Shown piece after piece: positions 1 through 64,000 of a DNA stretch of 64,000 nucleotides. The notes below the pieces were generated by a model that had not been told where the DNA came from, ran no database searches, and worked only from the letters and a program-made list of their open reading frames with translations. Positions within the stretch are counted from its first letter, which is position 1. Each line of letters opens with the position of its first letter. The stretch covers positions 1 through 64,000 of the forward strand of contig SVPQ01000005.1 in NCBI GenBank assembly GCA_015065845.1, in the 5' to 3' direction. The DNA comes from Oscillospiraceae bacterium (GTDB taxonomy: Bacteria; Bacillota; Clostridia; Oscillospirales; Acutalibacteraceae). Both the position numbers and the translations under genes were made by a program.

Positions 1-910
1 CGCCAGTTGCAGGGATACCACCAAAAAGTGCAGAACCAATGTTACCAACACCCTGAGCAACTAATTCCATATTTGAGTTGTGTCTGCTACCAATCATACC
101 ATCTGCAACAACACAAGAAAGAAGTGACTCAATAGCTGCTAAAACTGCAATTGTAACTGCATCAGGGAAAACCGCCTTTATTGTTTCAAATGAAAATTCA
201 GGGATTGATGGTGTTGGTGCTTTTGAAGAAATTTCATATAAATCACCAATAGTAAGAACATCTAAATCTAAAAAATGAACAAGTAATGCAGAAATAAGAA
301 TAGCAAAAATTGATGGTGGAACTTTTTTTATGAGTTTTGGCATTATAATTAAAATTGCAAGAGAAACAACACCAATCAAAGCTGCCATAGGGTTAATTGT
401 GGTGATTGAGTGTATAATTTCTTCAACTTTTTCAACTGTTTCTACAGGTGAGTTTTTAAATGTAAGACCTAAAAAATCTTTGATTTGTCCTATTAAAATT
501 GTAACAGCGATACCTGAAGTAAAACCGGTTGTAATTGTAAACGGAATAAATTTAATAAGACTACCGAATTTACAAACACCCATTACTATAAGCATTACAC
601 CTGCCATAAGTGTTGCAATAACAAGTCCCGAAAACCCGTTTGTTGCAATAATACCTGCAACAATTGAAGCGAATGCCGCAGTAGGACCTGCAATCTGTAC
701 ACGGCTACCACCTAAAAATGAGATTAAAAAACCAGCTACAATAGCGGTGTAAAGACCTTGTTCAGGTGTTGCACCGGAAGCTAGAGCAAGTGCAATAGAA
801 AGCGGTAAAGCAATTATTGCGACTATAAGACCTGCAGTTAAGTCTTTTACAAATTGTCCTTTGTTATAATTTTTAATTACCGAAAAAAGCTTCGGTTTTA
901 ATTTTGTCAT
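1..910 (-). CDS. SulP family inorganic anion permease, N-terminal part (runs off left edge)
   Basis: Minus-strand translation from ATG at 910 gives MTKLKPKLFSVIKNYNKGQFVKDLTAGLIVAIIALPLSIALALASGATPEQGLYTAIVAGFLISFLGGSRVQIAGPTAAF..., the SulP N-terminal signature; no stop before position 1. Confidence 0.9.
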   Translation of the reverse strand, partial: MTKLKPKLFSVIKNYNKGQFVKDLTAGLIVAIIALPLSIALALASGATPEQGLYTAIVAGFLISFLGGSRVQIAGPTAAFASIVAGIIATNGFSGLVIATLMAGVMLIVMGVCKFGSLIKFIPFTITTGFTSGIAVTILIGQIKDFLGLTFKNSPVETVEKVEEIIHSITTINPMAALIGVVSLAILIIMPKLIKKVPPSIFAILISALLVHFLDLDVLTIGDLYEISSKAPTPSIPEFSFETIKAVFPDAVTIAVLAAIESLLSCVVADGMIGSRHNSNMELVAQGVGNIGSALFGGIPATG

Positions 911-997
911 AATACCCCGACCTATTTTAAAATTTTTAACATGGGATATTATACACCTGTAATTTTTACTTTTCAACAAAATTTGACAGCATAAAAA

Positions 998-1039
998 AAT
1001 TCCTATGTATTTTACTAATTTTTAAAATACATAGGAATA
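998..1039. terminator. Bidirectional hairpin terminator between atpC and the SulP gene
   Basis: attcctatgtatttt ... aaaatacataggaat inverted repeat flanked by A- and T-rich tracts. Confidence 0.7.
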
Positions 1040-1065
1040 ATTTTATATGTTTTTACTATTATTTT

Positions 1066-1476
1066 TTATATATTAAGGTTATAATTCCTTTTTCTTAAAG
1101 TGGTCATCATTCGTTGAAGCTCTATTTCGGTTCGTCTGTGTTCACTGAAACTCTGAGCGTTTCTCAACTGCTCTTTTTCTTGTTCTAAAAGCAGTTGTGC
1201 TTTAGCTTCGTCAATATCCTCAGGCCACTCTAAGAGGTGAGTAAAGACTAAAACATCGTCTGGTCTTACTTCCATAAAACCATCACCAACAAATGCTTTT
1301 TTCCATTCACCGTCTTGTTTTATTTTAATTTCACCAGGGGGTAAAGCAACAATCATTGGCTGGTGTCCGTAAAGAACAGAGAGTTCTCCATCAGAAGCGT
1401 TACAGGTAACTGCCTCTACTTCGCCAACAAAAAATTGCTTTTTCGGGGTGAACATTTCTAATTTGAATTTAGGCAT
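1066..1476 (-). CDS. atpC: F0F1 ATP synthase subunit epsilon
   Basis: 136 aa; AtpC-like N-terminal beta domain (CNASDGELSVLYGHQPMIVALPPGEI); last gene of the atp operon. Confidence 0.93.
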   Translation of the reverse strand: MPKFKLEMFTPKKQFFVGEVEAVTCNASDGELSVLYGHQPMIVALPPGEIKIKQDGEWKKAFVGDGFMEVRPDDVLVFTHLLEWPEDIDEAKAQLLLEQEKEQLRNAQSFSEHRRTEIELQRMMTTLRKRNYNLNI

Positions 1477-1499
1477 CTAAAATCACCCATTAATAAGAA

Positions 1500-2894
<1,395 letters not shown>

Positions 2895-3764
2895 TCACTT
2901 TTGTAATTCTGTTGCTGCAGCAATTTCTGTTATTTCATTAGTAATTTGCAGTTGACGGGCAGCGTTGAGTTCTTTTGAAAGCTCTGCAATCATTTCATCG
3001 GCATTTTTTGTAGCATTCTGCATTGCGTTCATTCTTGCAATATTTTCACTTACTGCCGATTGCATAAATACATCGTACATAAAGCCCGTTACATATTGAT
3101 AAACAATCTGTTCAAAAACTACTTCGACTGAGGGTTCGTAAATCATCTGAGCACGTTTGTCACTTTTAAAATCAATGTCAAGAAAGTCACGCCTTAAAAG
3201 AGGTAAAAGTCTTTTAACACAAGGTGTCTGCACAGATGAAGAAATATACTCAGTGTAAACCAAATAAACTTCTCTGTAGTCATTTGTCAAAAACAATTCA
3301 ATCAGTTTTGAAGCAACCTGACCTGCGAGGTTTAAAGTAGGGTGTTGCGAAGCACCGTACCACGAGTACGCAGGTTCAATACCGTGGTTTTTAAAAAGAC
3401 GGTCACCGATAATACCGAGTGAAATTACCATAGGGTCTTTGTGCTCTTTCATTTTTTCAAGTGCTAAATTTACAACACCTGAGTTGTAACCACCACAAAG
3501 ACCTTTATCGGAAGTTACAACAACAAAAACAGCACTGCCCATATTTTGCTCTTCAATGAACTTGTTAGTTAAGTTATTGTTTTTGGTTTTTGAAAGAATA
3601 TCTTTTATTGTAGTACGCAGTCGCTGGAGATAAAAAAGGTTAAAGTCAATACTTTGCATAGCCTTTTTCATTCGTGAAGTAGATAACAAGTACATAGCAT
3701 TTGTTATCTTTCTTGTCTGTTCAACTGCTTTGAGATGTTGCTTTATTTCGTTAGCGTTACTCAT
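2895..3764 (-). CDS. atpG: F0F1 ATP synthase subunit gamma
   Basis: N-terminal IKQHLKAVEQTRKITNAMYLLSTSRMKKA, SDKGLCGGYN, C-terminal NATKNADEMI. Confidence 0.95.
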   Translation of the reverse strand: MSNANEIKQHLKAVEQTRKITNAMYLLSTSRMKKAMQSIDFNLFYLQRLRTTIKDILSKTKNNNLTNKFIEEQNMGSAVFVVVTSDKGLCGGYNSGVVNLALEKMKEHKDPMVISLGIIGDRLFKNHGIEPAYSWYGASQHPTLNLAGQVASKLIELFLTNDYREVYLVYTEYISSSVQTPCVKRLLPLLRRDFLDIDFKSDKRAQMIYEPSVEVVFEQIVYQYVTGFMYDVFMQSAVSENIARMNAMQNATKNADEMIAELSKELNAARQLQITNEITEIAAATELQK

Positions 3765-5257
3765 TGTTTAAACTCCAACATTGTTTTAGTGAAAATCTTT
3801 TCAATTGCGTCAGTAATATCACCCGTTTTGTTTATTTCCTTTGCGTAATCCGGGTATTTACTCTGTAACATTTCTATAAGTTCACTTGCTTTTTCTTTAA
3901 CTTCCTTTTTAGGAATATTTTCGAATACATCAAGTTTGTAAGCTAAAAGAATTGCAACTTGCTTAAATAAATCGAGGGGCTCACCCTTACCTTGTTTTAA
4001 GAGTTCAGTAAGACATTCGCCTTTTCTTAAAAGTTTAGCAGTAGATTCATCAACATCGCTGCCGAAACGGGTAAAAATAGCCATTTCTCTGTATTGAGAA
4101 AGTTCAATACGGAGTGTACCTGAAACTTTTCTCATTGCTTTATGCTGAGCACTTCTGCCAACACGGGAAACTGAAAGACCTGTATTGATAGCAGGGCGCA
4201 TACCACTGTGGAATAATTCACTCTCTAAATAAATCTGACCATCTGTAATAGAAATTACATTGGTAGGTATGTAAGCAGAAATATTGCCACCTGTTGTTTC
4301 TACAATAGGCAATGCGGTAATACTACCACCGCTTGATTTTTTAGAAAGACAGGCACTTCTTTCAAGAAGTCTTGAGTGAAGGTAGAAAACATCGCCAGGG
4401 TATGCTTCTCGTCCTGGTGGTCTGTGAAGAAGTAAAGACATTGCACGGTATGCAACCGCGTGTTTTGATAAATCGTCATAAATTACTAAAACATCTTTTC
4501 CTTCTGCCATAAAGCCTTCTGCAACAGTACAGGCACAGTAAGGTGCAAGGTACTGGGTTGCAGGGGAATCTGAAGCAGTTGAAGCAACAACTACTGTGTA
4601 TTCCATAGCATCATTTCTATTAAGGTAATCAACAACCTGTGAGATGTTGGATGCTTTCTGCCCGATAGCACAGTAAACACATATAACATCTTTACCTTTC
4701 TGGTTGAAGATAGTGTCAAGTGCAATAGAAGTTTTACCTGTCTGTCTGTCACCAATAATAAGTTCACGCTGACCACGACCAATGGGCACCATACTGTCAA
4801 TTGCTAAAATACCTGTTTCAAGCGGTTTTGAAACTGGTTCACGGTCAATTATAGTAGGTGCAGGTCTTTCTGCAGGTAAATATTTTTTTGCATCGAGTGC
4901 TTTACCGTCAATTGCTCTGCCTATAGGGTCAATAATTCTGCCCAGTAGTTCAGGCCCAACGGGGATTTCAGCAACTCTGTTAGTGCCCTTAACCGTATCG
5001 CCAACGCTTACTGCGTCTGCGCTGTCAAAAAGAACTGCACCAACGCCATCTTCGTTAAGCTCAAGAGCCATACCATATATTTCGCCATCGAATTCTAAAA
5101 GTTCGCCATAAAGACGGTTTTTAAGTCCTGAAACAGTAGCAACACCGTCACCAACAGATGAAACTTTACCACATTCATAAACAAGAGGGGTAGTTGAGAA
5201 ACTCTGAAGTCTGCTTTTAAGATATTCGTTTTTTGTTGCGAAAATGCTTTCAGACAT
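3761..5257 (-). CDS. atpA: F0F1 ATP synthase subunit alpha
   Basis: Walker A GDRQTGKT, PGREAYPGDVFYLHSRLLERSA. Confidence 0.97.
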   Translation of the reverse strand: MSESIFATKNEYLKSRLQSFSTTPLVYECGKVSSVGDGVATVSGLKNRLYGELLEFDGEIYGMALELNEDGVGAVLFDSADAVSVGDTVKGTNRVAEIPVGPELLGRIIDPIGRAIDGKALDAKKYLPAERPAPTIIDREPVSKPLETGILAIDSMVPIGRGQRELIIGDRQTGKTSIALDTIFNQKGKDVICVYCAIGQKASNISQVVDYLNRNDAMEYTVVVASTASDSPATQYLAPYCACTVAEGFMAEGKDVLVIYDDLSKHAVAYRAMSLLLHRPPGREAYPGDVFYLHSRLLERSACLSKKSSGGSITALPIVETTGGNISAYIPTNVISITDGQIYLESELFHSGMRPAINTGLSVSRVGRSAQHKAMRKVSGTLRIELSQYREMAIFTRFGSDVDESTAKLLRKGECLTELLKQGKGEPLDLFKQVAILLAYKLDVFENIPKKEVKEKASELIEMLQSKYPDYAKEINKTGDITDAIEKIFTKTMLEFKQ

Positions 5258-5487
5258 CAGGTTTCATCTCCATTCTTTATATGTTTTTTAAGTCGTTCAA
5301 GTTGGGTTTTAATGCTGTTGTCGTAAACTACACCGTCAAGATTGATTATAAAGCCACCGATAATTGAATTGTCTATTTTGTATTCAAACTCAATATCTTT
5401 ACCAAGTTTCTTCTTTAATTCATCGCAAAGATATCTGTAAGTAGGAATAGTGATATTATCGGCAACTATAATAGTTGATTTACGCAT
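5257..5487 (-). CDS. atpH: F0F1 ATP synthase subunit delta, C-terminal domain only (76 aa)
   Basis: Lies between atpF and atpA; IGGFIINLDGVVYDNSIKTQLERLKK matches the OSCP/delta C-terminal motif; the N-terminal helical domain is absent. Confidence 0.8.
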   Translation of the reverse strand: MRKSTIIVADNITIPTYRYLCDELKKKLGKDIEFEYKIDNSIIGGFIINLDGVVYDNSIKTQLERLKKHIKNGDET

Positions 5488-6004
5488 CTATATCACCATT
5501 ACTTTTTAATGAGTCAAGAAAATCTTCTATAAGTCGTTTATTATCAGCATCATCAAACTCTCTGTGTAAAAGAGTCTTTGAAGCGTCAATAGCGAGGTTG
5601 ACAATTTCTTCACGGGCATTGTCGAGAGCTTCCTGCTCTTTTTGTTTTGCATTTTTGTTTGCTTTATCAACAATTGTTTTTGCCTGTTCTCTTGCAGAAT
5701 CAATAATTTCAGTTGCTTCTGCTTTAGCATTGTTAATGCCTTCTTTAATTGCTTCTGCTTTGGCATTTTCAGAATCTTTAAGAAGTTCGTCATATTTTTC
5801 TTTCATCTGGGTAGCTTCTTTAAGATTTTCTGCTGCTTCCTTCTTTTGTGCTTCAACTTTTTCTGTTCTTGCATTAAGGAATTTTTTTACAGGGTTGTAA
5901 GCTAATTTTTTTACAACAAGGTAAAGAACAATTATGCTTACTATGTTAATCAGAAGATCGGCAATAAGATCTTTTGACATACCTAAAGATTGTAACATAT
6001 CCAT
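5480..6004 (-). CDS. atpF: F0F1 ATP synthase subunit b
   Basis: N-terminal TM followed by a long charged helix; position in operon. Confidence 0.92.
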   Translation of the reverse strand: MDMLQSLGMSKDLIADLLINIVSIIVLYLVVKKLAYNPVKKFLNARTEKVEAQKKEAAENLKEATQMKEKYDELLKDSENAKAEAIKEGINNAKAEATEIIDSAREQAKTIVDKANKNAKQKEQEALDNAREEIVNLAIDASKTLLHREFDDADNKRLIEDFLDSLKSNGDIDA

Positions 6005-6030
6005 AATAAATACACCTTATAAAATCTAAA

Positions 6031-6231
6031 TTATTTACCTGAAAGAATGAGCGCTACAACGAAAGCGTAAATAGCGGTTGACTCTGCAAGTGCACAACCT
6101 AAAAGAAGAATTGTCTGAATTTTACTTGCTGCCTCTGGTTGACGGGCAACTGACTCAACTGCCTTTGCAGTTGCGAAACACATACCGAAACCTGCACCGA
6201 GTGCTGTAAGCATTGCTATTGCTGAACCCAT
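6031..6231 (-). CDS. atpE: F0F1 ATP synthase subunit c
   Basis: 66 aa; AKAVESVARQPEA loop and ALAESTAIYAFVVALIL second helix. Confidence 0.95.
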   Translation of the reverse strand: MGSAIAMLTALGAGFGMCFATAKAVESVARQPEAASKIQTILLLGCALAESTAIYAFVVALILSGK

Positions 6232-6276
6232 AATAAATTACCTCCGAAATTTAATATAAATCAATTTAATTTTTAT

Positions 6277-7218
6277 TTATTCTTCAAGACCTTCCATTGC
6301 TTCATCAATGAATGTGAGCGAAAGTGTAATGAAGATATATGCCTGAATAAGTGGGTGGAAAAGATTAAAATATAAACCTGCAATACCAGGAATACCAGCG
6401 GCATATCCACCTAAAGCACCTTTTAAGAGTTCCATAACTATCATACCGCCAAGCATATTACCGAAAAGACGGCAAGCGAGCGAAATCGGAATTGCAATAT
6501 CGCTGACGATTTTCATAGGAATCATAATTGGTCTCATAGCTACCATAGGGCCACCCATTGCTTTAAGTCTTCCGCCAAATCCAAGTTTTCTGAAACCAAA
6601 GAAGTTCAGAAGAACAAAGGTTATAAGACCCATAGAAAATGTAACAACCAAATCTGAGGTTGGTGCTCTTAAACCGAATAGTTCTAAACTTGCACTGAAT
6701 ATTAAATAGATTGCAAGAGCGAACATATAAGGTGCAAGGCTTTTGCCGGCTTTTTTACCAGTTGCATTTATGCAGAAACTTTCGACTGTTTCAACACAGA
6801 GTTCCATAACATTCTGAAATCCTTCAGGCTTGTCTTTGAATTTAGGGAAGACAAGGAATCTGAAAAGAAGACAAAGAACAGTAACAATTAAAACAATAAT
6901 CATTGTGTAAATTGTGGTTTCGCCTAATTTCAGACCGAAAATTTCAACTGAGCTTCTGTCGCCGAACATTGAAAATTCAATGTGCATAGCGCTGTGCTTA
7001 CCTGAAAACCATGTTATAAACACACCAAGCGCAAACCAGATGCTGATAATCATACCTGAAAAGCATAGAGTTTTAAGTCTTTTTTTCTTTTTGAATTTTT
7101 TCTTGTCGTAATCGTCACCGAAGTTTTTAAGTACTCCTTTAAAGTGAATATTAAGAACAAGACAAATAATAAAAACTACTACGCTTATGCCGATTTTTGT
7201 TAAATCAGCAGTGCTCAT
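6277..7218 (-). CDS. atpB: F0F1 ATP synthase subunit a
   Basis: C-terminal TM region ISLACRLFGNMLGGMIVM and FHPLIQAYIFITLSLTFI typical of AtpB. Confidence 0.93.
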   Translation of the reverse strand: MSTADLTKIGISVVVFIICLVLNIHFKGVLKNFGDDYDKKKFKKKKRLKTLCFSGMIISIWFALGVFITWFSGKHSAMHIEFSMFGDRSSVEIFGLKLGETTIYTMIIVLIVTVLCLLFRFLVFPKFKDKPEGFQNVMELCVETVESFCINATGKKAGKSLAPYMFALAIYLIFSASLELFGLRAPTSDLVVTFSMGLITFVLLNFFGFRKLGFGGRLKAMGGPMVAMRPIMIPMKIVSDIAIPISLACRLFGNMLGGMIVMELLKGALGGYAAGIPGIAGLYFNLFHPLIQAYIFITLSLTFIDEAMEGLEE

Positions 7219-7532
7219 TTATTATCATCTCCTTTATTGGAAAATTGTTTTTTTGTTTTATCTGAATTCTTTTTTGAAAAGAGTAAAATTAAAGGAATCG
7301 AAACAATAACGCCTATTGTGTACCCGATTGCTAAGAATTTTACGGATTCCATAAAGAAAAGATAGATAAGTAACAGTGCTGCCCCGTAAGATAAAAGTTT
7401 TATAAAAAGCGGTAATATGGTCTTTTTTAAATCACCAGATAAAGCACTTTTTAAAAGTATGTGGAGCAGAAAAACTTCTAAAATGCCGTATGCGACACCT
7501 GATAAAATCAATGTCATTAAGTCACCTCGCAT
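7215..7532 (-). CDS. AtpI-like small membrane protein at head of atp operon
   Basis: ~105 aa, 4 predicted TM helices, overlaps atpB by 4 bp. Confidence 0.6.
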   Translation of the reverse strand: MRGDLMTLILSGVAYGILEVFLLHILLKSALSGDLKKTILPLFIKLLSYGAALLLIYLFFMESVKFLAIGYTIGVIVSIPLILLFSKKNSDKTKKQFSNKGDDNK

Positions 7533-7706
7533 ATCTCCTTAATTTTATGACTTTTTTTATAATAAGTCAATACAAAACAAGAGTTTTTTACTGTTGTTTT
7601 CACTAATTTTTAAGGTGATTTATTGGATATAATTACATTGTCTTTTTTTATACTTTATGGTAAAATATTATGTAAATCAAAAATCTATCTGAAAGGTGCA
7701 AAAACA

Positions 7707-9407
7707 ATGTTTAAAAACGCAAAAGTTGCATTGAATTACAAAGAAAATGGTAAGACAGTTGCTTTTTCGGGTAATAATGAAGATTTAGCGGTTAATTACT
7801 CATTCGATGGTAAATCTTTAAAAGTTACTGTAAAAGCAAATAAAGAAACCGAACTTTATAACCTTAAAGTTATTGCAGATTATATTTATCCTGATGATGT
7901 CCGCATTATGCCGAATGGTTACCAGAGTTGGAGTATGACAAGGGAATACAAAAAGAACGAGTTCTACAGAGGCATGAATAAACTCGTTAAATCTATTCCG
8001 TTAGGTTTCAATATGGCTGGTTGCAGTGGTGACTATATGTTCAGAGAGTACCCTGATAAGGCGGGTGTATTTCATGGTTATACATATTCATACATTCGCA
8101 CAGGTAGTGAGTTCACTCTCTTTGGTAGTTTAAGTGAGCAAGAAGGATACACAGTTTTACATTTTGATACAAACGAAAATACAATCGTTATTGAAAAAGA
8201 TCTGGAATGTAAAGTGATAAACGGTGAAGTTACTGTTTTAGATATGGTTGTTTTAACTGGTGAACACGATGCTTTATTTGATGAGTATTTCACAACTATG
8301 GGTATTGAAAAACCAAAAACAAACAGAATCAACGGTTATACAAGCTGGTACAACTATTACACAGATATTACTGAAGAAATTATTATCCGTGACCTTGAGG
8401 CGTTAAAAGCAACAGGTGCAGATATAAATATTTTCCAGATAGATGATGGTTACCAGAGTTTTATAGGTGACTGGGAAGTACCGAATGAAAAATTCCCTAA
8501 AGGTATGAAATATATCGCAGATGAAATTCATTCTAAAGGCTGGCTTGCAGGTCTCTGGCTTGCACCTTTCTACATTCAGAAAAATTCTGTTGTTGCAAAA
8601 AATCACCCTGAATGGATTGTTAAAAAACCTGATGGTAAACCAGTTTATGGTTTTGTAGGACTTGGCAGAGATTGTTATACACTCGATTTTTATAATCCTG
8701 AGTGTGCGGCATATATAAAACAATTCTTTAACACAATTCTCAATACATGGGGATTCGATATGGTTAAACTCGACTTCCTTTACACCGCTTGTATAGTTCC
8801 GAGAAACGGCAAGAGCCGTGGTGAAATTATGTGTGATGCTATGGCACTTTTAAGAGAATGTGTTGGTGAAAAACTCATTTTAGGTTGCGGTGTTCCGTTA
8901 GGACCAGCTTTTGGCAAGGTCGATTATTGCCGTATCGGTAGTGATGTTGACTTAGTTTTCGAGCCAGTTCCTGTAAAAGGCAAAGTGAACAGAGAAATTG
9001 TTTCTGTTCAGACTGCAATTAAAAACACAATTTTCCGCCGTGGTCTTAATGGCAGAGTATTTGGTAATGACCCTGATGTTTTCTATTTAAGAAACGCTTT
9101 AAAAGAAGTTGACGGTGACAGAAAGAGTAAGAAACCTTTAAAAATTACCTGGGAACAACGCGTTTTATGGGCAGACCTTTGCAGAAATTTAGGTACAATT
9201 ATATTTACATCTGACAATGCCGCAAACTATGATGAAAAACAAAGTGCGGAACTTATGAAAACATATAGTGCACCGACAGTTAAAGTGCTTGATGCTATTT
9301 ACGAGGGCGACAACTGGGTTAAACTCACTTGCGAAGAAAATGGCAAGAAATTTGAGCACTTAATTAACTGGAATACCGGTGAAAATAAAAAAACTGAAAT
9401 AAACTAA
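7707..9407 (+). CDS. Alpha-galactosidase, GH36 family
   Basis: IFQIDDGYQ, GWLAGLWLAPFY, DMVKLDFLY, CRIGSDVDL motifs; ATG at 7707 preceded by gaaagg is preferred over the TTG ORF start at 7623. Confidence 0.88.
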   Translation: MFKNAKVALNYKENGKTVAFSGNNEDLAVNYSFDGKSLKVTVKANKETELYNLKVIADYIYPDDVRIMPNGYQSWSMTREYKKNEFYRGMNKLVKSIPLGFNMAGCSGDYMFREYPDKAGVFHGYTYSYIRTGSEFTLFGSLSEQEGYTVLHFDTNENTIVIEKDLECKVINGEVTVLDMVVLTGEHDALFDEYFTTMGIEKPKTNRINGYTSWYNYYTDITEEIIIRDLEALKATGADINIFQIDDGYQSFIGDWEVPNEKFPKGMKYIADEIHSKGWLAGLWLAPFYIQKNSVVAKNHPEWIVKKPDGKPVYGFVGLGRDCYTLDFYNPECAAYIKQFFNTILNTWGFDMVKLDFLYTACIVPRNGKSRGEIMCDAMALLRECVGEKLILGCGVPLGPAFGKVDYCRIGSDVDLVFEPVPVKGKVNREIVSVQTAIKNTIFRRGLNGRVFGNDPDVFYLRNALKEVDGDRKSKKPLKITWEQRVLWADLCRNLGTIIFTSDNAANYDEKQSAELMKTYSAPTVKVLDAIYEGDNWVKLTCEENGKKFEHLINWNTGENKKTEIN

Positions 9408-9418
9408 GGAGTGGAAAT

Positions 9419-11896
9419 ATGAAACACGCAGATATTATTAACCAAATGACACTTGAAGAAAAAGTTCGTTTTTGTTCAGGTAAAGATTACTGGCACACAG
9501 ATTCTATTGAAAAATACGGAATTCCTGCAATTCTCTGGAGTGACGGCCCTCACGGAATCAGAAACAGTGTAGGTACAAAAGATAAAGAAAAGAAAAAGGA
9601 ATTAAAAGAACAACAAAAGAAAAGTGATAATTTCTTGGGTGGTGTTCCTGCAATCTGTTACCCGACTGCAGCAACTACTGCTTGTTCATGGAACCCAGAA
9701 TTACTCTACGAGATGGGTGTTCGTCTTGGTGAAGAATCACTTAAAGAAAAAGTTTCAGTTCTTTTAGGGCCTGGTACTAATATGAAGCGTTCACCACTTT
9801 GTGGCAGAAACTTTGAATATTTCTCAGAAGACCCACTTCTTGCTGGTAAACTCTCTGCTGCTTTTTGTAATGGTGTTCAGAGTAAGGGTGTTGGTACATC
9901 TTTAAAACACTATGCAGTCAACAATCAGGAAACACGCAGAATGACAGTAAGTGCTGTTGTTGATGAAAGAACATTAAGAGAAATTTATTTAACTGCATTT
10001 GAAATTGCAGTAAAAGAAGCACAACCTTGGACTATTATGTGTATGTACAATCGTCTTAACGGTATTTACGGTGCAGAAAACAAATGGCTTCTTACAGATG
10101 TTTTAAGAGACGAATGGGGCTTTGAAGGAATGATTGTTACTGACTGGGGTGCAGAAAATGAACGCGTTCCTGGTCTTCTTGCAGGTCAGAACCTTGAAAT
10201 GCCGACTTCTAATGGCGAGGGTAACAGAGAAATTGCTGAAGCAGTTCGTGACGGCAGAATTTCTGAAGACCAACTCAATGAAATGGTTGATGGCGTTTTA
10301 GATGTTATCTTCAAGGCAAAAGAAGTTTTAGGGGAACATACATATAACGAAGCTGAGCACCACGAATTTGCAAGAAAAGTTGCTCAGGATTCAATGGTAC
10401 TCCTTAAAAATGATGAAGATATTCTTCCACTCAGTAAAGATAAAAAATATGCAGTTATCGGTCAGATGGCTAAAAAACCTCGTCATCAGGGTGCAGGTAG
10501 TTCACTTGTTAATCCTATTAAACTTGATAACGCATTTGATACAATGTTCGACCGTGGCATAAATGTCACTTATGCACCGGGTTATGCTCTTACAAAGAAA
10601 GAAGCAAAAAACAAAACTCAGGATGCATATATAGATGAAGCAGTTGCAGCGGCAAAAAATGCAGATATTGCATTAGTTTTCGTTGGTCTTACAGATGTGT
10701 TTGAATCAGAGGGCTTTGACAGAAGCCATTTAAGAATTCCACCAGAGCATGTAGCACTTATAGAAGCAGTTAAAAATGTAAACAGTAATGTTGTTTTGGT
10801 ACTTGCCGGCGGTGCAGTTATTGAAATGCCTTGGGAAGATAACGCGAAGGCAATTCTTCACAGTTTCCTCGGCGGTGAAGCAAGTGGTAGTGCAGTCGTT
10901 GACCTCCTCTTTGGTGATGTTAACCCATCGGGTAAACTTGCAGAAACATATCCTTATAAACTTGAAGACACACCTTGTTATGACTACTTCCCTGGTAATA
11001 CAACAACAGTTGAATACAGAGAGGGTATTTATATCGGTTATCGTTATTATGACACTGCTAAAAAGGATGTTCGTTACCCATTTGGTTACGGTCTTTCTTA
11101 TACAACATTCGAGTACAGTGATATTACCGTTTCAAACGATGATATTAAAGATACTGACACTATTACTGTTAAATTCAAAATCAAGAATACAGGTAGCAGA
11201 GATGGTGCAGAAATCGCTCAGGTTTATGTTTCTAAAGAAGATACTAAAATCTTCAGAGCAGAAAAAGAATTAAAAGGCTTTAAGAAAGTATACTTAAAAG
11301 CAGGCGAAGAAAAAGAAGTTCATATTGAACTTTCCAAAAGAGCATTTGCTTTCTATAATGTAGAAATTCATGACTGGCATGTTGAAAGCGGTAAATATAA
11401 TATTCTTGTTGGTGCATCTTCAAGAAATATTCTTCTTACTTCTTCTGTAAATGTTACTTCAACTTGTGATAAAGAAGTACCTGATATGAAAGCAATGTAC
11501 CCGGCATACGCTACTGCAGATGTTAAGAATATTACAGATGAACAATTTGAAAAACTTCTTGGTTTCCCAATTCCTCAGAAAGATGTTATTTGTTACCCTA
11601 ATCTTACAATTGCAAATACTCTTGAAGATTCTTGTCAGGGTAAAAATGGTAAAAAGATTGTTGGTCTTATAGCTAAAATTCTTGGTACTGATAATATGGC
11701 GTACGCTATTGCAGTACAGACACCGGTTAAAAACTTCATTTCAATGTCAATGGGTGTGTTCAGTCCAAAAATGGCAGGCAGACTCCTTGATATTCTTAAT
11801 GACAAAGAACCATTAACTTGGGGTATTGTAAAACTTATTGTTAAAGCACTTCCGAGTGTAATTAAGGGATTACCGGAACTTTTAAATAATATCTAA
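9419..11896 (+). CDS. Beta-glucosidase-type glycoside hydrolase, GH3 family, with C-terminal extension
   Basis: WSDGPHGIR, LKHYAVNNQETRR, IVTDWGAENERVPGLLAGQNLEMP (nucleophile region), YPFGYGLSYTTFEYS and Fn3-like domain, then ~110 extra residues. Confidence 0.92.
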   Translation: MKHADIINQMTLEEKVRFCSGKDYWHTDSIEKYGIPAILWSDGPHGIRNSVGTKDKEKKKELKEQQKKSDNFLGGVPAICYPTAATTACSWNPELLYEMGVRLGEESLKEKVSVLLGPGTNMKRSPLCGRNFEYFSEDPLLAGKLSAAFCNGVQSKGVGTSLKHYAVNNQETRRMTVSAVVDERTLREIYLTAFEIAVKEAQPWTIMCMYNRLNGIYGAENKWLLTDVLRDEWGFEGMIVTDWGAENERVPGLLAGQNLEMPTSNGEGNREIAEAVRDGRISEDQLNEMVDGVLDVIFKAKEVLGEHTYNEAEHHEFARKVAQDSMVLLKNDEDILPLSKDKKYAVIGQMAKKPRHQGAGSSLVNPIKLDNAFDTMFDRGINVTYAPGYALTKKEAKNKTQDAYIDEAVAAAKNADIALVFVGLTDVFESEGFDRSHLRIPPEHVALIEAVKNVNSNVVLVLAGGAVIEMPWEDNAKAILHSFLGGEASGSAVVDLLFGDVNPSGKLAETYPYKLEDTPCYDYFPGNTTTVEYREGIYIGYRYYDTAKKDVRYPFGYGLSYTTFEYSDITVSNDDIKDTDTITVKFKIKNTGSRDGAEIAQVYVSKEDTKIFRAEKELKGFKKVYLKAGEEKEVHIELSKRAFAFYNVEIHDWHVESGKYNILVGASSRNILLTSSVNVTSTCDKEVPDMKAMYPAYATADVKNITDEQFEKLLGFPIPQKDVICYPNLTIANTLEDSCQGKNGKKIVGLIAKILGTDNMAYAIAVQTPVKNFISMSMGVFSPKMAGRLLDILNDKEPLTWGIVKLIVKALPSVIKGLPELLNNI

Positions 11897-11898
11897 AG

Positions 11899-11948
11899 AT
11901 ATTCTCTCCACCGTATTTTGAGGAAATACGGTGGAGAGATATTTTTTT
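11899..11948 (+). terminator. Strong intrinsic terminator after GH3 gene
   Basis: tctctccaccgtattt / aaatacggtggagaga stem followed by T-tract. Confidence 0.85.
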
Positions 11949-12038
11949 ACCGTTCAGATTAAAAAATCAACCGCTTACTTGAAATTTTACACAATCAAAA
12001 ATTTTTATGGTATAACATAAATGAAAGGAGTTGATGAT

Positions 12039-12476
12039 ATGAACTTTCAACTGATAATTGATAACGAGAACGAAGAGTTGATAACTGCAAGAGTGAAAAA
12101 ATCCAGCGAACTAACTGACAGAATCGAAACCCTTGTAAAAGAATATGTTGGTGAAAATAAAATTGTCGCTTTCAGTGAAGACGAAACTGTTATATTAGAA
12201 ATAAAAAATATAGAGTGTGTAACGGTTATTGACAACAAGGTGTGGGCAATAACAGAAAGTGGAAAATATTTAATAAAAAATCGTCTTTACGAAGTTGAAA
12301 AAATGCTTACCAGCTCTTTTATCAGAATCAATAAATCATCAGTTGCAAATATCAGTAAAATCAAAAAATTTATTTCAACTTACAGTGGCGGAGTAAATAT
12401 TGAATTTAAGTCAGGTTATACCGATTATATTTCAAGAAGATGTTTGCCACAAGTTAAAAGGAGAGTGTTAAAATGA
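12039..12476 (+). CDS. LytTR DNA-binding domain transcriptional regulator
   Basis: C-terminal LytTR domain (NRLYEVEKMLTSSFIRINKSSVANISKIKKF); SD aaggag before ATG 12039. Confidence 0.85.
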   Translation: MNFQLIIDNENEELITARVKKSSELTDRIETLVKEYVGENKIVAFSEDETVILEIKNIECVTVIDNKVWAITESGKYLIKNRLYEVEKMLTSSFIRINKSSVANISKIKKFISTYSGGVNIEFKSGYTDYISRRCLPQVKRRVLK

Positions 12477-12889
12477 AAAAATATGCAATTGAATTTTTAA
12501 AACGCGGAATGAGTTTTTGTTTTGGTGGACCACTCGTGTTAGCAATCGTATATGGTATATTAGGTTTAGTTGGTGCAGTTGAAAATTTTACAGTAGGTGA
12601 GGTTGTAATAGGAATATTTTCATCAACTCTTTTAGCATTTATTGCCGCAGGAATTACTGTGATTTATACAATTGATAAACTCTCACCATTTTCTGCCGCA
12701 CTTATTCACGGAGTCGTGCTCTACCTTGATTATATTCTACTTTACCTTTTCAACGGTTGGCTTCAATCATCGCTTAAACCAATTATGATTTTTACAATTT
12801 GTTTCGTATTAGGTTACTTAATTATCTGGGCGATTGTTTTTGTAGTAACAAGAAAATGTACAAAAAAGTTAAATGAAAGTTTGAATTAG
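12473..12889 (+). CDS. DUF3021-type four-TM membrane protein
   Basis: Overlaps the LytTR gene by 4 bp; 4 hydrophobic segments; LytTR-DUF3021 is a familiar pair. Confidence 0.75.
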   Translation: MKKYAIEFLKRGMSFCFGGPLVLAIVYGILGLVGAVENFTVGEVVIGIFSSTLLAFIAAGITVIYTIDKLSPFSAALIHGVVLYLDYILLYLFNGWLQSSLKPIMIFTICFVLGYLIIWAIVFVVTRKCTKKLNESLN

Positions 12890-12900
12890 GATATAGAATT

Positions 12901-12943
12901 ACACCCTACAGATAATTTTAAAAATTTTCTGTAGGGTGTAAAA
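12901..12943. terminator. Bidirectional hairpin terminator
   Basis: acaccctacaga ... tctgtagggtgt inverted repeat between convergent genes. Confidence 0.75.
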
Positions 12944-12944
12944 A

Positions 12945-13763
12945 TTATAAAGATATAAATTTGAATTTTACATCTGCATAATGCTGTCTGTAGCTTTCTT
13001 TAAAACCACATTTTTCTGCAACGTCTTCTGAATATTTTGAAATTGCAGTTCCGTAATGTGGAATAAAATTGTTTTCATAACAATACTTCGCAAAATAACT
13101 TGTAAGGTATGCACCATAATTTTTACCGCGATATTTTTCGCTGACAAATACATTTGCTATATCATAAATGTTTTTATATGAGTTATTTGCCATTAAGTAG
13201 CCACAAAACTCGTCATTTTCTTTTATTACAAAAAGTTTATCGGTTTCACTTTTGTATTTGATTAAAGATTCAAGACCATCCCAGTTTTCGTCATCACAAT
13301 CAGAATATTTTGAAAAATCAGTTTCAGTTTGAATTGACACATTTTGCGGGATATCAAATTCTATTAAATCATTCTTTGAGAAGTGTGCAAATACGCCAAA
13401 ATCTGCGTAATAAGTTTTTTGTAGTTTGAAATACTTTTTGAAAATAGCAGAACTAAAGAAATCAGTATCATTAGCACCAATTCTTAATTTTTTGTATTTT
13501 TTCGCAACCTTTTTAATGTGCGAAAAAATATCAGAGATAAGAATTTCAGTGCTTGTTTTAACTTCAATAATCAATTCATCAAATATATTTTCTGTTAAAA
13601 CAACATAATCATCACTTGGAGTACCATCTGTAGTGTAAATTTCAACAGATTTAATTGCATAACCATCTTTACCGCTATTTACAATGTTATCGCACAAATA
13701 GAAGTTTTTAATAATATCTTTTTCTAAAAACTCTAAAAAAGAATTGTTATCTGCCTTTTTCAT
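12945..13763 (-). CDS. GNAT family N-acetyltransferase
   Basis: C-terminal IYDIANVFVSEKYRGKNYGAYLTSYFAKYCYENN matches the GNAT acetyl-CoA binding motif. Confidence 0.75.
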   Translation of the reverse strand: MKKADNNSFLEFLEKDIIKNFYLCDNIVNSGKDGYAIKSVEIYTTDGTPSDDYVVLTENIFDELIIEVKTSTEILISDIFSHIKKVAKKYKKLRIGANDTDFFSSAIFKKYFKLQKTYYADFGVFAHFSKNDLIEFDIPQNVSIQTETDFSKYSDCDDENWDGLESLIKYKSETDKLFVIKENDEFCGYLMANNSYKNIYDIANVFVSEKYRGKNYGAYLTSYFAKYCYENNFIPHYGTAISKYSEDVAEKCGFKESYRQHYADVKFKFISL

Positions 13764-13798
13764 TTCTTCTCCTTTAACTAATTTCTTGTTCCTGATTC

Positions 13799-15406
13799 CT
13801 AGTTCCTAACCTTACCCGTATGTTTCGGAAAAAGTATCCTTTTAATTCTCGGTACAAGAAAATCTATCCACGCGTGGAAGTAAGCTCCTTTTAACACATT
13901 TTTTAATGTATCACCGATAATTCTGGCTTTCTTTTCAAGCTCCGGATAAATATCAGGGTACATAGTGATTTTGTCACCATCAAATTTAAAGGTGAGAATT
14001 CTTTTTGCAACTGCAGAAAGTGCTCTTATTGTAATAGTAAGAGTTTTTTCATCTTCCCAGTGTGCGTCTGAAATTACTTTATAAGTAAGACCACTTAAAT
14101 GAATCTCACCATTTAAAGGTGTTCCGTTCATACCAACAGGGATGGTATTCTTTTCGCCACCATCTTCAGACCAACTGAAATGGAAACCGTATTCATTGAA
14201 TTTGAAAGAAATATCTGTCATATTACCGCCACGGTTCTCTAAATAATAAACAACTGGCATTGGTAACGAGCTAACAGGGATGTGAACTGCCTTGTTAAGA
14301 AAGATTGGTTTTCTTAAAGTATAAATTTTACCTTCAACCTCTTTTTCTAAAGAACTTCTTTCTGTTACTACTGGTGGTGCTTCAGGTGCCAATTCGCATT
14401 TAACAGAATCTTCTGTGTCAGTTTCTTCAATAAACGCATTTTTAATATATTTCCATATAATATCAAGTGTCTGTTGAAGATTAGAGTTACTGCTTGTTGT
14501 AATTACACAGGCATCATAGTCAGGGATTGCAATTGCGTATTGTGAATAAAGTCCTTCGCAACGGTAGGTGTTTTCCATTCCGGCACAACGCCAGAATCCG
14601 TAACCATAACCCGCTTTGCAGTCAGGTTTTGATTGTGAAGATGAGTTGTCATTGTGGTAACTTGTTGCTTCTTTGGTCCACCATTCAGGAATTACTTGTT
14701 CACCATTATATTTACCGCCATTCATATAGCAGAGAATAAGTTTTGCAATATCTTCTGTTTTTAAGAAAAGTCCCCAACCACCTGCTTCAATTCCGGTAGG
14801 CGATTTTTCCCATACAGGCACATCTATGCTGAGAGGAGTAAAAAGTCGTGGAGTAAGGTACTCTGTAACAGACATTTTTGTAACTCTCGTAATAGCCGCC
14901 GCTGCAACATAAAAATTGTCGTTTATGTAACGCCAGTCTGTGCCAGGTTCAAATGCCCATTTTGAATCTAAATATAATTTAATCCAGTCTTTTTCTTCTC
15001 TGCCTTTGACAGAGGCTGATTTACCACTTGTCATAGAAACAAGGTGGTCAATTGTAAGTTTTTCTAAATATTTATCTTGTCTTTTGGGTCTGTAATCAGG
15101 GAATATATCAAGAAACCTGGTTTCTTTTGTTAAAAGCCCCTCATCTAAAGCAAAACCGTAAGCAGTAGCAAGGAAACTTTTACTGACAGAGTAAACCATA
15201 TGTGGGTCAGAAGCCTTGAGTGGTGATTGATATGTTTCAACTGCCACCTTGCCGTGACGGAGAATCATAAGGCTGTGAAGTTCACAATCTTCTCTTTCCA
15301 TTTCCTCAAGCATTTCGCTTATAACTTTTGAAGAAATGCCGACTGCTTCAGGATTTTTAACTCTAACTAAATTTTTGTTTAATATCGTCTCCAAATATTT
15401 CAACAC
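13799..15406 (-). CDS. Serine hydrolase / class C beta-lactamase-like protein with C-terminal domain
   Basis: SVSKSF (SxxK), YINDNFYVAAAAI (YxN), beta-lactamase-type N-terminal domain. Confidence 0.82.
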   Translation of the reverse strand: MLKYLETILNKNLVRVKNPEAVGISSKVISEMLEEMEREDCELHSLMILRHGKVAVETYQSPLKASDPHMVYSVSKSFLATAYGFALDEGLLTKETRFLDIFPDYRPKRQDKYLEKLTIDHLVSMTSGKSASVKGREEKDWIKLYLDSKWAFEPGTDWRYINDNFYVAAAAITRVTKMSVTEYLTPRLFTPLSIDVPVWEKSPTGIEAGGWGLFLKTEDIAKLILCYMNGGKYNGEQVIPEWWTKEATSYHNDNSSSQSKPDCKAGYGYGFWRCAGMENTYRCEGLYSQYAIAIPDYDACVITTSSNSNLQQTLDIIWKYIKNAFIEETDTEDSVKCELAPEAPPVVTERSSLEKEVEGKIYTLRKPIFLNKAVHIPVSSLPMPVVYYLENRGGNMTDISFKFNEYGFHFSWSEDGGEKNTIPVGMNGTPLNGEIHLSGLTYKVISDAHWEDEKTLTITIRALSAVAKRILTFKFDGDKITMYPDIYPELEKKARIIGDTLKNVLKGAYFHAWIDFLVPRIKRILFPKHTGKVRN

Positions 15407-15447
15407 CTTTTTAAAATGGGCACCGAGATTACTCGATGCCCTCGTTA

Positions 15448-16896
15448 TTATTCAAAATCTTTGTAGTCTTTAATATGTTTTGCTTCAGCATCATCATAAA
15501 TACTTATACTTCTGAGTCTGAAGTTAATAAAGCCATGTTCTTTTTCCATTCTGTCTGCAGTTTCTTTCCATTTAGCAGAAACATCAACAATTTTGTTGAA
15601 TAAATCTTCAACCGGTTCCGGACAGTTAAGGTCAGTAGATTTAGCACCTGAAACCTCAACCATTCTTTTAAGAGCACCAGGCTGGTCCATAACAGGACAA
15701 GGACGAAGCATATTTGAACTGAATGGTTGACGCTCTCTGTAAGCCATAAAGATAGGGCTTTGAAGTGCATCAATAAGAGTTGCTTCTTTAATGTTTACAT
15801 TTGAGTAGTGAGCGAAAACGCAAGGTTCACAGTCACCATTTGCGCTGATATGGAAATATTGCTTACCACCAGCAACGCAACCACCAACATATTCACCATC
15901 ATTAAAGAAGTCGATTGTGAAAATTGGTTTCTGAGCACCTTTCTGGAAACGCCATTTTCTGATCTGGTTGTACATAAGTTCGCGTTGTTCAGCAGTTGCC
16001 ATAAGTTCGTTTGTAGCATCTGCGCCAACCGGAACGAATGTGAAATACCAAGCGAAAATAACACCCTGATCAATAAGGAAATCTGCATATTCGTCAGATG
16101 CAATAACATCTGCATTTAATTTTGTATAGCAAAGTGAAGCACCGAAAGGAACGCCACGCTCTTTGAGCTTTGCCATAGCAGAAAGAACCTTTTGATATGT
16201 ACCCTTACCACGACGGGCATCAGTTGTTTCTTCACTACCTTCAATAGATATTGTGAGTAATAAATTACCAACTCTTTTTACATCATCCGCAAATGCATCG
16301 TCAACTAAGGTACCATTTGTGAAAGAAATGAAAAGACATTCAGGGTTTTCTTCACAGATTCTTATAAGGTCTTTCTTTCTCATAAGTGGCTCGCCGCCTG
16401 TGTAAAGATAAACGAATGTACCAATTTCTTTACCTTGTTTGATAATGTTTGTAATATCATCATAAGTAAGCTGACTTGCTTTTGAGTAGTCTGCAGCCCA
16501 ACAACCCGTACATTTTAAGTTACAAGCAGTAGTAGGGTCTAAAAGAATAGCCCAAGGAATATTGCAATCATATTTCTTCTGAGCTGCTTTTCTTAATTCG
16601 TAACCACGGATAAATGCACTCATAAAAGGTGGTACGAGTTTTTCAATAATATCTGCGTCAACATATTCAATAATATGTTTAACGAAGTTTGCCCATTCGT
16701 GATTAGGGTCAATCATACCTTCTCTGAGTTTCAAAAGTGCATTGTGGTAAAGGTCCTTGCCTTCTGTAAGTTTAAGACCCTTGTCAATCAATTTGATTGA
16801 GTTTGTGTCAACATCTTCTTTAAGATATTTAACACCTTTCTTAACAGCCAATTTAATAGCAGTCTCTTTAATACCCATTTCTTTCATCCTTATCAA
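15448..16896 (-). CDS. Radical SAM protein with SPASM-like C-terminal cysteines
   Basis: CNLKCTGC (CxxxCxxC), YTGGEPLMRKKDL, and downstream CVAGG / CEPCVFAHYS. Confidence 0.9.
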   Translation of the reverse strand: MIRMKEMGIKETAIKLAVKKGVKYLKEDVDTNSIKLIDKGLKLTEGKDLYHNALLKLREGMIDPNHEWANFVKHIIEYVDADIIEKLVPPFMSAFIRGYELRKAAQKKYDCNIPWAILLDPTTACNLKCTGCWAADYSKASQLTYDDITNIIKQGKEIGTFVYLYTGGEPLMRKKDLIRICEENPECLFISFTNGTLVDDAFADDVKRVGNLLLTISIEGSEETTDARRGKGTYQKVLSAMAKLKERGVPFGASLCYTKLNADVIASDEYADFLIDQGVIFAWYFTFVPVGADATNELMATAEQRELMYNQIRKWRFQKGAQKPIFTIDFFNDGEYVGGCVAGGKQYFHISANGDCEPCVFAHYSNVNIKEATLIDALQSPIFMAYRERQPFSSNMLRPCPVMDQPGALKRMVEVSGAKSTDLNCPEPVEDLFNKIVDVSAKWKETADRMEKEHGFINFRLRSISIYDDAEAKHIKDYKDFE

Positions 16897-16941
16897 TATA
16901 CTTTATATTTTTCCGATTGCTCGGTGTATTAACTGATTTTA

Positions 16942-17883
16942 TTATAACGGTAATTCCCATATTTCAGTCTGTTCGCCATCAAATACAGCGTAACCGCTTA
17001 AAGAACCTTTTGCACCTTCACCGTAAACATGAAGGGGGATTGTGTATCTTGCGTAAGTAACATAACCCTGCGGGTTGACTTTTATCATAATGCTTGAACC
17101 TAAATATTGAATTTCGCCACTTGTAATGGTCATACCCATAAGGTCGATAGAAGCAACATTAAGATAACCGACACCCTTTGAGTTGTGATGTGGGATTTTT
17201 ACCTGATCAACATTCTCCTGCACAAGTGTGACTATATAAACTGTAAGATTACCTTCCTGATAAGCATTTGCAGATTTAATACCATCTGCAGAAAGAGAAA
17301 ACTGAGCATTTTTAGGGAGAAGAATTTGCGTTGTTTCCCCTTCATTTGTAACTGCAGTACCGTTTGAAAAATTAAGAGTCTGGTCAGTAGGTTTAACAAC
17401 TGCACCTACAAGAGCGTTTGCAACTTTCTGACCAATTGCACCACCTGTACATTCAGTGATGTTTGCAGTAAAACTTTCAGAGTGATGTACTGCTAAATTA
17501 CCATTATATGCTTTAGTCTGGTTGATTGCGGAAGTCATTTTTGAAAGTATTTCTGCCTTTCCTAAATTAGAAACCGAAGAACCAGCATTACCGGCAGGGT
17601 TTTGCTGCTGGGTAACAGGAGTGTTCTGCCAACCATTATCTGCAATTGTTTGCGGTAAAGTTGTATCGAGTGGGGATATAACTGCAACATTTGTTGAAAG
17701 TTCCGTTTGCCCCGGTAAAGTTTCATAATTATAAGAAGTGTTGGTGTTGTCTGTTTTTTTATCATCTGTAGTTGTTTTTATGTAAGCTACTGCAACAACA
17801 GTTACACTTAAAAGTATAGCAAAAATAGAAACTGCCTGAACATATAAATCTTTTTGTGCGAGTTTCAGCAATTTTTTTAACAT
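16942..17883 (-). CDS. Membrane-anchored extracytoplasmic protein of unknown function (resembles 48232-49263)
   Basis: N-terminal TM, S/T/N/Q-rich linker, C-terminal globular domain. Confidence 0.7.
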   Translation of the reverse strand: MLKKLLKLAQKDLYVQAVSIFAILLSVTVVAVAYIKTTTDDKKTDNTNTSYNYETLPGQTELSTNVAVISPLDTTLPQTIADNGWQNTPVTQQQNPAGNAGSSVSNLGKAEILSKMTSAINQTKAYNGNLAVHHSESFTANITECTGGAIGQKVANALVGAVVKPTDQTLNFSNGTAVTNEGETTQILLPKNAQFSLSADGIKSANAYQEGNLTVYIVTLVQENVDQVKIPHHNSKGVGYLNVASIDLMGMTITSGEIQYLGSSIMIKVNPQGYVTYARYTIPLHVYGEGAKGSLSGYAVFDGEQTEIWELPL

Positions 17884-18066
17884 TCTGTACCTCCTGATAT
17901 AAAATCAGTGAAAAGTTCTCGAAAAACACCCGAAATATTCACGGAAAAGTACCATTCATTAAGATATTGTTAATATTTTCGAGGGAATTGAACTTAAAAT
18001 GCAAATATACAGTTATGTTACTACATTTTACAAAAAAAAGCAAGTAAATTTAGCAATAATTTTTAG

Positions 18067-18095
18067 TTGTACTGAATTGAAATATATGGTAGAAT
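18067..18095 (+). promoter_or_regulatory. Sigma-A type promoter for the two-component operon
   Basis: TTGTAC - 17 nt - TAGAAT upstream of 18135. Confidence 0.55.
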
Positions 18096-18134
18096 AAGTT
18101 GATTGATTGAAAAACAGATAAAGGGGTGTTCATT

Positions 18135-18806
18135 TTGGTAAATATTTTAGTAGTTGAAGATGATGTTAAACTCAATCAGATTGTGTGTGCACATCTTACA
18201 AAGAATGGTTATTCTGCAACAGGGTGCTTTACAGCAGATGAGGCTTATAATGTTATGTATAACAGTCTTTATGATATGATAATTTCAGATATAATGATGC
18301 CTAAAACAGATGGTTTTGCATTCCTTCAGAATGTAAGAAAAATAAACAAGAATATCCTGGTAATTTTTATGACAGCAAAAGATGATTATGCATCTAAAGA
18401 AAAAGGTTTTAATTTAGGCGTTGACGATTATATGGTTAAACCTATTGATTTGGATGAGTTGATTTTAAGAGTAGGTGCTATTTTACGCAGAGCAAATATT
18501 ATTTCTGACAGAAAAATAACTATTGGCAAACTTTTGCTTGATGCAGACGAAATGACTGCAACCGTAAATGGCGAAAATGTATCTGTAACAGTAAGAGAAT
18601 TCAATATTCTTTATAAACTTCTGTCATATCCTAAAAAGACATTTTCTCGTTCGCAACTTCTTGACGAATTCTGGGGTGTTGACAGTAGTACAAGTCTTCG
18701 TTCAGTCGATGTTTATATTACCAAATTAAGAGAAAAATTTGCTTGTTGTGAAGATTTTAAAATTGTTACAATTCATGGTCTTGGTTACAAGGCGGTATTA
18801 AAATGA
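18135..18806 (+). CDS. OmpR/PhoB family response regulator
   Basis: Receiver domain (VVEDDVKLNQ, DMIISDIMMPKTDG, DYMVKPID) and winged-helix domain; TTG start at 18135 fits SD aagggg better than GTG 18126. Confidence 0.92.
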   Translation: MVNILVVEDDVKLNQIVCAHLTKNGYSATGCFTADEAYNVMYNSLYDMIISDIMMPKTDGFAFLQNVRKINKNILVIFMTAKDDYASKEKGFNLGVDDYMVKPIDLDELILRVGAILRRANIISDRKITIGKLLLDADEMTATVNGENVSVTVREFNILYKLLSYPKKTFSRSQLLDEFWGVDSSTSLRSVDVYITKLREKFACCEDFKIVTIHGLGYKAVLK

Positions 18807-19879
18807 AATATAACAAAAAATCAAAGCAGAGGAATATTCAAAGGTCTCAGCCTGAAGAAGTTTCTTTCTTTTCACTTAAAGGGTATGTAATTTCGGTTAC
18901 TATAGCGTTGGTTTTAGCTCTTATTCCTCCGCTTATGTTTGAGTTTAACTTTTCAGTTTTTTTTACCAAATATGGTTTGTGGTATATTGCGTACTATCTT
19001 ATAATGGCGGCGGTTGTTTACAGATTTATTCTTTATTTTGTAAAGGTAAATTACAGTAAGCACCTTCAGAAAATAAGCGATGCAACAAGAAGAGTTGCAA
19101 AAGGTGATTTCTCGGTTGAGATAGACCTTGACGAAACGCTCAGGGATAATTCATATATAAATATAATGTTTCGTGATTTTAATACGATGGTTGCAGAATT
19201 AAATAGTATTGAATCATTAAAGGATGATTTTATTTCAAATGTTTCTCACGAAATAAAAACGCCACTTTCTGTTATAAATAATTACACAACTGCGTTAAAA
19301 GATAAAGAATTACCTGAAAAATTACGCGAAGAATATATTGAAATAGTAATAGAAAGTACAGAAAAACTTTCAGATTTGGTTACTAACATTCTGAGACTCA
19401 GCAAAATTGAAAACAGAAAGATTTTACCTGAGAAAAAAGAGTACGATTTGTGTCGTCAGCTTTCTGACTGTGCTTTGTCTTTTGAAGAAGTGTGGGAAGA
19501 AAAAAATATTGAATTTATAGCCGATATGGAAGACAGGGCTATTATAAATGATAATTTTGTGTTTTTGGATATTATTTGGCACAATCTTCTTTCAAATGCA
19601 TTTAAATTCACTGAAAATGGCGGTAAGGTTTCATTGATTCAGACTTCAGATGATGAATTTATTACAGTAAAAATCAAAGACACAGGTTGCGGAATTGATG
19701 AAGAAACTAAATCACATATTTTTGATAAATTTTACCAGGGTGACACATCTCACGCAGAAGAGGGTAATGGTCTGGGACTTGCTCTTGTTCAGAAAATCGC
19801 TGAAAGAAATAATTATGAAATTTCAGTAGAAAGTGAAATTGGTAAAGGTACTGAATTTATTGTAAAAATTAAAAAATAA
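18803..19879 (+). CDS. Sensor histidine kinase (2 TM, HAMP, HisKA, HATPase_c)
   Basis: FISNVSHEIKTPLSVI H-box, NLLSNAFKFT, GCGIDEE, GNGLGLALVQKI. Confidence 0.93.
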   Translation: MKYNKKSKQRNIQRSQPEEVSFFSLKGYVISVTIALVLALIPPLMFEFNFSVFFTKYGLWYIAYYLIMAAVVYRFILYFVKVNYSKHLQKISDATRRVAKGDFSVEIDLDETLRDNSYINIMFRDFNTMVAELNSIESLKDDFISNVSHEIKTPLSVINNYTTALKDKELPEKLREEYIEIVIESTEKLSDLVTNILRLSKIENRKILPEKKEYDLCRQLSDCALSFEEVWEEKNIEFIADMEDRAIINDNFVFLDIIWHNLLSNAFKFTENGGKVSLIQTSDDEFITVKIKDTGCGIDEETKSHIFDKFYQGDTSHAEEGNGLGLALVQKIAERNNYEISVESEIGKGTEFIVKIKK

Positions 19880-19901
19880 ATATATAAAAGGGGACTTTAA
19901 A

Positions 19902-20675
19902 ATGTCTGAAAAAGTAATTTTAGTATTAGTTGATGGTATGCGTCCTGATGGTATGATGCAGTGCGGTAATCCATTTGCAGAAAAACTCATAAAAGAGAGT
20001 ACATATTCTCTTACGGCACAGACTGTTATGCCATCTGTAACACTTCCTTGTCACCTGGCTTTATTCCATAGTGTTGACCCTATGCGCCATGGTATTTTAT
20101 CAAATACTTATGTACCACAGGTAAGACCGATTGAAAGCCTTTTTGACCGTCTTGATAACCATGACAAAAAATGTGCGTTTTTCTACACATGGGAAGAGTT
20201 AAGAGATTTAAGCAGACCTGACCATCTTCACACAGCACTTTGTTTGAATCAACACAAACAAAGCGATACCGACACAAAAATCACAGATGCGGCTATTAAA
20301 TATATCAACGAAGAAAATCCGGACTTTTTATTCCTCTATTTAGGTGAAACAGATGAAGTCGGCGGTCACGATTGTGGTTGGATGAGTGAGCAATATATGA
20401 AAAGCGTAAGCAAGGCTCTCTCTTGCACAGAAAAGCTCAAAAACAGTATTCCTGATGATTACACAATAATTCTTCTTGCAGACCACGGTGGTCACGACCG
20501 TTGCCATGGTGATGACATCCCTGAAGATATGACAATCCCGATTGTGTTCTGCGGCAATCGCTTCGAAAAGGGTAAAGAATTAGGCGCAATTTCAATTAAA
20601 GATGTTGCAGTGACAATTGCAAAGCTTCTCGAAGTAAGCCCTGCAAAAGAATGGGAAGGCGTAGCGGTTATCTGA
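19902..20675 (+). CDS. Alkaline phosphatase-superfamily phosphodiesterase / nucleotide pyrophosphatase-like
   Basis: VDGMRPDGM, SVTLPCHLALF, DHGGHDRCHGDD metal-binding motifs. Confidence 0.82.
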   Translation: MSEKVILVLVDGMRPDGMMQCGNPFAEKLIKESTYSLTAQTVMPSVTLPCHLALFHSVDPMRHGILSNTYVPQVRPIESLFDRLDNHDKKCAFFYTWEELRDLSRPDHLHTALCLNQHKQSDTDTKITDAAIKYINEENPDFLFLYLGETDEVGGHDCGWMSEQYMKSVSKALSCTEKLKNSIPDDYTIILLADHGGHDRCHGDDIPEDMTIPIVFCGNRFEKGKELGAISIKDVAVTIAKLLEVSPAKEWEGVAVI

Positions 20676-20702
20676 TTTTCTTGCGGTGCAGTGATTTGAA
20701 AT

Positions 20703-20743
20703 TACACTCCGATTGAAAAATTTTGATTTTTCAATCGGAGTGA
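20703..20743. terminator. Bidirectional hairpin terminator
   Basis: cactccgattgaaaaa ... tttttcaatcggagtg between convergent genes. Confidence 0.8.
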
Positions 20744-20747
20744 TTGT

Positions 20748-21755
20748 TTATTTCTCAATCTCTGCACCTTTGTAATAATGCTTTAAAATTTCATCATAAG
20801 TACTGCCTTGTCGTGCCATAAAGTCGGCACCATACTGGCTCATTCCGACTCCGTGACCGTAACCGCTTACTTTAAAAGTAACTTCGTTTTCGGTTGCGGT
20901 TATTTTAAATGCAGAACTTCTTAAAGAAAAAGCATTTCTTATTTGTTCACCGGTAAGACTTTTTTTATTTATTTCAATTTTTAAAACAGTTCCTGCTTTT
21001 GAAGTTTTGCTTTTGCCTGTTATATCTTTTAAATTCGCTTTCGAATTTATTGAAACATCAAGGTCTTTCATTATTGATATAAATTGCGATTTAGTGAATG
21101 TATTAGTTGATGAATATTGTGGGGAAAGTGTGTCACCACTGCTTTTTACACTTACTAAATACGGAATTTTTTCTCCCCACACATTTTCTGCGCTTTCTGT
21201 AGTGCCTGTACATATTGCAGAAAAAGCACACAGGCAATATTCACCGTCATAAGTTAAAAATTCTCCCTCGACCTCTTTTACAATTGTTTCCAGTTTGGAT
21301 TCGTATTTCTGGTAGTCTTCACCCCATTTTTCTTTGCGCTCTTCCCTTGTTAAGTAACCCTGGTGAGTGGCAGGGTTGTCTGAAATATCAGCACCATTTA
21401 TTTCGGATTTATTTTTTGAGTTTTTAAGCCTTAAACTATTTGTATAACAAGCAATTGCCTGTGCTTTCAATGCTTCTTCGTGGTACATAAGCGGCATTTC
21501 TGCCGCTACACTTCCACATACATATTCAAATTCGCTCACCGCTAAATTTTCCTTTGTATCACTTAAAAATACAGTGATAGTATCTGTAGTGGTATCACCG
21601 GACGAAATTGTTGTAGTTTCTTCTTCTCGGTTTTCACTTTGAATATTGTTGCTTACTACATTTTTTGATTCGGTGATACCACTACTCAGTATAGTAACGG
21701 GTGTAATTATTAGCGAAATGAATATAAAAATGATAGAAATTAAGTAATTTTTCAT
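20748..21755 (-). CDS. SpoIID/LytB domain protein (SpoIID-like)
   Basis: EYVCGSVAAEMPLMYHEEALKAQAIACYT and GHGVGMSQYGADFMARQGSTYDEILKHYYKGAEI. Confidence 0.9.
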   Translation of the reverse strand: MKNYLISIIFIFISLIITPVTILSSGITESKNVVSNNIQSENREEETTTISSGDTTTDTITVFLSDTKENLAVSEFEYVCGSVAAEMPLMYHEEALKAQAIACYTNSLRLKNSKNKSEINGADISDNPATHQGYLTREERKEKWGEDYQKYESKLETIVKEVEGEFLTYDGEYCLCAFSAICTGTTESAENVWGEKIPYLVSVKSSGDTLSPQYSSTNTFTKSQFISIMKDLDVSINSKANLKDITGKSKTSKAGTVLKIEINKKSLTGEQIRNAFSLRSSAFKITATENEVTFKVSGYGHGVGMSQYGADFMARQGSTYDEILKHYYKGAEIEK

Positions 21756-21874
21756 AATATTTATGATACCATCCTTTTGCTTTTATTATTGACTTTTCTT
21801 TTGTTTTGTTATAAAATAATATGAATTATTTTTTCATTTAATAACTTAGAGTAAAAAAGATTGGAGTGGAAATT

Positions 21875-23284
21875 TTGCCGACATATATTTCACCTATTCC
21901 TAACGATGCACTTACACCACTTTGCGATGAAATAAAAAAGAACAGTGCAATCTCTCAGGAATACTTTGAAAAATTTGATGTTAAAAGAGGCCTTCGTAAT
22001 CGTGACGGTAGTGGCGTTATGGCAGGTCTTAGTAAGATATGCTCGGTAGAAGGCTACTATATTAAAGACTGCGAGAGAACACCTATTGAAGGTAAACTTA
22101 TTTATCGCGGTATTGATTTACAGGATATAGTTACAGGTTGTAGAAGTGAGAATCGCTTTGGTTACGAAGAGGTTTCTTATTTACTCCTTTTTGGCAATCT
22201 ACCAACAAAAGAACAACTTGAGAATTTCAGAAAAATTCTTGCTGCTGCAAGGGAACTCCCTGAAGATTTTATTGAAGATATGATTATTAAAGCGCCATCA
22301 CCAAATATTATGAACAAACTTGCCCGTTCAGTACTTGCGCTTTATTCTTATGACGATAATCCTGACGATTTATCAATTGAAAATGTACTTCGTCAGAGTT
22401 TGCAGATTTTAGCACAGTTGCCTACAATTATGACTTATGCTTATCAGGTTAAAAGAAGGCATTACTACAAAAAGAGTATGTACATTCATCCAATTAAACC
22501 TGAACATTCAACTGCAGAGTCAATTCTTTATACAACCCGTTCAAACCGTACATTTACAGATGAAGAAGCAAAACTTTTAGACCTTTGTCTTATTCTTCAC
22601 GCAGAACACGGTGGCGGTAACAACTCCGCATTTGCAACACGAGTGCTTTCTTCAAGCGGCACTGATACATACGCTGCTCTTGCTGCTGGTATAGGTTCAC
22701 TTAAAGGTCCTCGTCACGGTGGTGCAAATATTAAAGTTGTTGAAATGCTCAATTACTTAAAGCAAGATGTAAGTGATATTACAAACGAAGGTCAGGTTGC
22801 TGACTTCCTTAAAAATGTTATAAATAAAAAAGCCGGTGACGGTAGTGGTCTTGTTTATGGTATGGGCCACGCGGTTTACACACTTTCTGACCCTCGTGAA
22901 AGAATTCTTAAAGCTGAAGCAGAAAGTTTTGCAGAAAAATCAGGTTTTGGTGATGAATTTAAAGCTCTTTCACTTATTGAAGAACTTACACCTGAAATTT
23001 TTGCAAAAGAAAAAGGTCAGAATAAAAAAATCTGTGCAAATATCGACCTCTATTCTGGCCTTATTTACCAGATGTTAAGAATTCCTGAAGACCTTTACAC
23101 TCCACTTTTTGCTATTGCTCGTGTGGCTGGTTGGTCTGCTCACAGAATTGAAGAACTCATTGCAGGTAACAGAGTAATAAGACCTGCCTATAAGAGCGTT
23201 GCTGCTCCTGCAAAATATGTTCCTATTGATGAAAGAAAAAGTGCAACAGGCACTTCAAAGTATATTCCTTTAGACGAAAGATGA
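21875..23284 (+). CDS. Citrate synthase family protein
   Basis: GKLIYRGIDLQDIV, LHAEHGGGNNSAFATRVLSSSGTDTYAALAAGIGSLKGPRHGGAN, GMGHAVYTLSDPR; TTG start at 21875 behind ggagtgg. Confidence 0.93.
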   Translation: MPTYISPIPNDALTPLCDEIKKNSAISQEYFEKFDVKRGLRNRDGSGVMAGLSKICSVEGYYIKDCERTPIEGKLIYRGIDLQDIVTGCRSENRFGYEEVSYLLLFGNLPTKEQLENFRKILAAARELPEDFIEDMIIKAPSPNIMNKLARSVLALYSYDDNPDDLSIENVLRQSLQILAQLPTIMTYAYQVKRRHYYKKSMYIHPIKPEHSTAESILYTTRSNRTFTDEEAKLLDLCLILHAEHGGGNNSAFATRVLSSSGTDTYAALAAGIGSLKGPRHGGANIKVVEMLNYLKQDVSDITNEGQVADFLKNVINKKAGDGSGLVYGMGHAVYTLSDPRERILKAEAESFAEKSGFGDEFKALSLIEELTPEIFAKEKGQNKKICANIDLYSGLIYQMLRIPEDLYTPLFAIARVAGWSAHRIEELIAGNRVIRPAYKSVAAPAKYVPIDERKSATGTSKYIPLDER

Positions 23285-23328
23285 ATTTGTTATATGGTTA
23301 TCATAAAAATAACAGGAAGGGTTAAGTT

Positions 23329-26300
23329 ATGAAGCGAATTAAAGGTGCTTATGAAGCAATTAAATTGCGTTATTTATTGTTCATATTTGCCGTTGCAACA
23401 CTCATTGCGTTGCCAGTAAGAGTTTATGAGCTTTTAGCGTTAGTTGATAATAAAACAGGCTTTTATACTGAAGACAGCGGAATAATCTATTTACTTTACG
23501 GAATTCTTTTGCTGGTTGTCGGTGCATTTATTATCCTTTCGTTTATGAGTAAAGAAGTACCATCACCGAAATTACCTGAAGGTAAAAATATGCTTTTAGG
23601 TGTTTCATCATCAGTTTTAGGTGTAGCCTTTTTAGTTGATGTATTTTCAGTATTATTTAAGATTTTACCATCAAGACAGGCTATGTCTGCTTATATGCCG
23701 ACTTTAAGTCAGAACATTACTGAAGCCGGTGGAGCGTTTATAATTCTCCAGTTGGTTTTTGCTGTCCTTTCAATATTCTATATTGGTGTATATGCTATTT
23801 CGCATTTAACAGGTAAAGGACAGTATAAGGAATTTAAAATTTTAGCACTCTCACCTTTGTGCTGGGCTATTACAAGACTTGTTTCAAAACTTATGAATGC
23901 TATAAGTTTTACGAGTGTTTCAGAGTTACTCTTTGAAATTATTATGCTTGTATTTCTTATGCTTTTCTTCCTTACATTCGCAAGAATTACCTCAGGTATT
24001 TTTACTGAAGACAGTATGTGGGGAATTTATGGTTATGGTCTTTCGGCGGCACTTTTTGCGGGACTTATTACTATTCCGAGATTAGTAATGATTGTCGTGG
24101 GCAGAGGTACAGTTGAAAGTAATCCTTTTAATTTTGCTGATATTGCGTGCCTTATATTTATCGTTTCATATATTTTTGCTTCTCTCGGTATAGGTTTTAA
24201 ATCAAGCGGTGAAGATTATTACGATAACACTGGTGAGTTCGGTAATTCAGACGATGATTACGAAGAAGAAATTATAGCAACAAATGCAGGTATTCCGAAG
24301 CGTACAGATGAATCTTTACCAATAATCACATCACGCCCACAAGCAGTAAAAGTGGAAGAACCTGAAAAAGAGGTTATTCACGAAGAAAGCAAAAATGATG
24401 ATATCGGTGATTTAATTAACGAAAATAACGAAGTTTATAGTTTCAGTGAGTCAAACCCATTCGCAGAAAATACAAGTAGTTTTGAAGAAAGTGAAGAGAC
24501 TTTTGTTGAAAATAGTGCGAATGATGATATATACTCAAATACCACTTCTTATGAAGGTAATGTTGGAAGTTACAGTGCTGAAGTTTCATATACACCGGAA
24601 GTGAGTCCGATTATAAATGAAACTCCGGTAGCGGAAACTTATACTGCACCTGTAAATGCTGAACCTGTAAAGCGTGGCAGAGGCAGACCAAGAAAAAACC
24701 CACTTCCTGAAGAAATACCTGCACCGGCAGTAGAAACTCCGGTTGAAGAAGTAAAACGCGGTCGCGGAAGACCAAGAAAAAATCCACTCCCTGAGACTAC
24801 TGCTACAGCTGTTGCAACTCAGTTGCAATCTGCAGGGGTACAGGAAGCACCAGTAGAAGAAGTAAAACGCGGTCGTGGCAGACCAAGAAAGAACCCTGTT
24901 CCAGAACCAGTTCCGCAGGAAGAAAAACGCGGTCGCGGAAGACCTAAAAAAGTTCTTACTCCTGAACAAATAGCTGAAATGGAAGCAGCGGCTGCTGCAA
25001 AACAGGCAGAAAAAGAAAGAAAAGCAGAAGAGCGCCGTCTGGCAGAAGAAGCAAGACGCGCTGAAATGGAAAGACGAGCAGAAGAACGCCGCTTAGCACA
25101 GGAAGCAAAAAAAGCAGAAGCAGAAAGAAAAGCAGAAGAACGCCGTCTGGCTCAGGAAGCAAGACGAGCAGAGGCTGCCAGAATTGCTGAAGAAAAAAGA
25201 TTAGCGGCAGAAGCTAAAAAAGCAGAAGCAGCGAGAATTGCCGAAGAAAAAAGATTAGCAGAGGAAGCTCGTAAAGCAGAAGAAGCAAGGATTGCTGAAG
25301 AACTCAGAAAACGCGAAGAAGCTCGTAAAGCGGAAGAGGCAAGACTGGCAGAAGAAGCAAGAAAAGCAGAAGAAGCACGCAGACTTGAAGAAGAAAGAAA
25401 GCGTGCAGAAGCAGAAAGAATAAGACTTGAAGAAGAGCGTAAAGCTGAACTTATAAGGAAAGCGGAAGAGGCTCGTAGAGCAGAGGAAGCTAGAATTGCT
25501 GAAAAGGCACGACTTCTTGAAGAACAAAGAAAAGCAGAAGAGGCTCGTAAAGCAGAAGAAGCTAGAATTGCCGAAGAAGTCAGAAGACGCGAAGCAGCAA
25601 GATTAGCGGAAGAAGCTCGTAAAGCAGAAGAGGCTCGTCGTATTGAAGAAATGCGTCGTCTTGAAGAACAAAGAAAAGCAGAAGAAGCAAGAAGACAAGC
25701 CGAAGAAGAGGCAAGACGCCAGGCAGAAGCTCGTAGAGCTGAAGAACTGAGAAGGGCTGAAGAAGCAAGACTCAGAGAAGAAGCAAGACGCAAAATGGAA
25801 GAAACAAAGCGTCAGGCAGAAGAAGCTCGTAGAGCAGAAGAACTGAGAAAAGCAGAAATGGCTCGTAAAGCAGAAGAAGCAAGAAAAGCCGCAAAACTTT
25901 CTGTTGAGGGCATAGTTGATGTTGCAGTAAAAGGTTCAGGTGCGACAGTTGATGCTACTATGAAAAAACCTGCTCCACCACCAATGGTATCTCCTAAGAA
26001 AACCGCAAAATCAGAACCTGTTGTTGAAGGCAGAAATGAAAAGATTTCAGTTGCACCACCTGAACAAGTGACTTATACTACAAGTGGTGATGATGAATAC
26101 GAAATTTACGAAGAGTACATTTCATTTGATGACAGAGTGGAAGAGGAAGAAGTTGCACCGGCAGATTTTGGCAGACTTTCATATATTGATTTGTATGATA
26201 ATAACGAGGATACTGATGATGACTTCGTTTTCTCTGAAGCTGAAGAAGAAAAAGAAGATGATGGTGAATTTAACTATGGCGTTAAAGTCGTAAGAAAGAG

Positions 26301-26454
26301 AAAACGCCAAGCTCCTGATTCTAACGAAAAAGCACCTGTTAGAGAAATTGTTTTAACAGATGAAAATGCACCGGAAGTTCAACCAAATATTGATGGTAAT
26401 GCAATGCTTTCGCTTGCAGAAATGAAAAAACGAAATAATAAGAATAGATTTTAG
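23329..26454 (+). CDS. Multi-TM protein with four AT-hook motifs and long Ala/Glu/Arg-rich helical region
   Basis: ~300 aa polytopic N-terminus; KRGRGRPRKNP x3 plus KRGRGRPKK; ~300 aa EEARKAEEAR-type segment; acidic C-terminus. Confidence 0.85.
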   Translation: MKRIKGAYEAIKLRYLLFIFAVATLIALPVRVYELLALVDNKTGFYTEDSGIIYLLYGILLLVVGAFIILSFMSKEVPSPKLPEGKNMLLGVSSSVLGVAFLVDVFSVLFKILPSRQAMSAYMPTLSQNITEAGGAFIILQLVFAVLSIFYIGVYAISHLTGKGQYKEFKILALSPLCWAITRLVSKLMNAISFTSVSELLFEIIMLVFLMLFFLTFARITSGIFTEDSMWGIYGYGLSAALFAGLITIPRLVMIVVGRGTVESNPFNFADIACLIFIVSYIFASLGIGFKSSGEDYYDNTGEFGNSDDDYEEEIIATNAGIPKRTDESLPIITSRPQAVKVEEPEKEVIHEESKNDDIGDLINENNEVYSFSESNPFAENTSSFEESEETFVENSANDDIYSNTTSYEGNVGSYSAEVSYTPEVSPIINETPVAETYTAPVNAEPVKRGRGRPRKNPLPEEIPAPAVETPVEEVKRGRGRPRKNPLPETTATAVATQLQSAGVQEAPVEEVKRGRGRPRKNPVPEPVPQEEKRGRGRPKKVLTPEQIAEMEAAAAAKQAEKERKAEERRLAEEARRAEMERRAEERRLAQEAKKAEAERKAEERRLAQEARRAEAARIAEEKRLAAEAKKAEAARIAEEKRLAEEARKAEEARIAEELRKREEARKAEEARLAEEARKAEEARRLEEERKRAEAERIRLEEERKAELIRKAEEARRAEEARIAEKARLLEEQRKAEEARKAEEARIAEEVRRREAARLAEEARKAEEARRIEEMRRLEEQRKAEEARRQAEEEARRQAEARRAEELRRAEEARLREEARRKMEETKRQAEEARRAEELRKAEMARKAEEARKAAKLSVEGIVDVAVKGSGATVDATMKKPAPPPMVSPKKTAKSEPVVEGRNEKISVAPPEQVTYTTSGDDEYEIYEEYISFDDRVEEEEVAPADFGRLSYIDLYDNNEDTDDDFVFSEAEEEKEDDGEFNYGVKVVRKRKRQAPDSNEKAPVREIVLTDENAPEVQPNIDGNAMLSLAEMKKRNNKNRF
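24670..24951 (+). repeat. Four in-frame AT-hook coding repeats (24670-24702, 24754-24786, 24865-24897, 24925-24951)
   Basis: Codons for K-R-G-R-G-R-P-R/K-K recur four times with variable linkers. Confidence 0.9.
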
Positions 26455-26464
26455 GGAGTAAACA

Positions 26465-27397
26465 ATGTTTATTCAGAATATGTCGATGGCTGCACAGCAA
26501 GTTGCTATTCTTTACCTGATAGTTGCGGTCGGTTTTATAGCCGACCGCATTGGTATTTTTAAGCAAACTACTGCAAAGCTATCAAATGATTTACTTTTTT
26601 ATGTAATTACACCAGTTGTGATTGTTCAGTCATTTTTGAATATGGAATTCAACAAAGAGACAATAAGTTCATTTTTACTTGCGTTTGTCTGTATGTTTAC
26701 AACACTTGTTGTAGGCATTTTTATAGTTATTCCGTTTTTCAGAAAAGATAAAGATAACTCGTCAATTTATAAATATGCTGTAAGTTATGGCAATATGGGT
26801 TATATGGCGTTACCACTTTGTCAGTCGCTTTTAGGCAGTGAAGGTGTGTTTTATTGCTCAGCGGGTGTAGTAGCATTTAATATTCTTTCATTTGTTCATG
26901 GTATATGGCTTATGAAAAAAGGTACTGAAAACGATGAAGGATTTAAAATAAAAACTATAGTTTTAAATCCGGGAGTGTTATCTGTTGCAGTCGGTTTGCC
27001 TTTGTTTATATCGGGTCTTGAGTTACCTGAGATTATAAATGGTGCAGTTACCCATATTGCAAATTTAAACACCCCGCTTGCTATGATATTTTTAGGTACT
27101 TATATTGCAAATTCAGATTTGAAAGCAATGTTTAAACAAAAGCAGAATTATTTTGTGGCATTTTTAAAACTTCTTGTATTGCCTGCAATTATGTTTGCGA
27201 TTTTTAAATTAATTGGTCTTTCAGGTACAATTATTACTGCTTGTATGATTTCGGCTTCTGTGCCAAGTGCTACAAATACAGTAATGTTTGCGGCAAAATA
27301 CGGAAAGGATACAGGTGTTGCATCAACGGTGGTGGCTTTCTGTTCACTTCTTTCAGTTCTGACAATTCCTGTAATGATTGCATTGAGTCGTGTGTAA
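26465..27397 (+). CDS. AEC family (auxin efflux carrier-like) transporter
   Basis: ~10 hydrophobic segments; NMGYMALPLCQSLLGSEG and MISASVPSATNTVMFAAKYG. Confidence 0.82.
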   Translation: MFIQNMSMAAQQVAILYLIVAVGFIADRIGIFKQTTAKLSNDLLFYVITPVVIVQSFLNMEFNKETISSFLLAFVCMFTTLVVGIFIVIPFFRKDKDNSSIYKYAVSYGNMGYMALPLCQSLLGSEGVFYCSAGVVAFNILSFVHGIWLMKKGTENDEGFKIKTIVLNPGVLSVAVGLPLFISGLELPEIINGAVTHIANLNTPLAMIFLGTYIANSDLKAMFKQKQNYFVAFLKLLVLPAIMFAIFKLIGLSGTIITACMISASVPSATNTVMFAAKYGKDTGVASTVVAFCSLLSVLTIPVMIALSRV

Positions 27398-28202
27398 TAT
27401 ATTTAATTTGAAAAATTTGCCGTTTTATGATTTGTTACCCATTGGTGTTTGTAGTTTTGAGAAAATAAAAAGTGATTTATTTGAATGTAGGGCAAAAAAT
27501 CGTATACCCGTAAACGCAAAAAGTGTAATTGTTTATTTGTTTCCCTATTATTTGGGCGAAGAATATTATCAAAAATCCAATCTTTCTAAATATGCAGTTC
27601 CTGATGATTACCACAAAATATGTGGTGAGTATTTAAAAAAGGTGGTATCATATTTAAAAGAAGAATATCCTGATTACTCATTTGAATATTTCTGCGACAA
27701 TTCACCAATTAATGAAGTTTACGCCGCTTGTCTTTCTGGACTTGGTGTGAAAGGCGAAAATTCACTTTTGATTAATGAAACTTATGGTAGTTTTTGTTTT
27801 ATAGGTGAAATTGTTACTGATTTGGACATTACAGTTGAAGAAAATGAGATTAAAACTTGTTTCCAATGTGGTTTGTGTGAAAAAAATTGCATAAACAATG
27901 CTTTATATAAAGGCAAAGTGGATGAAAATAAATGCTTTTCTGCAATTACCCAGAAAAAAGGCGAATTGACAGAAGCAGAAGCAGAACTTATAAGAAAAAG
28001 CAAATGTATATGGGGTTGTGATATTTGTCAGAATATCTGCCCTATGAATAAAAGTATTAAAACTACACCGATAAAAGAATTTTATAAAACAGCAAAAGCA
28101 GTTTATAAAGATGAAAGTGATTACAATAAAAACAGAGCATTCTCATGGCGTAAACAAGATGTGATAGAAAGAAATCTTGAAATATCAGGTTGTAAATTTT
28201 AA
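27390..28202 (+). CDS. Epoxyqueuosine reductase (QueG)-like double 4Fe-4S protein
   Basis: CFQCGLCEKNCINNAL and CIWGCDICQNICPMNK cluster motifs. Confidence 0.72.
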   Translation: MCNIFNLKNLPFYDLLPIGVCSFEKIKSDLFECRAKNRIPVNAKSVIVYLFPYYLGEEYYQKSNLSKYAVPDDYHKICGEYLKKVVSYLKEEYPDYSFEYFCDNSPINEVYAACLSGLGVKGENSLLINETYGSFCFIGEIVTDLDITVEENEIKTCFQCGLCEKNCINNALYKGKVDENKCFSAITQKKGELTEAEAELIRKSKCIWGCDICQNICPMNKSIKTTPIKEFYKTAKAVYKDESDYNKNRAFSWRKQDVIERNLEISGCKF

Positions 28203-28250
28203 TAAAATCGTTTATAATAAAATATAGTAACAATATACGGAGGTGCACTT

Positions 28251-28577
28251 ATGAAACTTTTAATAGGCATAGTTAACAGTGATGACGCTAATGAACTTCT
28301 CGGTGAAATGAATAAAAAATCATTTCAGGCAACTAAACTTTCAACTTCAGGCGGTTTTTTAAAGACAGGTAATGTGACATTTCTTGTTGGTGTTGAAGAA
28401 GAAAGAGTAGATGAACTTATTGAGATTTTTAAGAATTGTTGTTCAAGAAGAACTCAGATGGTTCCTACTGCGCCACCATTTATCGGTGAAGGTTTTTTAA
28501 GTGCTTCACCTGTTGAAATAACAATCGGCGGGGCAACAATTTTTGTTATAGATATGGAAAAGTTTATTAAATTATGA
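28251..28577 (+). CDS. darA: Cyclic-di-AMP receptor (DarA/PstA, YaaQ family)
   Basis: MKLLIGIVNSDDANELLGEMNKKSFQATKLSTSGGFLKTGNVTFLVGVEEERVDELI; followed by holB-ricT as in Firmicutes. Confidence 0.92.
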   Translation: MKLLIGIVNSDDANELLGEMNKKSFQATKLSTSGGFLKTGNVTFLVGVEEERVDELIEIFKNCCSRRTQMVPTAPPFIGEGFLSASPVEITIGGATIFVIDMEKFIKL

Positions 28578-29449
28578 GTTTTAATGTAGATAGTTTAAAT
28601 GAACAGAAAAAGCAGGAACTTTTGAAAACTGTTTCGGGTGGCAGAAGACCGCACGCAGTTCTTATTGATGGCGGAACTGAAAAAGAGCGTGAAGAAATAG
28701 CTTACCTTCTGGCGAAAATTTATGTTTGCGAAAATGCAGAAGACATTACACCTTGCAATTCCTGTTCGTCTTGCAGAAAATCTGATGAGAAAATTCATCC
28801 GGATATAATAAGAGTTACTAAGGACCCTGATAGAAAATACTACAGAAAAAACGAAGATGTAAGACCAATTGTTGAAGATGCTTATCAGACACCCAACGAA
28901 GCAAAAGTAAGGGTAATTATTATTCCCGAGATGCAGTTGATGAAAGTAGAAAGCCAGAATGTTCTTCTTAAAATTTTAGAAGAACCACCAACATATACGG
29001 CGTTTATTCTTACTTCAGAAAGTGCAAACAATGTTATAGGAACTGTACTTTCAAGAGTTTCGCGTTTCAGAATAGGCGAAAGTTGCAATGATTTGGTTTT
29101 TAAAGAAAAAACACTTGAAATTGTAAAAAATATTTCAGAGGCATTGTCATCTAATTATGAATTTGATATAATATCTGCTACTGCATCGCTTGATGGTAAT
29201 AAACAGCGAATAGTAGAAACACTTACAGCGTTAGCAATATTTTTCAGAGATGCATTAGCAATAAAAAATGGTAGTAAATCATTAATAAAAGATTTGGAAC
29301 AAGAAGCAGAAAAAGTTGCTTTTTCTTTTTCTGTGGAAACACTTTTAAGATATTATGAAAGCACAAACGAATTACTTAAATTGACGCAAGGAAATCCTAA
29401 TTACAATCTTTTGGTAGCACAGTTATGTGTTAATTTGAGAAATAAATAA
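28574..29449 (+). CDS. holB: DNA polymerase III subunit delta'
   Basis: Zn cysteines CNSCSSCRK, QNVLLKILEEPPTYTAFILTSES, LSRVSRFRI. Confidence 0.88.
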   Translation: MSFNVDSLNEQKKQELLKTVSGGRRPHAVLIDGGTEKEREEIAYLLAKIYVCENAEDITPCNSCSSCRKSDEKIHPDIIRVTKDPDRKYYRKNEDVRPIVEDAYQTPNEAKVRVIIIPEMQLMKVESQNVLLKILEEPPTYTAFILTSESANNVIGTVLSRVSRFRIGESCNDLVFKEKTLEIVKNISEALSSNYEFDIISATASLDGNKQRIVETLTALAIFFRDALAIKNGSKSLIKDLEQEAEKVAFSFSVETLLRYYESTNELLKLTQGNPNYNLLVAQLCVNLRNK

Positions 29450-29465
29450 GACTTGGAGATACATT

Positions 29466-30329
29466 ATGGCAGAAGTTGTTGGAGTCAAATTCAAAGAGGT
29501 TGGAAAAGTTTATTATTTTTCACCTGACTCAAAAAGTTTTAACAAGGGCGATATGGTTATAGTAGAAACTTCACGCGGGGTAGAGTGTGGAGAAATTGCT
29601 ATGGAAAATAAAGAAGTTCCAGAAAGCGAAATTATGCGTCCTTTAAAATCTATAATCCGTTTAGCAGGAGAAGAAGATATTAAAATCACAAAAGCTAACA
29701 GAAAAAAAGAAAAAGATGCATTTACCTACTGCGAGAAAAAAGTTCTTGAATTAGGGCTTGATATGAAACTCGTAGATGTAGAGTGTACTTTTGATGGTAG
29801 TAAAATTCTTTTCTATTTTACTTCAGATGGCAGAGTAGATTTCAGAGAACTTGTTAAAATTCTTGCTTCTAATTTCAGAACAAGAATTGAAATGCGTCAG
29901 ATTGGTGTTCGTGATGAAGCTAAAATGCTCGGCGGACTCGGTATTTGTGGCAGACCATTCTGTTGTGGTCAATATATGTCTGATTTTCACCCTGTTTCAA
30001 TAAAAATGGCAAAAGAACAAGGGCTTTCTCTTAATCCTACAAAAATCAGTGGTACTTGTGGCAGACTTATGTGTTGCCTAAAATATGAACAGGACACTTA
30101 TGAATATCTTTATAAAACAACACCAAAAGTTGGAGCTCTTGTCGATACAAGAGAAGGTAAAGGTACAGTAGTTGAAACAAATATTTTAGCAGGTACTGTA
30201 AAGGTTCAGCTTGAACGCAGACCTGAAGCAGCACCAAGTGTTTATTCTAAAAAAGATGTTAAAATTCTTAAGGACGGAAAAATTCAGGTAGATAAGAGTG
30301 AACTTGAGGCTCTTAAGGGTATTGAATAA
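29466..30329 (+). CDS. ricT: PSP1 domain protein, RicT/YaaT family
   Basis: RIEMRQIGVRDEAKMLGGLGICGRPFCCGQYMSDFHPVSIKMAKEQGLSLNPTKISGTCGRLMCCLKYEQDTY. Confidence 0.93.
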   Translation: MAEVVGVKFKEVGKVYYFSPDSKSFNKGDMVIVETSRGVECGEIAMENKEVPESEIMRPLKSIIRLAGEEDIKITKANRKKEKDAFTYCEKKVLELGLDMKLVDVECTFDGSKILFYFTSDGRVDFRELVKILASNFRTRIEMRQIGVRDEAKMLGGLGICGRPFCCGQYMSDFHPVSIKMAKEQGLSLNPTKISGTCGRLMCCLKYEQDTYEYLYKTTPKVGALVDTREGKGTVVETNILAGTVKVQLERRPEAAPSVYSKKDVKILKDGKIQVDKSELEALKGIE

Positions 30330-30435
30330 ATTTTTTCTAAAAAATAAAAATTTCCTATTGAAATTTTTTTTAGATATGTTACAATGAGTACAAACAAACC
30401 TGAAAGGGTTTTATAAAAGAAGGAGGAGAGTAACA

Positions 30436-30606
30436 ATGGCATACAAAATTACTGACGCTTGCATTTCATGTGGCGCTTGTGCATCAGATTGCCCAGTAGA
30501 AGCAATTTCTGAAGGCGATGGCATCTATGTAATTGACGCTGATGCTTGCATCGATTGTGGTGCATGTGCAGGTTCATGTCCTGTAGAAGCTCCTGTTGAA
30601 GCATAA
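30436..30606 (+). CDS. 2[4Fe-4S] ferredoxin (56 aa)
   Basis: MAYKITDACISCGACASDCPVEAISEGDGIYVIDADACIDCGACAGSCPVEAPVEA; SD aggaggag. Below the ORF-track length cutoff. Confidence 0.96.
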   Translation: MAYKITDACISCGACASDCPVEAISEGDGIYVIDADACIDCGACAGSCPVEAPVEA

Positions 30607-30620
30607 TTGAATTTTTATAA

Positions 30621-30652
30621 AACAGCTCACAGAATTCTGTGGGCTGTTTTTT
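30621..30652 (+). terminator. Intrinsic terminator after ferredoxin gene
   Basis: aacagctcacag aattc tgtgggctgtt followed by T-tract. Confidence 0.85.
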
Positions 30653-30778
30653 TATTTGTAAAAAAATAATTAAATTGCTTGTAAACTCTTTAATTTTAAT
30701 GAAAAATGTGATATAATTCTACGGATAATGGTGTTTTATGCATTCTTGTTGTAAATTGTTGAAGAAAGTAGGTTTTTT

Positions 30779-31837
30779 ATGAAACGATTTATAGATATTA
30801 CTGATTTTACACGCGAAGAGTTGCGTGAAGCAATCAATCTTGTTACATTCATAAAAGATAACCAGCATGTATATGCAAAAGAAATGGTAAACCGAACTCT
30901 TGTAACGGCATTTTCTGAAGACGACAGAAATGCAAAAATGGCATTTACAACTGCTGCAACAAGAATGGGCGGAGCTCACTTCGATTTTAAATTTAAAGAG
31001 GGCGAATCTTTAAAAGATGCTGTTATGGCAATGTCATCATGTGGTGATGTAATTGTTTTGAATCACCCTAAAAAAGGTGCGGCAAGAGCAGCGTCATTAT
31101 ACGCTACAATTCCTGTTGTAAATGCAGGTGATGGTAAAAGAGCGTACCCTGTTAAAACACTTGCAGATATATCTACTGTCTGGATTGAAAAAAATCATGT
31201 TTCAAATATGAAAATAGGTTTTGTAGGTGATTTCAGTAACAATCCACTTGTAAGAGGACTTTTGCAGTGTCTTAATATTTATAAGGGTAATGAGTTTTTC
31301 TTTATATCTGCAAATGGCAAACCTATTACAGATGATTTTATTTCTATAATGGACAGGCGTGAAAAACCTTTTGTAGTTTATGATAACCTTGCTGAACCGC
31401 TTCCTGAGTTGGATGGCATATATTTTACAGAAGTAAAAAAAGAGTCTTTTGATTCTGTAATTCAGTACGAAGCGAGAAAACATTGTTTTACTTTAGATGA
31501 GCGTTTATTACTTACAGCAAAACCAGATTTGGCAATTTTTCATCAGCTTCCACGCGGCGAAGAAATAAGCGAGACTGTCGACTATGATGAAAGAGCAAAG
31601 TACTTTAAAATGCTCGAATATAATGTTGATGCGGCAATAGCTATCATTGTAAAACTTATAACAAAAAGAACAGGCAGACTTATAAAGCCTTGTATGGAAG
31701 AAGCAACACACGATTTTAAATGCCTTAAAGATGATTGCATAACTTCAACAGAAGATTATTTGCCACCGCTTTTTCACGAAACTGCAAACGGTGAATTGAT
31801 TTGTAAGTACTGTGGTCAGAAATACGAAACAAAGTGA
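30779..31837 (+). CDS. Aspartate carbamoyltransferase-like protein with C-terminal PyrI-type zinc domain; catalytic residues largely lost
   Basis: Co-linear with PyrB (NHPKKGAARAASLYATIPVVNAGDG, FHQLPRGEEISETVD); C-terminal CLKDDC...CKYC matches the PyrI zinc motif. Confidence 0.82.
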   Translation: MKRFIDITDFTREELREAINLVTFIKDNQHVYAKEMVNRTLVTAFSEDDRNAKMAFTTAATRMGGAHFDFKFKEGESLKDAVMAMSSCGDVIVLNHPKKGAARAASLYATIPVVNAGDGKRAYPVKTLADISTVWIEKNHVSNMKIGFVGDFSNNPLVRGLLQCLNIYKGNEFFFISANGKPITDDFISIMDRREKPFVVYDNLAEPLPELDGIYFTEVKKESFDSVIQYEARKHCFTLDERLLLTAKPDLAIFHQLPRGEEISETVDYDERAKYFKMLEYNVDAAIAIIVKLITKRTGRLIKPCMEEATHDFKCLKDDCITSTEDYLPPLFHETANGELICKYCGQKYETK

Positions 31838-31841
31838 TTTT

Positions 31842-32402
31842 ATGAAATATAATAAAATTTTAATTGTAGATGGTATAAGTAGAAATGACGGATTTACAAA
31901 AAAACTTGTTGAGTTTTTAAAAAGTAGTGTAAATACAGAAAATGTAGTTGCATTTGAAACATACAAAGAAAAATTTGAGTTTTGTGATGGCTGTAATTTC
32001 TGCGAAAAAAATGAACAATGCAAATACAAAGATTTAGATTTATTTATGAGCGAGTTTGAAACTGCAGATTTAATTGTCTTTGCAACCCCGATTTACAACG
32101 GGATGGTTTCTGCACCAATGAAAGCGCTTATAGAAAGATTTCAACCATACTACTCATATTTTTATAAATATCAAAAAACACAGAAAATAGAAAAACGAAG
32201 AAGTGCAATAATTCTTGCTTCATCCGGCAGAGATGGTGAGAATGCACTCGAGTATATTGTAACTCAGTATAAATATGCTTTTTCTGTAACAAATATTGAA
32301 TTTATCGGTTCTGCTCTTTGTAATTTTACTGATACCTCTCCGAATTTATTAAAGGCAGAAGAAAAAATAAAAAACATATTGGAAAGGATGGATTTACAAT
32401 GA
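31842..32402 (+). CDS. Flavodoxin-fold NAD(P)H-dependent FMN reductase-like protein
   Basis: DGCNFCEKNEQCKYKDLDLFMSEFETADLIVFATPIYNGMVSAPMKALIERFQPY. Confidence 0.85.
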   Translation: MKYNKILIVDGISRNDGFTKKLVEFLKSSVNTENVVAFETYKEKFEFCDGCNFCEKNEQCKYKDLDLFMSEFETADLIVFATPIYNGMVSAPMKALIERFQPYYSYFYKYQKTQKIEKRRSAIILASSGRDGENALEYIVTQYKYAFSVTNIEFIGSALCNFTDTSPNLLKAEEKIKNILERMDLQ

Positions 32403-34045
32403 AGAAAAAACTTACAAAACGCAGTTTGATTTTAATTGCGGTAGTTTTAAGTTTGTTGGCACTTTCTGCTACTGTTATTGCGTTAGAAGTTAAAGACAAC
32501 CTTTTTTATATGAATACACCGACATTTATAAATACAAAAACTTTGAGTTCAGGCACACACGGTTTCAATGTAACTGTAAAGGGAAGCATTGATACCGAAA
32601 AAGATTATGAAGCGTATATGTTTACGCTTTCTGAAAATGGTTCTCTTAGTGTTACTTTTAATCACGAAGAAACTACTGAATCAATTCTTGAAGGTTGGCG
32701 CGTAACACTTTATAGCGTTGATGAAACCGATGCAGACTGGTACGAATATAAAGAATTAACATATTTTGATGCGTTCTGGAATGATGTTACATCTTCCTGG
32801 GGCGAAACAGGTCTTAAAAAAGGTACTTATGTTGTAATGGTTGAACCAGGGCAGTTGTTTTTGCCGGGTGATTTCGATTTAATGATAAGTTTCACACCAA
32901 CAGAAAGTTTTGAAAAAGAATTCAATGATACAAAAGAAACTGCCGATACATTAAGACTTAACAGACTTATTTATGGCTCATCCGGTCAGCGTTCAGGTGA
33001 TGCAGATATTGACTATTTCAAATTCCAGTTGACTGCTGACACTTATGTTGATGTTTCATTTGCTCACGATGATGATAAATTACCACAGGTTGGTTGGGTA
33101 GTAAGACTTCTTACAGAGGATAATCAGGAGATTTCATCTTTTGCCTCAAGATATCAGGACCCTACTCTCAGTACAGGCAAAATCAATTTAAAACCAGGTA
33201 CTTATTATGTATGTGTCGAAACTCAGGTTCAGACGGGTATGACATATCGTATAAAAGTTGAAACCGGTATTTCAGAAACTACTGAATTTGAAATAAATGA
33301 CACACCTGAAAGGGCAGAAATTTTCCCTGAAAATACAATAGTAAGCGGTAGTCTTGCACCAAAGGTAATGGGGCTTGATAAAGACTATTTCAGAATTACT
33401 CTTGAAAAAGAAAGTTATATAACAATAAACTTTACTCACGCTTTTGATGAAAAAGAATTTGATGAAGATTACAATGGCTGGAATGTCCGTCTGTTAAAGA
33501 AAAATGAAGATGGTACTTTAACCGAAATGGTTAAGCGTATTTCAAAATGGAATGACGAAGGTGTAAACATTACCGGTATGGGCTTACCTGCTGGGGAATA
33601 TTACATTCTGGTTGATGCAGATTCAATGAGATATACTTCAGTACCTTACGAACTTATTTACACCTGTAACAACGATATTTTATATGAACACGAAAGTAAC
33701 AATACAAAAGAAACTGCAAATGAAGTAGAAGTTCTTAAAAACTATTACGGTACACTTATTTCAACCGATATGAATTTTGACAGAGACTACTACAAATTTG
33801 AGGTAACTGAAGACAGAAATATTGCGTTCCAGTTCTATCACGACTACACAAGTGACAGTTCACTTGCATGGATTGCTACTATTATTGATGAGAACGGAAA
33901 CGAAATAAAACAAGTTCAATCTGCAAAGAACGAGTATGTTGTTTCAACAGGCGTTATTGAACTCAAGAAAGGTACTTACTATATCCTTATAGAAAATGAT
34001 CTTTACTCTTCAGAAGATACTTACTGGTTCAGAATAATTGCATAA
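32399..34045 (+). CDS. Secreted/membrane-anchored protein with ~4 tandem PPC-like beta-sandwich repeats
   Basis: Recurring E(F/H)E(F/S)N(D/N)T.E.A, D.DYF.F.L, GTYYI.VE; N-terminal hydrophobic segment. Confidence 0.72.
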   Translation: MKKKLTKRSLILIAVVLSLLALSATVIALEVKDNLFYMNTPTFINTKTLSSGTHGFNVTVKGSIDTEKDYEAYMFTLSENGSLSVTFNHEETTESILEGWRVTLYSVDETDADWYEYKELTYFDAFWNDVTSSWGETGLKKGTYVVMVEPGQLFLPGDFDLMISFTPTESFEKEFNDTKETADTLRLNRLIYGSSGQRSGDADIDYFKFQLTADTYVDVSFAHDDDKLPQVGWVVRLLTEDNQEISSFASRYQDPTLSTGKINLKPGTYYVCVETQVQTGMTYRIKVETGISETTEFEINDTPERAEIFPENTIVSGSLAPKVMGLDKDYFRITLEKESYITINFTHAFDEKEFDEDYNGWNVRLLKKNEDGTLTEMVKRISKWNDEGVNITGMGLPAGEYYILVDADSMRYTSVPYELIYTCNNDILYEHESNNTKETANEVEVLKNYYGTLISTDMNFDRDYYKFEVTEDRNIAFQFYHDYTSDSSLAWIATIIDENGNEIKQVQSAKNEYVVSTGVIELKKGTYYILIENDLYSSEDTYWFRIIA

Positions 34046-34067
34046 TTAAAAACAAGGGGGGAGCAAT

Positions 34068-34985
34068 TTGAAAAGAATAATAGCGTGTATACTGGCACTT
34101 ACGGTGTTTGTATCAGTTTGTTGTTCCTGTAACACAGAAAAAACAAATAAGGAAAAAATTCTTTTAGTTGCTTCCTTTTACCCTGTTTATATTTTTACTT
34201 TGAATATAGTTGATGAAATTCCTGAATTTACAGTCGAATGTATGGCAGAGCAGAATGTCGGTTGTCTTCACGATTACCAGATATTAAGTAAAGATGCCCG
34301 TCTTATTTCTGACGCAGATGCTTTTATTATAAATGGTGCGGGTATGGAAGAATTTTTAGAAGATGTCTATATGAGTGTTGATGATATTAAAGTTATAGAT
34401 TCTTCAGAAAATGTTGAAGTTATTGAATCGTGCAACGAAGAACATCACGAAGAGGGCGAGCATCACCACCATCATAATGTGAATTCGCATATATGGATGT
34501 CTCCAAAAAATGCAATTGTCCAATGTGAAAATATCGCTGGAAATTTATCGGAAATGTATCCGCAATATAAAGGAAAAATTGAAAAAAACAAAAATGAATA
34601 TATTGCGCGACTTCAGCTTCTTGACGAAGAACTTGGGGAAAAAGCTGAAAATTTAAAAGGTGAAAATATCATCACCTTTCACGAGTCTTTTGATTATCTT
34701 GCAAATGATTATTCTTTCAATGTTTTAGCAAAAGTCGAAAGTCACGAGGGCGGTGAACCATCTGCAAAAGGTCTTGCAGAACTCACAGAAATTATAAAAG
34801 AAAATAATGTAAAGGTTCTTTTTGTTGAACCTGACTACAAAGGTTCGGCGGCAACAATTTTAAGTAATGAAACAGGAGTAGAAGTTTGTGTGCTTAACCC
34901 TGTTATAAACGGAGAAAAAAATCTTACCGCTTATGAAGATATAATGCGGGAAAATATGAGTGGTATTTTAAAGGCGGTGAGTTGA
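34068..34985 (+). CDS. znuA: Zinc ABC transporter substrate-binding lipoprotein
   Basis: Lipobox CCSC; His-rich loop HHEEGEHHHHHN; ZnuA fold motifs (FVEPDYKGSAATILSNETGVEV). Confidence 0.9.
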   Translation: MKRIIACILALTVFVSVCCSCNTEKTNKEKILLVASFYPVYIFTLNIVDEIPEFTVECMAEQNVGCLHDYQILSKDARLISDADAFIINGAGMEEFLEDVYMSVDDIKVIDSSENVEVIESCNEEHHEEGEHHHHHNVNSHIWMSPKNAIVQCENIAGNLSEMYPQYKGKIEKNKNEYIARLQLLDEELGEKAENLKGENIITFHESFDYLANDYSFNVLAKVESHEGGEPSAKGLAELTEIIKENNVKVLFVEPDYKGSAATILSNETGVEVCVLNPVINGEKNLTAYEDIMRENMSGILKAVS

Positions 34986-35722
34986 TGTCATCACAAAATG
35001 GTTGTGGATTATGTAAAATATCGGTAAAAGATATAGGCGTAAAAAAAGGCAAAGATGTGTTGCTTTCAAGCGTTTCGTTTGACCTTTTCTGCGGTCAGCT
35101 TACTGCATTGATAGGTGTAAATGGTGCGGGTAAAACTACACTTTTAAAATCTATTCTCAACGAAATCAAGCACGATGGTACAGTTACCTTTGAATCACAT
35201 CACGGTGAAAAAATTGAAAATATAACTATCGGTTATGTTCCGCAACATCTTGATTTTGACCGTTCTGCACCGGTAAGTGTTGAAGATTTTATGCTTATTG
35301 GTAGAACAAATTCACCTGTTTGCTTTAAAAAAGATAAAAAACAGTTAAAGGCAATTGACGAAGCATTGGAAATGGTAGGTTGCCTTGAACTTAAAAATAA
35401 AACGCTCGGAGTTCTTTCCGGTGGTGAAATTCAGAGAGTAATGCTTGCAAGTGCTCTTTACCCTTTGCCTGAACTTCTTATTCTTGATGAACCTGTTTCT
35501 GGTGTGGATATAAAGGGAAGCGAAAAATTTTACGAAGTAATTAATAATCTAAAAACAAATTATCATATTGCAATTGCAATGGTTTCTCACGATTTAGGAA
35601 TTGTAAAAGAATATGCAGATAATGTTATTCTTATAAATAAATCTGTATTAAAAAGTGGTAGTGCAGAAGAAGTGTTCTCTTCAAAAGAATTTAAAGAGAG
35701 TTTCTTTTATGGATTGGAATGA
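34982..35722 (+). CDS. znuC: Zinc ABC transporter ATP-binding protein
   Basis: Walker A GVNGAGKTT, signature LSGGEIQRV, Walker B LLILDEPVSGVD. Confidence 0.92.
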   Translation: MMSSQNGCGLCKISVKDIGVKKGKDVLLSSVSFDLFCGQLTALIGVNGAGKTTLLKSILNEIKHDGTVTFESHHGEKIENITIGYVPQHLDFDRSAPVSVEDFMLIGRTNSPVCFKKDKKQLKAIDEALEMVGCLELKNKTLGVLSGGEIQRVMLASALYPLPELLILDEPVSGVDIKGSEKFYEVINNLKTNYHIAIAMVSHDLGIVKEYADNVILINKSVLKSGSAEEVFSSKEFKESFFYGLE

Positions 35723-36561
35723 AAGTAATGAGTTTTATATATGATATTCTCGATGTAATTCTGCCGTTTTCGTGGGCAGATTACAAGTTTATGAAAAATG
35801 CACTTTTAGCCATTATAGTAATTGCTCCGCTTATGGGCATTTTAGGTACAATGGCAGTAAATAACAAAATGGCATTTTTTTCAGACGCGTTAGGGCATAG
35901 TGCTTTAACAGGTGTAGCACTCGGTGTGCTTTTAGGAATTGAAAATGAAATTATATCTCTTTTAGCATTTGGTGTTTTAATGGCACTCATAATAACAAGA
36001 GTTAAAAATAAAGGTAACGCGTCAAGCGATACGGTAATCAGCGTATTTTCTTCAACCGCGATTGCATTAGGTCTTTTAGTGCTTTCTTATGGTGGAGGGT
36101 TTTCAAAGTATTCATCATATTTAGTTGGCGATATTTTAAGTGTTACACCAAACGAGATTTTTTGTCTTTTTGCGGTGCTTTTAGGTGTTCTTAATTTATG
36201 GTCACTTATTTATAACAAACTTTTACTTATTTCTATAAACAGAGAACTTGCGGCAAGTCGTGGAGTTAAAACTGTTCTTTATGAAAATATTTTTGTGGTT
36301 GCAGTTGCAGTTGCAGTTATGTTTTCAATTAAATCGGTAGGTATTCTTCTTATAAATTCATTGCTCATTCTTCCTGCTGCAACTTCGAGGAACATAGCAA
36401 AGAATTCAAGAAGTTATTTATGTATATCTGTTGTTATATCATTACTTTGTGGTGTAACAGGACTTATTACATCGTTCTATATAAATACTTCTGCAGGTGC
36501 TACAATAGTTATGGTACTCGCAACAGTATTTTTCGTAACATATATACTGAAGAAAAAATAA
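35719..36561 (+). CDS. znuB: Zinc ABC transporter permease
   Basis: ABC-3 family permease; follows znuC with overlap. Confidence 0.9.
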   Translation: MKVMSFIYDILDVILPFSWADYKFMKNALLAIIVIAPLMGILGTMAVNNKMAFFSDALGHSALTGVALGVLLGIENEIISLLAFGVLMALIITRVKNKGNASSDTVISVFSSTAIALGLLVLSYGGGFSKYSSYLVGDILSVTPNEIFCLFAVLLGVLNLWSLIYNKLLLISINRELAASRGVKTVLYENIFVVAVAVAVMFSIKSVGILLINSLLILPAATSRNIAKNSRSYLCISVVISLLCGVTGLITSFYINTSAGATIVMVLATVFFVTYILKKK

Positions 36562-36582
36562 GAGAGAGAAAGGATTAAAAAA

Positions 36583-37602
36583 ATGATATTTTCACAATTA
36601 TTTTCGCAAGATATAGGTGTTGACCTTGGTACTGCAAATACATTGGTATTTGTTAAAGGTAAAGGCATTGTTATAAGAGAACCCTCTGTTGTTGCAGTTG
36701 ATGAAAGAACTAACCCGAAAACTGTTGTTGCGGTTGGTGCCGATGCTAAAAGAATGATAGGCAGAACACCAGGTTCTATTACTGCGGTAAGACCACTTAA
36801 AGATGGTGTTATTGCCGACTTCGATATGACTTCTGATATGCTTAAAGAATTTATACGCCGTGCTATAAGTAACTCACCTTTTAACAGAGCGAGAGTTATG
36901 ATTTGTATTCCGTCAGGTGTTACAGAAGTTGAACGCCGTGCAGTTCACGACGCTGCAAAGAGTGCGGGTGCAAGATATGTAAGTCTTATTGAAGAACCGA
37001 TGGCTGCGGCTATTGGTGCGGGACTTCCTGTACTTGAAGCAACCGGTAGTATGATTGTTGACATCGGCGGTGGTACAAGTGAAGTTGCAGTTATTTCATT
37101 AGGTGATATTGTTACATCAAAGTCAGTAAAAATGGCTGGTGACAATTTTGACGAAGCAATTATTTCTTATGTTAGAAATACAATGAATCTTTTAATTGGT
37201 GAAAGAACTGCAGAAGATATAAAAGTAAAATTAGGCTCTGCTTACCCTTATGAAGGTGAAGCGGCAATGGAAATTAAAGGTAGAAGTACTATAAGTGGTT
37301 TACCTGCTTCTGTTGAAATTACAAGTGAACAGGTAAGAGAAGCGTTGGCACAATCTGTTGACCAGATTCTCGATGCTATTAAATATACACTCGACAGAAC
37401 TCCACCGGAACTTGCGGCGGATATTGTAGAAAAAGGTATTACACTCACAGGTGGTGGCGCACTTTTAAGAGGATTTGATAAATTTATTGCGGCTGGTACA
37501 GGTATGCCTGTTCATGTAGCAAAAAATCCACTTGACTGTGTTGTTAATGGTACTGGTATTTGTCTTGAAAAAGATTTCCTTGGATTTAATAAGAAGGGTT
37601 AA
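36583..37602 (+). CDS. mreB: Rod shape-determining actin-like protein MreB
   Basis: [46 protein letters not shown]. Confidence 0.97.
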
Positions 37603-37607
37603 TTAAA

Positions 37608-38465
37608 ATGAAAAGATTTCTACAAAGTGCAAGTTTCAAGCGTCTTGTAGCAATTGCGGCGGTGATTTTTTTTGGCATTATATGTGCCGCGTTTTCACAT
37701 AACGCAAGTTCACCATTTACTTCTGCTATGAGTTTCGTCTTTACACCATTACAAAATCTTGCTTCCAGTTTTTCATCTGAAATGTCAGGGCTTTCTGCTG
37801 CATTTACATCTTCATCAAAATATCTTGAACAAATTGAAGAGTTGGAAAAACAGGTTTCAGATTACAGAGAACAACTTGCAGATTATGAAGAACTAAAACA
37901 AAAAGTTGTAGCTTACGAAGAATTTTATGATATAAAGGTGCAGAATCCTGACTACCAGTTCGCTTACGGAACAGTAGTTTCAAGGGATGCTGCAGACCCT
38001 TATGGTTCATTCGTTATAAATGCAGGTTCTACTTCAGGTATAGAGGTAAATGACCCTGTTATTTATGGTAACTATGTTGTTGGTATAGTGAAAAAAGTCA
38101 ATTTGTCTACAAGCGTTGTCTATACAGTTTTAGATCCCAGAATAAATATTGGTGCTTACGAATCAGCAACGCGAGAATACGGTTATGTTTCAGGTGACAA
38201 TAAACTTTTAAAAGATGGGCTTTGTAAATTGCAGGGCCTTGAAAGAAACAGTTCTATTGTCAGTGGTGGTATTGTGTGTACATCGGGTTCAGGTGGTGTT
38301 TTTCCACACGGACTAATTATAGGCGAGGTAAGTTCTGTTGCTACTGATGAAATTACAACATCTACCTATGCTACAATAAAACCTTACACAGACCTTAATG
38401 AATTGACAGATGTTTTTGTTGTTACATCGTTTATAGGTCAGGGTGAAAGTGACGCAGACAAATAA
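37608..38465 (+). CDS. mreC: Rod shape-determining protein MreC
   Basis: TM, coiled coil, beta domain; between mreB and mreD. Confidence 0.93.
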   Translation: MKRFLQSASFKRLVAIAAVIFFGIICAAFSHNASSPFTSAMSFVFTPLQNLASSFSSEMSGLSAAFTSSSKYLEQIEELEKQVSDYREQLADYEELKQKVVAYEEFYDIKVQNPDYQFAYGTVVSRDAADPYGSFVINAGSTSGIEVNDPVIYGNYVVGIVKKVNLSTSVVYTVLDPRINIGAYESATREYGYVSGDNKLLKDGLCKLQGLERNSSIVSGGIVCTSGSGGVFPHGLIIGEVSSVATDEITTSTYATIKPYTDLNELTDVFVVTSFIGQGESDADK

Positions 38466-38497
38466 TTCTTAAAATGTTTTAAAGGCAGGTGAAATGC

Positions 38498-39022
38498 GTG
38501 AATTACGATAATAACAAACCTAAAATCAAAAGAAGAATAATTTTTGTAGTTGCGATAATTATTACTGCAATTATTCAGAATACAGGTGCCCGAGTGAATG
38601 GTGTTTTTGATGCTCACGCATTTTTGCTTATACCTTTACTTATATCAATTTCAATGTTTGAAAGAGAAATTGTTTCAGCACTTTTAGGTGCTCTTGCAGG
38701 ACTTCTGTGGGATTTATCCGTGGGGGTTGACGGTTATAATGTTTTAGTTTTTATGCTCTTATGTGCTGTATGCAGTATTTTGATAAACCGACTTATGCAG
38801 AATAATATTATAACTGCGGTGGTTTTAGGGCTTAGTGCAGTTGGGGCTTATATTGCTTTATATATTATGATTTATATTGTGCTTGATGGTGGCGGTTATC
38901 CATTAAGTCAGATTTTAAGGTTTTATTTGCCATCATTTATTTTTACATCGTTGTTTATTCCTGTTTACTATTTTTTAGTGAGAGTAGTATTTGAATCGAA
39001 CAGAACAGTAGAAGAATATTAG
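38498..39022 (+). CDS. mreD: Rod shape-determining protein MreD
   Basis: Polytopic ~170 aa protein in mre locus; GTG 38498 fits SD aggtg better than 38489. Confidence 0.85.
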   Translation: MNYDNNKPKIKRRIIFVVAIIITAIIQNTGARVNGVFDAHAFLLIPLLISISMFEREIVSALLGALAGLLWDLSVGVDGYNVLVFMLLCAVCSILINRLMQNNIITAVVLGLSAVGAYIALYIMIYIVLDGGGYPLSQILRFYLPSFIFTSLFIPVYYFLVRVVFESNRTVEEY

Positions 39023-39038
39023 AATTCAGGTGAAATAA

Positions 39039-41156
39039 ATGACAAAAGAACAAAGAAAAAAACGAACCCGTATAGGTGTAAGTATTATTATTGCGGTTTT
39101 TGTAAGTCTTGCACTTTACCTTGTGAAAATACAGATAATAGATGGTGCTGAGTATAAAGCGGCAAGTGCAAATCTTGCGGTTACACAAACAACTATTAAA
39201 GCATCCCGTGGTGAAATTCTTGATACGAGTGGTAATCCGCTTGTTACTAACAGACAAGGTTACTCTCTTGTGTTTAAATATTCGGAATTCCCTTCATATA
39301 AAAATCAGGAAGAACGAAACAGAGTTATTTTCGAACTTATAAAATTGTTTGAAGAAAATGATGCCGAGTGGCTTGACAGACTGCCTGTTGTTTATAACAA
39401 AAAGGGTAAATTGGTAGTTGATAAAGAAAAGGAAGCCGAATTTAAATTTATGGTTTCTGAAAGTATGCTTGAACTCCCTGAAGGTGAGAAATCAACACCT
39501 GACGAGTGTCTTGATGCACTTATAGAAAGATATAAATTACAAGAATATAGCAGAGTCGAAGCAAGAAAAATAGCGTCTGTATGTTTTGGTATGAAATACT
39601 ACGGATTTTCGGTTGCTTCTCCTTATACTTTTGCAGAAGATGTACCACTGGATATTATACCTATTGTGCTTGAAAACAGTGGTGTATTTAAAGGTGTAGC
39701 AGAAGAAAGTACAACATATCGTGAGTATTCTGATACAACTGCTTTTTCACATATTTTAGGTGTTGTAGGTTCAATCAGTGCCGAAGAATATGAGTACGAA
39801 AAAATAAAACTTCAACAGATTTTAAATGATGATGAAATAACAAAAGCAGAAAAAGATTCTTATGTAAATAACTCTTACACCATAAATGATAAATATGGAA
39901 AAAGTGGTATTGAAAGTGTTATGGAAGAATATTTAAGGGGTAAAAATGGTATAAAAACCACTACCGAGTCTTCCGATGGTTCTGTTACAGAAGCATTTCT
40001 TTTAGCACCGGAACAAGGGGCAACTGTTGTTACAACAATAGATTCAGGACTTCAATCTGTGACAGAAAAATCACTCGCCAAAGCACTGAAAGAAAATAAG
40101 AACCTTCCGTATTTTGGTGAAGCGGGTGCAGTAGTAGTTCAAAATGTAAGAACAGGTGAAATTTTAGCGTGTGTATCTTACCCGACTTTTGATATTACAA
40201 AATATTTCAGTGAATACGATAAACTTTCAAGCGATGGAGACAGTCCACTCTGGAACAGAGCACTTTTAAGTGCGTATGCACCGGGCTCAACAATGAAACC
40301 TGCAGTTGCCATTGCAGGACTTTCAGAAAAAAAGATTGATGCCGGTTCGACTTATAACTGTACTAATCATTATGTACTTGAAGACCAGACTTTCCAGTGT
40401 CTTAGCCGACACGGATATTTAAGTGTTACAACTGCTCTCGAAAAATCCTGTAACATTTATTTCTTTGAGTTAGGTCGTGAATTGGGTATTGATAAACTTA
40501 ATAAATACTCAACTCTTTTAGGGCTAGGTCAGAAAACAGGTGTGGAATTACCGGAAGCTTCCGGGATGCTTGCAAGTGTTGCCAATAAAGAAGCAAATGG
40601 TGAAACCTGGAATCCGGGTGATACTGTTCAGGCAGCTATCGGTCAGTCAGATAACCTTTTTACACCAATTCAGCTTGTAAACTATTGCTCTACTATTGCA
40701 AATGGCGGAACAAGATATAAACCATATATGATTAAATCCGTTCTTTCTGCGGATTTATCAGAAGTTATTTATGAAACAACACCTGAAGTTATAAACACAC
40801 TTTCAATAAGCGAAAAAGACCTTGGTATTGTAAAACAGGGTATGCGTCAGGTGCTTACAAGCAAAGAAAATACCGCCCACTATATTTTTCAGGATTGTAT
40901 AGTTGAAGCGGCAGGTAAAACCGGTACTTCGCAACTTAAAAGAACAACAGATGATGGAACTGTTATTGACTGTAACAATGGTTTCTTTATTTCTTATGCA
41001 CCTTATGATAACCCTGAAATAGCAGTTGCTGTAGTAGGTGAAAATGTTAAAACAGGTGGCGGTATGTCAAGAGTTGCGGTGGATGTTTACAATTACTACT
41101 TCGGTAATAAAAATAAATTCGAATCAGTAGATAAAAATAATGTTTTAATTCCTTAA
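39039..41156 (+). CDS. mrdA: Penicillin-binding protein 2 (transpeptidase)
   Basis: YAPGSTMKP (SxxK), SCN motif (EKSCNIYFFELG), GKTGTSQ. Confidence 0.93.
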   Translation: MTKEQRKKRTRIGVSIIIAVFVSLALYLVKIQIIDGAEYKAASANLAVTQTTIKASRGEILDTSGNPLVTNRQGYSLVFKYSEFPSYKNQEERNRVIFELIKLFEENDAEWLDRLPVVYNKKGKLVVDKEKEAEFKFMVSESMLELPEGEKSTPDECLDALIERYKLQEYSRVEARKIASVCFGMKYYGFSVASPYTFAEDVPLDIIPIVLENSGVFKGVAEESTTYREYSDTTAFSHILGVVGSISAEEYEYEKIKLQQILNDDEITKAEKDSYVNNSYTINDKYGKSGIESVMEEYLRGKNGIKTTTESSDGSVTEAFLLAPEQGATVVTTIDSGLQSVTEKSLAKALKENKNLPYFGEAGAVVVQNVRTGEILACVSYPTFDITKYFSEYDKLSSDGDSPLWNRALLSAYAPGSTMKPAVAIAGLSEKKIDAGSTYNCTNHYVLEDQTFQCLSRHGYLSVTTALEKSCNIYFFELGRELGIDKLNKYSTLLGLGQKTGVELPEASGMLASVANKEANGETWNPGDTVQAAIGQSDNLFTPIQLVNYCSTIANGGTRYKPYMIKSVLSADLSEVIYETTPEVINTLSISEKDLGIVKQGMRQVLTSKENTAHYIFQDCIVEAAGKTGTSQLKRTTDDGTVIDCNNGFFISYAPYDNPEIAVAVVGENVKTGGGMSRVAVDVYNYYFGNKNKFESVDKNNVLIP

Positions 41157-41173
41157 TAAATGGTGGTGATAAT

Positions 41174-41893
41174 ATGTCAACAATAATGGTAGCCTCTGCA
41201 AAAGGTGGCGTAGGTAAATCTACATTATGTGTAGGTGTTGGCAGAATTTTTGCAGAAAAAGGCAAAAAAACACTTCTTGTTGATATGGATATAGGGGTAA
41301 GAAGTCTTGATTTGCTTCTTAATGTAGCAGAAAAAACTGTTTATAACTGGGGCGATGTTATACTTGGAAATTGTGACCCGTTAAAAGCCTTAATCGGTAT
41401 AGCACCAAATCTTTCATTGCTACCTGCACCACTTTCTTTTAGTGATGAATATACTGCGGATTCTGTAAAAAAACTTATAGAATGTTATAAAGATAAATTT
41501 GAAATTATAATTCTCGATGCACCTGCAGGAATTGAAAGTGGTTTTAATCTTTCTTTAAAAGCAAGTGAAAAGTGTATAATTGTATCCACACCTGACCCTG
41601 TGAGCATAAGAGCTGCTTCGGGTGCTGCTTCAATTGTCAGAAAAAGTGGCATAAATGATGTAAGACTTGTACTTAACAGATTTAATAAAAAACAACACAA
41701 ATCGCTTTGTGTTGATGATGTTGTTGATTCTGTTACCGCAAGATTTTTAGGCATTGTACCTGAATCAAATGATATTGCACTTACTGCTATAGGTGAAGAA
41801 TTGCCTTATGACTCAAAAGGTAATATGGCATATTTAAGAATTGCAAAACGCATTCTTGGTGAAAATATTCCTTTCAGAATTAAAAATATATAG
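41174..41893 (+). CDS. MinD/ParA-like ATPase
   Basis: Deviant Walker A SAKGGVGKST, DMDIGVRSLDLLL, DAPAGIESGF. Confidence 0.88.
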   Translation: MSTIMVASAKGGVGKSTLCVGVGRIFAEKGKKTLLVDMDIGVRSLDLLLNVAEKTVYNWGDVILGNCDPLKALIGIAPNLSLLPAPLSFSDEYTADSVKKLIECYKDKFEIIILDAPAGIESGFNLSLKASEKCIIVSTPDPVSIRAASGAASIVRKSGINDVRLVLNRFNKKQHKSLCVDDVVDSVTARFLGIVPESNDIALTAIGEELPYDSKGNMAYLRIAKRILGENIPFRIKNI

Positions 41894-41967
41894 TTGACAA
41901 ATAGAAATTTGTGATTATAATAGTCTTGTAGCAAAAATATGTGCACGATTTTTGATACCAATTAAAA

Positions 41968-42055
41968 CAGGGGAGCTGGCGGACGTCGGCTGAGAAAGAA
42001 AACAATCCTTTTCTGACCCTTCAAACCTGATGCGGATAATGCCGCCGTAGGAAAA
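41968..42055 (+). ncRNA. TPP (thiamine pyrophosphate) riboswitch
   Basis: ggggagc ... gGCTGAGAaag ... tgACCCTTcaaACCTGATgcGGATAATGCCgccGTAGGaaa; upstream of a ThiT-like gene. Confidence 0.96.
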
Positions 42056-42074
42056 ATAAAGTTTGTCTTTTTAT

Positions 42075-42110
42075 CTCTCTACGGTGGGTTGTCGCCGTAG
42101 GGAGATTTTT
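42075..42110 (+). terminator. Riboswitch expression-platform terminator
   Basis: tctctacggtg ggttgt cgccgtaggga followed by T-tract; the 3' arm repeats the gccgtagg sequence of the aptamer. Confidence 0.8.
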
Positions 42111-42125
42111 ATTGGAGGCTAAAAA

Positions 42126-42734
42126 ATGACAAACTTAACCAAAAAAGAAAAAAACAGACGACTTGCAGAAAGTGCTTTAATGTTAGCACTTGCAATAATT
42201 TTATCGGAACTTCCAGTGATTTCGTTACCTTTTGGCGGTAGCGTAACACTTTTCAGTCAGGTACCGGTTATATTAATTTCATATCGTTATGGAGTTAAAT
42301 GGGGACTTACAACAGGTCTCGCACTCAGTCTTATTCAACTTATATTCGGTATTCAGAATTTCTCTTATGTAAGCGGTATAAGTGCATTTATGATTCTTGC
42401 ATTTTGTGATTACATAATAGCATTTTCTGCTTTAGGACTTGGCGGAATGTTTAAATACAAAATTAAAAATGATATTCTTGCAATTTCACTTGGTGGCGTT
42501 TTAGTTACTGTTATAAGATTTATCTGTCACTTTATAAGTGGTGCTACAATCTGGGGCGGATATGCCGAAGAAGGTCAATCAGTGTTAGAATATTCTTTTG
42601 CTTATAATATAAGCTATATGTTACCTGAACTTATAATTACTGTTATAGGCTTGGTTGTAATTGCAGGTATTTTTGATTTGAATTCACTTGAACTGAAAAC
42701 AAAAATAGCAAAGAAAGAAAATAAAAGTAAATAA
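42126..42734 (+). CDS. thiT: Energy-coupled thiamine transporter ThiT (YuaJ family)
   Basis: ECF S-component topology; YRYGVKWGLTTGLALSLIQLIFG, HFISGATIWGGYA; behind TPP riboswitch. Confidence 0.9.
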   Translation: MTNLTKKEKNRRLAESALMLALAIILSELPVISLPFGGSVTLFSQVPVILISYRYGVKWGLTTGLALSLIQLIFGIQNFSYVSGISAFMILAFCDYIIAFSALGLGGMFKYKIKNDILAISLGGVLVTVIRFICHFISGATIWGGYAEEGQSVLEYSFAYNISYMLPELIITVIGLVVIAGIFDLNSLELKTKIAKKENKSK

Positions 42735-42830
42735 TTTGTAAAACTCCTTTGAATTTTTATAAAATGTTTGAAATTTACCTCTATTAGTGATAAAATAGTA
42801 AATTGATAAAAATTCAAGGGAGGTTTTTTC

Positions 42831-44285
42831 TTGAAAGACGAAAAAGAAATGCAGTTTGAAGAGAATGAAAACGAAGAAGCATTGGAGTCTTCACTTGATA
42901 AAAGTGATAATTACGAACAAGAGACGCTTAATGACGAGTTAGAAAAACTTGCAGAAACTTTCAGAACAGAACTTAAAAAAGCCAAAGAGCAAGGTGAAGT
43001 AAAAGTCAGCGAAAACGAAGTTGTTGACGAGAATGATAATGTTATACCAAAAGAAGAACTTTGCGAATGTTGTGGCGAAAGAAGAAAAGATACTTCTGTT
43101 TCACAGAATTACGCTTATTGTTCTGAATGCAGAGAACTTATGAAACGCTATCCGCTGAACTTTTCAAGTGTAGTTGTGGCACTTGCAATAATTTTAGTTG
43201 CAGTATTTGGTGTTGCAGGATTTGTTTCAGATTTTTCCGGTTACAACAGTGCGAAAATTGCGAATGATGCCGACAGAGAAAATAAAAAATTCTCTGCAGT
43301 TGAATACTATGTTGATGCGTGTTCATTTTTTGAAGAAAAAGAACTGGTTCCGAAAAAACTTTACAGAGACAGTGCAGAAAATATTTTTTCAACACTTCCT
43401 GAAGGTGTTGCCTCTTTTAATCAGGTGGCAGAAATTATTGATTTAGCACTTTCTGATTTTGAAGCAAAATTACCGATTTATAATGGCTATGAAAATTTAA
43501 GAGATAAGTCATTAACTATGTATAACACCTTCAACGCTTTTTATGCAATTTTAAACAATATAGAATATCAGAATTTAAGCGTCGATGATAAAGATACAAT
43601 TTTAAAGGTGTATAAAGAAACAGGTGATTTGATTGGGAAAGAATTGACAATCAAATCTATGACAGGCGAAGATATTACAGTTGTTTATGATGAAGCGGCA
43701 GTTTTATTTTCTCAGTTTATGTTCGCATATTCTTATGAAGAATTTGATAAAGCTTATGATTGTTTGAAAAAACTCAATGAACTTTACCCGGAACATATTT
43801 CTATGTTTGGTTATGAACTTGCAATTTTAGAAATTCAGAGTGGTAATTTTAAAGAAGCAAATTCTCTTGCAGATAAACTTATTGTTAATAATGCAGAAGA
43901 TTCTTCACCTTATGGTATTTATACCTATAGTTACCGTATGAAAGGCAATTATAAAAAATCACTTGAATATGCTGAAAAAGGTCTTGAAATAAACAAAGAA
44001 GACAGTGATTTATACAGACAAAAAGCAATCACCTTGTTGTTACAAGGCGAAGCAAAAGAAGCACAGAAAGTGATTGAAGAAGGTTCAGCTTTAGGCGAGT
44101 ATGCAGTTATGTATTACACATATTTAATAATCGCAAACGAAGCAGGTGACACCGATAAAGTAACAGAAATTCAGAAAATTTTAGATGACGCACAGGTTGA
44201 AACACCTGAAAAGGTACAAAAATATCTTGATGGAAAATTAAGTTATAAGAAATTATTTACGGAAGGTACAGGTGATATACAATGA
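42831..44285 (+). CDS. Zinc-ribbon / TM / TPR-repeat protein of unknown function
   Basis: CECCGERRKDTSVSQNYAYCSEC zinc-ribbon, one TM, TPR-like helical repeats; TTG start. Confidence 0.7.
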   Translation: MKDEKEMQFEENENEEALESSLDKSDNYEQETLNDELEKLAETFRTELKKAKEQGEVKVSENEVVDENDNVIPKEELCECCGERRKDTSVSQNYAYCSECRELMKRYPLNFSSVVVALAIILVAVFGVAGFVSDFSGYNSAKIANDADRENKKFSAVEYYVDACSFFEEKELVPKKLYRDSAENIFSTLPEGVASFNQVAEIIDLALSDFEAKLPIYNGYENLRDKSLTMYNTFNAFYAILNNIEYQNLSVDDKDTILKVYKETGDLIGKELTIKSMTGEDITVVYDEAAVLFSQFMFAYSYEEFDKAYDCLKKLNELYPEHISMFGYELAILEIQSGNFKEANSLADKLIVNNAEDSSPYGIYTYSYRMKGNYKKSLEYAEKGLEINKEDSDLYRQKAITLLLQGEAKEAQKVIEEGSALGEYAVMYYTYLIIANEAGDTDKVTEIQKILDDAQVETPEKVQKYLDGKLSYKKLFTEGTGDIQ

Positions 44286-44833
44286 CATATATTTATGTAG
44301 CTACCAGAATAATTACTTATTTCGGTACAGAACTCAGAGTGTTGTGGGAACAATTAGTTTGCAGGTTTTTTAAAATCCCACAAGAAGACCCGAGAACATT
44401 TAAAGCAACTGAAATGTGTGGCCATGTGGAACACGAACTTTTAAAATCACTTAAAGAGTCATTTTTTATGTGTTTTCTGCCATTCTTTATGAACTTTATT
44501 TTAGGTGTTTGCATTTTGCTTACAGGTTCTTATAGAGTGTTTTATATTGGTGATATTTCACTTTCGAGCATAGTTTTTCTCATTGCGGGAATTTCACTTC
44601 TTTCTAACTGTGCTCCATCTTTTGAAGATGCACTTTCATTTAAAGATTATCTTTACAGTAAAGAAACAAGCCTCTTTGTGAAAATAATTCTCACACCACA
44701 TTTTGCAGTTTCTTACGCTTGTGCTTATCTTGAAAGATATTCTTTAACATTTATTTTAGCAATTCTCTTTGCGTGGGTATTCCCGACTTTATTCAGTTTT
44801 ACTTTTCCACTTTTAAATCAGATTTTGAATTGA
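44282..44833 (+). CDS. Uncharacterised polytopic membrane protein
   Basis: ~4 hydrophobic segments; 4-bp overlap with preceding ORF. Confidence 0.65.
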   Translation: MTYIYVATRIITYFGTELRVLWEQLVCRFFKIPQEDPRTFKATEMCGHVEHELLKSLKESFFMCFLPFFMNFILGVCILLTGSYRVFYIGDISLSSIVFLIAGISLLSNCAPSFEDALSFKDYLYSKETSLFVKIILTPHFAVSYACAYLERYSLTFILAILFAWVFPTLFSFTFPLLNQILN

Positions 44834-45846
44834 AGAGAAAAGTAAAAATTATGTCAATAGCCGATAAAATTATTGACGAGAATATTGACGCGTTTCAGGA
44901 GTTAGCGGGTATGAAAATTATATATGCAGATGAAATGATTTCTGATTTTGAAGAAATTCGTACTTCTTATGATTCTTTGAAAGATGTAAAAAAATTAAAA
45001 AAGGAACTTAATAAATTGTTGCATAAATATCGCAATAATTATGGACTGCTTAATTATTATTTGCTTTTTGCAGAAGAATGTTTTAAGAAAAATGAATATG
45101 ATGCAGGAATTACAATTGTTTTTATTGTGTATAAAAGTTGCAAATGTATACCAAACGAAACTCTCGTTTATTTAAGACTTGCTGAATATTATTTTGAAAA
45201 TGGCGATAATCATTGCGGTGAAAAGTTTTTAGTAAAGTTATGCACAGAAACAGTGGATAATTACGAAGAGTCAATAAAATTCAATGAACTTACAGATGTT
45301 TGGAATAAATACAAACATTTTGTTGAAGGAAAAGTTCCTCCATCTGTTACAAAGAATGATACTGTTGCATTGGCACCGGAAGAATGCTCAAAGCAGATAG
45401 AGGATATATTTGAACTCGAGGGGCAGGATTTTCTTACAGAACTTTCAGTGCATTTAAATGAGTTGTCTGCGAATGGTGAAGAACTGAACAGATTAAATAA
45501 ATGGGAAAAATCAGTTTTTTATATAGATGAGTTTTCTGAAAACATTAATGGCGAAGGTGTTTCTGGTTATCTTTATAATTATGGTAATCATTTTGAAAAA
45601 CTCTTTAATGTATGTGAAACTCTGGAGTTAAATGAGTGTTTGACTCTTCTTGAAAGTATAAAAAAGAAGTTTCCAAGAAATTCTGTGCCTAAAAATATTG
45701 ACAGTATTCAGCATACGCTTGATAAATTAGAGGAAAAAGGCATTGATTTTGAAGCAGAAGATGATATGTATTTTAATGAATACGAAAATGCTATTTTTGA
45801 AAAACTTCAGGAATATATATTGAATAATAAAAAGCATTTCAGATAA
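44830..45846 (+). CDS. Uncharacterised helical-repeat protein with possible DUF4375/DMP19-like C-terminal domain
   Basis: TTG 44830 (overlapping) or ATG 44851 start; C-terminal FYIDEFSENINGEGVSGYLYNYGNHFEKLFNVCETLEL resembles the DMP19 pattern. Confidence 0.55.
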   Translation: MKRKVKIMSIADKIIDENIDAFQELAGMKIIYADEMISDFEEIRTSYDSLKDVKKLKKELNKLLHKYRNNYGLLNYYLLFAEECFKKNEYDAGITIVFIVYKSCKCIPNETLVYLRLAEYYFENGDNHCGEKFLVKLCTETVDNYEESIKFNELTDVWNKYKHFVEGKVPPSVTKNDTVALAPEECSKQIEDIFELEGQDFLTELSVHLNELSANGEELNRLNKWEKSVFYIDEFSENINGEGVSGYLYNYGNHFEKLFNVCETLELNECLTLLESIKKKFPRNSVPKNIDSIQHTLDKLEEKGIDFEAEDDMYFNEYENAIFEKLQEYILNNKKHFR

Positions 45847-45882
45847 AAAACTTGACTGGGCTTTTGCTCAGTCAAGTTTTTT
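45845..45882. terminator. Bidirectional hairpin terminator
   Basis: aaaaaacttgactgggc tttt gctcagtcaagtttttt between convergent genes. Confidence 0.85.
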
Positions 45883-46894
45883 ACATTATCTTTTCAGTTA
45901 ATATTATTTCATCGCTATCTGTAAATGTTGCTATAATTCCGTTTCTGTGTGCAGTAGCATATATCGGCACTTTTGCAACCATAGTTAAATTCCATTTGAC
46001 ATTCGGATAAATTTTACCTAAAAAATTTGTGCAAATAGCAATTTCAGGTTTTAGTTGTTTCAAAAATTTCTGCGAAGATGAACCGTAATAACCGTGATGC
46101 CCTATTTTTAACAAATCAACATCACCAATTGATTCACCGTAAAGTTGTTCAAGACCTGAACTCTTTGTGAAATCCGCTGCTAAAAATGCTCTTTTTTTAC
46201 CCTTTGTTACAATTACCCCGACACTGTTTGCATTTTCGCCATTACCGTTTAATTCTTCGGGGGTAACTGTGTTTATAAATTGTAATTTAAAATCACCAAA
46301 ATTAAATTCCCAGTCGGGTAAATCTTCTATTAAGACAATGTCTTTTTCTTTTATTGCTGAAATTACTGCATCATAAGTTGCGACATTGTCCCAACCATCT
46401 TGTTCTAATTCTGTAGCAATTTCTTTGTTGTATTTTTTGAAATATGCTCTGCCTATTTTAATTTCGTCATCGCTTATTATTTCGTAAAAACTACCAATGT
46501 GGTCGTAATGGTTGTGAGTGCCTAAAACAAAATCAAGGTAAACGACACCATCTTTGTTTTTTGCAACTTTTTTCAGGTATGAAATAACTTCATCTTTATA
46601 TCCCTCATAAGGTGTAGTTTTTCGTGGGTTTTCGTCACCCTCACCCGAATCTATCAAAGCAAAATGTCCGTTGCTTTCTAGCAGAATACAGTCAGAGTTA
46701 CCTGTGTTAAGAAAATGAATTCTGTCATCACCATTTTCAAAAGTGAAATTTTCTGTTTCTAACTGATAATTCTTTTCGTATTTGTTACAAAGTACAAGAG
46801 TTAAAATATCTAAACTGAAAACAGAAAACATTACAAATGAAATTATAATTGTCGCAATAACACGGGCTAATTTTTTCTTATCCATTTTTAGCAC
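45881..46894 (-). CDS. ComEC/Rec2-type MBL-fold hydrolase (stand-alone, TM-anchored)
   Basis: HFLNTGNSDCILLES, LGTHNHYDHIGS (HxHxDH), LKIGHHGYYGSSSQKFL. Confidence 0.85.
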   Translation of the reverse strand: MLKMDKKKLARVIATIIISFVMFSVFSLDILTLVLCNKYEKNYQLETENFTFENGDDRIHFLNTGNSDCILLESNGHFALIDSGEGDENPRKTTPYEGYKDEVISYLKKVAKNKDGVVYLDFVLGTHNHYDHIGSFYEIISDDEIKIGRAYFKKYNKEIATELEQDGWDNVATYDAVISAIKEKDIVLIEDLPDWEFNFGDFKLQFINTVTPEELNGNGENANSVGVIVTKGKKRAFLAADFTKSSGLEQLYGESIGDVDLLKIGHHGYYGSSSQKFLKQLKPEIAICTNFLGKIYPNVKWNLTMVAKVPIYATAHRNGIIATFTDSDEIILTEKIM

Positions 46895-48050
46895 CGCCTT
46901 TTACTTTTTCTTTTAATGAAAGGAATATATTTAAAATTATTGACACTAAAAGAGTGATAAATATATTTGTGAAAACAGAAACTGCAAATATTAAAACTAA
47001 TGAAATTATACTTAAAACACCTTTTTTGAAAGATGTGCTGATTTCACTCCAGGTCACTTGTTTCCATGCGTTTACAATTAATATAACTGCCAGTGAATGA
47101 ACAGGAATTCGTGCTATAATATCATCTAAAAAGAAAGCAGAGTAAATTACAAGTAATACTGCAAAAATTGCAGAGATTAAAGAAAATCCGCGGATTTCAA
47201 ATGCTCTTACAGGGAATCCACCTGAAATACCGTTTAAAATTGTTGCAGTACCTTGTGAATCAGTTCTTGCTTTATTATGGGAGAAAAATAAAAGTAAAAT
47301 TCCCATTGCGAGTGCACTCTGTAAAGCGTTCATATATGCAGAATATGAAAATAAAAATTCATCATTGAAAGATGGTAAAAAGAATGAAAATTTATCTTGT
47401 GTTATAAAATCAGCAAACTCTGCTATTTCGTTTACAGGAGTGTAGTTTTTGTCAGGATTAAGAATTAAATTTAAAAATAACGGTAATATCAAAGAAAAGC
47501 TTTCCGCAGGTAAATACTTATTCGCTTTTCTGAATTTAAAAGGGTAAGTAATCATAGCAAAAAGTGTTACTGTGCCGAAGAATACACCACGCCAGTTAGG
47601 GTGAAAACCTAAAGAACGATAGTTTTTAAGAATTTCAAGTACTGTAAAACCTTCTGCACCAATTCCGAAATAGTGTGTAGTCAAAAGTGCAGTGACAGAA
47701 AAAGCAAGACTTAAACAGAGTCCGCTTTTTACTGCGGGGTGAAGTGTGAGTTTTTCACATTTTTTATTTAAAAAGAGAAAAATCAATCCGCCACCAATTA
47801 CTGTGAACGGTAAAAGGGAGTTTGTACCCGAAGATAAAACTAAAAGTAGCGGTACTGTAAAAAATGTATCGGGTGCAAAAATCTGATTTTTTAAACTTAC
47901 TGAAATAATAATTGAAATTATTGTAGTTGTTAATGCGTACCATATATTAAGTTGTAAAGAAACTGCAAAACAAAGTGCATAAGAAAATACAAAAAGATAT
48001 GCAGTTATACCATAACTCAGATTTTTAATTAGGTTGTTTTTTTGAAGCAT
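46878..48050 (-). CDS. Divergent SulP-like permease without STAS domain
   Basis: GISGGFPVRAFEIRGFSLISAIFAVLLVIYSAFFLDDIIARIPVHSLAVILIVNAWKQVTW parallels the SulP C-terminal TM region. Confidence 0.6.
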   Translation of the reverse strand: MLQKNNLIKNLSYGITAYLFVFSYALCFAVSLQLNIWYALTTTIISIIISVSLKNQIFAPDTFFTVPLLLVLSSGTNSLLPFTVIGGGLIFLFLNKKCEKLTLHPAVKSGLCLSLAFSVTALLTTHYFGIGAEGFTVLEILKNYRSLGFHPNWRGVFFGTVTLFAMITYPFKFRKANKYLPAESFSLILPLFLNLILNPDKNYTPVNEIAEFADFITQDKFSFFLPSFNDEFLFSYSAYMNALQSALAMGILLLFFSHNKARTDSQGTATILNGISGGFPVRAFEIRGFSLISAIFAVLLVIYSAFFLDDIIARIPVHSLAVILIVNAWKQVTWSEISTSFKKGVLSIISLVLIFAVSVFTNIFITLLVSIILNIFLSLKEKVKGGAKNG

Positions 48051-48231
48051 TTAATTATTTCCTTAATATTTTTTAGAAATTCAATGGCACTATTTTACAT
48101 TAAATTTTACTATATAACAATAGTTTTTTCAAAAATATAACAATTAAATCGTTTTGTTTCTTTTATTCTATTGACTTTTTTTAAAATTCATTCTATAATA
48201 AAACAGATTTTGAAGAATGGAGAGGGATATT

Positions 48232-49263
48232 ATGAAATTAACCCCTGCAATGAAAATTATTTTAGCGGTTGCAGCAATCTGTATTGCAATCACACTTATC
48301 ACAACAAATAATATTGCGACTGTTATGGTTCTTCATGGACTTAACACAACTCCTGCAGTTGCAACACAAGGCAGTAATACACAACAAGGTACTGTAGATA
48401 ACAGTAACCAGGGTGGCGGTTATGTTGATAATAGTGCAAGTGTAAACACAAATACTAACACAAGCACTGGTACAGATGCAAATACAAGTACAAGCACAGA
48501 TACAAATAACAATACTGCAACTACACCAAGTGGAAATACAAGCAACACAGGTAACGCAGGTAATACAGGTAACACAGGTAACACAAATAATGGTGGTAAT
48601 GCTGGTTCAAATGATGCTGGTGCTTCAGCTGGTAAAAATGACAAAGCTTCAGTTGTTGCAGAATTCAATAAAGCAATTAACTCAGTTAAAACAAGTGCAA
48701 AAGAAGTAAAACAGCTGAATGTTACAAACTATCTTGGTGGTACACCAACAATTCCCGGAGCGCTTAATAGCATTTATGGTATGCTTGGTGGTGACGACTG
48801 GTTAGATGGTATGCTTCAGGATAACAGTCAGGGTGAAGCTACATACGCTGGTGCTGATATTAAAGCGAAATTCCCTGTTGAAGGCGAAGATTACGCAAGT
48901 AAACTTACTGCAGAAGATGTTGCAAAAGCAGAACGCTCAGAAGCAAACGGTGTAGTTACAATTACAATTGAAACAGTTCCGGATGCTAAATCAGATTCTG
49001 TAAAACATGGTGACGGTCACGCACCGAAGGCATTTAATGTTATTCTTCCTGGCATTGTTAATGATAACATTCCAGGTATTGCAACAAGTCTTGTTGGTAC
49101 TGCTACAATGGAATATCCTGCATCGACAATTGTTGTAAAGATTGACAAAGCAACAGGTAATGTTATTTCAGCAGATTACGACCTTAAATGGACAATTAAC
49201 TTTGATAAGTTGGGTGCAATTATCCCATTGGCAACAAAAGCATCATACACAGTTACTTATTAA
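48232..49263 (+). CDS. Membrane-anchored extracytoplasmic protein of unknown function (resembles 16942-17883)
   Basis: N-terminal TM, Asn/Thr/Gly repeat linker, C-terminal globular domain; ATG 48232 after ggagagg. Confidence 0.7.
   Translation: MKLTPAMKIILAVAAICIAITLITTNNIATVMVLHGLNTTPAVATQGSNTQQGTVDNSNQGGGYVDNSASVNTNTNTSTGTDANTSTSTDTNNNTATTPSGNTSNTGNAGNTGNTGNTNNGGNAGSNDAGASAGKNDKASVVAEFNKAINSVKTSAKEVKQLNVTNYLGGTPTIPGALNSIYGMLGGDDWLDGMLQDNSQGEATYAGADIKAKFPVEGEDYASKLTAEDVAKAERSEANGVVTITIETVPDAKSDSVKHGDGHAPKAFNVILPGIVNDNIPGIATSLVGTATMEYPASTIVVKIDKATGNVISADYDLKWTINFDKLGAIIPLATKASYTVTY
48441..48600 (+). repeat. Low-complexity short tandem repeats coding an N/T/S/G linker
   Basis: Repeated 9-mers such as aacacaggt; encodes TNTNTSTGTDANTSTSTDTNNN...GNTGNAGNTGNTGNTNNGG. 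Confidence 0.85.
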
Positions 49264-49279
49264 TTTTAAAATTACATAA

Positions 49280-49310
49280 GACAGCACCTGGAACAAGGTG
49301 CTGTTTTTTA
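49280..49310 (+). terminator. Intrinsic terminator
   Basis: acagcacctggaacaaggtgctgtttttt. Confidence 0.85.
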
Positions 49311-49324
49311 TTGGAAGTGATAAA

Positions 49325-50101
49325 ATGCTCTCTTCAGAAAGAATAAAAGACTATTTGTGCAAAGAATTACAAGGAATAGAAATAAATACTTTTGATGAAG
49401 TCACATCTACAAACACACTTTTAAAAGAAGAAGGAAAGAATAAAAGCGAGTTTTGTACTATAATTGCTTCTTCACAAACTAGTGGCAGAGGTAGACTTGG
49501 CAGAAGTTTTTACTCACCCCAAAGTAGCGGTGTTTATTTCAGTGTTCTTTTAAAACCCGAATTAGAAATTCAGAAAGCTATTTTAATTACAACCGCGGCG
49601 GCAGTAGCAGTAACAAGAACTTTAGAAATTCTCGGTTGTGATAATTCACAAATAAAATGGGTGAATGATATTTTTGTGAATAACAAAAAAGTCTGCGGAA
49701 TTTTAACGGAAAGCGTTGTAAACACAGAAACTAAAAAAATAGATTTTGCAGTTCTTGGTGTCGGAATAAATCTTGTGAAACCGAAAGAGGGTTTTCCTGA
49801 AGATATAAAGAATATTGCAGGTGCGGTATTCAGTGAAGAAACACCATTTATCAAAGAGAGATTTGTTGCAGAGTTTCTGAACGAGTTTTACAAAATTTAT
49901 GTAAATCTTAGTGAAGCAGAATTTATGTTTGAATATAAAAATAAGTGTTTTTGCATAGGTAGAGAAATTTCTGTAATTTCAGGTGACTCAGTAAGACAGG
50001 GTACTGCAATTTCAATTGATAAAAATGCCAGGTTACTGGTAAAATTCCCCGATGATCACACTGAATTTATAAGTAGCGGAGAAATCAGCATTAAAATGTA
50101 A
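49325..50101 (+). CDS. birA: Biotin--[acetyl-CoA-carboxylase] ligase (no HTH domain)
   Basis: SSQTSGRGRLGRSFYSPQSSGVYFSVLLKP, IKWVNDIFVNNKKVCGILTES, GVGINL. Confidence 0.93.
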   Translation: MLSSERIKDYLCKELQGIEINTFDEVTSTNTLLKEEGKNKSEFCTIIASSQTSGRGRLGRSFYSPQSSGVYFSVLLKPELEIQKAILITTAAAVAVTRTLEILGCDNSQIKWVNDIFVNNKKVCGILTESVVNTETKKIDFAVLGVGINLVKPKEGFPEDIKNIAGAVFSEETPFIKERFVAEFLNEFYKIYVNLSEAEFMFEYKNKCFCIGREISVISGDSVRQGTAISIDKNARLLVKFPDDHTEFISSGEISIKM

Positions 50102-50259
50102 GGCACCTTAACCAAAAAAATGAAAAAAACATTAGAATTGTTGCTAAAATTTTTCATATTCTCTTGCAATTGGTAAAAGAGTGTGGTAAAATGCAATGTG
50201 TATATATGGGGTATAATGCCAGTAGGCGAATTCCCTAAGTCGTTATTAGGAGGATATAT

Positions 50260-51984
50260 ATGAAGGCATTTAAAAAAGTGTTATGTATTACACTTGCACT
50301 TATGCTTGCAGGTCTTGCACTTATGGCACCTGTTGCCGCTGCTACAGATGTTCCACTTATAGTTGTTCAGGGCTTTGCTGCAATTCCGCTTGTTAAAAAT
50401 GCAGGTACAGAACAGGAGTTACAGGTTTTCCCACCAGAAAATCTTGCAACAGATGGTAATGTCGCAAAACTTACAACTGCTTTAATTACAGGTTTTATTG
50501 AGTATGGTGCTAATGGCGCAAACTGGGACTCATTCGGTAAAAGAGTTCTTCCTATAGTTAAAGATATGTTAGCAGATGTTGCTTACAATACAGATGGTAC
50601 ACCTGTAAATGACAATGTTACTCACGAAACTTACGATGAGCCAATGTCATCTTACACAGAAGAAGAGAAGAAAGCTATCTTTACTGCTTTTGGTTTGAAA
50701 TATGCAGAACAATATAATGAAGATTTGGTATATGCATTCGGTTATGACTGGCGTCAGAGCCCTATTGACTGTGCAGACCAACTTAATGATTTCATTAGTT
50801 ATGTTAAAGCAAGAACAGGTTCAAATAAGGTTAATGTTGTAGCTATCAGTCAGGGTTCAGCAGTTACTCTTGCTTACCTTGCACAATATGGTGGTTCAGA
50901 TATTAACAACCTTGTTTTCGCTTCTCCTGCATGGCAGGGTACATCTCTCGCAGGTGATGCTTTCACAGGTAATATTGATATAGATGTTTACGCATTTGAA
51001 AACTTTATGGTTGGTATGTCTGACGGCAGTGCTACTACTCATATAATGGCTGTTATTCTTTCTTCGTTTGCTACAAGTGAAGAGTTTACAGAAGAATGGT
51101 TCCTTATTTTAGAAAAGGCAATTGAAGGTATGGAACCACGCATTTATTCAGATATTATTGTTCCTATGTTAGCAGGTATGCCAGGTCTCTGGTCTTTAGT
51201 ACCAGCAGATTATTATGAAGATGCAAAAACATTCCTTTTCCCTGATGGTGTAGATTCTGACCTTTTAGCAAAAATTGATGATTACAACAAAATTCAGACA
51301 GATGCTAAAAGAATTATTGAAGAAGCAGAAAAAGCTGGTATGAAATTTGCTATTGTATGCGGCTATAATAGACAAATTGCTCCTATTAACGATAACCTTA
51401 ACACAAGTGATATGGTTGTAGATACAAAATATGCTAGTGGCGGTGCTACTTGTGCAGATTACCTTACTGCTTTCTCAGATTGGGATTTCGGTGGTAAAGG
51501 TGCTTACAAACAAGCCAACCCAGATGGTCACTACCATATTTCTTGGGACTATAAAGTTGACGCTTCAACATGTATGTTCCCTGAACAGACATGGTTCATT
51601 AAAAACCTTCAACATGTTGCTTATGGTACTTATGAAGGCGACGGTACTTGTGATATAGTTATGTGGCTTCTTTCAATGAAAAAGCAACACACAGTATTCA
51701 CAGATAAAGAAAATTACCCTCAATTCAGTCTCTATAACACTTATAAGAGATTTACTAAGGGCATAAATATGGATACTTGTCTTGGTGATGTTAATCACGA
51801 CTATTTAATTACAACTGCTGATGCAAGATTAGCTCTTAAAATGGCAGCAGGTCTTAAAGATATCCCAGAAGATGAAGATAAGAGAATTATCATTGACGCA
51901 AACGAAGATGGTGAAATCTCAACAGATGACGCAAGATTTATTCTTTGCTGGGCTGCGGGTATATCAACAGACGAACTTTATTAA
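50260..51984 (+). CDS. Secreted alpha/beta-hydrolase (lipase/LCAT-like) with C-terminal dockerin type I domain
   Basis: Signal peptide; AISQGSAVTLAYLAQYGG; C-terminal GDVNHDYLITTADARLALKMAAGL ... DANEDGEISTDDARFILCWAAGI. Confidence 0.85.
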   Translation: MKAFKKVLCITLALMLAGLALMAPVAAATDVPLIVVQGFAAIPLVKNAGTEQELQVFPPENLATDGNVAKLTTALITGFIEYGANGANWDSFGKRVLPIVKDMLADVAYNTDGTPVNDNVTHETYDEPMSSYTEEEKKAIFTAFGLKYAEQYNEDLVYAFGYDWRQSPIDCADQLNDFISYVKARTGSNKVNVVAISQGSAVTLAYLAQYGGSDINNLVFASPAWQGTSLAGDAFTGNIDIDVYAFENFMVGMSDGSATTHIMAVILSSFATSEEFTEEWFLILEKAIEGMEPRIYSDIIVPMLAGMPGLWSLVPADYYEDAKTFLFPDGVDSDLLAKIDDYNKIQTDAKRIIEEAEKAGMKFAIVCGYNRQIAPINDNLNTSDMVVDTKYASGGATCADYLTAFSDWDFGGKGAYKQANPDGHYHISWDYKVDASTCMFPEQTWFIKNLQHVAYGTYEGDGTCDIVMWLLSMKKQHTVFTDKENYPQFSLYNTYKRFTKGINMDTCLGDVNHDYLITTADARLALKMAAGLKDIPEDEDKRIIIDANEDGEISTDDARFILCWAAGISTDELY

Positions 51985-51988
51985 AAAG

Positions 51989-52130
51989 TAAATCGCTATA
52001 TTTGGCGCAGAACAAAGTCCCGAAACTTTCGAGTTTCGGGACTTTTAGTCATTTTTTCACCCGCTCGACGTACCTGTGTACGCCTTCGGGGATGAAGAAA
52101 ATGCCTTCTGTATCAAAATCTAGCGATTTA
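51989..52130. repeat. 142-bp intergenic element bounded by perfect 10-bp inverted repeats with two internal hairpins
   Basis: TAAATCGCTA (51989-51998) / TAGCGATTTA (52121-52130); internal hairpins near 52014-52046 and 52053-52099. Confidence 0.6.
52014..52046 (+). terminator. Intrinsic terminator
   Basis: aaagtcccgaaact ttcg agtttcgggactttt. Confidence 0.85.
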
Positions 52131-52219
52131 TTATTTCTTTCAAGCAATGATTTATATTGAAAAAATATCACTGCTATGTTAAAATGAAAATATAATTTAA
52201 ATGTAAGGGGAATGAAACT

Positions 52220-52714
52220 ATGAGCGAAAAATCTATTAAAAAAGCAGGCGTTATGCAAGCAGTGAAATTTGCGTTGTTTTCAGCATCTGCAGGAATCATT
52301 CAGGTTGTGTCTTTTACGCTTCTTAATGAATTTTTTCCTGATATGGAAGGTAACAACGCAATAACAAACTGGCTTTTTAACTCAGAATATGGCGCAAAAT
52401 ATCTTGTAGCGCTCATTCTTTCGGTGCTCTGGAATTTTACATTTAACCGTAAATTCACTTTTAAATCTGCTAATAATATTCCGATAGCAATGCTTAAAGT
52501 TTTCGGGTTCTACTGCGTGTTTACACCAGTTTCAGTTATTTTAGGCGAAATGGCAGCACAAAGATTTACTGCCGATTTTGTTGAATACATAATTTTAGGT
52601 GTTACTATGGCAACTAATATGGTAACAGAGTTTTTATATTGTAAATATGTAGTATATAACGAAAAAAGCGAGAATAAAGGTAAAAATAATGACAGAGAAG
52701 AAGCAACAAAATAA
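52220..52714 (+). CDS. GtrA family membrane protein
   Basis: Four TM; VLSVLWNFTFNRKFTFKS; MVTEFLYCKYVVYNEK. Confidence 0.85.
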   Translation: MSEKSIKKAGVMQAVKFALFSASAGIIQVVSFTLLNEFFPDMEGNNAITNWLFNSEYGAKYLVALILSVLWNFTFNRKFTFKSANNIPIAMLKVFGFYCVFTPVSVILGEMAAQRFTADFVEYIILGVTMATNMVTEFLYCKYVVYNEKSENKGKNNDREEATK

Positions 52715-53903
52715 AAAAAATACTGTTAATAAAAATAACATAAAGGCAAAATCACAAAGCAACAAATGTCCGGTTTCAAAAAAATGCGGAGGTTGTCAAC
52801 TCTGGAATTTAAGTTACGAAGAACAGCTTAGATATAAACAGGCAAAGGTTAATAAATTATTGGGGAGTTTCCACAAGGTTTCAACAATAATCGGAATGGA
52901 CTGTCCATTCCATTACAGAAACAAGGTACAGGCGGCTTTTGGTCGTACCCGTGGTGGCGAAATAATTTCTGGTGTGTACCAGTCAAGCACTCACAATATA
53001 GTTAAAATTGACAGTTGTTTAATTGAAGATAAAAAGGCAGACGAAATTATTGTAACCATAAGAAAACTTATTAAAAGTTTTAAACTTACTGTATTTGATG
53101 AGAAAAATATGAAAGGTTTTCTTCGTCATGTTCTCGTTAAAAGAGGTTTCACAACAAACGAAATAATGGTTGTTTTGGTTACAGGTGTTATTAACTTTCC
53201 GTCTAAAAATGCATTCGTTAAAGAACTTTTAAAAATCCACCCTGAAATTACCACAATCGTTCAGAATGTAAATAATAAATTTACAAGTATGATTTTAGGT
53301 GACAGAGAAGAAGTTCTTTTTGGTAATGGTTATATAGAAGATATTTTGTGTGGCAACCGTTTCAGAATTTCACCAAAATCATTTTATCAGATTAACCCTG
53401 TACAGACAGAAGTTCTTTATGGCAAGGCGATAGAATTTGCAGAACTTACAGGCACAGAAAGGGTAATTGACGCATATTGCGGAATTGGTACAATCGGTCT
53501 TATTGCCGCAAAAAATGTAAAGGAACTAATAGGTTGCGAAGTAAATGCAGACGCAATTAAAGACGCAAAAATCAACGCTAAAATCAATAATATAACTAAC
53601 GCAGAATTCATTTGTGCAGATGCGGGCGAATTTATGCTCAGAATGAAAGAAGCGAAAGAAAAAGCAGATGTCGTATTTATGGACCCACCAAGAGCTGGTA
53701 GCGACAGAAAATTCTTGTCATCTGTTTTAGCGCTGGCACCAGAAAAAATAGTTTATATAAGTTGTAACCCTGAAACTCAGCAAAGAGATTTGTTTTTCTT
53801 AACGAAAAATGGGTATAAGGTGAAGAAAATTCAACCGGTAGATATGTTTCCGTATACGAGCCATGTTGAGTGTGTTACACTACTTTGCCGTGCAACACAG
53901 TGA
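52689..53903 (+). CDS. 23S rRNA (uracil-5-)-methyltransferase, TrmA/RlmD family
   Basis: CGGCQLW, FYQINPVQTEVLYG, DAYCGIGTIGLIAA, VFMDPPRAG, YISCNPETQQRDL. Confidence 0.92.
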   Translation: MTEKKQQNKKNTVNKNNIKAKSQSNKCPVSKKCGGCQLWNLSYEEQLRYKQAKVNKLLGSFHKVSTIIGMDCPFHYRNKVQAAFGRTRGGEIISGVYQSSTHNIVKIDSCLIEDKKADEIIVTIRKLIKSFKLTVFDEKNMKGFLRHVLVKRGFTTNEIMVVLVTGVINFPSKNAFVKELLKIHPEITTIVQNVNNKFTSMILGDREEVLFGNGYIEDILCGNRFRISPKSFYQINPVQTEVLYGKAIEFAELTGTERVIDAYCGIGTIGLIAAKNVKELIGCEVNADAIKDAKINAKINNITNAEFICADAGEFMLRMKEAKEKADVVFMDPPRAGSDRKFLSSVLALAPEKIVYISCNPETQQRDLFFLTKNGYKVKKIQPVDMFPYTSHVECVTLLCRATQ

Positions 53904-53980
53904 TATAAATTCATACTGAATTTGCGATATATACTTTATGTATGCGATATACCTGCGGTGCGATATGTGCCTTGCGACAC
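53902..53980. repeat. Tandem micro-hairpin array with GCGATAT spacers
   Basis: GATAT-[AAATTCAtacTGAATTT]-GCGATAT-[ATACtttatGTAT]-GCGATAT-[ACCtgcGGT]-GCGATAT-[GTGccttgcgaCAC]. Confidence 0.75.
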
Positions 53981-53998
53981 GAGAAAGGAGAGAATATT

Positions 53999-54325
53999 AT
54001 GGCAAAATTTGAAACACGAGTAACAGGAGATTTTTACACAGTTGTTAAAAGAATTGAAGATGGGATAATTAACGGTTCTTTTACTGCTTCACTTGAAGAT
54101 TCAAGCGATTTTAAAATAGATGATGCACTTTGTAGTGTCCGTGTTTTTGAAAGATATAGTTACACAGGTTCAAACAGGGTGAGTCTTAGTGTTACATTTT
54201 TTCAGAACAACAGCGAGATTTTAATTTCTGCAATTACATCAGGTGGAAGTCAGGGAGCACTTTTCAAAATAAATACATTTGGTGAAGAAGCGTTTCTTGA
54301 TAAAATTAAAGAATTGTTAAACTAA
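53999..54325 (+). CDS. Small conserved protein (DUF6054-like)
   Basis: MAKFETRVTGDFYTVVKRIEDGIINGSFTASLEDSSDF...; ATG 53999 behind aaaggagag, correcting ORF start 53942. Confidence 0.6.
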   Translation: MAKFETRVTGDFYTVVKRIEDGIINGSFTASLEDSSDFKIDDALCSVRVFERYSYTGSNRVSLSVTFFQNNSEILISAITSGGSQGALFKINTFGEEAFLDKIKELLN

Positions 54326-54348
54326 AAATATAATGGTGGTAAGTTTTA

Positions 54349-55407
54349 ATGACTAAAGAACGAGTAGTATATTTTGATTATTTAAGAGTTTTCGCAATGC
54401 TTGCGGTTATAGTGTTACATATAGCAACACAGAATTGGGAAAATGGGGATGTATATGGTTTTCAGTGGAATGTTCTGAATTTTTATGACAGTCTTGTCAG
54501 GTGGGGTGTACCGGTATTCGTTATGATAAGTGGTGCATTGTTTCTTGGAAGAAAAGTCGAAATTAAAAAACTTTACACTAAAAATATATCCCGTTTAGCA
54601 GTTGCTTTTATTGTGTGGTCGGTGTTTTATGCATTGTGGCTTCCTTTGTCAAAACTTGTTTTAACAGGCGAAAATACATTATCATTGAATACAATAGCAT
54701 CTGAAATTATTACCGGTGCATATCATATGTGGTTTATTCCTATGATTATAGGACTTTATGTGTGTTTACCAATTATAAAACAGTTTACAGAAAACAAGAA
54801 AGTAACTGAATATTATCTTTTATTTTCATTTATATTTGCTTTTGCAGTTCCTGAAATTCTGAATATAATAAAAGACTTTTTCGGGTTTCAGATAATTGAA
54901 AGTTTCAGTAAATTGCTTTCAGATATGCATCTTGATATGCTTTTGGGCTATTCATTTTATTTTGTTCTGGGATATTATCTGAGTAATAAAGAATTCACCA
55001 AAAAGCAACGAGGGGCTTTATATTTATCAGGTGTTTCAGGATTTATAATTACCGTTTTATTAACCGCTCTGGCATCAAGAAAAACAGGCTCGGCAGTTGA
55101 AACATATTACCTGAATTTTAATGTGAATGTTCTTTTTGAAGCGGTAGCGGTGTTTGTTTTATTTAAGAAAATGAACTTTAAAAATGAAAAAATCAACAGA
55201 TTAATGTTTAATTTTTCAAAATACAGTTTTGGTGCATACTTAGTACACATATTTGTTATAAGTCTTCTGATTGCAGTCGGAATAAACACATCAATAGTAA
55301 ATCCGCTATTATCTGTTCCACTTGTGTCATTTATTGTAATTGTTGCATCATTTTTAATTTCTTTTATTATCAATAAAATTCCTTTTATAAATAAATGGGT
55401 GGTTTAA
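54349..55407 (+). CDS. Acyltransferase 3 family membrane protein
   Basis: YFDYLRVFAMLAVIVLHI, GVPVFVMISGALFL, FGAYLVHIFVI. Confidence 0.9.
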   Translation: MTKERVVYFDYLRVFAMLAVIVLHIATQNWENGDVYGFQWNVLNFYDSLVRWGVPVFVMISGALFLGRKVEIKKLYTKNISRLAVAFIVWSVFYALWLPLSKLVLTGENTLSLNTIASEIITGAYHMWFIPMIIGLYVCLPIIKQFTENKKVTEYYLLFSFIFAFAVPEILNIIKDFFGFQIIESFSKLLSDMHLDMLLGYSFYFVLGYYLSNKEFTKKQRGALYLSGVSGFIITVLLTALASRKTGSAVETYYLNFNVNVLFEAVAVFVLFKKMNFKNEKINRLMFNFSKYSFGAYLVHIFVISLLIAVGINTSIVNPLLSVPLVSFIVIVASFLISFIINKIPFINKWVV

Positions 55408-56130
55408 ATGAAAAAGAAAATTACACTTGTAATAATAGTTGTTTTAATTGCAAGTTTAATAGGTAGTACAGTTTATTATATAAACGATTATTACCACGCT
55501 GATGAAATGGCGGTTTCTTTAATTACTGCACCAAAGACAAATGTTATAGTAACAGAAGAAAACGGTGCGTTTACATTTAAACCACGAAATGCAACAAAGG
55601 GAATTATCTTTTACCCTGGTGGAAAGGTACAAGCAGAAAGTTATGCACCTTTAATGCACTCACTTGCAGAAAATGGTATTCTTTCTGTATTAGTTACAAT
55701 GCCCGGTAATTTAGCAGTTTTAGATATGAATGCCGCAGAAGGAATATATGAAAAGTACCCTGAAATTGAAAGCTGGTATATGGCAGGTCATTCTTTAGGT
55801 GGTTCAATGGCGGCAAGTTATATTGCAGAAAACAGCAAAGATTTTGATGGTATTATTTTACTTGCTTCATATTCGACTGCAGATTTAAGTAATTCGGGGT
55901 TAGATGTTATTTCAATTTATGGTACTAATGATGGTGTTCTTAATATGGAAAAATATGAAGAATATAAACCGAATTTACCTGAAGATTTTAAAGAAGTTGT
56001 AATTAATGGCGGTTGTCACGCGTATTTTGGTGCTTATGGTGAGCAGGAGGGTGACAAAAAGGCAACTATTACAAGAGAAGAACAAATTGAAATTACAGTA
56101 AAGGAAATATTACAATTTATAAATAATTAA
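55408..56130 (+). CDS. Alpha/beta hydrolase, N-terminal TM
   Basis: GIIFYPGGKV, YMAGHSLGGSMAASY nucleophile elbow, GGCHAYFG. Confidence 0.82.
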   Translation: MKKKITLVIIVVLIASLIGSTVYYINDYYHADEMAVSLITAPKTNVIVTEENGAFTFKPRNATKGIIFYPGGKVQAESYAPLMHSLAENGILSVLVTMPGNLAVLDMNAAEGIYEKYPEIESWYMAGHSLGGSMAASYIAENSKDFDGIILLASYSTADLSNSGLDVISIYGTNDGVLNMEKYEEYKPNLPEDFKEVVINGGCHAYFGAYGEQEGDKKATITREEQIEITVKEILQFINN

Positions 56131-56241
56131 AAAAAATTGCCTTGTTCGTGAAGAAAACTCTTGACGAATGGGGCATTTGGTTTTAAAATATTTCTGTTAT
56201 TTTATTTTTAGTTTGTAAAACTACTTATGGAGTTGGTAAAA

Positions 56242-57225
56242 ATGATAAAAATTGGTCTTTACGGTTACGGAAACATCGCTAAAGGTGTAGAGTGTGCAAT
56301 AATGCAGAATGAAGATATGTGTCTAACTTCTGTATTTACACGCCGTGACCCTGCTACTGTAAAGGTAATGACAGAGGGCGTTTCTGTTTACCATACCGAT
56401 GATATTTTAAATCACAAAGACGAAATAGATGTTCTTGTTATGTGTGGTGGCAGTGCGACGGATTTACCTGAACAGACACCGAAAATGGCAGAATATTTTA
56501 ATGTAGTAGACAGTTTTGACACTCACAAAAGAATACCAGAACATTTTTCTAATGTAGACGAAAAAGCAAAAAAAGGCGAAAAGACTGCAATTATTTCTGT
56601 TGGTTGGGATCCTGGTATGTTCTCTCTTTTAAGACTTTACGGCAGTGCTATTTTGCCTGATGGTGCAGACTACACATTCTGGGGTAAAGGTGTAAGTCAG
56701 GGTCACTCTGACGCTATAAGACGCATTGACGGTGTTATTGACGCAAGACAATACACAATTCCTGTAGAAAGTGCTTTAGAGGCAGTAAGAAGTGGTTCAC
56801 AACCAGCTCTTACAACAAGACAGAAACACACAAGAGAATGTTTTGTTGTTGTAGAAGATGGTGCAGACAAAGAACGCATTGAAAGAGAAATAGTTACTAT
56901 GAAAAACTATTTTGATGAATATGATACAACAGTAAACTTTATTTCAATGGAAGAATTACAGAAAAATCATAGCGGTATTCCACACGGTGGTTTTGTAATC
57001 CGTACAGGTAAAACAGGTAAAAATAAAGAAAATAACCATGTTATTGAATATAGTCTCAAATTAGACTCTAACCCTGAGTTTACTTCAAGTGTAATTGTAG
57101 CTTACGCAAGAGCTGCTTACCGTCTTAATAAAGAGGGTGACTGTGGTTGCAAAACTGTATTTGACATTGCACCGAAGTACCTTTCGCTTAAATCAAATGA
57201 TGAATTGAGAGCAAGTATGCTTTAA
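56242..57225 (+). CDS. ddh: meso-Diaminopimelate D-dehydrogenase
   Basis: MIKIGLYGYGNIAKGVE; MCGGSATDLPEQTPKMAEYFNVVDSFDTH; VGWDPGMFSLLRLY; GKGVSQGHSDAIRRIDGV. Confidence 0.92.
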   Translation: MIKIGLYGYGNIAKGVECAIMQNEDMCLTSVFTRRDPATVKVMTEGVSVYHTDDILNHKDEIDVLVMCGGSATDLPEQTPKMAEYFNVVDSFDTHKRIPEHFSNVDEKAKKGEKTAIISVGWDPGMFSLLRLYGSAILPDGADYTFWGKGVSQGHSDAIRRIDGVIDARQYTIPVESALEAVRSGSQPALTTRQKHTRECFVVVEDGADKERIEREIVTMKNYFDEYDTTVNFISMEELQKNHSGIPHGGFVIRTGKTGKNKENNHVIEYSLKLDSNPEFTSSVIVAYARAAYRLNKEGDCGCKTVFDIAPKYLSLKSNDELRASML

Positions 57226-57233
57226 AAAATATA

Positions 57234-57270
57234 AAAAGAATTGCAAGTCAATTGATTTGCAATTCTTTTT
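57234..57270 (+). terminator. Intrinsic terminator after ddh
   Basis: aaaagaattgcaa ... tttgcaattctttt plus T-tract. Confidence 0.85.
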
Positions 57271-57308
57271 TTATTTGAAAGTGAATATAAATAACTGGGG
57301 GTGTTTAT

Positions 57309-58586
57309 ATGAAAATATTAAAACCAGGTAGTCGTGGTACAGATGTTTATATTTTGCAACTCGCACTTAACAGGGCAGGGTATTTAAACGAAGAGCCAGA
57401 CGGTATTTTTGGAGCGCGTACTACAAATGCAGTTTTACGCTTTCAGGGAGATAGCAATTTAAAACAGGATGGAATTGCAGGGGTACGCACATGGAATGCG
57501 TTATTGCCTTATTTAAAGGGGTATAAAGTACACAGAGTTGTGCGTGGCGATACTTTATGGAAAGTTTCGCAGATTTATAACACGAGTGTAAATTCAATTC
57601 TTTTAGCAAACCCTAATATTAACCCCGAAAATTTGCGTGTCGGTTCAAATATAGTTGTACCACTCGGATTTTCTGTTGTGCCGACTAATGTGCCTTATAC
57701 ATACCAGTTAGTTTCTTTTATTCTTGAGGGGTTAGAGATGCGTTTCCCTTTTCTGAGTGGTGGTGTAATCGGGCAGAGTGTAATGGGTAAAAATATTCCT
57801 TTTGTTAAAATAGGCAATGGTCAGACCGAACTTTTTTACAATGCGTCACACCATGCAAACGAATGGCTCACAACACCGGTGCTTTTAAAATTCTTAGAAG
57901 ATTACGCTGAAAATTATGCAACGGGTGGCGAGATTTTTAACACGAGTGCAAGAGAGCTTTACAACAAAGCATCATTATATATTGTGCCTGTTGTAAACCC
58001 TGACGGAATTGATTTGGTAAATGGTGTCGTGCCTGGTGGGAAATTTTTAACTCAGGCACAGAATTTAGCAGGGAATTACCCTAATATACCATACCCGAAT
58101 GGATGGAAAGCAAATATAAATGGCGTTGATTTGAATCTGCAATACCCTGCAAACTGGGAAAGAGCAAAAGATATTAAATTTTCACAAGGCTTCACAATTC
58201 CTGGTCCGAGAGATTTTGTAGGTACTGCACCTTTAACAGAACCTGAAGTAAGAGCAGTTTATAATTTTACAAGAAATCACGATTTCAGACTTACTCTTTC
58301 TTATCATAGTCAGGGAGAAATAATTTATTGGAAATATCTTGATTACGAACCTGAAAATTCAAGAAGAATTGCTGAATATTTTGGTGAAGTAAGTGGTTAC
58401 GCGGTAGAAGAAACACCATATTCATCAGGTTTTGCAGGCTATAAAGACTGGTTTATTGAAACTTATAACCGACCAGGTTACACAATAGAAATTGGTATTG
58501 GAATGAGTCCCCTGCCTCTTTCACAATTTGCCGAAATTTATAAAGATAATATCGGTATTCTCGTTGGTGGTATTACAGAGATATAA
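57309..58586 (+). CDS. Peptidoglycan-binding + LysM + M14 carboxypeptidase (gamma-D-glutamyl-meso-DAP peptidase-like)
   Basis: LKPGSRGTDVYILQLALNRAGY, VVRGDTLWKVSQIYNTSVNSILLANPNI, NASHHANEW (zinc site), TIEIGIG. Confidence 0.92.
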   Translation: MKILKPGSRGTDVYILQLALNRAGYLNEEPDGIFGARTTNAVLRFQGDSNLKQDGIAGVRTWNALLPYLKGYKVHRVVRGDTLWKVSQIYNTSVNSILLANPNINPENLRVGSNIVVPLGFSVVPTNVPYTYQLVSFILEGLEMRFPFLSGGVIGQSVMGKNIPFVKIGNGQTELFYNASHHANEWLTTPVLLKFLEDYAENYATGGEIFNTSARELYNKASLYIVPVVNPDGIDLVNGVVPGGKFLTQAQNLAGNYPNIPYPNGWKANINGVDLNLQYPANWERAKDIKFSQGFTIPGPRDFVGTAPLTEPEVRAVYNFTRNHDFRLTLSYHSQGEIIYWKYLDYEPENSRRIAEYFGEVSGYAVEETPYSSGFAGYKDWFIETYNRPGYTIEIGIGMSPLPLSQFAEIYKDNIGILVGGITEI

Positions 58587-58588
58587 AA

Positions 58589-58634
58589 AAGGAACTGACT
58601 TAGAATTTTTGAGAATTTTAAGTCAGTTCTTTGT
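58589..58634. terminator. Hairpin terminator between convergent genes
   Basis: aaggaactgactta ... taagtcagttctttg. Confidence 0.75.
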
Positions 58635-58637
58635 TTT

Positions 58638-59414
58638 TTACTTTACGCCACCGTAAATATCACTTTCGATGTAGTCAACATCTAACATTCTGCAGAAGTT
58701 GAGTGAGAAAAGGTCGTTTGCAGTCCAAAGGCCAACTTTCAGACCCTTATCGTGGAATTCTTTAACCATATCTTTTGTAGCAACTTTGTAATCTGCATCA
58801 ATGTCGAAACCATAGTCAAAGCATCTTCTGTAATCACCACAGTTTTTACCGTATGTGAGCATAATATTAAGTTCAGGGAATGCTTCGTGTGCTTTTATAA
58901 GATTCTCGAATTCAAATGACTGAAGTGAGCATTTTGATAAATCATATTTTTCTTTTGCCATATTGAAAAGGTCTGTAATCTGCTCGTCAGTCCATTCACC
59001 TTTGAGTTCAATAAAACAAATCATATTTGCCTGTCTGCATATATCAATATATCTTTCAAAAGTGCAAAGGTAACACACTTCTTTTGATTTGTCGTTATAG
59101 ATAGGTTTTTGTGTGAGTTCTACATAAGTGGAGTCTGCAACAAGTAACTCAGTGCCATCATTAAATTTAACTTCGTCATTGTGGTTTACAACAAAAACGC
59201 CGTCTTTAGTAATTCTTACATCTGTTTCAATACCGCCGGAACCATTTTCTATAGCACTTAAAAATGCCGCTTCGGTGTTACCAGGTTGTTTTGCACTGTG
59301 ACCACGGTGAGCAATCATACAAATATCTTTGTGCTTTTTTTCATTTGATTTGTGAATTCCGAAAAGTGCCGCCGCACCAGCTGCTGCCGCTATAACCAAT
59401 GCTTTTGTTTTCAT
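58638..59414 (-). CDS. Glycerophosphodiester phosphodiesterase
   Basis: CMIAHRGHSAKQPGNTEAAFLSAIENGSGGIETDVRITKDGVFVVNHND; ATG at 59414 with upstream aaaggag. Confidence 0.9.
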   Translation of the reverse strand: MKTKALVIAAAAGAAALFGIHKSNEKKHKDICMIAHRGHSAKQPGNTEAAFLSAIENGSGGIETDVRITKDGVFVVNHNDEVKFNDGTELLVADSTYVELTQKPIYNDKSKEVCYLCTFERYIDICRQANMICFIELKGEWTDEQITDLFNMAKEKYDLSKCSLQSFEFENLIKAHEAFPELNIMLTYGKNCGDYRRCFDYGFDIDADYKVATKDMVKEFHDKGLKVGLWTANDLFSLNFCRMLDVDYIESDIYGGVK

Positions 59415-59532
59415 AAATAATTTCTCCTTTGCGTAGTAAAAATACATTATTACAATAATAACACTCTCAAATTCTATTGTCAATAATGTCATTTTATGAT
59501 AAAATGAAAAAAATTTAAAAACAGGTGATTTT

Positions 59533-60075
59533 ATGAAAATTCTTATTGCATCAGATATTCACGGTTCGCTTATATATTGCAATAAATTAATAGAACAATA
59601 CAAAAAAGAAAATTGCGACAAACTTATTTTATTGGGTGATATTTTATATCACGGACCGCGTAATGATTTACCAGAAGAATATAACCCAAAAGGTGTAATT
59701 TCTTTACTTAATTCTATGAGTGATGAAATACTTGCAGTTCGTGGTAACTGTGAAGCAGAAGTTGACGATATGGTTCTTGAGTTTAATGTGCTGGCAGAGT
59801 ATGCCATTCTTTATATAAAAAACAGACTTGTTTTTCTTACCCATGGTCATAAATTTAACCCACAGAATATGCCGAAATTAAAAAAAGGTGATATTCTTTT
59901 CAATGGTCACACTCATATAAGTAAAATTGAAGAAATTGGTGACATTTTATATGTTAATCCTGGTTCTGTTTCAATTCCGAAAGAAAATACACCTAGAGGA
60001 TATGTGATTCTTACAGATGAAAGCATAATTCATAAAAATCTTCAGGGTGAAATTTTAGAAACTTGCAATTTATAA
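59533..60075 (+). CDS. YfcE-type metallophosphoesterase
   Basis: MKILIASDIHGSL, LLGDILYHGPRN, VRGNCEAEVD, THGHKFNP, FNGHTHISK. Confidence 0.93.
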   Translation: MKILIASDIHGSLIYCNKLIEQYKKENCDKLILLGDILYHGPRNDLPEEYNPKGVISLLNSMSDEILAVRGNCEAEVDDMVLEFNVLAEYAILYIKNRLVFLTHGHKFNPQNMPKLKKGDILFNGHTHISKIEEIGDILYVNPGSVSIPKENTPRGYVILTDESIIHKNLQGEILETCNL

Positions 60076-60094
60076 TACAACATTATAATACAAT

Positions 60095-60130
60095 GAACTC
60101 GTTACAAACTTACTGTAACGAGTTATTTTT
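60095..60130 (+). terminator. Intrinsic terminator
   Basis: aactcgttaca aacttact gtaacgagttattttt. Confidence 0.85.
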
Positions 60131-60336
60131 CTTTAATAATATTCCTGGAAAGAATTATGCAACGCGGTGTAGTATATATTACAAATTTGAATGTTTTTGG
60201 ATAATGTTGAACAGTTTTTAGGGTGCTTTGTAGAATATTATCAAAATATATTGACTTATAAGAAAAATTATGTTTAAATTGTAGAGTATATAGTAGTATA
60301 CACATAAGGGATTATATTATTATAGGAGGAAATGGT

Positions 60337-62328
60337 ATGAAGAGAAAAAAACAGCAGGACAGGCAAAGAAGTATTGGCTATGTAATGGCTCGTATGTCTT
60401 TCATCATGGTTATGGTTGGCATGGTGTGGATTTCCATTATTGCAATAACTTCTAACTTTATTGCAACTAAAAATGTTGTTTCTGGAGAGTTACTCAGTGT
60501 AGTTACAACTGCATCAAGAAGTGTGCAGTGGGAATTACAGTCTTATGTTAATTTAGCAGAAGCATTTGCTACAGATTCTTATCTTTTATCTGATGAGTAT
60601 TCAGCACAAGAAAAACAAGCGCATATTGCTGAAAAAGCGACTGCACATGGTTTAGTCGGTGGCGATATGCTTGATACAAGCGGTATTGGTTTAGATGGCA
60701 CAGATTACAGTTCATCAGAATCATTTAAAGAAGCTATAAACGGGAAAGTATTTGTTTCTACACCTACAGACACAGGTAATGGAACTAAAATGATGTTTAT
60801 TGCTGCTCCAATATGGGCTGATGGTGTTGAAAATTCAGAAGTTGTAGGTGTTATTTATCTCCTACCTTCACCTACAGTTTTAGATGATATTGTAAAATCA
60901 ATAAAATCAAGTGCCAACGGTATTACAAATATTCTTGATAGCACTGGTGCCGTTATTGCTACATCAAAAGTAGCTGAAGAGGGTGCTGAAACAGAAGATG
61001 TTACAGCAGGTGCAAGTGAAGCTGAAATGGCTACATATATGGAACTCAATGCTCGTATGATTTCAGGCGAAAGTGGTTCTGAAACTTATGATTTCGCAGG
61101 TGCATCTTATTTTACTGCTTATGCACCAATTGCGGGTACATCCGGCTGGTCAATTGCAGTTACATCACCTTACGCTGATTTCTTAAGCAGTGTTGCTACT
61201 GTTTCACTTGTTATTTTTGTATGTGTAATCGCAATCGGTCTTCTTGCACTTTATATTGCAAACAGACTTGGTAAGAAAATCGGTAACCCGATGAGTATCT
61301 GTACTGCTATTATCAATGGTATCGGTACTGGTGATTTCAGTAAAGAGGCACCTGTTGTTAAGAGAAAAGACGAAACCAGACTTCTTGCAGAAGCAACAGG
61401 CAAGGCACTCAATGAATTAAGAGCTATTATTTACGATATTACACGCGTACTTGAAGCAGTTGCTAATGGTGACTTAACAGTAGATGTTGACGAAAAAGCA
61501 GAAATGTATGTTGGTGATTATCAGAGTATTTATGATTCTCTTGTAAGTATTAAAACAAGTCTTCAGGCTACAATGGAACAAATTGATGTTGCCGCAGAAC
61601 AGGTTACATCAGGTTCAGAACAAGTTTCAATCGGCGCTTCTAACCTTTCAGAAGGTTCAACAGGTCAGGCTTCTTCAGTTGCTCAGTTGGCTTCAAATAT
61701 CCGTACAATTGCAGATTTAATAAATGCAAACGCAGACGATGCAGCAAATGCTAATAATTTAACTAATGAAGCAGGTGTTGCTATGGGTGATGCAACTGTA
61801 TCAATGGAAAGTCTTGTTACAGCAATGAATGAAATTGCAGACCTTTCTGAAGAAATCAAAAAGATTAACAAGACTATTGAAGATATTGCATTCCAGACTA
61901 ATATCTTAGCTCTTAACGCGGCAGTTGAAGCAGCAAGAGCGGGTGCGGCAGGTAAAGGTTTTGCAGTTGTTGCAGATGAAGTAAGAAACCTTGCAGGTAA
62001 ATCACAAGAGGCGGCAAAAAGTACAACAGCTCTTATTGAAAACACGGTGCTTGCAATTGAAAAAGGTACAGGTCTTGTAAATGATGTTGCAAAGAAAATG
62101 AATGATGTTGCAGCCTCTGCAGGAGCGGTTGCTCAGATAAATGGTAAGATTTCAGAAGAAAGTAAAAACACAGCACTTTCAATAAATGAAATTACGATAG
62201 GTATTGACCAGATTTCAAATATTGTTCAGACAAACTCTGCTACTTCTCAACAATCTGCAGCGGCGGCAGAAGAACTTGCAGGTCAGGCTAATACACTTAA
62301 AAATCTTATTGAAGCATTTAAATATTGA
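60337..62328 (+). CDS. Methyl-accepting chemotaxis protein (extracellular sensor, HAMP, MCP signalling domain)
   Basis: Two TMs, [53 protein letters not shown]. Confidence 0.95.
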
Positions 62329-62340
62329 TTTTAAAAAACT

Positions 62341-62371
62341 AGTCGGTAGTTTACACTACCGACTCTTTTTT
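62341..62371. terminator. Bidirectional terminator overlapping the 3' end of the AAA+ gene
   Basis: agtcggtagt ttac actaccgact, T-tracts on both strands; AAA+ stop codon (62351-62353) lies in the loop. Confidence 0.8.
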
Positions 62372-63856
62372 ATCTGAATTATATGGAATATAGTTTTTTC
62401 TTATTATTGAAATCTGCTTTTGAAGAAGTTTTTTGACTTCTCGTACATTACAACTTTTATAGAGTGAGTAGTATGCTTTTAATTCTCTTTGGTAATCAGA
62501 TGTGCCTTTTTCTGATTCCCCACTCATTATTTGGTCGAATATAGAGACGGTTCGTGTTAAATCGCCGGATGTATCAGTAACTTCTGCAAGTTTTGAGAGT
62601 GAAGACAAGTGGTAATCCTGTTCGGGAAGATGTTCTAATGTATATTGAATACAGGTTGAAAGGAAATAGTAAACTTTCATTTCTTCAGTGGGTGTTATTT
62701 CAGAAGTGAAATTCATTAAATAATTTACATAAGCGTGGGCTTCATCAGGAGTGGAAACATATTCGTAAAAATTCTCATCGCATTCTTCTGGTTGACTTTC
62801 AGTTTCAAAAGTTGTTATTTTATCAAGTCCTCTTAATTTACGCAATTTTGAATGGTAATATAATGGGGCGAGAACTTCATTTTTTACACTTAAAGTAACG
62901 CTTGAAATTGTTGTGTCTCGGTCAATTGCTTCAAATGTCGGATTTAAAGCGTTTTGCAAAATTGTGCCAACTGCTCTGGCACCTGTGTTAAGTGAAGTAG
63001 CCATTTCTGCAATTTTCTCACAGGCTTTTTCATCAATTTTTAAACTTACACCTGAAATTTTAAAAAGATGTGAGTATTTTTCTATATAAGAGCCTTTCGG
63101 GGATTGTAAGAGTAAACTGAAGTCTTCTTTTGTAAGGGGGGGGATGTAGTGTATAGCACCTATTCTGCCTAAAAGTTCTGCGTTGAATCCATAGTGTTTT
63201 ATATCGTCCAAAGTGGCGTGTTTTAAATATTCGGTTTCTTCTTCTTTTACAGTATTGTTGACAAAACCAATCGTGTTTCTGCCTTTCATTCGTGTCTTAA
63301 TCATATCTTCAAGTCCGTCAAAAGCGCCTGAGAATATAAAGAGCATTTTGCTGGTGTCTATAAATTCTGTTCTTCCGCTTCCTAAATCGCAGGAGAGACC
63401 TTTACCTTCAATTACTTGTAACAAGTTGAATTGTGGGTTTGAAATTTCACCATCCCTGAATCTCATTTTGCAGAATTCATCAATTATCACTATGCTGCTA
63501 CTGAATGTTTCTTTATTGGAACATGCCTGTTTTGCTAAACTGAAAAGTTGACTTAAGGTAGTCCCTTTGTATCCTTCCGGACTAATTGCACTGGAGTCAA
63601 TTGTAAATACATTGAGACCTGCGACATCGGCTAATGCTTTTATTAAGTGCGATTTACCGCAACCTGTTCTTGCTAATACCAACAAAGAATTAGTAGGGAG
63701 TGAACCAGGGTCAATACCAGCTTCAATAGCAGAAAGCTTTCTTAAATGAAGACTTATAAGTGAAGCTAATTTGTCTAATGTTTCTTTTTGAGTTTCAAGA
63801 GGAACTATTTTATTCCGCGCTTTTTTTATGAGTAAATCTTTTGGAAGGTACTTCAT
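62351..63856 (-). CDS. ClpX-like AAA+ ATPase lacking the zinc-binding domain, with C-terminal helical extension
   Basis: RTGCGKS, IVIIDEFCKM, TSKMLFIFSGAFDGLEDMI, GRNTIGF, GFNAELLGRI, NTGARAV align co-linearly with ClpX. Confidence 0.82.
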   Translation of the reverse strand: MKYLPKDLLIKKARNKIVPLETQKETLDKLASLISLHLRKLSAIEAGIDPGSLPTNSLLVLARTGCGKSHLIKALADVAGLNVFTIDSSAISPEGYKGTTLSQLFSLAKQACSNKETFSSSIVIIDEFCKMRFRDGEISNPQFNLLQVIEGKGLSCDLGSGRTEFIDTSKMLFIFSGAFDGLEDMIKTRMKGRNTIGFVNNTVKEEETEYLKHATLDDIKHYGFNAELLGRIGAIHYIPPLTKEDFSLLLQSPKGSYIEKYSHLFKISGVSLKIDEKACEKIAEMATSLNTGARAVGTILQNALNPTFEAIDRDTTISSVTLSVKNEVLAPLYYHSKLRKLRGLDKITTFETESQPEECDENFYEYVSTPDEAHAYVNYLMNFTSEITPTEEMKVYYFLSTCIQYTLEHLPEQDYHLSSLSKLAEVTDTSGDLTRTVSIFDQIMSGESEKGTSDYQRELKAYYSLYKSCNVREVKKLLQKQISIIRKNYIPYNSDKKESVV

Positions 63857-63888
63857 AATTTCTGCTCCTTTCTTTGTTGGCTGTTGGT

Positions 63889-64000
63889 TTACATTTTTGG
63901 TGGCTGATAATTCTCTACAATTTCCCAGAAATATTTTTCTATAATTTTTGCAGAGTTTTTATCGCGCATTTCTAAAAATTGCTTGTAATAATTTCTTGTA
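63889..64000 (-). CDS. C-terminal end of an uncharacterised protein (runs off right edge)
   Basis: Open frame TRNYYKQFLEMRDKNSAKIIEKYFWEIVENYQPPKM-stop just upstream of the AAA+ gene. Confidence 0.5.
   Translation of the reverse strand, partial: TRNYYKQFLEMRDKNSAKIIEKYFWEIVENYQPPKM

Follow-up and report, generated by a model that had tools for sequence, protein, structure and literature searches.

Introduction

Why would a bacterium that encodes a complete aspartate carbamoyltransferase (ATCase) keep a second ATCase-like gene whose product has lost the residues that bind substrate? The question is raised by a gene on the forward strand, at positions 30779-31837, of the window analysed here, a 64,000-nucleotide stretch of contig SVPQ01000005.1 from an Oscillospiraceae bacterium. 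ATCase is a textbook allosteric enzyme and makes the first dedicated step of pyrimidine synthesis. Our search of open-access papers turned up no description of a dead ATCase that is conserved. Inactive dihydroorotases that partner ATCase have been described (PMC4581275), and they resemble the window protein, here called pATC, in being dead homologues from the pyrimidine pathway that are kept in the cell; in those systems, however, the ATCase is active, whereas here it is the ATCase homologue itself that appears to be dead.

Materials and methods

The case rests on sequence, on partly incomplete assemblies and on a predicted fold. Sequence supplied the evidence on residue loss, in-place descent, occurrence together with PyrB/PyrI, purifying selection and shifted constraint; pATC was aligned with the intact PyrB of its own genome and with 52 intact fused ATCases. 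The five related records that bear names are metagenome-assembled Clostridia genomes, four of them from the gut of sheep, goat and deer. Genomes with two ATCases were sought in the family (398 genomes) and across the order at an E-value of 1e-25, which also picks up other homologues; the 72 two-match genomes of other families were searched again at 1e-40. Where an assembly is incomplete, the lack of a gene was weighed as weaker evidence than an in-place deletion.

Results and discussion

The pATC reading frame is uninterrupted and encodes 352 amino acids. Pfam assigns to it OTCace_N (6.5e-23), OTCace (6.8e-16) and PyrI_C (3.8e-5), and ATCase chains in the PDB match it with E-values of 1e-38 to 3e-48, in agreement with the collinearity with PyrB put forward in the preliminary description of the locus. 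A carbamoyl-phosphate-type domain (residues 2-134, 30782-31180) and an aspartate-type domain (residues 143-291, 31205-31651) are followed by a PyrI-type zinc ribbon (residues 313-351, 31715-31831) with cysteines at positions 315, 320, 342 and 345, all on the forward strand. Structure prediction, proposed earlier as a check, yields a two-domain ATCase fold, with a TM-score of 0.91 to both 6kja_A (E. coli) and 2be7_A (Moritella) and a pLDDT of 85 for an AlphaFold input of 15 sequences (38 for an input of five).

The ligand motifs of this fold are lost, and every substitution previously noted by comparison with E. coli PyrB holds on alignment. The phosphate loop, STRT[QR] in active enzymes (STRTR in E. 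coli), has degenerated to DRNAK (residues 49-53, 30923-30937, forward strand, as are all motifs given here); the 80s loop (residues 69-76, 30983-31006) is short of six residues and has lost Ser80 and Lys84 (K84 to E); MRHP or IRHP reads LNHP (residues 94-97, 31058-31069), with the loss of Arg105 (R105 to N); and the H.HPTQT of active fusions reads RAYPVKT (residues 121-127, 31139-31159), YPVK taking the place of HPTQ. In the aspartate-type domain, Arg167 is lost (NNPLV) and Arg229 and Gln231 are replaced by Glu and Lys (TEVK). Misalignment was ruled out as the source of these losses, close intact relatives aligning clearly. The substitutions recur in related genomes, and are therefore neither sequencing errors nor chance.

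Known transcarbamoylases share the motifs SxRT, HPxQ and HxLP and an Arg in beta-4, to which ATCases add RxQxxER in the 240s loop (PMC4581275). SxRT is absent from pATC (DRNA; other residues in its dead relatives), as are HPxQ (YPVK), the beta-4 Arg (R105 in E. coli; Asn in pATC and N, S, K or D in dead relatives) and RxQxxER (TEVKKES instead of TR[IV]QRE); HxLP is retained as HQLP, the relatives having mostly HxFP. All displayed dead proteins of the window genus have the six-residue deletion in the 80s loop, which is not found in the intact fused ATCase of a congeneric genome, G010. Of the 14 pocket positions, none has its ancestral residue in the consensus of the dead clade, whereas 46 of the 68 other positions invariant in active fusions do (Fisher p 1.7e-6). 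The NCBIfam ATCase equivalog TIGR00670, with a cut-off of 236.95 bits, rejects pATC (154.4 bits) and other dead proteins (150 and 175 bits) and accepts both the intact fusion (333.3 bits) and the window genome's own PyrB (341.8 bits).

These losses bear on the idea that pATC catalyses some other reaction, such as carbamoyl transfer to a different substrate. Transcarbamoylases that use other second substrates are known (PMC4581275), and the fold is kept in the predicted model. However, SxRT, HPxQ and the beta-4 Arg are gone, and since they belong to the shared carbamoyl-phosphate motifs, carbamoyl transfer by pATC is unlikely. The alignments of dead proteins revealed no new conserved catalytic set. 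We consider this reading very improbable.

The genuine PyrB that the preliminary description had envisaged elsewhere in the genome is present. The window genome has three OTCace_N genes: an ornithine carbamoyltransferase, pATC and an intact pyrB (L002), the last in a pyrF-pyrE-pyrB-pyrI run with a full-length pyrI. The origin of pATC lies in another form of the enzyme. Many genomes of the order encode a PyrB-zinc fusion of about 350 amino acids, with the substrate-binding residues intact in all 52 read, and the zinc fusion was accordingly dismissed as a novelty, being a common form of ATCase in the order. Sampled relatives outside the window genus have either the fusion or separate PyrB/PyrI, with the exception of genus g26, which has both. 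In many genera the fused ATCase gene is followed by an FMN reductase gene, as at the pATC locus, where the latter (31842-32402, forward strand; Pfam FMN_red, 2.4e-15) marks the ancestral position. The tree places the 15 dead proteins of the genus in one clade beside the intact G010 fusion, nested within the fused ATCases. Synteny and phylogeny together indicate that pATC is the in-place descendant of an ancestral single-chain ATCase composed of PyrB and the PyrI zinc domain, apparently inactive by its lost residues.

This ancestry divides what had been said of the C-terminus. A PyrI zinc site without the nucleotide-binding domain is borne out: PyrI_C scores 23.9 bits against a cut-off of 23.4, residues 308-351 alone align with the PyrI model, and no Pfam match to the PyrI N-terminal nucleotide-binding domain was found in pATC. 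The supposition that a zinc domain had been added to a dead PyrB does not stand, the fusion being ancestral and catalytically complete. Overall, the earlier interpretation is upheld for the pseudoenzyme and for the separate PyrB and revised on this addition. The four zinc cysteines are invariant across dead and active fusions. Elsewhere, the PyrB-zinc fusions L068, L073, L075 and L077 lie beside pyrF or pyrE and cluster in the tree with separate PyrB proteins, which makes them a further lineage with interchange between fused and separate forms.

Behind pATC, genes for the FMN reductase, a PPC-domain protein and ZnuA-, ZnuC- and ZnuB-like proteins follow on the forward strand (31842-36561), a run conserved in most of the genus and found also behind the intact G010 fusion; a tie between zinc uptake and the zinc protein would be speculative. 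Between PSP1 and pATC lies a small ferredoxin-like ORF of 56 amino acids (30436-30606, forward strand) with two CxxCxxC-type cysteine clusters; its DNA is strongly conserved in five genomes, and a terminator-like hairpin follows it (30619-30650). TATAAT at 30712-30717 (forward strand), conserved in the alignment of five genomes, is a candidate -10 element for pATC that the promoter scan did not call. At Rfam gathering scores the search returned no RNA element related to pyrimidines. The window also holds, on the forward strand, a TPP riboswitch (RF00059, 64.2 bits; 41959-42070) upstream of the ORF at 42126-42734, and a gene for a cyclic-di-AMP receptor family protein (PF06153, 1.3e-35; 28251-28577).

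The distribution of the two forms within the genus traces a replacement. Fifteen genomes combine a dead fusion with PyrB and PyrI (in G015 and G016 a contig end truncates PyrB), G010 has the intact fusion and neither PyrB nor PyrI, and in six genomes the gene is missing in place, between PSP1 and the FMN reductase. Five of these six have PyrB/PyrI; in the sixth, G003, an 81% complete assembly, neither was found.

A similar combination occurs outside the genus. The family search returned two strong matches in four further genomes, three of them of genus g26; the fourth, G259, was ruled out as a two-ATCase genome, its matches being two contig-limited copies of canonical PyrB. In the order-wide search only G483 still had two matches at 1e-40, and it was likewise set aside, as they are two contig-limited pieces of one fusion. 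In g26, G372 has an intact fusion together with PyrB/PyrI, and at the same locus G311 and G421, which also have PyrB/PyrI, carry a dead fusion with its zinc cysteines kept. This dead pair groups with the G372 fusion in the tree, and a single origin of both dead lineages is rejected (AU p 0.009). By this phylogeny, the dead fusion arose at least twice, independently; both origins lie in the presence of PyrB/PyrI, and they amount to two events only.

The dead copies might nevertheless be functionless relics in decay. Within the genus pATC has been lost at least twice, and is therefore dispensable in some species; one copy, that of G021 (L037:8001-8941), is frameshifted around its LAIFHQ stretch, not far from the contig end, which is either an assembly error or a recent inactivation; and only two dead copies are known in g26. 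Against decay, 13 dead copies are complete and open, down to 43% identity to pATC. In pairwise comparisons of five close genomes the gene's dN/dS comes to 0.06-0.13, values that are approximate because dS is high; the neighbouring FMN reductase, holB and ZnuA genes give equal or higher ratios, and PyrB, PyrI and PSP1 lower ones. Per-site entropies correlate at 0.74-0.79 among active groups and at 0.18-0.21 between dead and active proteins. The most variable parts of the dead clade include the phosphate loop, the 80s loop and the C-terminal helix; residues 5-19, 96-108, 115-127, 137-148, 161-181 and 233-251 and the zinc domain are conserved. Conservation is thus re-patterned rather than uniformly relaxed, which fits a changed function better than decay, and a relic, already disfavoured for the window genus, is highly improbable. 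Judged by its sequence, pATC is a pseudoenzyme, as had been claimed, and a maintained one: its catalytic residues are lost and selection keeps it. Because this dead form is kept under selection, is differently conserved and has at least two origins, it probably has a new, non-enzymatic job.

One such job, and the main alternative to the reading preferred below, would be to sense or carry some other small molecule within a remodelled pocket. In 13 dead proteins the former pocket has RAYPV[KR]T newly fixed, together with Asn at 166 and either Asp or Asn at 52. Yet in the dead clade pocket positions are slightly more variable than the rest (mean top frequency 0.695 versus 0.771), and the sister dead lineage differs at the RAYPV[KR]T site (LPCK, LPCD). 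We regard a sensor or carrier as unlikely.

The reading that we favour, by a modest measure, is that pATC is the displaced ancestral ATCase, dead in place and kept as a non-catalytic scaffold or regulator with the ATCase fold. Of the trimer-interface residues reported for ATCase (D90, R269 and the R65-D100 pair; PMC6056424), D90, D100, R269 and mostly R65 are retained in nearly all dead proteins. A trimer is plausible because these residues are kept, and not certain because the phosphate loop and the C-terminal helix, near the trimer interface, are now variable. Glu109 of E. coli ATCase contacts Asn111 of the PyrI zinc domain (PMC6056424); the former position is Lys in all 15 dead proteins, and in the main dead clade the latter is Lys or Arg. 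The zinc domain may therefore be packed in another way or have a different partner.

In a specific form of this scaffold or regulator reading, pATC would be an extra regulatory subunit of the cell's own ATCase and would dock on PyrB/PyrI through the zinc domain or by forming mixed trimers. The PyrI zinc domain is able to bind the catalytic trimer on its own, the zinc domain of pATC is intact and conserved, trimer-contact residues are kept, and dead copies occur only where PyrB/PyrI is present. This co-occurrence would, however, also arise if PyrB/PyrI did no more than render the fusion superfluous, and the replacement of Glu109 by Lys affects the very contact that E. coli uses. Comparing genomes of the genus with and without the dead protein, we found no PyrB column that tracks its presence. 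Columns 47, 83 and 87 of the PyrI alignment (L135-L154) do separate the two groups; they are a lead at most, and were rejected as a coevolution signal, because all genomes that lack the dead protein belong to a single PyrBI clade, which explains all three. The regulatory subunit is a doubtful possibility, if one with some weight.

Three kinds of ATCase allow pATC to be placed. With PyrB (TIGR00670; E. coli 6kja, Moritella 2be7) it shares the predicted fold, collinearity and D90, D100 and R269, and it differs in lacking SxRT, HPxQ, S80, K84, R105, R167 and R229/Q231, in its shorter 80s loop and in the fused zinc ribbon. The PyrB-zinc fusions of the order (L019 of G010 and L020-L066) agree with it in domain order, length, zinc cysteines, locus and downstream FMN reductase, but have a complete active site and, in the sampled genomes, no separate PyrB. 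The fused PyrB-PyrI ATCase of the Thermotoga type (PRK13376, NF009916) likewise joins catalytic and regulatory parts in one chain; its model of 525 amino acids holds a full regulatory chain, whereas pATC has the zinc ribbon only.

Conclusions

We propose that a PyrB plus PyrI enzyme took over pyrimidine synthesis from the fused ATCase, which would then have lost catalysis in place and been retained as a pseudoenzyme. Most likely pATC folds as an ATCase, probably trimerises, binds zinc and acts as a scaffold or regulator, with the N-terminal helix, segments 96-108 and 161-181 and the zinc domain as its binding surfaces; beyond the predicted fold, we infer its inactivity, trimer, zinc occupancy, protein partner and regulatory role. 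That a displaced single-chain ATCase was recycled, with at least two origins, into a dedicated non-catalytic regulator of ATCase, a third kind of subunit, is a tentative and rather unlikely extension. The finding matters for annotation because genes for dead ATCases are easily labelled pyrB. The intact ancestor (G010), dead forms and deletions all occur in the window genus, and g26 adds a stage with both enzymes intact (G372) beside dead copies. These genomes form a natural series that shows how an enzyme of central metabolism can turn into a maintained pseudoenzyme.

Follow-up and report, generated by a model that had tools for sequence, protein, structure and literature searches.

The 501-aa protein encoded by a clpX-like gene at the far end of the analysed window joins a ClpX-like AAA+ unfoldase module to a C-terminal domain that is very probably a relative of the all-alpha domain (AAD) found in type IV coupling proteins (T4CPs), the pumps that export DNA in conjugative elements. 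The window, a 64,000-nucleotide stretch of DNA, comprises bases 1–64000 of a 110.5-kb contig in a 2.18-Mb clostridial assembly (82% complete) of a gut bacterium. Those of its close relatives that have public names are Oscillospiraceae/Clostridia MAGs, and the names of two refer to sheep rectum and sheep colon. The anatomy, conservation and linkage of the locus are well supported by sequence; from these we infer a hexamer, an AAD acting as receptor, hand-off to ClpP and a set of clients.

AAA+ proteases diversify by exchanging recognition domains. In this case the conjugation machinery appears to have been the source, and the anatomy suggests a machine that destroys proteins and has borrowed its targeting head. 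No precedent for a conjugation-type domain fused to a Clp unfoldase was found in the open-access literature searched, a limited library. If the AAD chooses the clients, the protein would offer a natural test of T4CP all-alpha domains as portable targeting modules, and of the working of an unfoldase that has neither RKH loop nor zinc domain. With its conserved adaptor-like gene and divergent partners, the locus is a compact, testable system.

The ClpX-like module and its lost recognition parts

The clpX-like gene (62351..63856, reverse strand, as are all features of the protein given below) has an ATG start preceded by an AAAGGAG ribosome-binding site, and contains no internal stops. Residues 23–323 (62888..63790) form the AAA+ module, supported by matches to PRK05342 (aa 25–323, E 1.1e-42) and to ClpX structures in the PDB, and by Foldseek. 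In the PDB profile search the top matches are all ClpX (E 3e-47, aa 23–324). The top Foldseek matches of the full-length AF2 model are also all ClpX; this model has low confidence (pLDDT 55) and was used solely for its agreement with ClpX.

The initial annotation had described an AAA+ region co-linear with ClpX, and alignment confirms every ATPase motif that it named: Walker A, ARTGCGKS (aa 62–69, 63650..63673); the pore-1 loop, GYKG, which is GYVG in ClpX (aa 95–98, 63563..63574); Walker B, VIIDEF (aa 123–128, 63473..63490); the Arg-finger helix, GFNAELLGRI (aa 223–232, 63161..63190); and sensor-2, GAR (aa 292–294, 62975..62983). The AAA+ hallmarks of ClpX (Walker A and B, an aromatic pore-1 loop, Arg finger and sensor-2) are therefore all present. 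Sensor-2, Walker B residues D126 and E127, and pore-1 residues G95, Y96 and G98 are invariant across six homologs. The pore-1 V of ClpX is replaced by K or R.

The protein is ClpX-like yet lies far under the ClpX equivalog thresholds, scoring 146 bits against PRK05342 (cut-off 359) and 121 bits against TIGR00382 (cut-off 370.75), well below half in each case. The match to the HslU equivalog TIGR00390 is weaker than that to ClpX and also below its threshold (50.7 bits, cut-off 362.45). Some 300 residues are co-linear with ClpX and share with it Walker A and B, GYxG, Arg finger, sensor-2 and an [IL]GF tripeptide, but the protein has no C4 zinc domain, carries a shorter stretch in place of the RKH loop, has gained the AAD-like C-terminal domain and falls in a separate clade. 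A normal ClpX of 434 aa, with a zinc finger (PF06689, E 1e-18), adjoins clpP on another contig of the same genome. The clpX-like protein would be expected from its motifs to work like ClpX but, as it lacks the zinc domain and the RKH loop and stays below the equivalog cut-offs, should not be filed as ClpX.

Both losses had been proposed in the initial annotation, and domain search and alignment agree with it. A Pfam search does not detect the N-terminal C4 zinc domain PF06689. The canonical RKH-loop stretch, PPQGGRKHPQQEF, gives way in all six homologs to a sequence six residues shorter (LGSGRTEF/LGQSRT.F), so that on alignment none of the six has an RKH loop; in the window copy LGSGRTEF occupies aa 158–165 (63362..63385). 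The RKH loop of ClpX participates in substrate recognition (PMC7112951), and its loss would fit the altered substrate choice that had been suggested for this protein.

The IGF tripeptide (aa 196–198, 63263..63271) is in place on alignment. All six homologs, among them a paralog of 30% identity, retain [IL]GF, with G197 and F198 invariant. The stretch after GF is approximately two residues shorter than in the ClpX of the same genome. Given this shortening, and the lower ClpP affinity that follows a change in IGF-loop length in E. coli (PMC7112951), ClpP docking is best described as plausible. The initial annotation had tied docking to conservation of IGF among homologs and to co-occurrence with clpP, and both hold: a ClpP-family match is present in all 22 genomes of the genus (in two, G009 and G015, the sole match is a weaker one), and the paralog is encoded near a second clpP. 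The other five of the six clpX-like copies have no adjacent clpP. Additional ClpP-family proteins (Pfam E ~1e-55) are encoded at G007:C18:43354-43875, G001:C18:8257-8799 and G021:C450:4776-5318, each besides a stronger ClpP match.

The C-terminal domain and the free-standing AAD-like gene

Approximately 150 residues following the AAA+ module are conserved in all six homologs, the domain itself spanning about aa 347–496 (62369..62821). The initial annotation was right to record an extra domain here; its description as ~160 unrelated residues does not stand, as the domain is homologous to the product of the gene upstream and, very probably, to T4CP AADs. The domain suggested the AAD of VirD4-type coupling proteins, and a relation to AADs was therefore tested. 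With a profile of 11 copies, 391 genomes from the class and 398 from the family were surveyed. Four matches outside the protein family itself were obtained at E <= 1e-3, all of them CD1115-type T4CPs and each located at the AAD, in the interval from Walker A to Walker B. Each has E 3–5e-4 per genome, and a single one could be chance across the survey; four of four on one domain of one family are hard to ascribe to chance. Comparison of the domain with T4CP AADs in hhalign gives a score of 33.1 over 103 columns (probability 65%), against 20.3 or less for 100 column-permuted controls and 13.8 for the reversed profile. The AF2 model of the domain, from ten sequences, is a confident one and has six helices (pLDDT 83, pTM 0.79). 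Foldseek places TrwB at PDB ranks 1–3 and at 9 of the first 21 ranks, with E 0.87 (not significant), probability 0.41 and TM 0.35–0.39. Searches of the domain by sequence only against the PDB gave nothing significant, and neither Pfam nor a viral fold library gave a match. It is the combination of profile surveys, hhalign scores relative to controls and the TrwB ranking of the AF2 model that makes the relation to T4CP AADs very likely.

The AAD of VirD4/CD1115-type T4CPs (NF045973, PF02534) aligns with the domain over about 100 columns (YIxT..DI.K.VN.LI ... Y..E.P...N...L..L). In T4CPs the AAD accompanies a RecA-like nucleotide-binding domain, whereas here it either follows a ClpX-type motor in one protein or is free-standing. 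The clpX-like protein has no match to the RecA/FtsK-type nucleotide-binding domain PF02534 and, with this domain missing, is by its sequence not a T4CP.

The free-standing form is encoded by a 159-aa gene on the strand of the clpX-like gene and 32 bases upstream of it (63889..64368 of the contig, L004:3889-4368; 63889..64000 within the window). It had been taken for a truncated gene, but instead runs past the window end. Its product matches the C-terminal domain with E 2e-7 in a direct search and with an hhalign probability of 99.7. The gene adjoins the clpX-like gene at all five orthologous loci; this conservation, together with the homology, bears out the suspected link between the two. It is the fast-evolving member of the locus, with 24–39% identity in most pairs and 74% in the closest.

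Distribution, proposed mechanism and alternatives

Within a single uncultured clostridial genus, the locus is carried by five to six of 22 genomes. Orthologs of the clpX-like gene are present in five (G000, G018, G001, G011 and G015), the four others being 60–82% identical to the window copy, and G001 carries in addition the paralog (30–32% identity). A pattern-based scan of ~85,000 species genomes returned only the six known copies and one short AAA+-only match. In the tree the six homologs form one clade (100/99), apart from all canonical ClpX sampled (98/99); the paralog branch is very long, so that clade depth is not interpretable. Between orthologs dN/dS is ~0.07–0.18, with many dS values saturated, and the clpX-like gene is under strong purifying selection.

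A recent duplication of host ClpX is rejected by the tree and dN/dS together. A phage origin is rejected as well, since the similarity to ClpX-like proteins of phages and viruses is confined to the AAA+ part, as are the PHROG matches; plasmid relatives are also limited to the AAA+ part. ClpX-like ATPases of phages and plasmids (Bacillus phage G gp258, Lak phages and IMG/VR loci L101–L103) share the AAA+ module at ~30% identity, but no AAD-like C-terminus was found in them. The ClpI unfoldases of Actinomycetota (PMC10149685) are likewise a lineage-restricted extra Clp unfoldase, with a ClpP-docking motif in some and not in others; they differ in being double-ring ClpC/ClpB-type enzymes, and the abstract on them describes no AAD fusion.

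In G001, the stretch L029:1-11000 of contig 7 carries the paralog, in the order clpP2, a single intervening 104-aa gene and, downstream, the clpX-like gene. The catalytic Ser, His and Asp of ClpP2 are intact, and the protein is closely similar to host ClpP throughout. Also encoded are an HAD_SAK_2 protein, a Mor-like regulator, an LHH nuclease, an IS1595-type transposase, a weak NikA-like mobilisation protein and DUF3825. With the nuclease, transposase, NikA-like protein and Mor-like regulator, these surroundings look like a mobile island.

The protein is best read as a ClpX-type unfoldase, probably feeding ClpP, in which client choice has passed from the zinc domain and RKH loop to the AAD; we give this reading an even chance. 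Six subunits would form an ATP-driven ring, and the AADs would bind a specific client, by analogy with the AADs of T4CPs, through which the cognate relaxosome and accessory proteins are recognised (Whitaker 2015, reviewed in PMC7434980). The free-standing AAD protein could be an adaptor, a hetero-oligomer partner or a decoy/competitor. The ring pore would then thread the AAD-bound client through, and the IGF loop would pass it on to ClpP, that of the host or, for the mobile paralog, the one encoded next to it. That the AAD has taken over client choice, and that the ring still serves ClpP, is the most economical reading. In HslU, a ClpX relative, the C-terminus lies on the protease side, and a C-terminal AAD is thus not obviously at the substrate entrance. 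A search of this genome (assembly 82% complete) found no T4CP, and a resident conjugation machine is for this reason an unlikely client.

The main alternative, which we consider unlikely, is a ClpP-independent remodeller, in which the ring would unfold or disassemble the AAD-bound complex without a protease and [IL]GF would be a structural remnant. ClpX and other Clp unfoldases are able to act without ClpP, and the shortened IGF loop, the change of the pore-1 V to K or R and the lack of an adjacent clpP in five of the six copies would suit a remodeller. LGF motifs are missing from some ClpI subtypes (PMC10149685). Retention of [IL]GF in six of six homologs down to 30% identity and the second clpP near the paralog speak against this reading. 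The missing zinc domain and RKH loop might alternatively mark an ordinary, decaying duplicate of host clpX, but the dN/dS of 0.07–0.18, the uninterrupted reading frame, the shared upstream gene and the clade separate from canonical ClpX sampled (100/99 and 98/99) make this extremely improbable.

Two further readings take the kinship with T4CPs as a guide to function. In one, the AAD would recognise relaxosome or coupling-protein parts and the unfoldase would dismantle or degrade them, in control of, or defence against, mobile elements. The relation to T4CPs, the NikA-like protein and IS1595-type transposase beside the paralog, and an AAD gene evolving much faster than its neighbours (24–39% in most pairs) would suit this, but PADLOC defence models give weak matches only, the main locus keeps one fixed gene order within one subclade and is not in a defence island, and the genome has yielded no T4CP; we regard it as improbable. 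A known defence system is rejected on the same weak PADLOC matches. The other reading, conjugation-derived AAD-guided proteolysis, holds that free-standing AADs are interchangeable adaptors that bring relaxosome- or DNA-bound proteins to ClpP, for control of transfer by host or mobile element; its probability is put equally low. A last alternative is that the likeness of the C-terminal domain to T4CP AADs is a convergence of helical sequences in an unrelated protein-binding domain. The single scores are indeed weak (E 3–5e-4 per genome; hhalign 65%; Foldseek E 0.87) and the domain has no Pfam match. The outside matches of the two surveys, four of four, are nonetheless T4CPs in the same domain and register, the permuted and reversed controls fall far lower, and an independent structural ranking puts TrwB first; convergence is accordingly held to have about one chance in ten.

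Divergent partners and the hairpin leader

The initial annotation had proposed looking for partners beyond position 64000. Candidates lie there: besides the AAD gene and a leader, two genes diverge from the clpX side, of 239 aa (L004:4713-5432, forward strand) and 353 aa (L004:5416-6477, forward strand), giving the order 353-aa gene, 239-aa gene, hairpin leader, AAD gene, clpX-like gene. The coupling-protein relation, the divergent partners and the leader were absent from the earlier reading, which was sound as an observation of sequence and holds in part as an interpretation, in the conservation of IGF, the co-occurrence of clpP and the upstream link. Domain searches assign neither divergent product to a known family. 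The 239-aa protein may be AAD-like too, with weaker support: its profile scores 30.2 against the AAD, the permuted maximum being 21.1. All five carriers have its gene, and the only other genome with it is G021, whose contig ends inside the leader. The clpX-like, 239-aa and 353-aa proteins are well conserved among carriers, and the clpX-like/AAD gene pair is strictly linked to the divergent neighbours and under purifying selection. In four non-carriers inspected, the flanking phosphoesterase gene has other neighbours; the locus is thus the mark of a subclade that has a gene order of its own.

By eye, the 353-aa protein contains an XRE-like stretch (NIYLDDLYAISRYSDKTPDNLLLG). The 353-aa genes of G018 and G021 (L025:10264-11322 and L105:1050-2108) are 96% identical with dS 0.11, against dS 0.79 in the neighbouring 239-aa gene, which suggests that the 353-aa gene has recombined.

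The divergent promoter region, with its hairpin leader, probably controls the module as a whole. Promoter-like sites face in both directions between the divergent genes (TTGACA-17-TATTAT and TTGACT-16-TATAGT); two were found where shuffling predicts 1.0, and their position and conservation outweigh the match itself. The leader (L004:4420-4560, reverse strand; contig 64420-64560, just past the window end) lies on the clpX side. Downstream of the promoter-like site on that side are one to three tandem mini-ORFs, typically M-T-N-I-N-L-N-K-H-L-L-V; the peptides include MTRTVKLLLLV, in G000, and MTYINLNKHLLV.... Most mini-ORFs are followed by TCTGCTGGYNNAASCCC (conserved motif TCTGCTGG) and a 7-bp hairpin. 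Covariation in the stem is strong, with 98.6% of cells paired and 13 two-sided changes; none of 500 shuffles reached this, and slid controls were low. Within the genus the exact leader motif occurs at this locus only, and its seven isolated matches in viral contigs are by estimate about chance for 17 fixed bases. No Rfam family matches the leader and it has no terminator T-run; it is possibly an attenuator or a protein-binding leader. An imperfect inverted repeat, TTGTCAAyATGAC ... TGTGAC(A/G), is conserved between the divergent genes in all six loci (L004:4600-4690) and is a possible operator.
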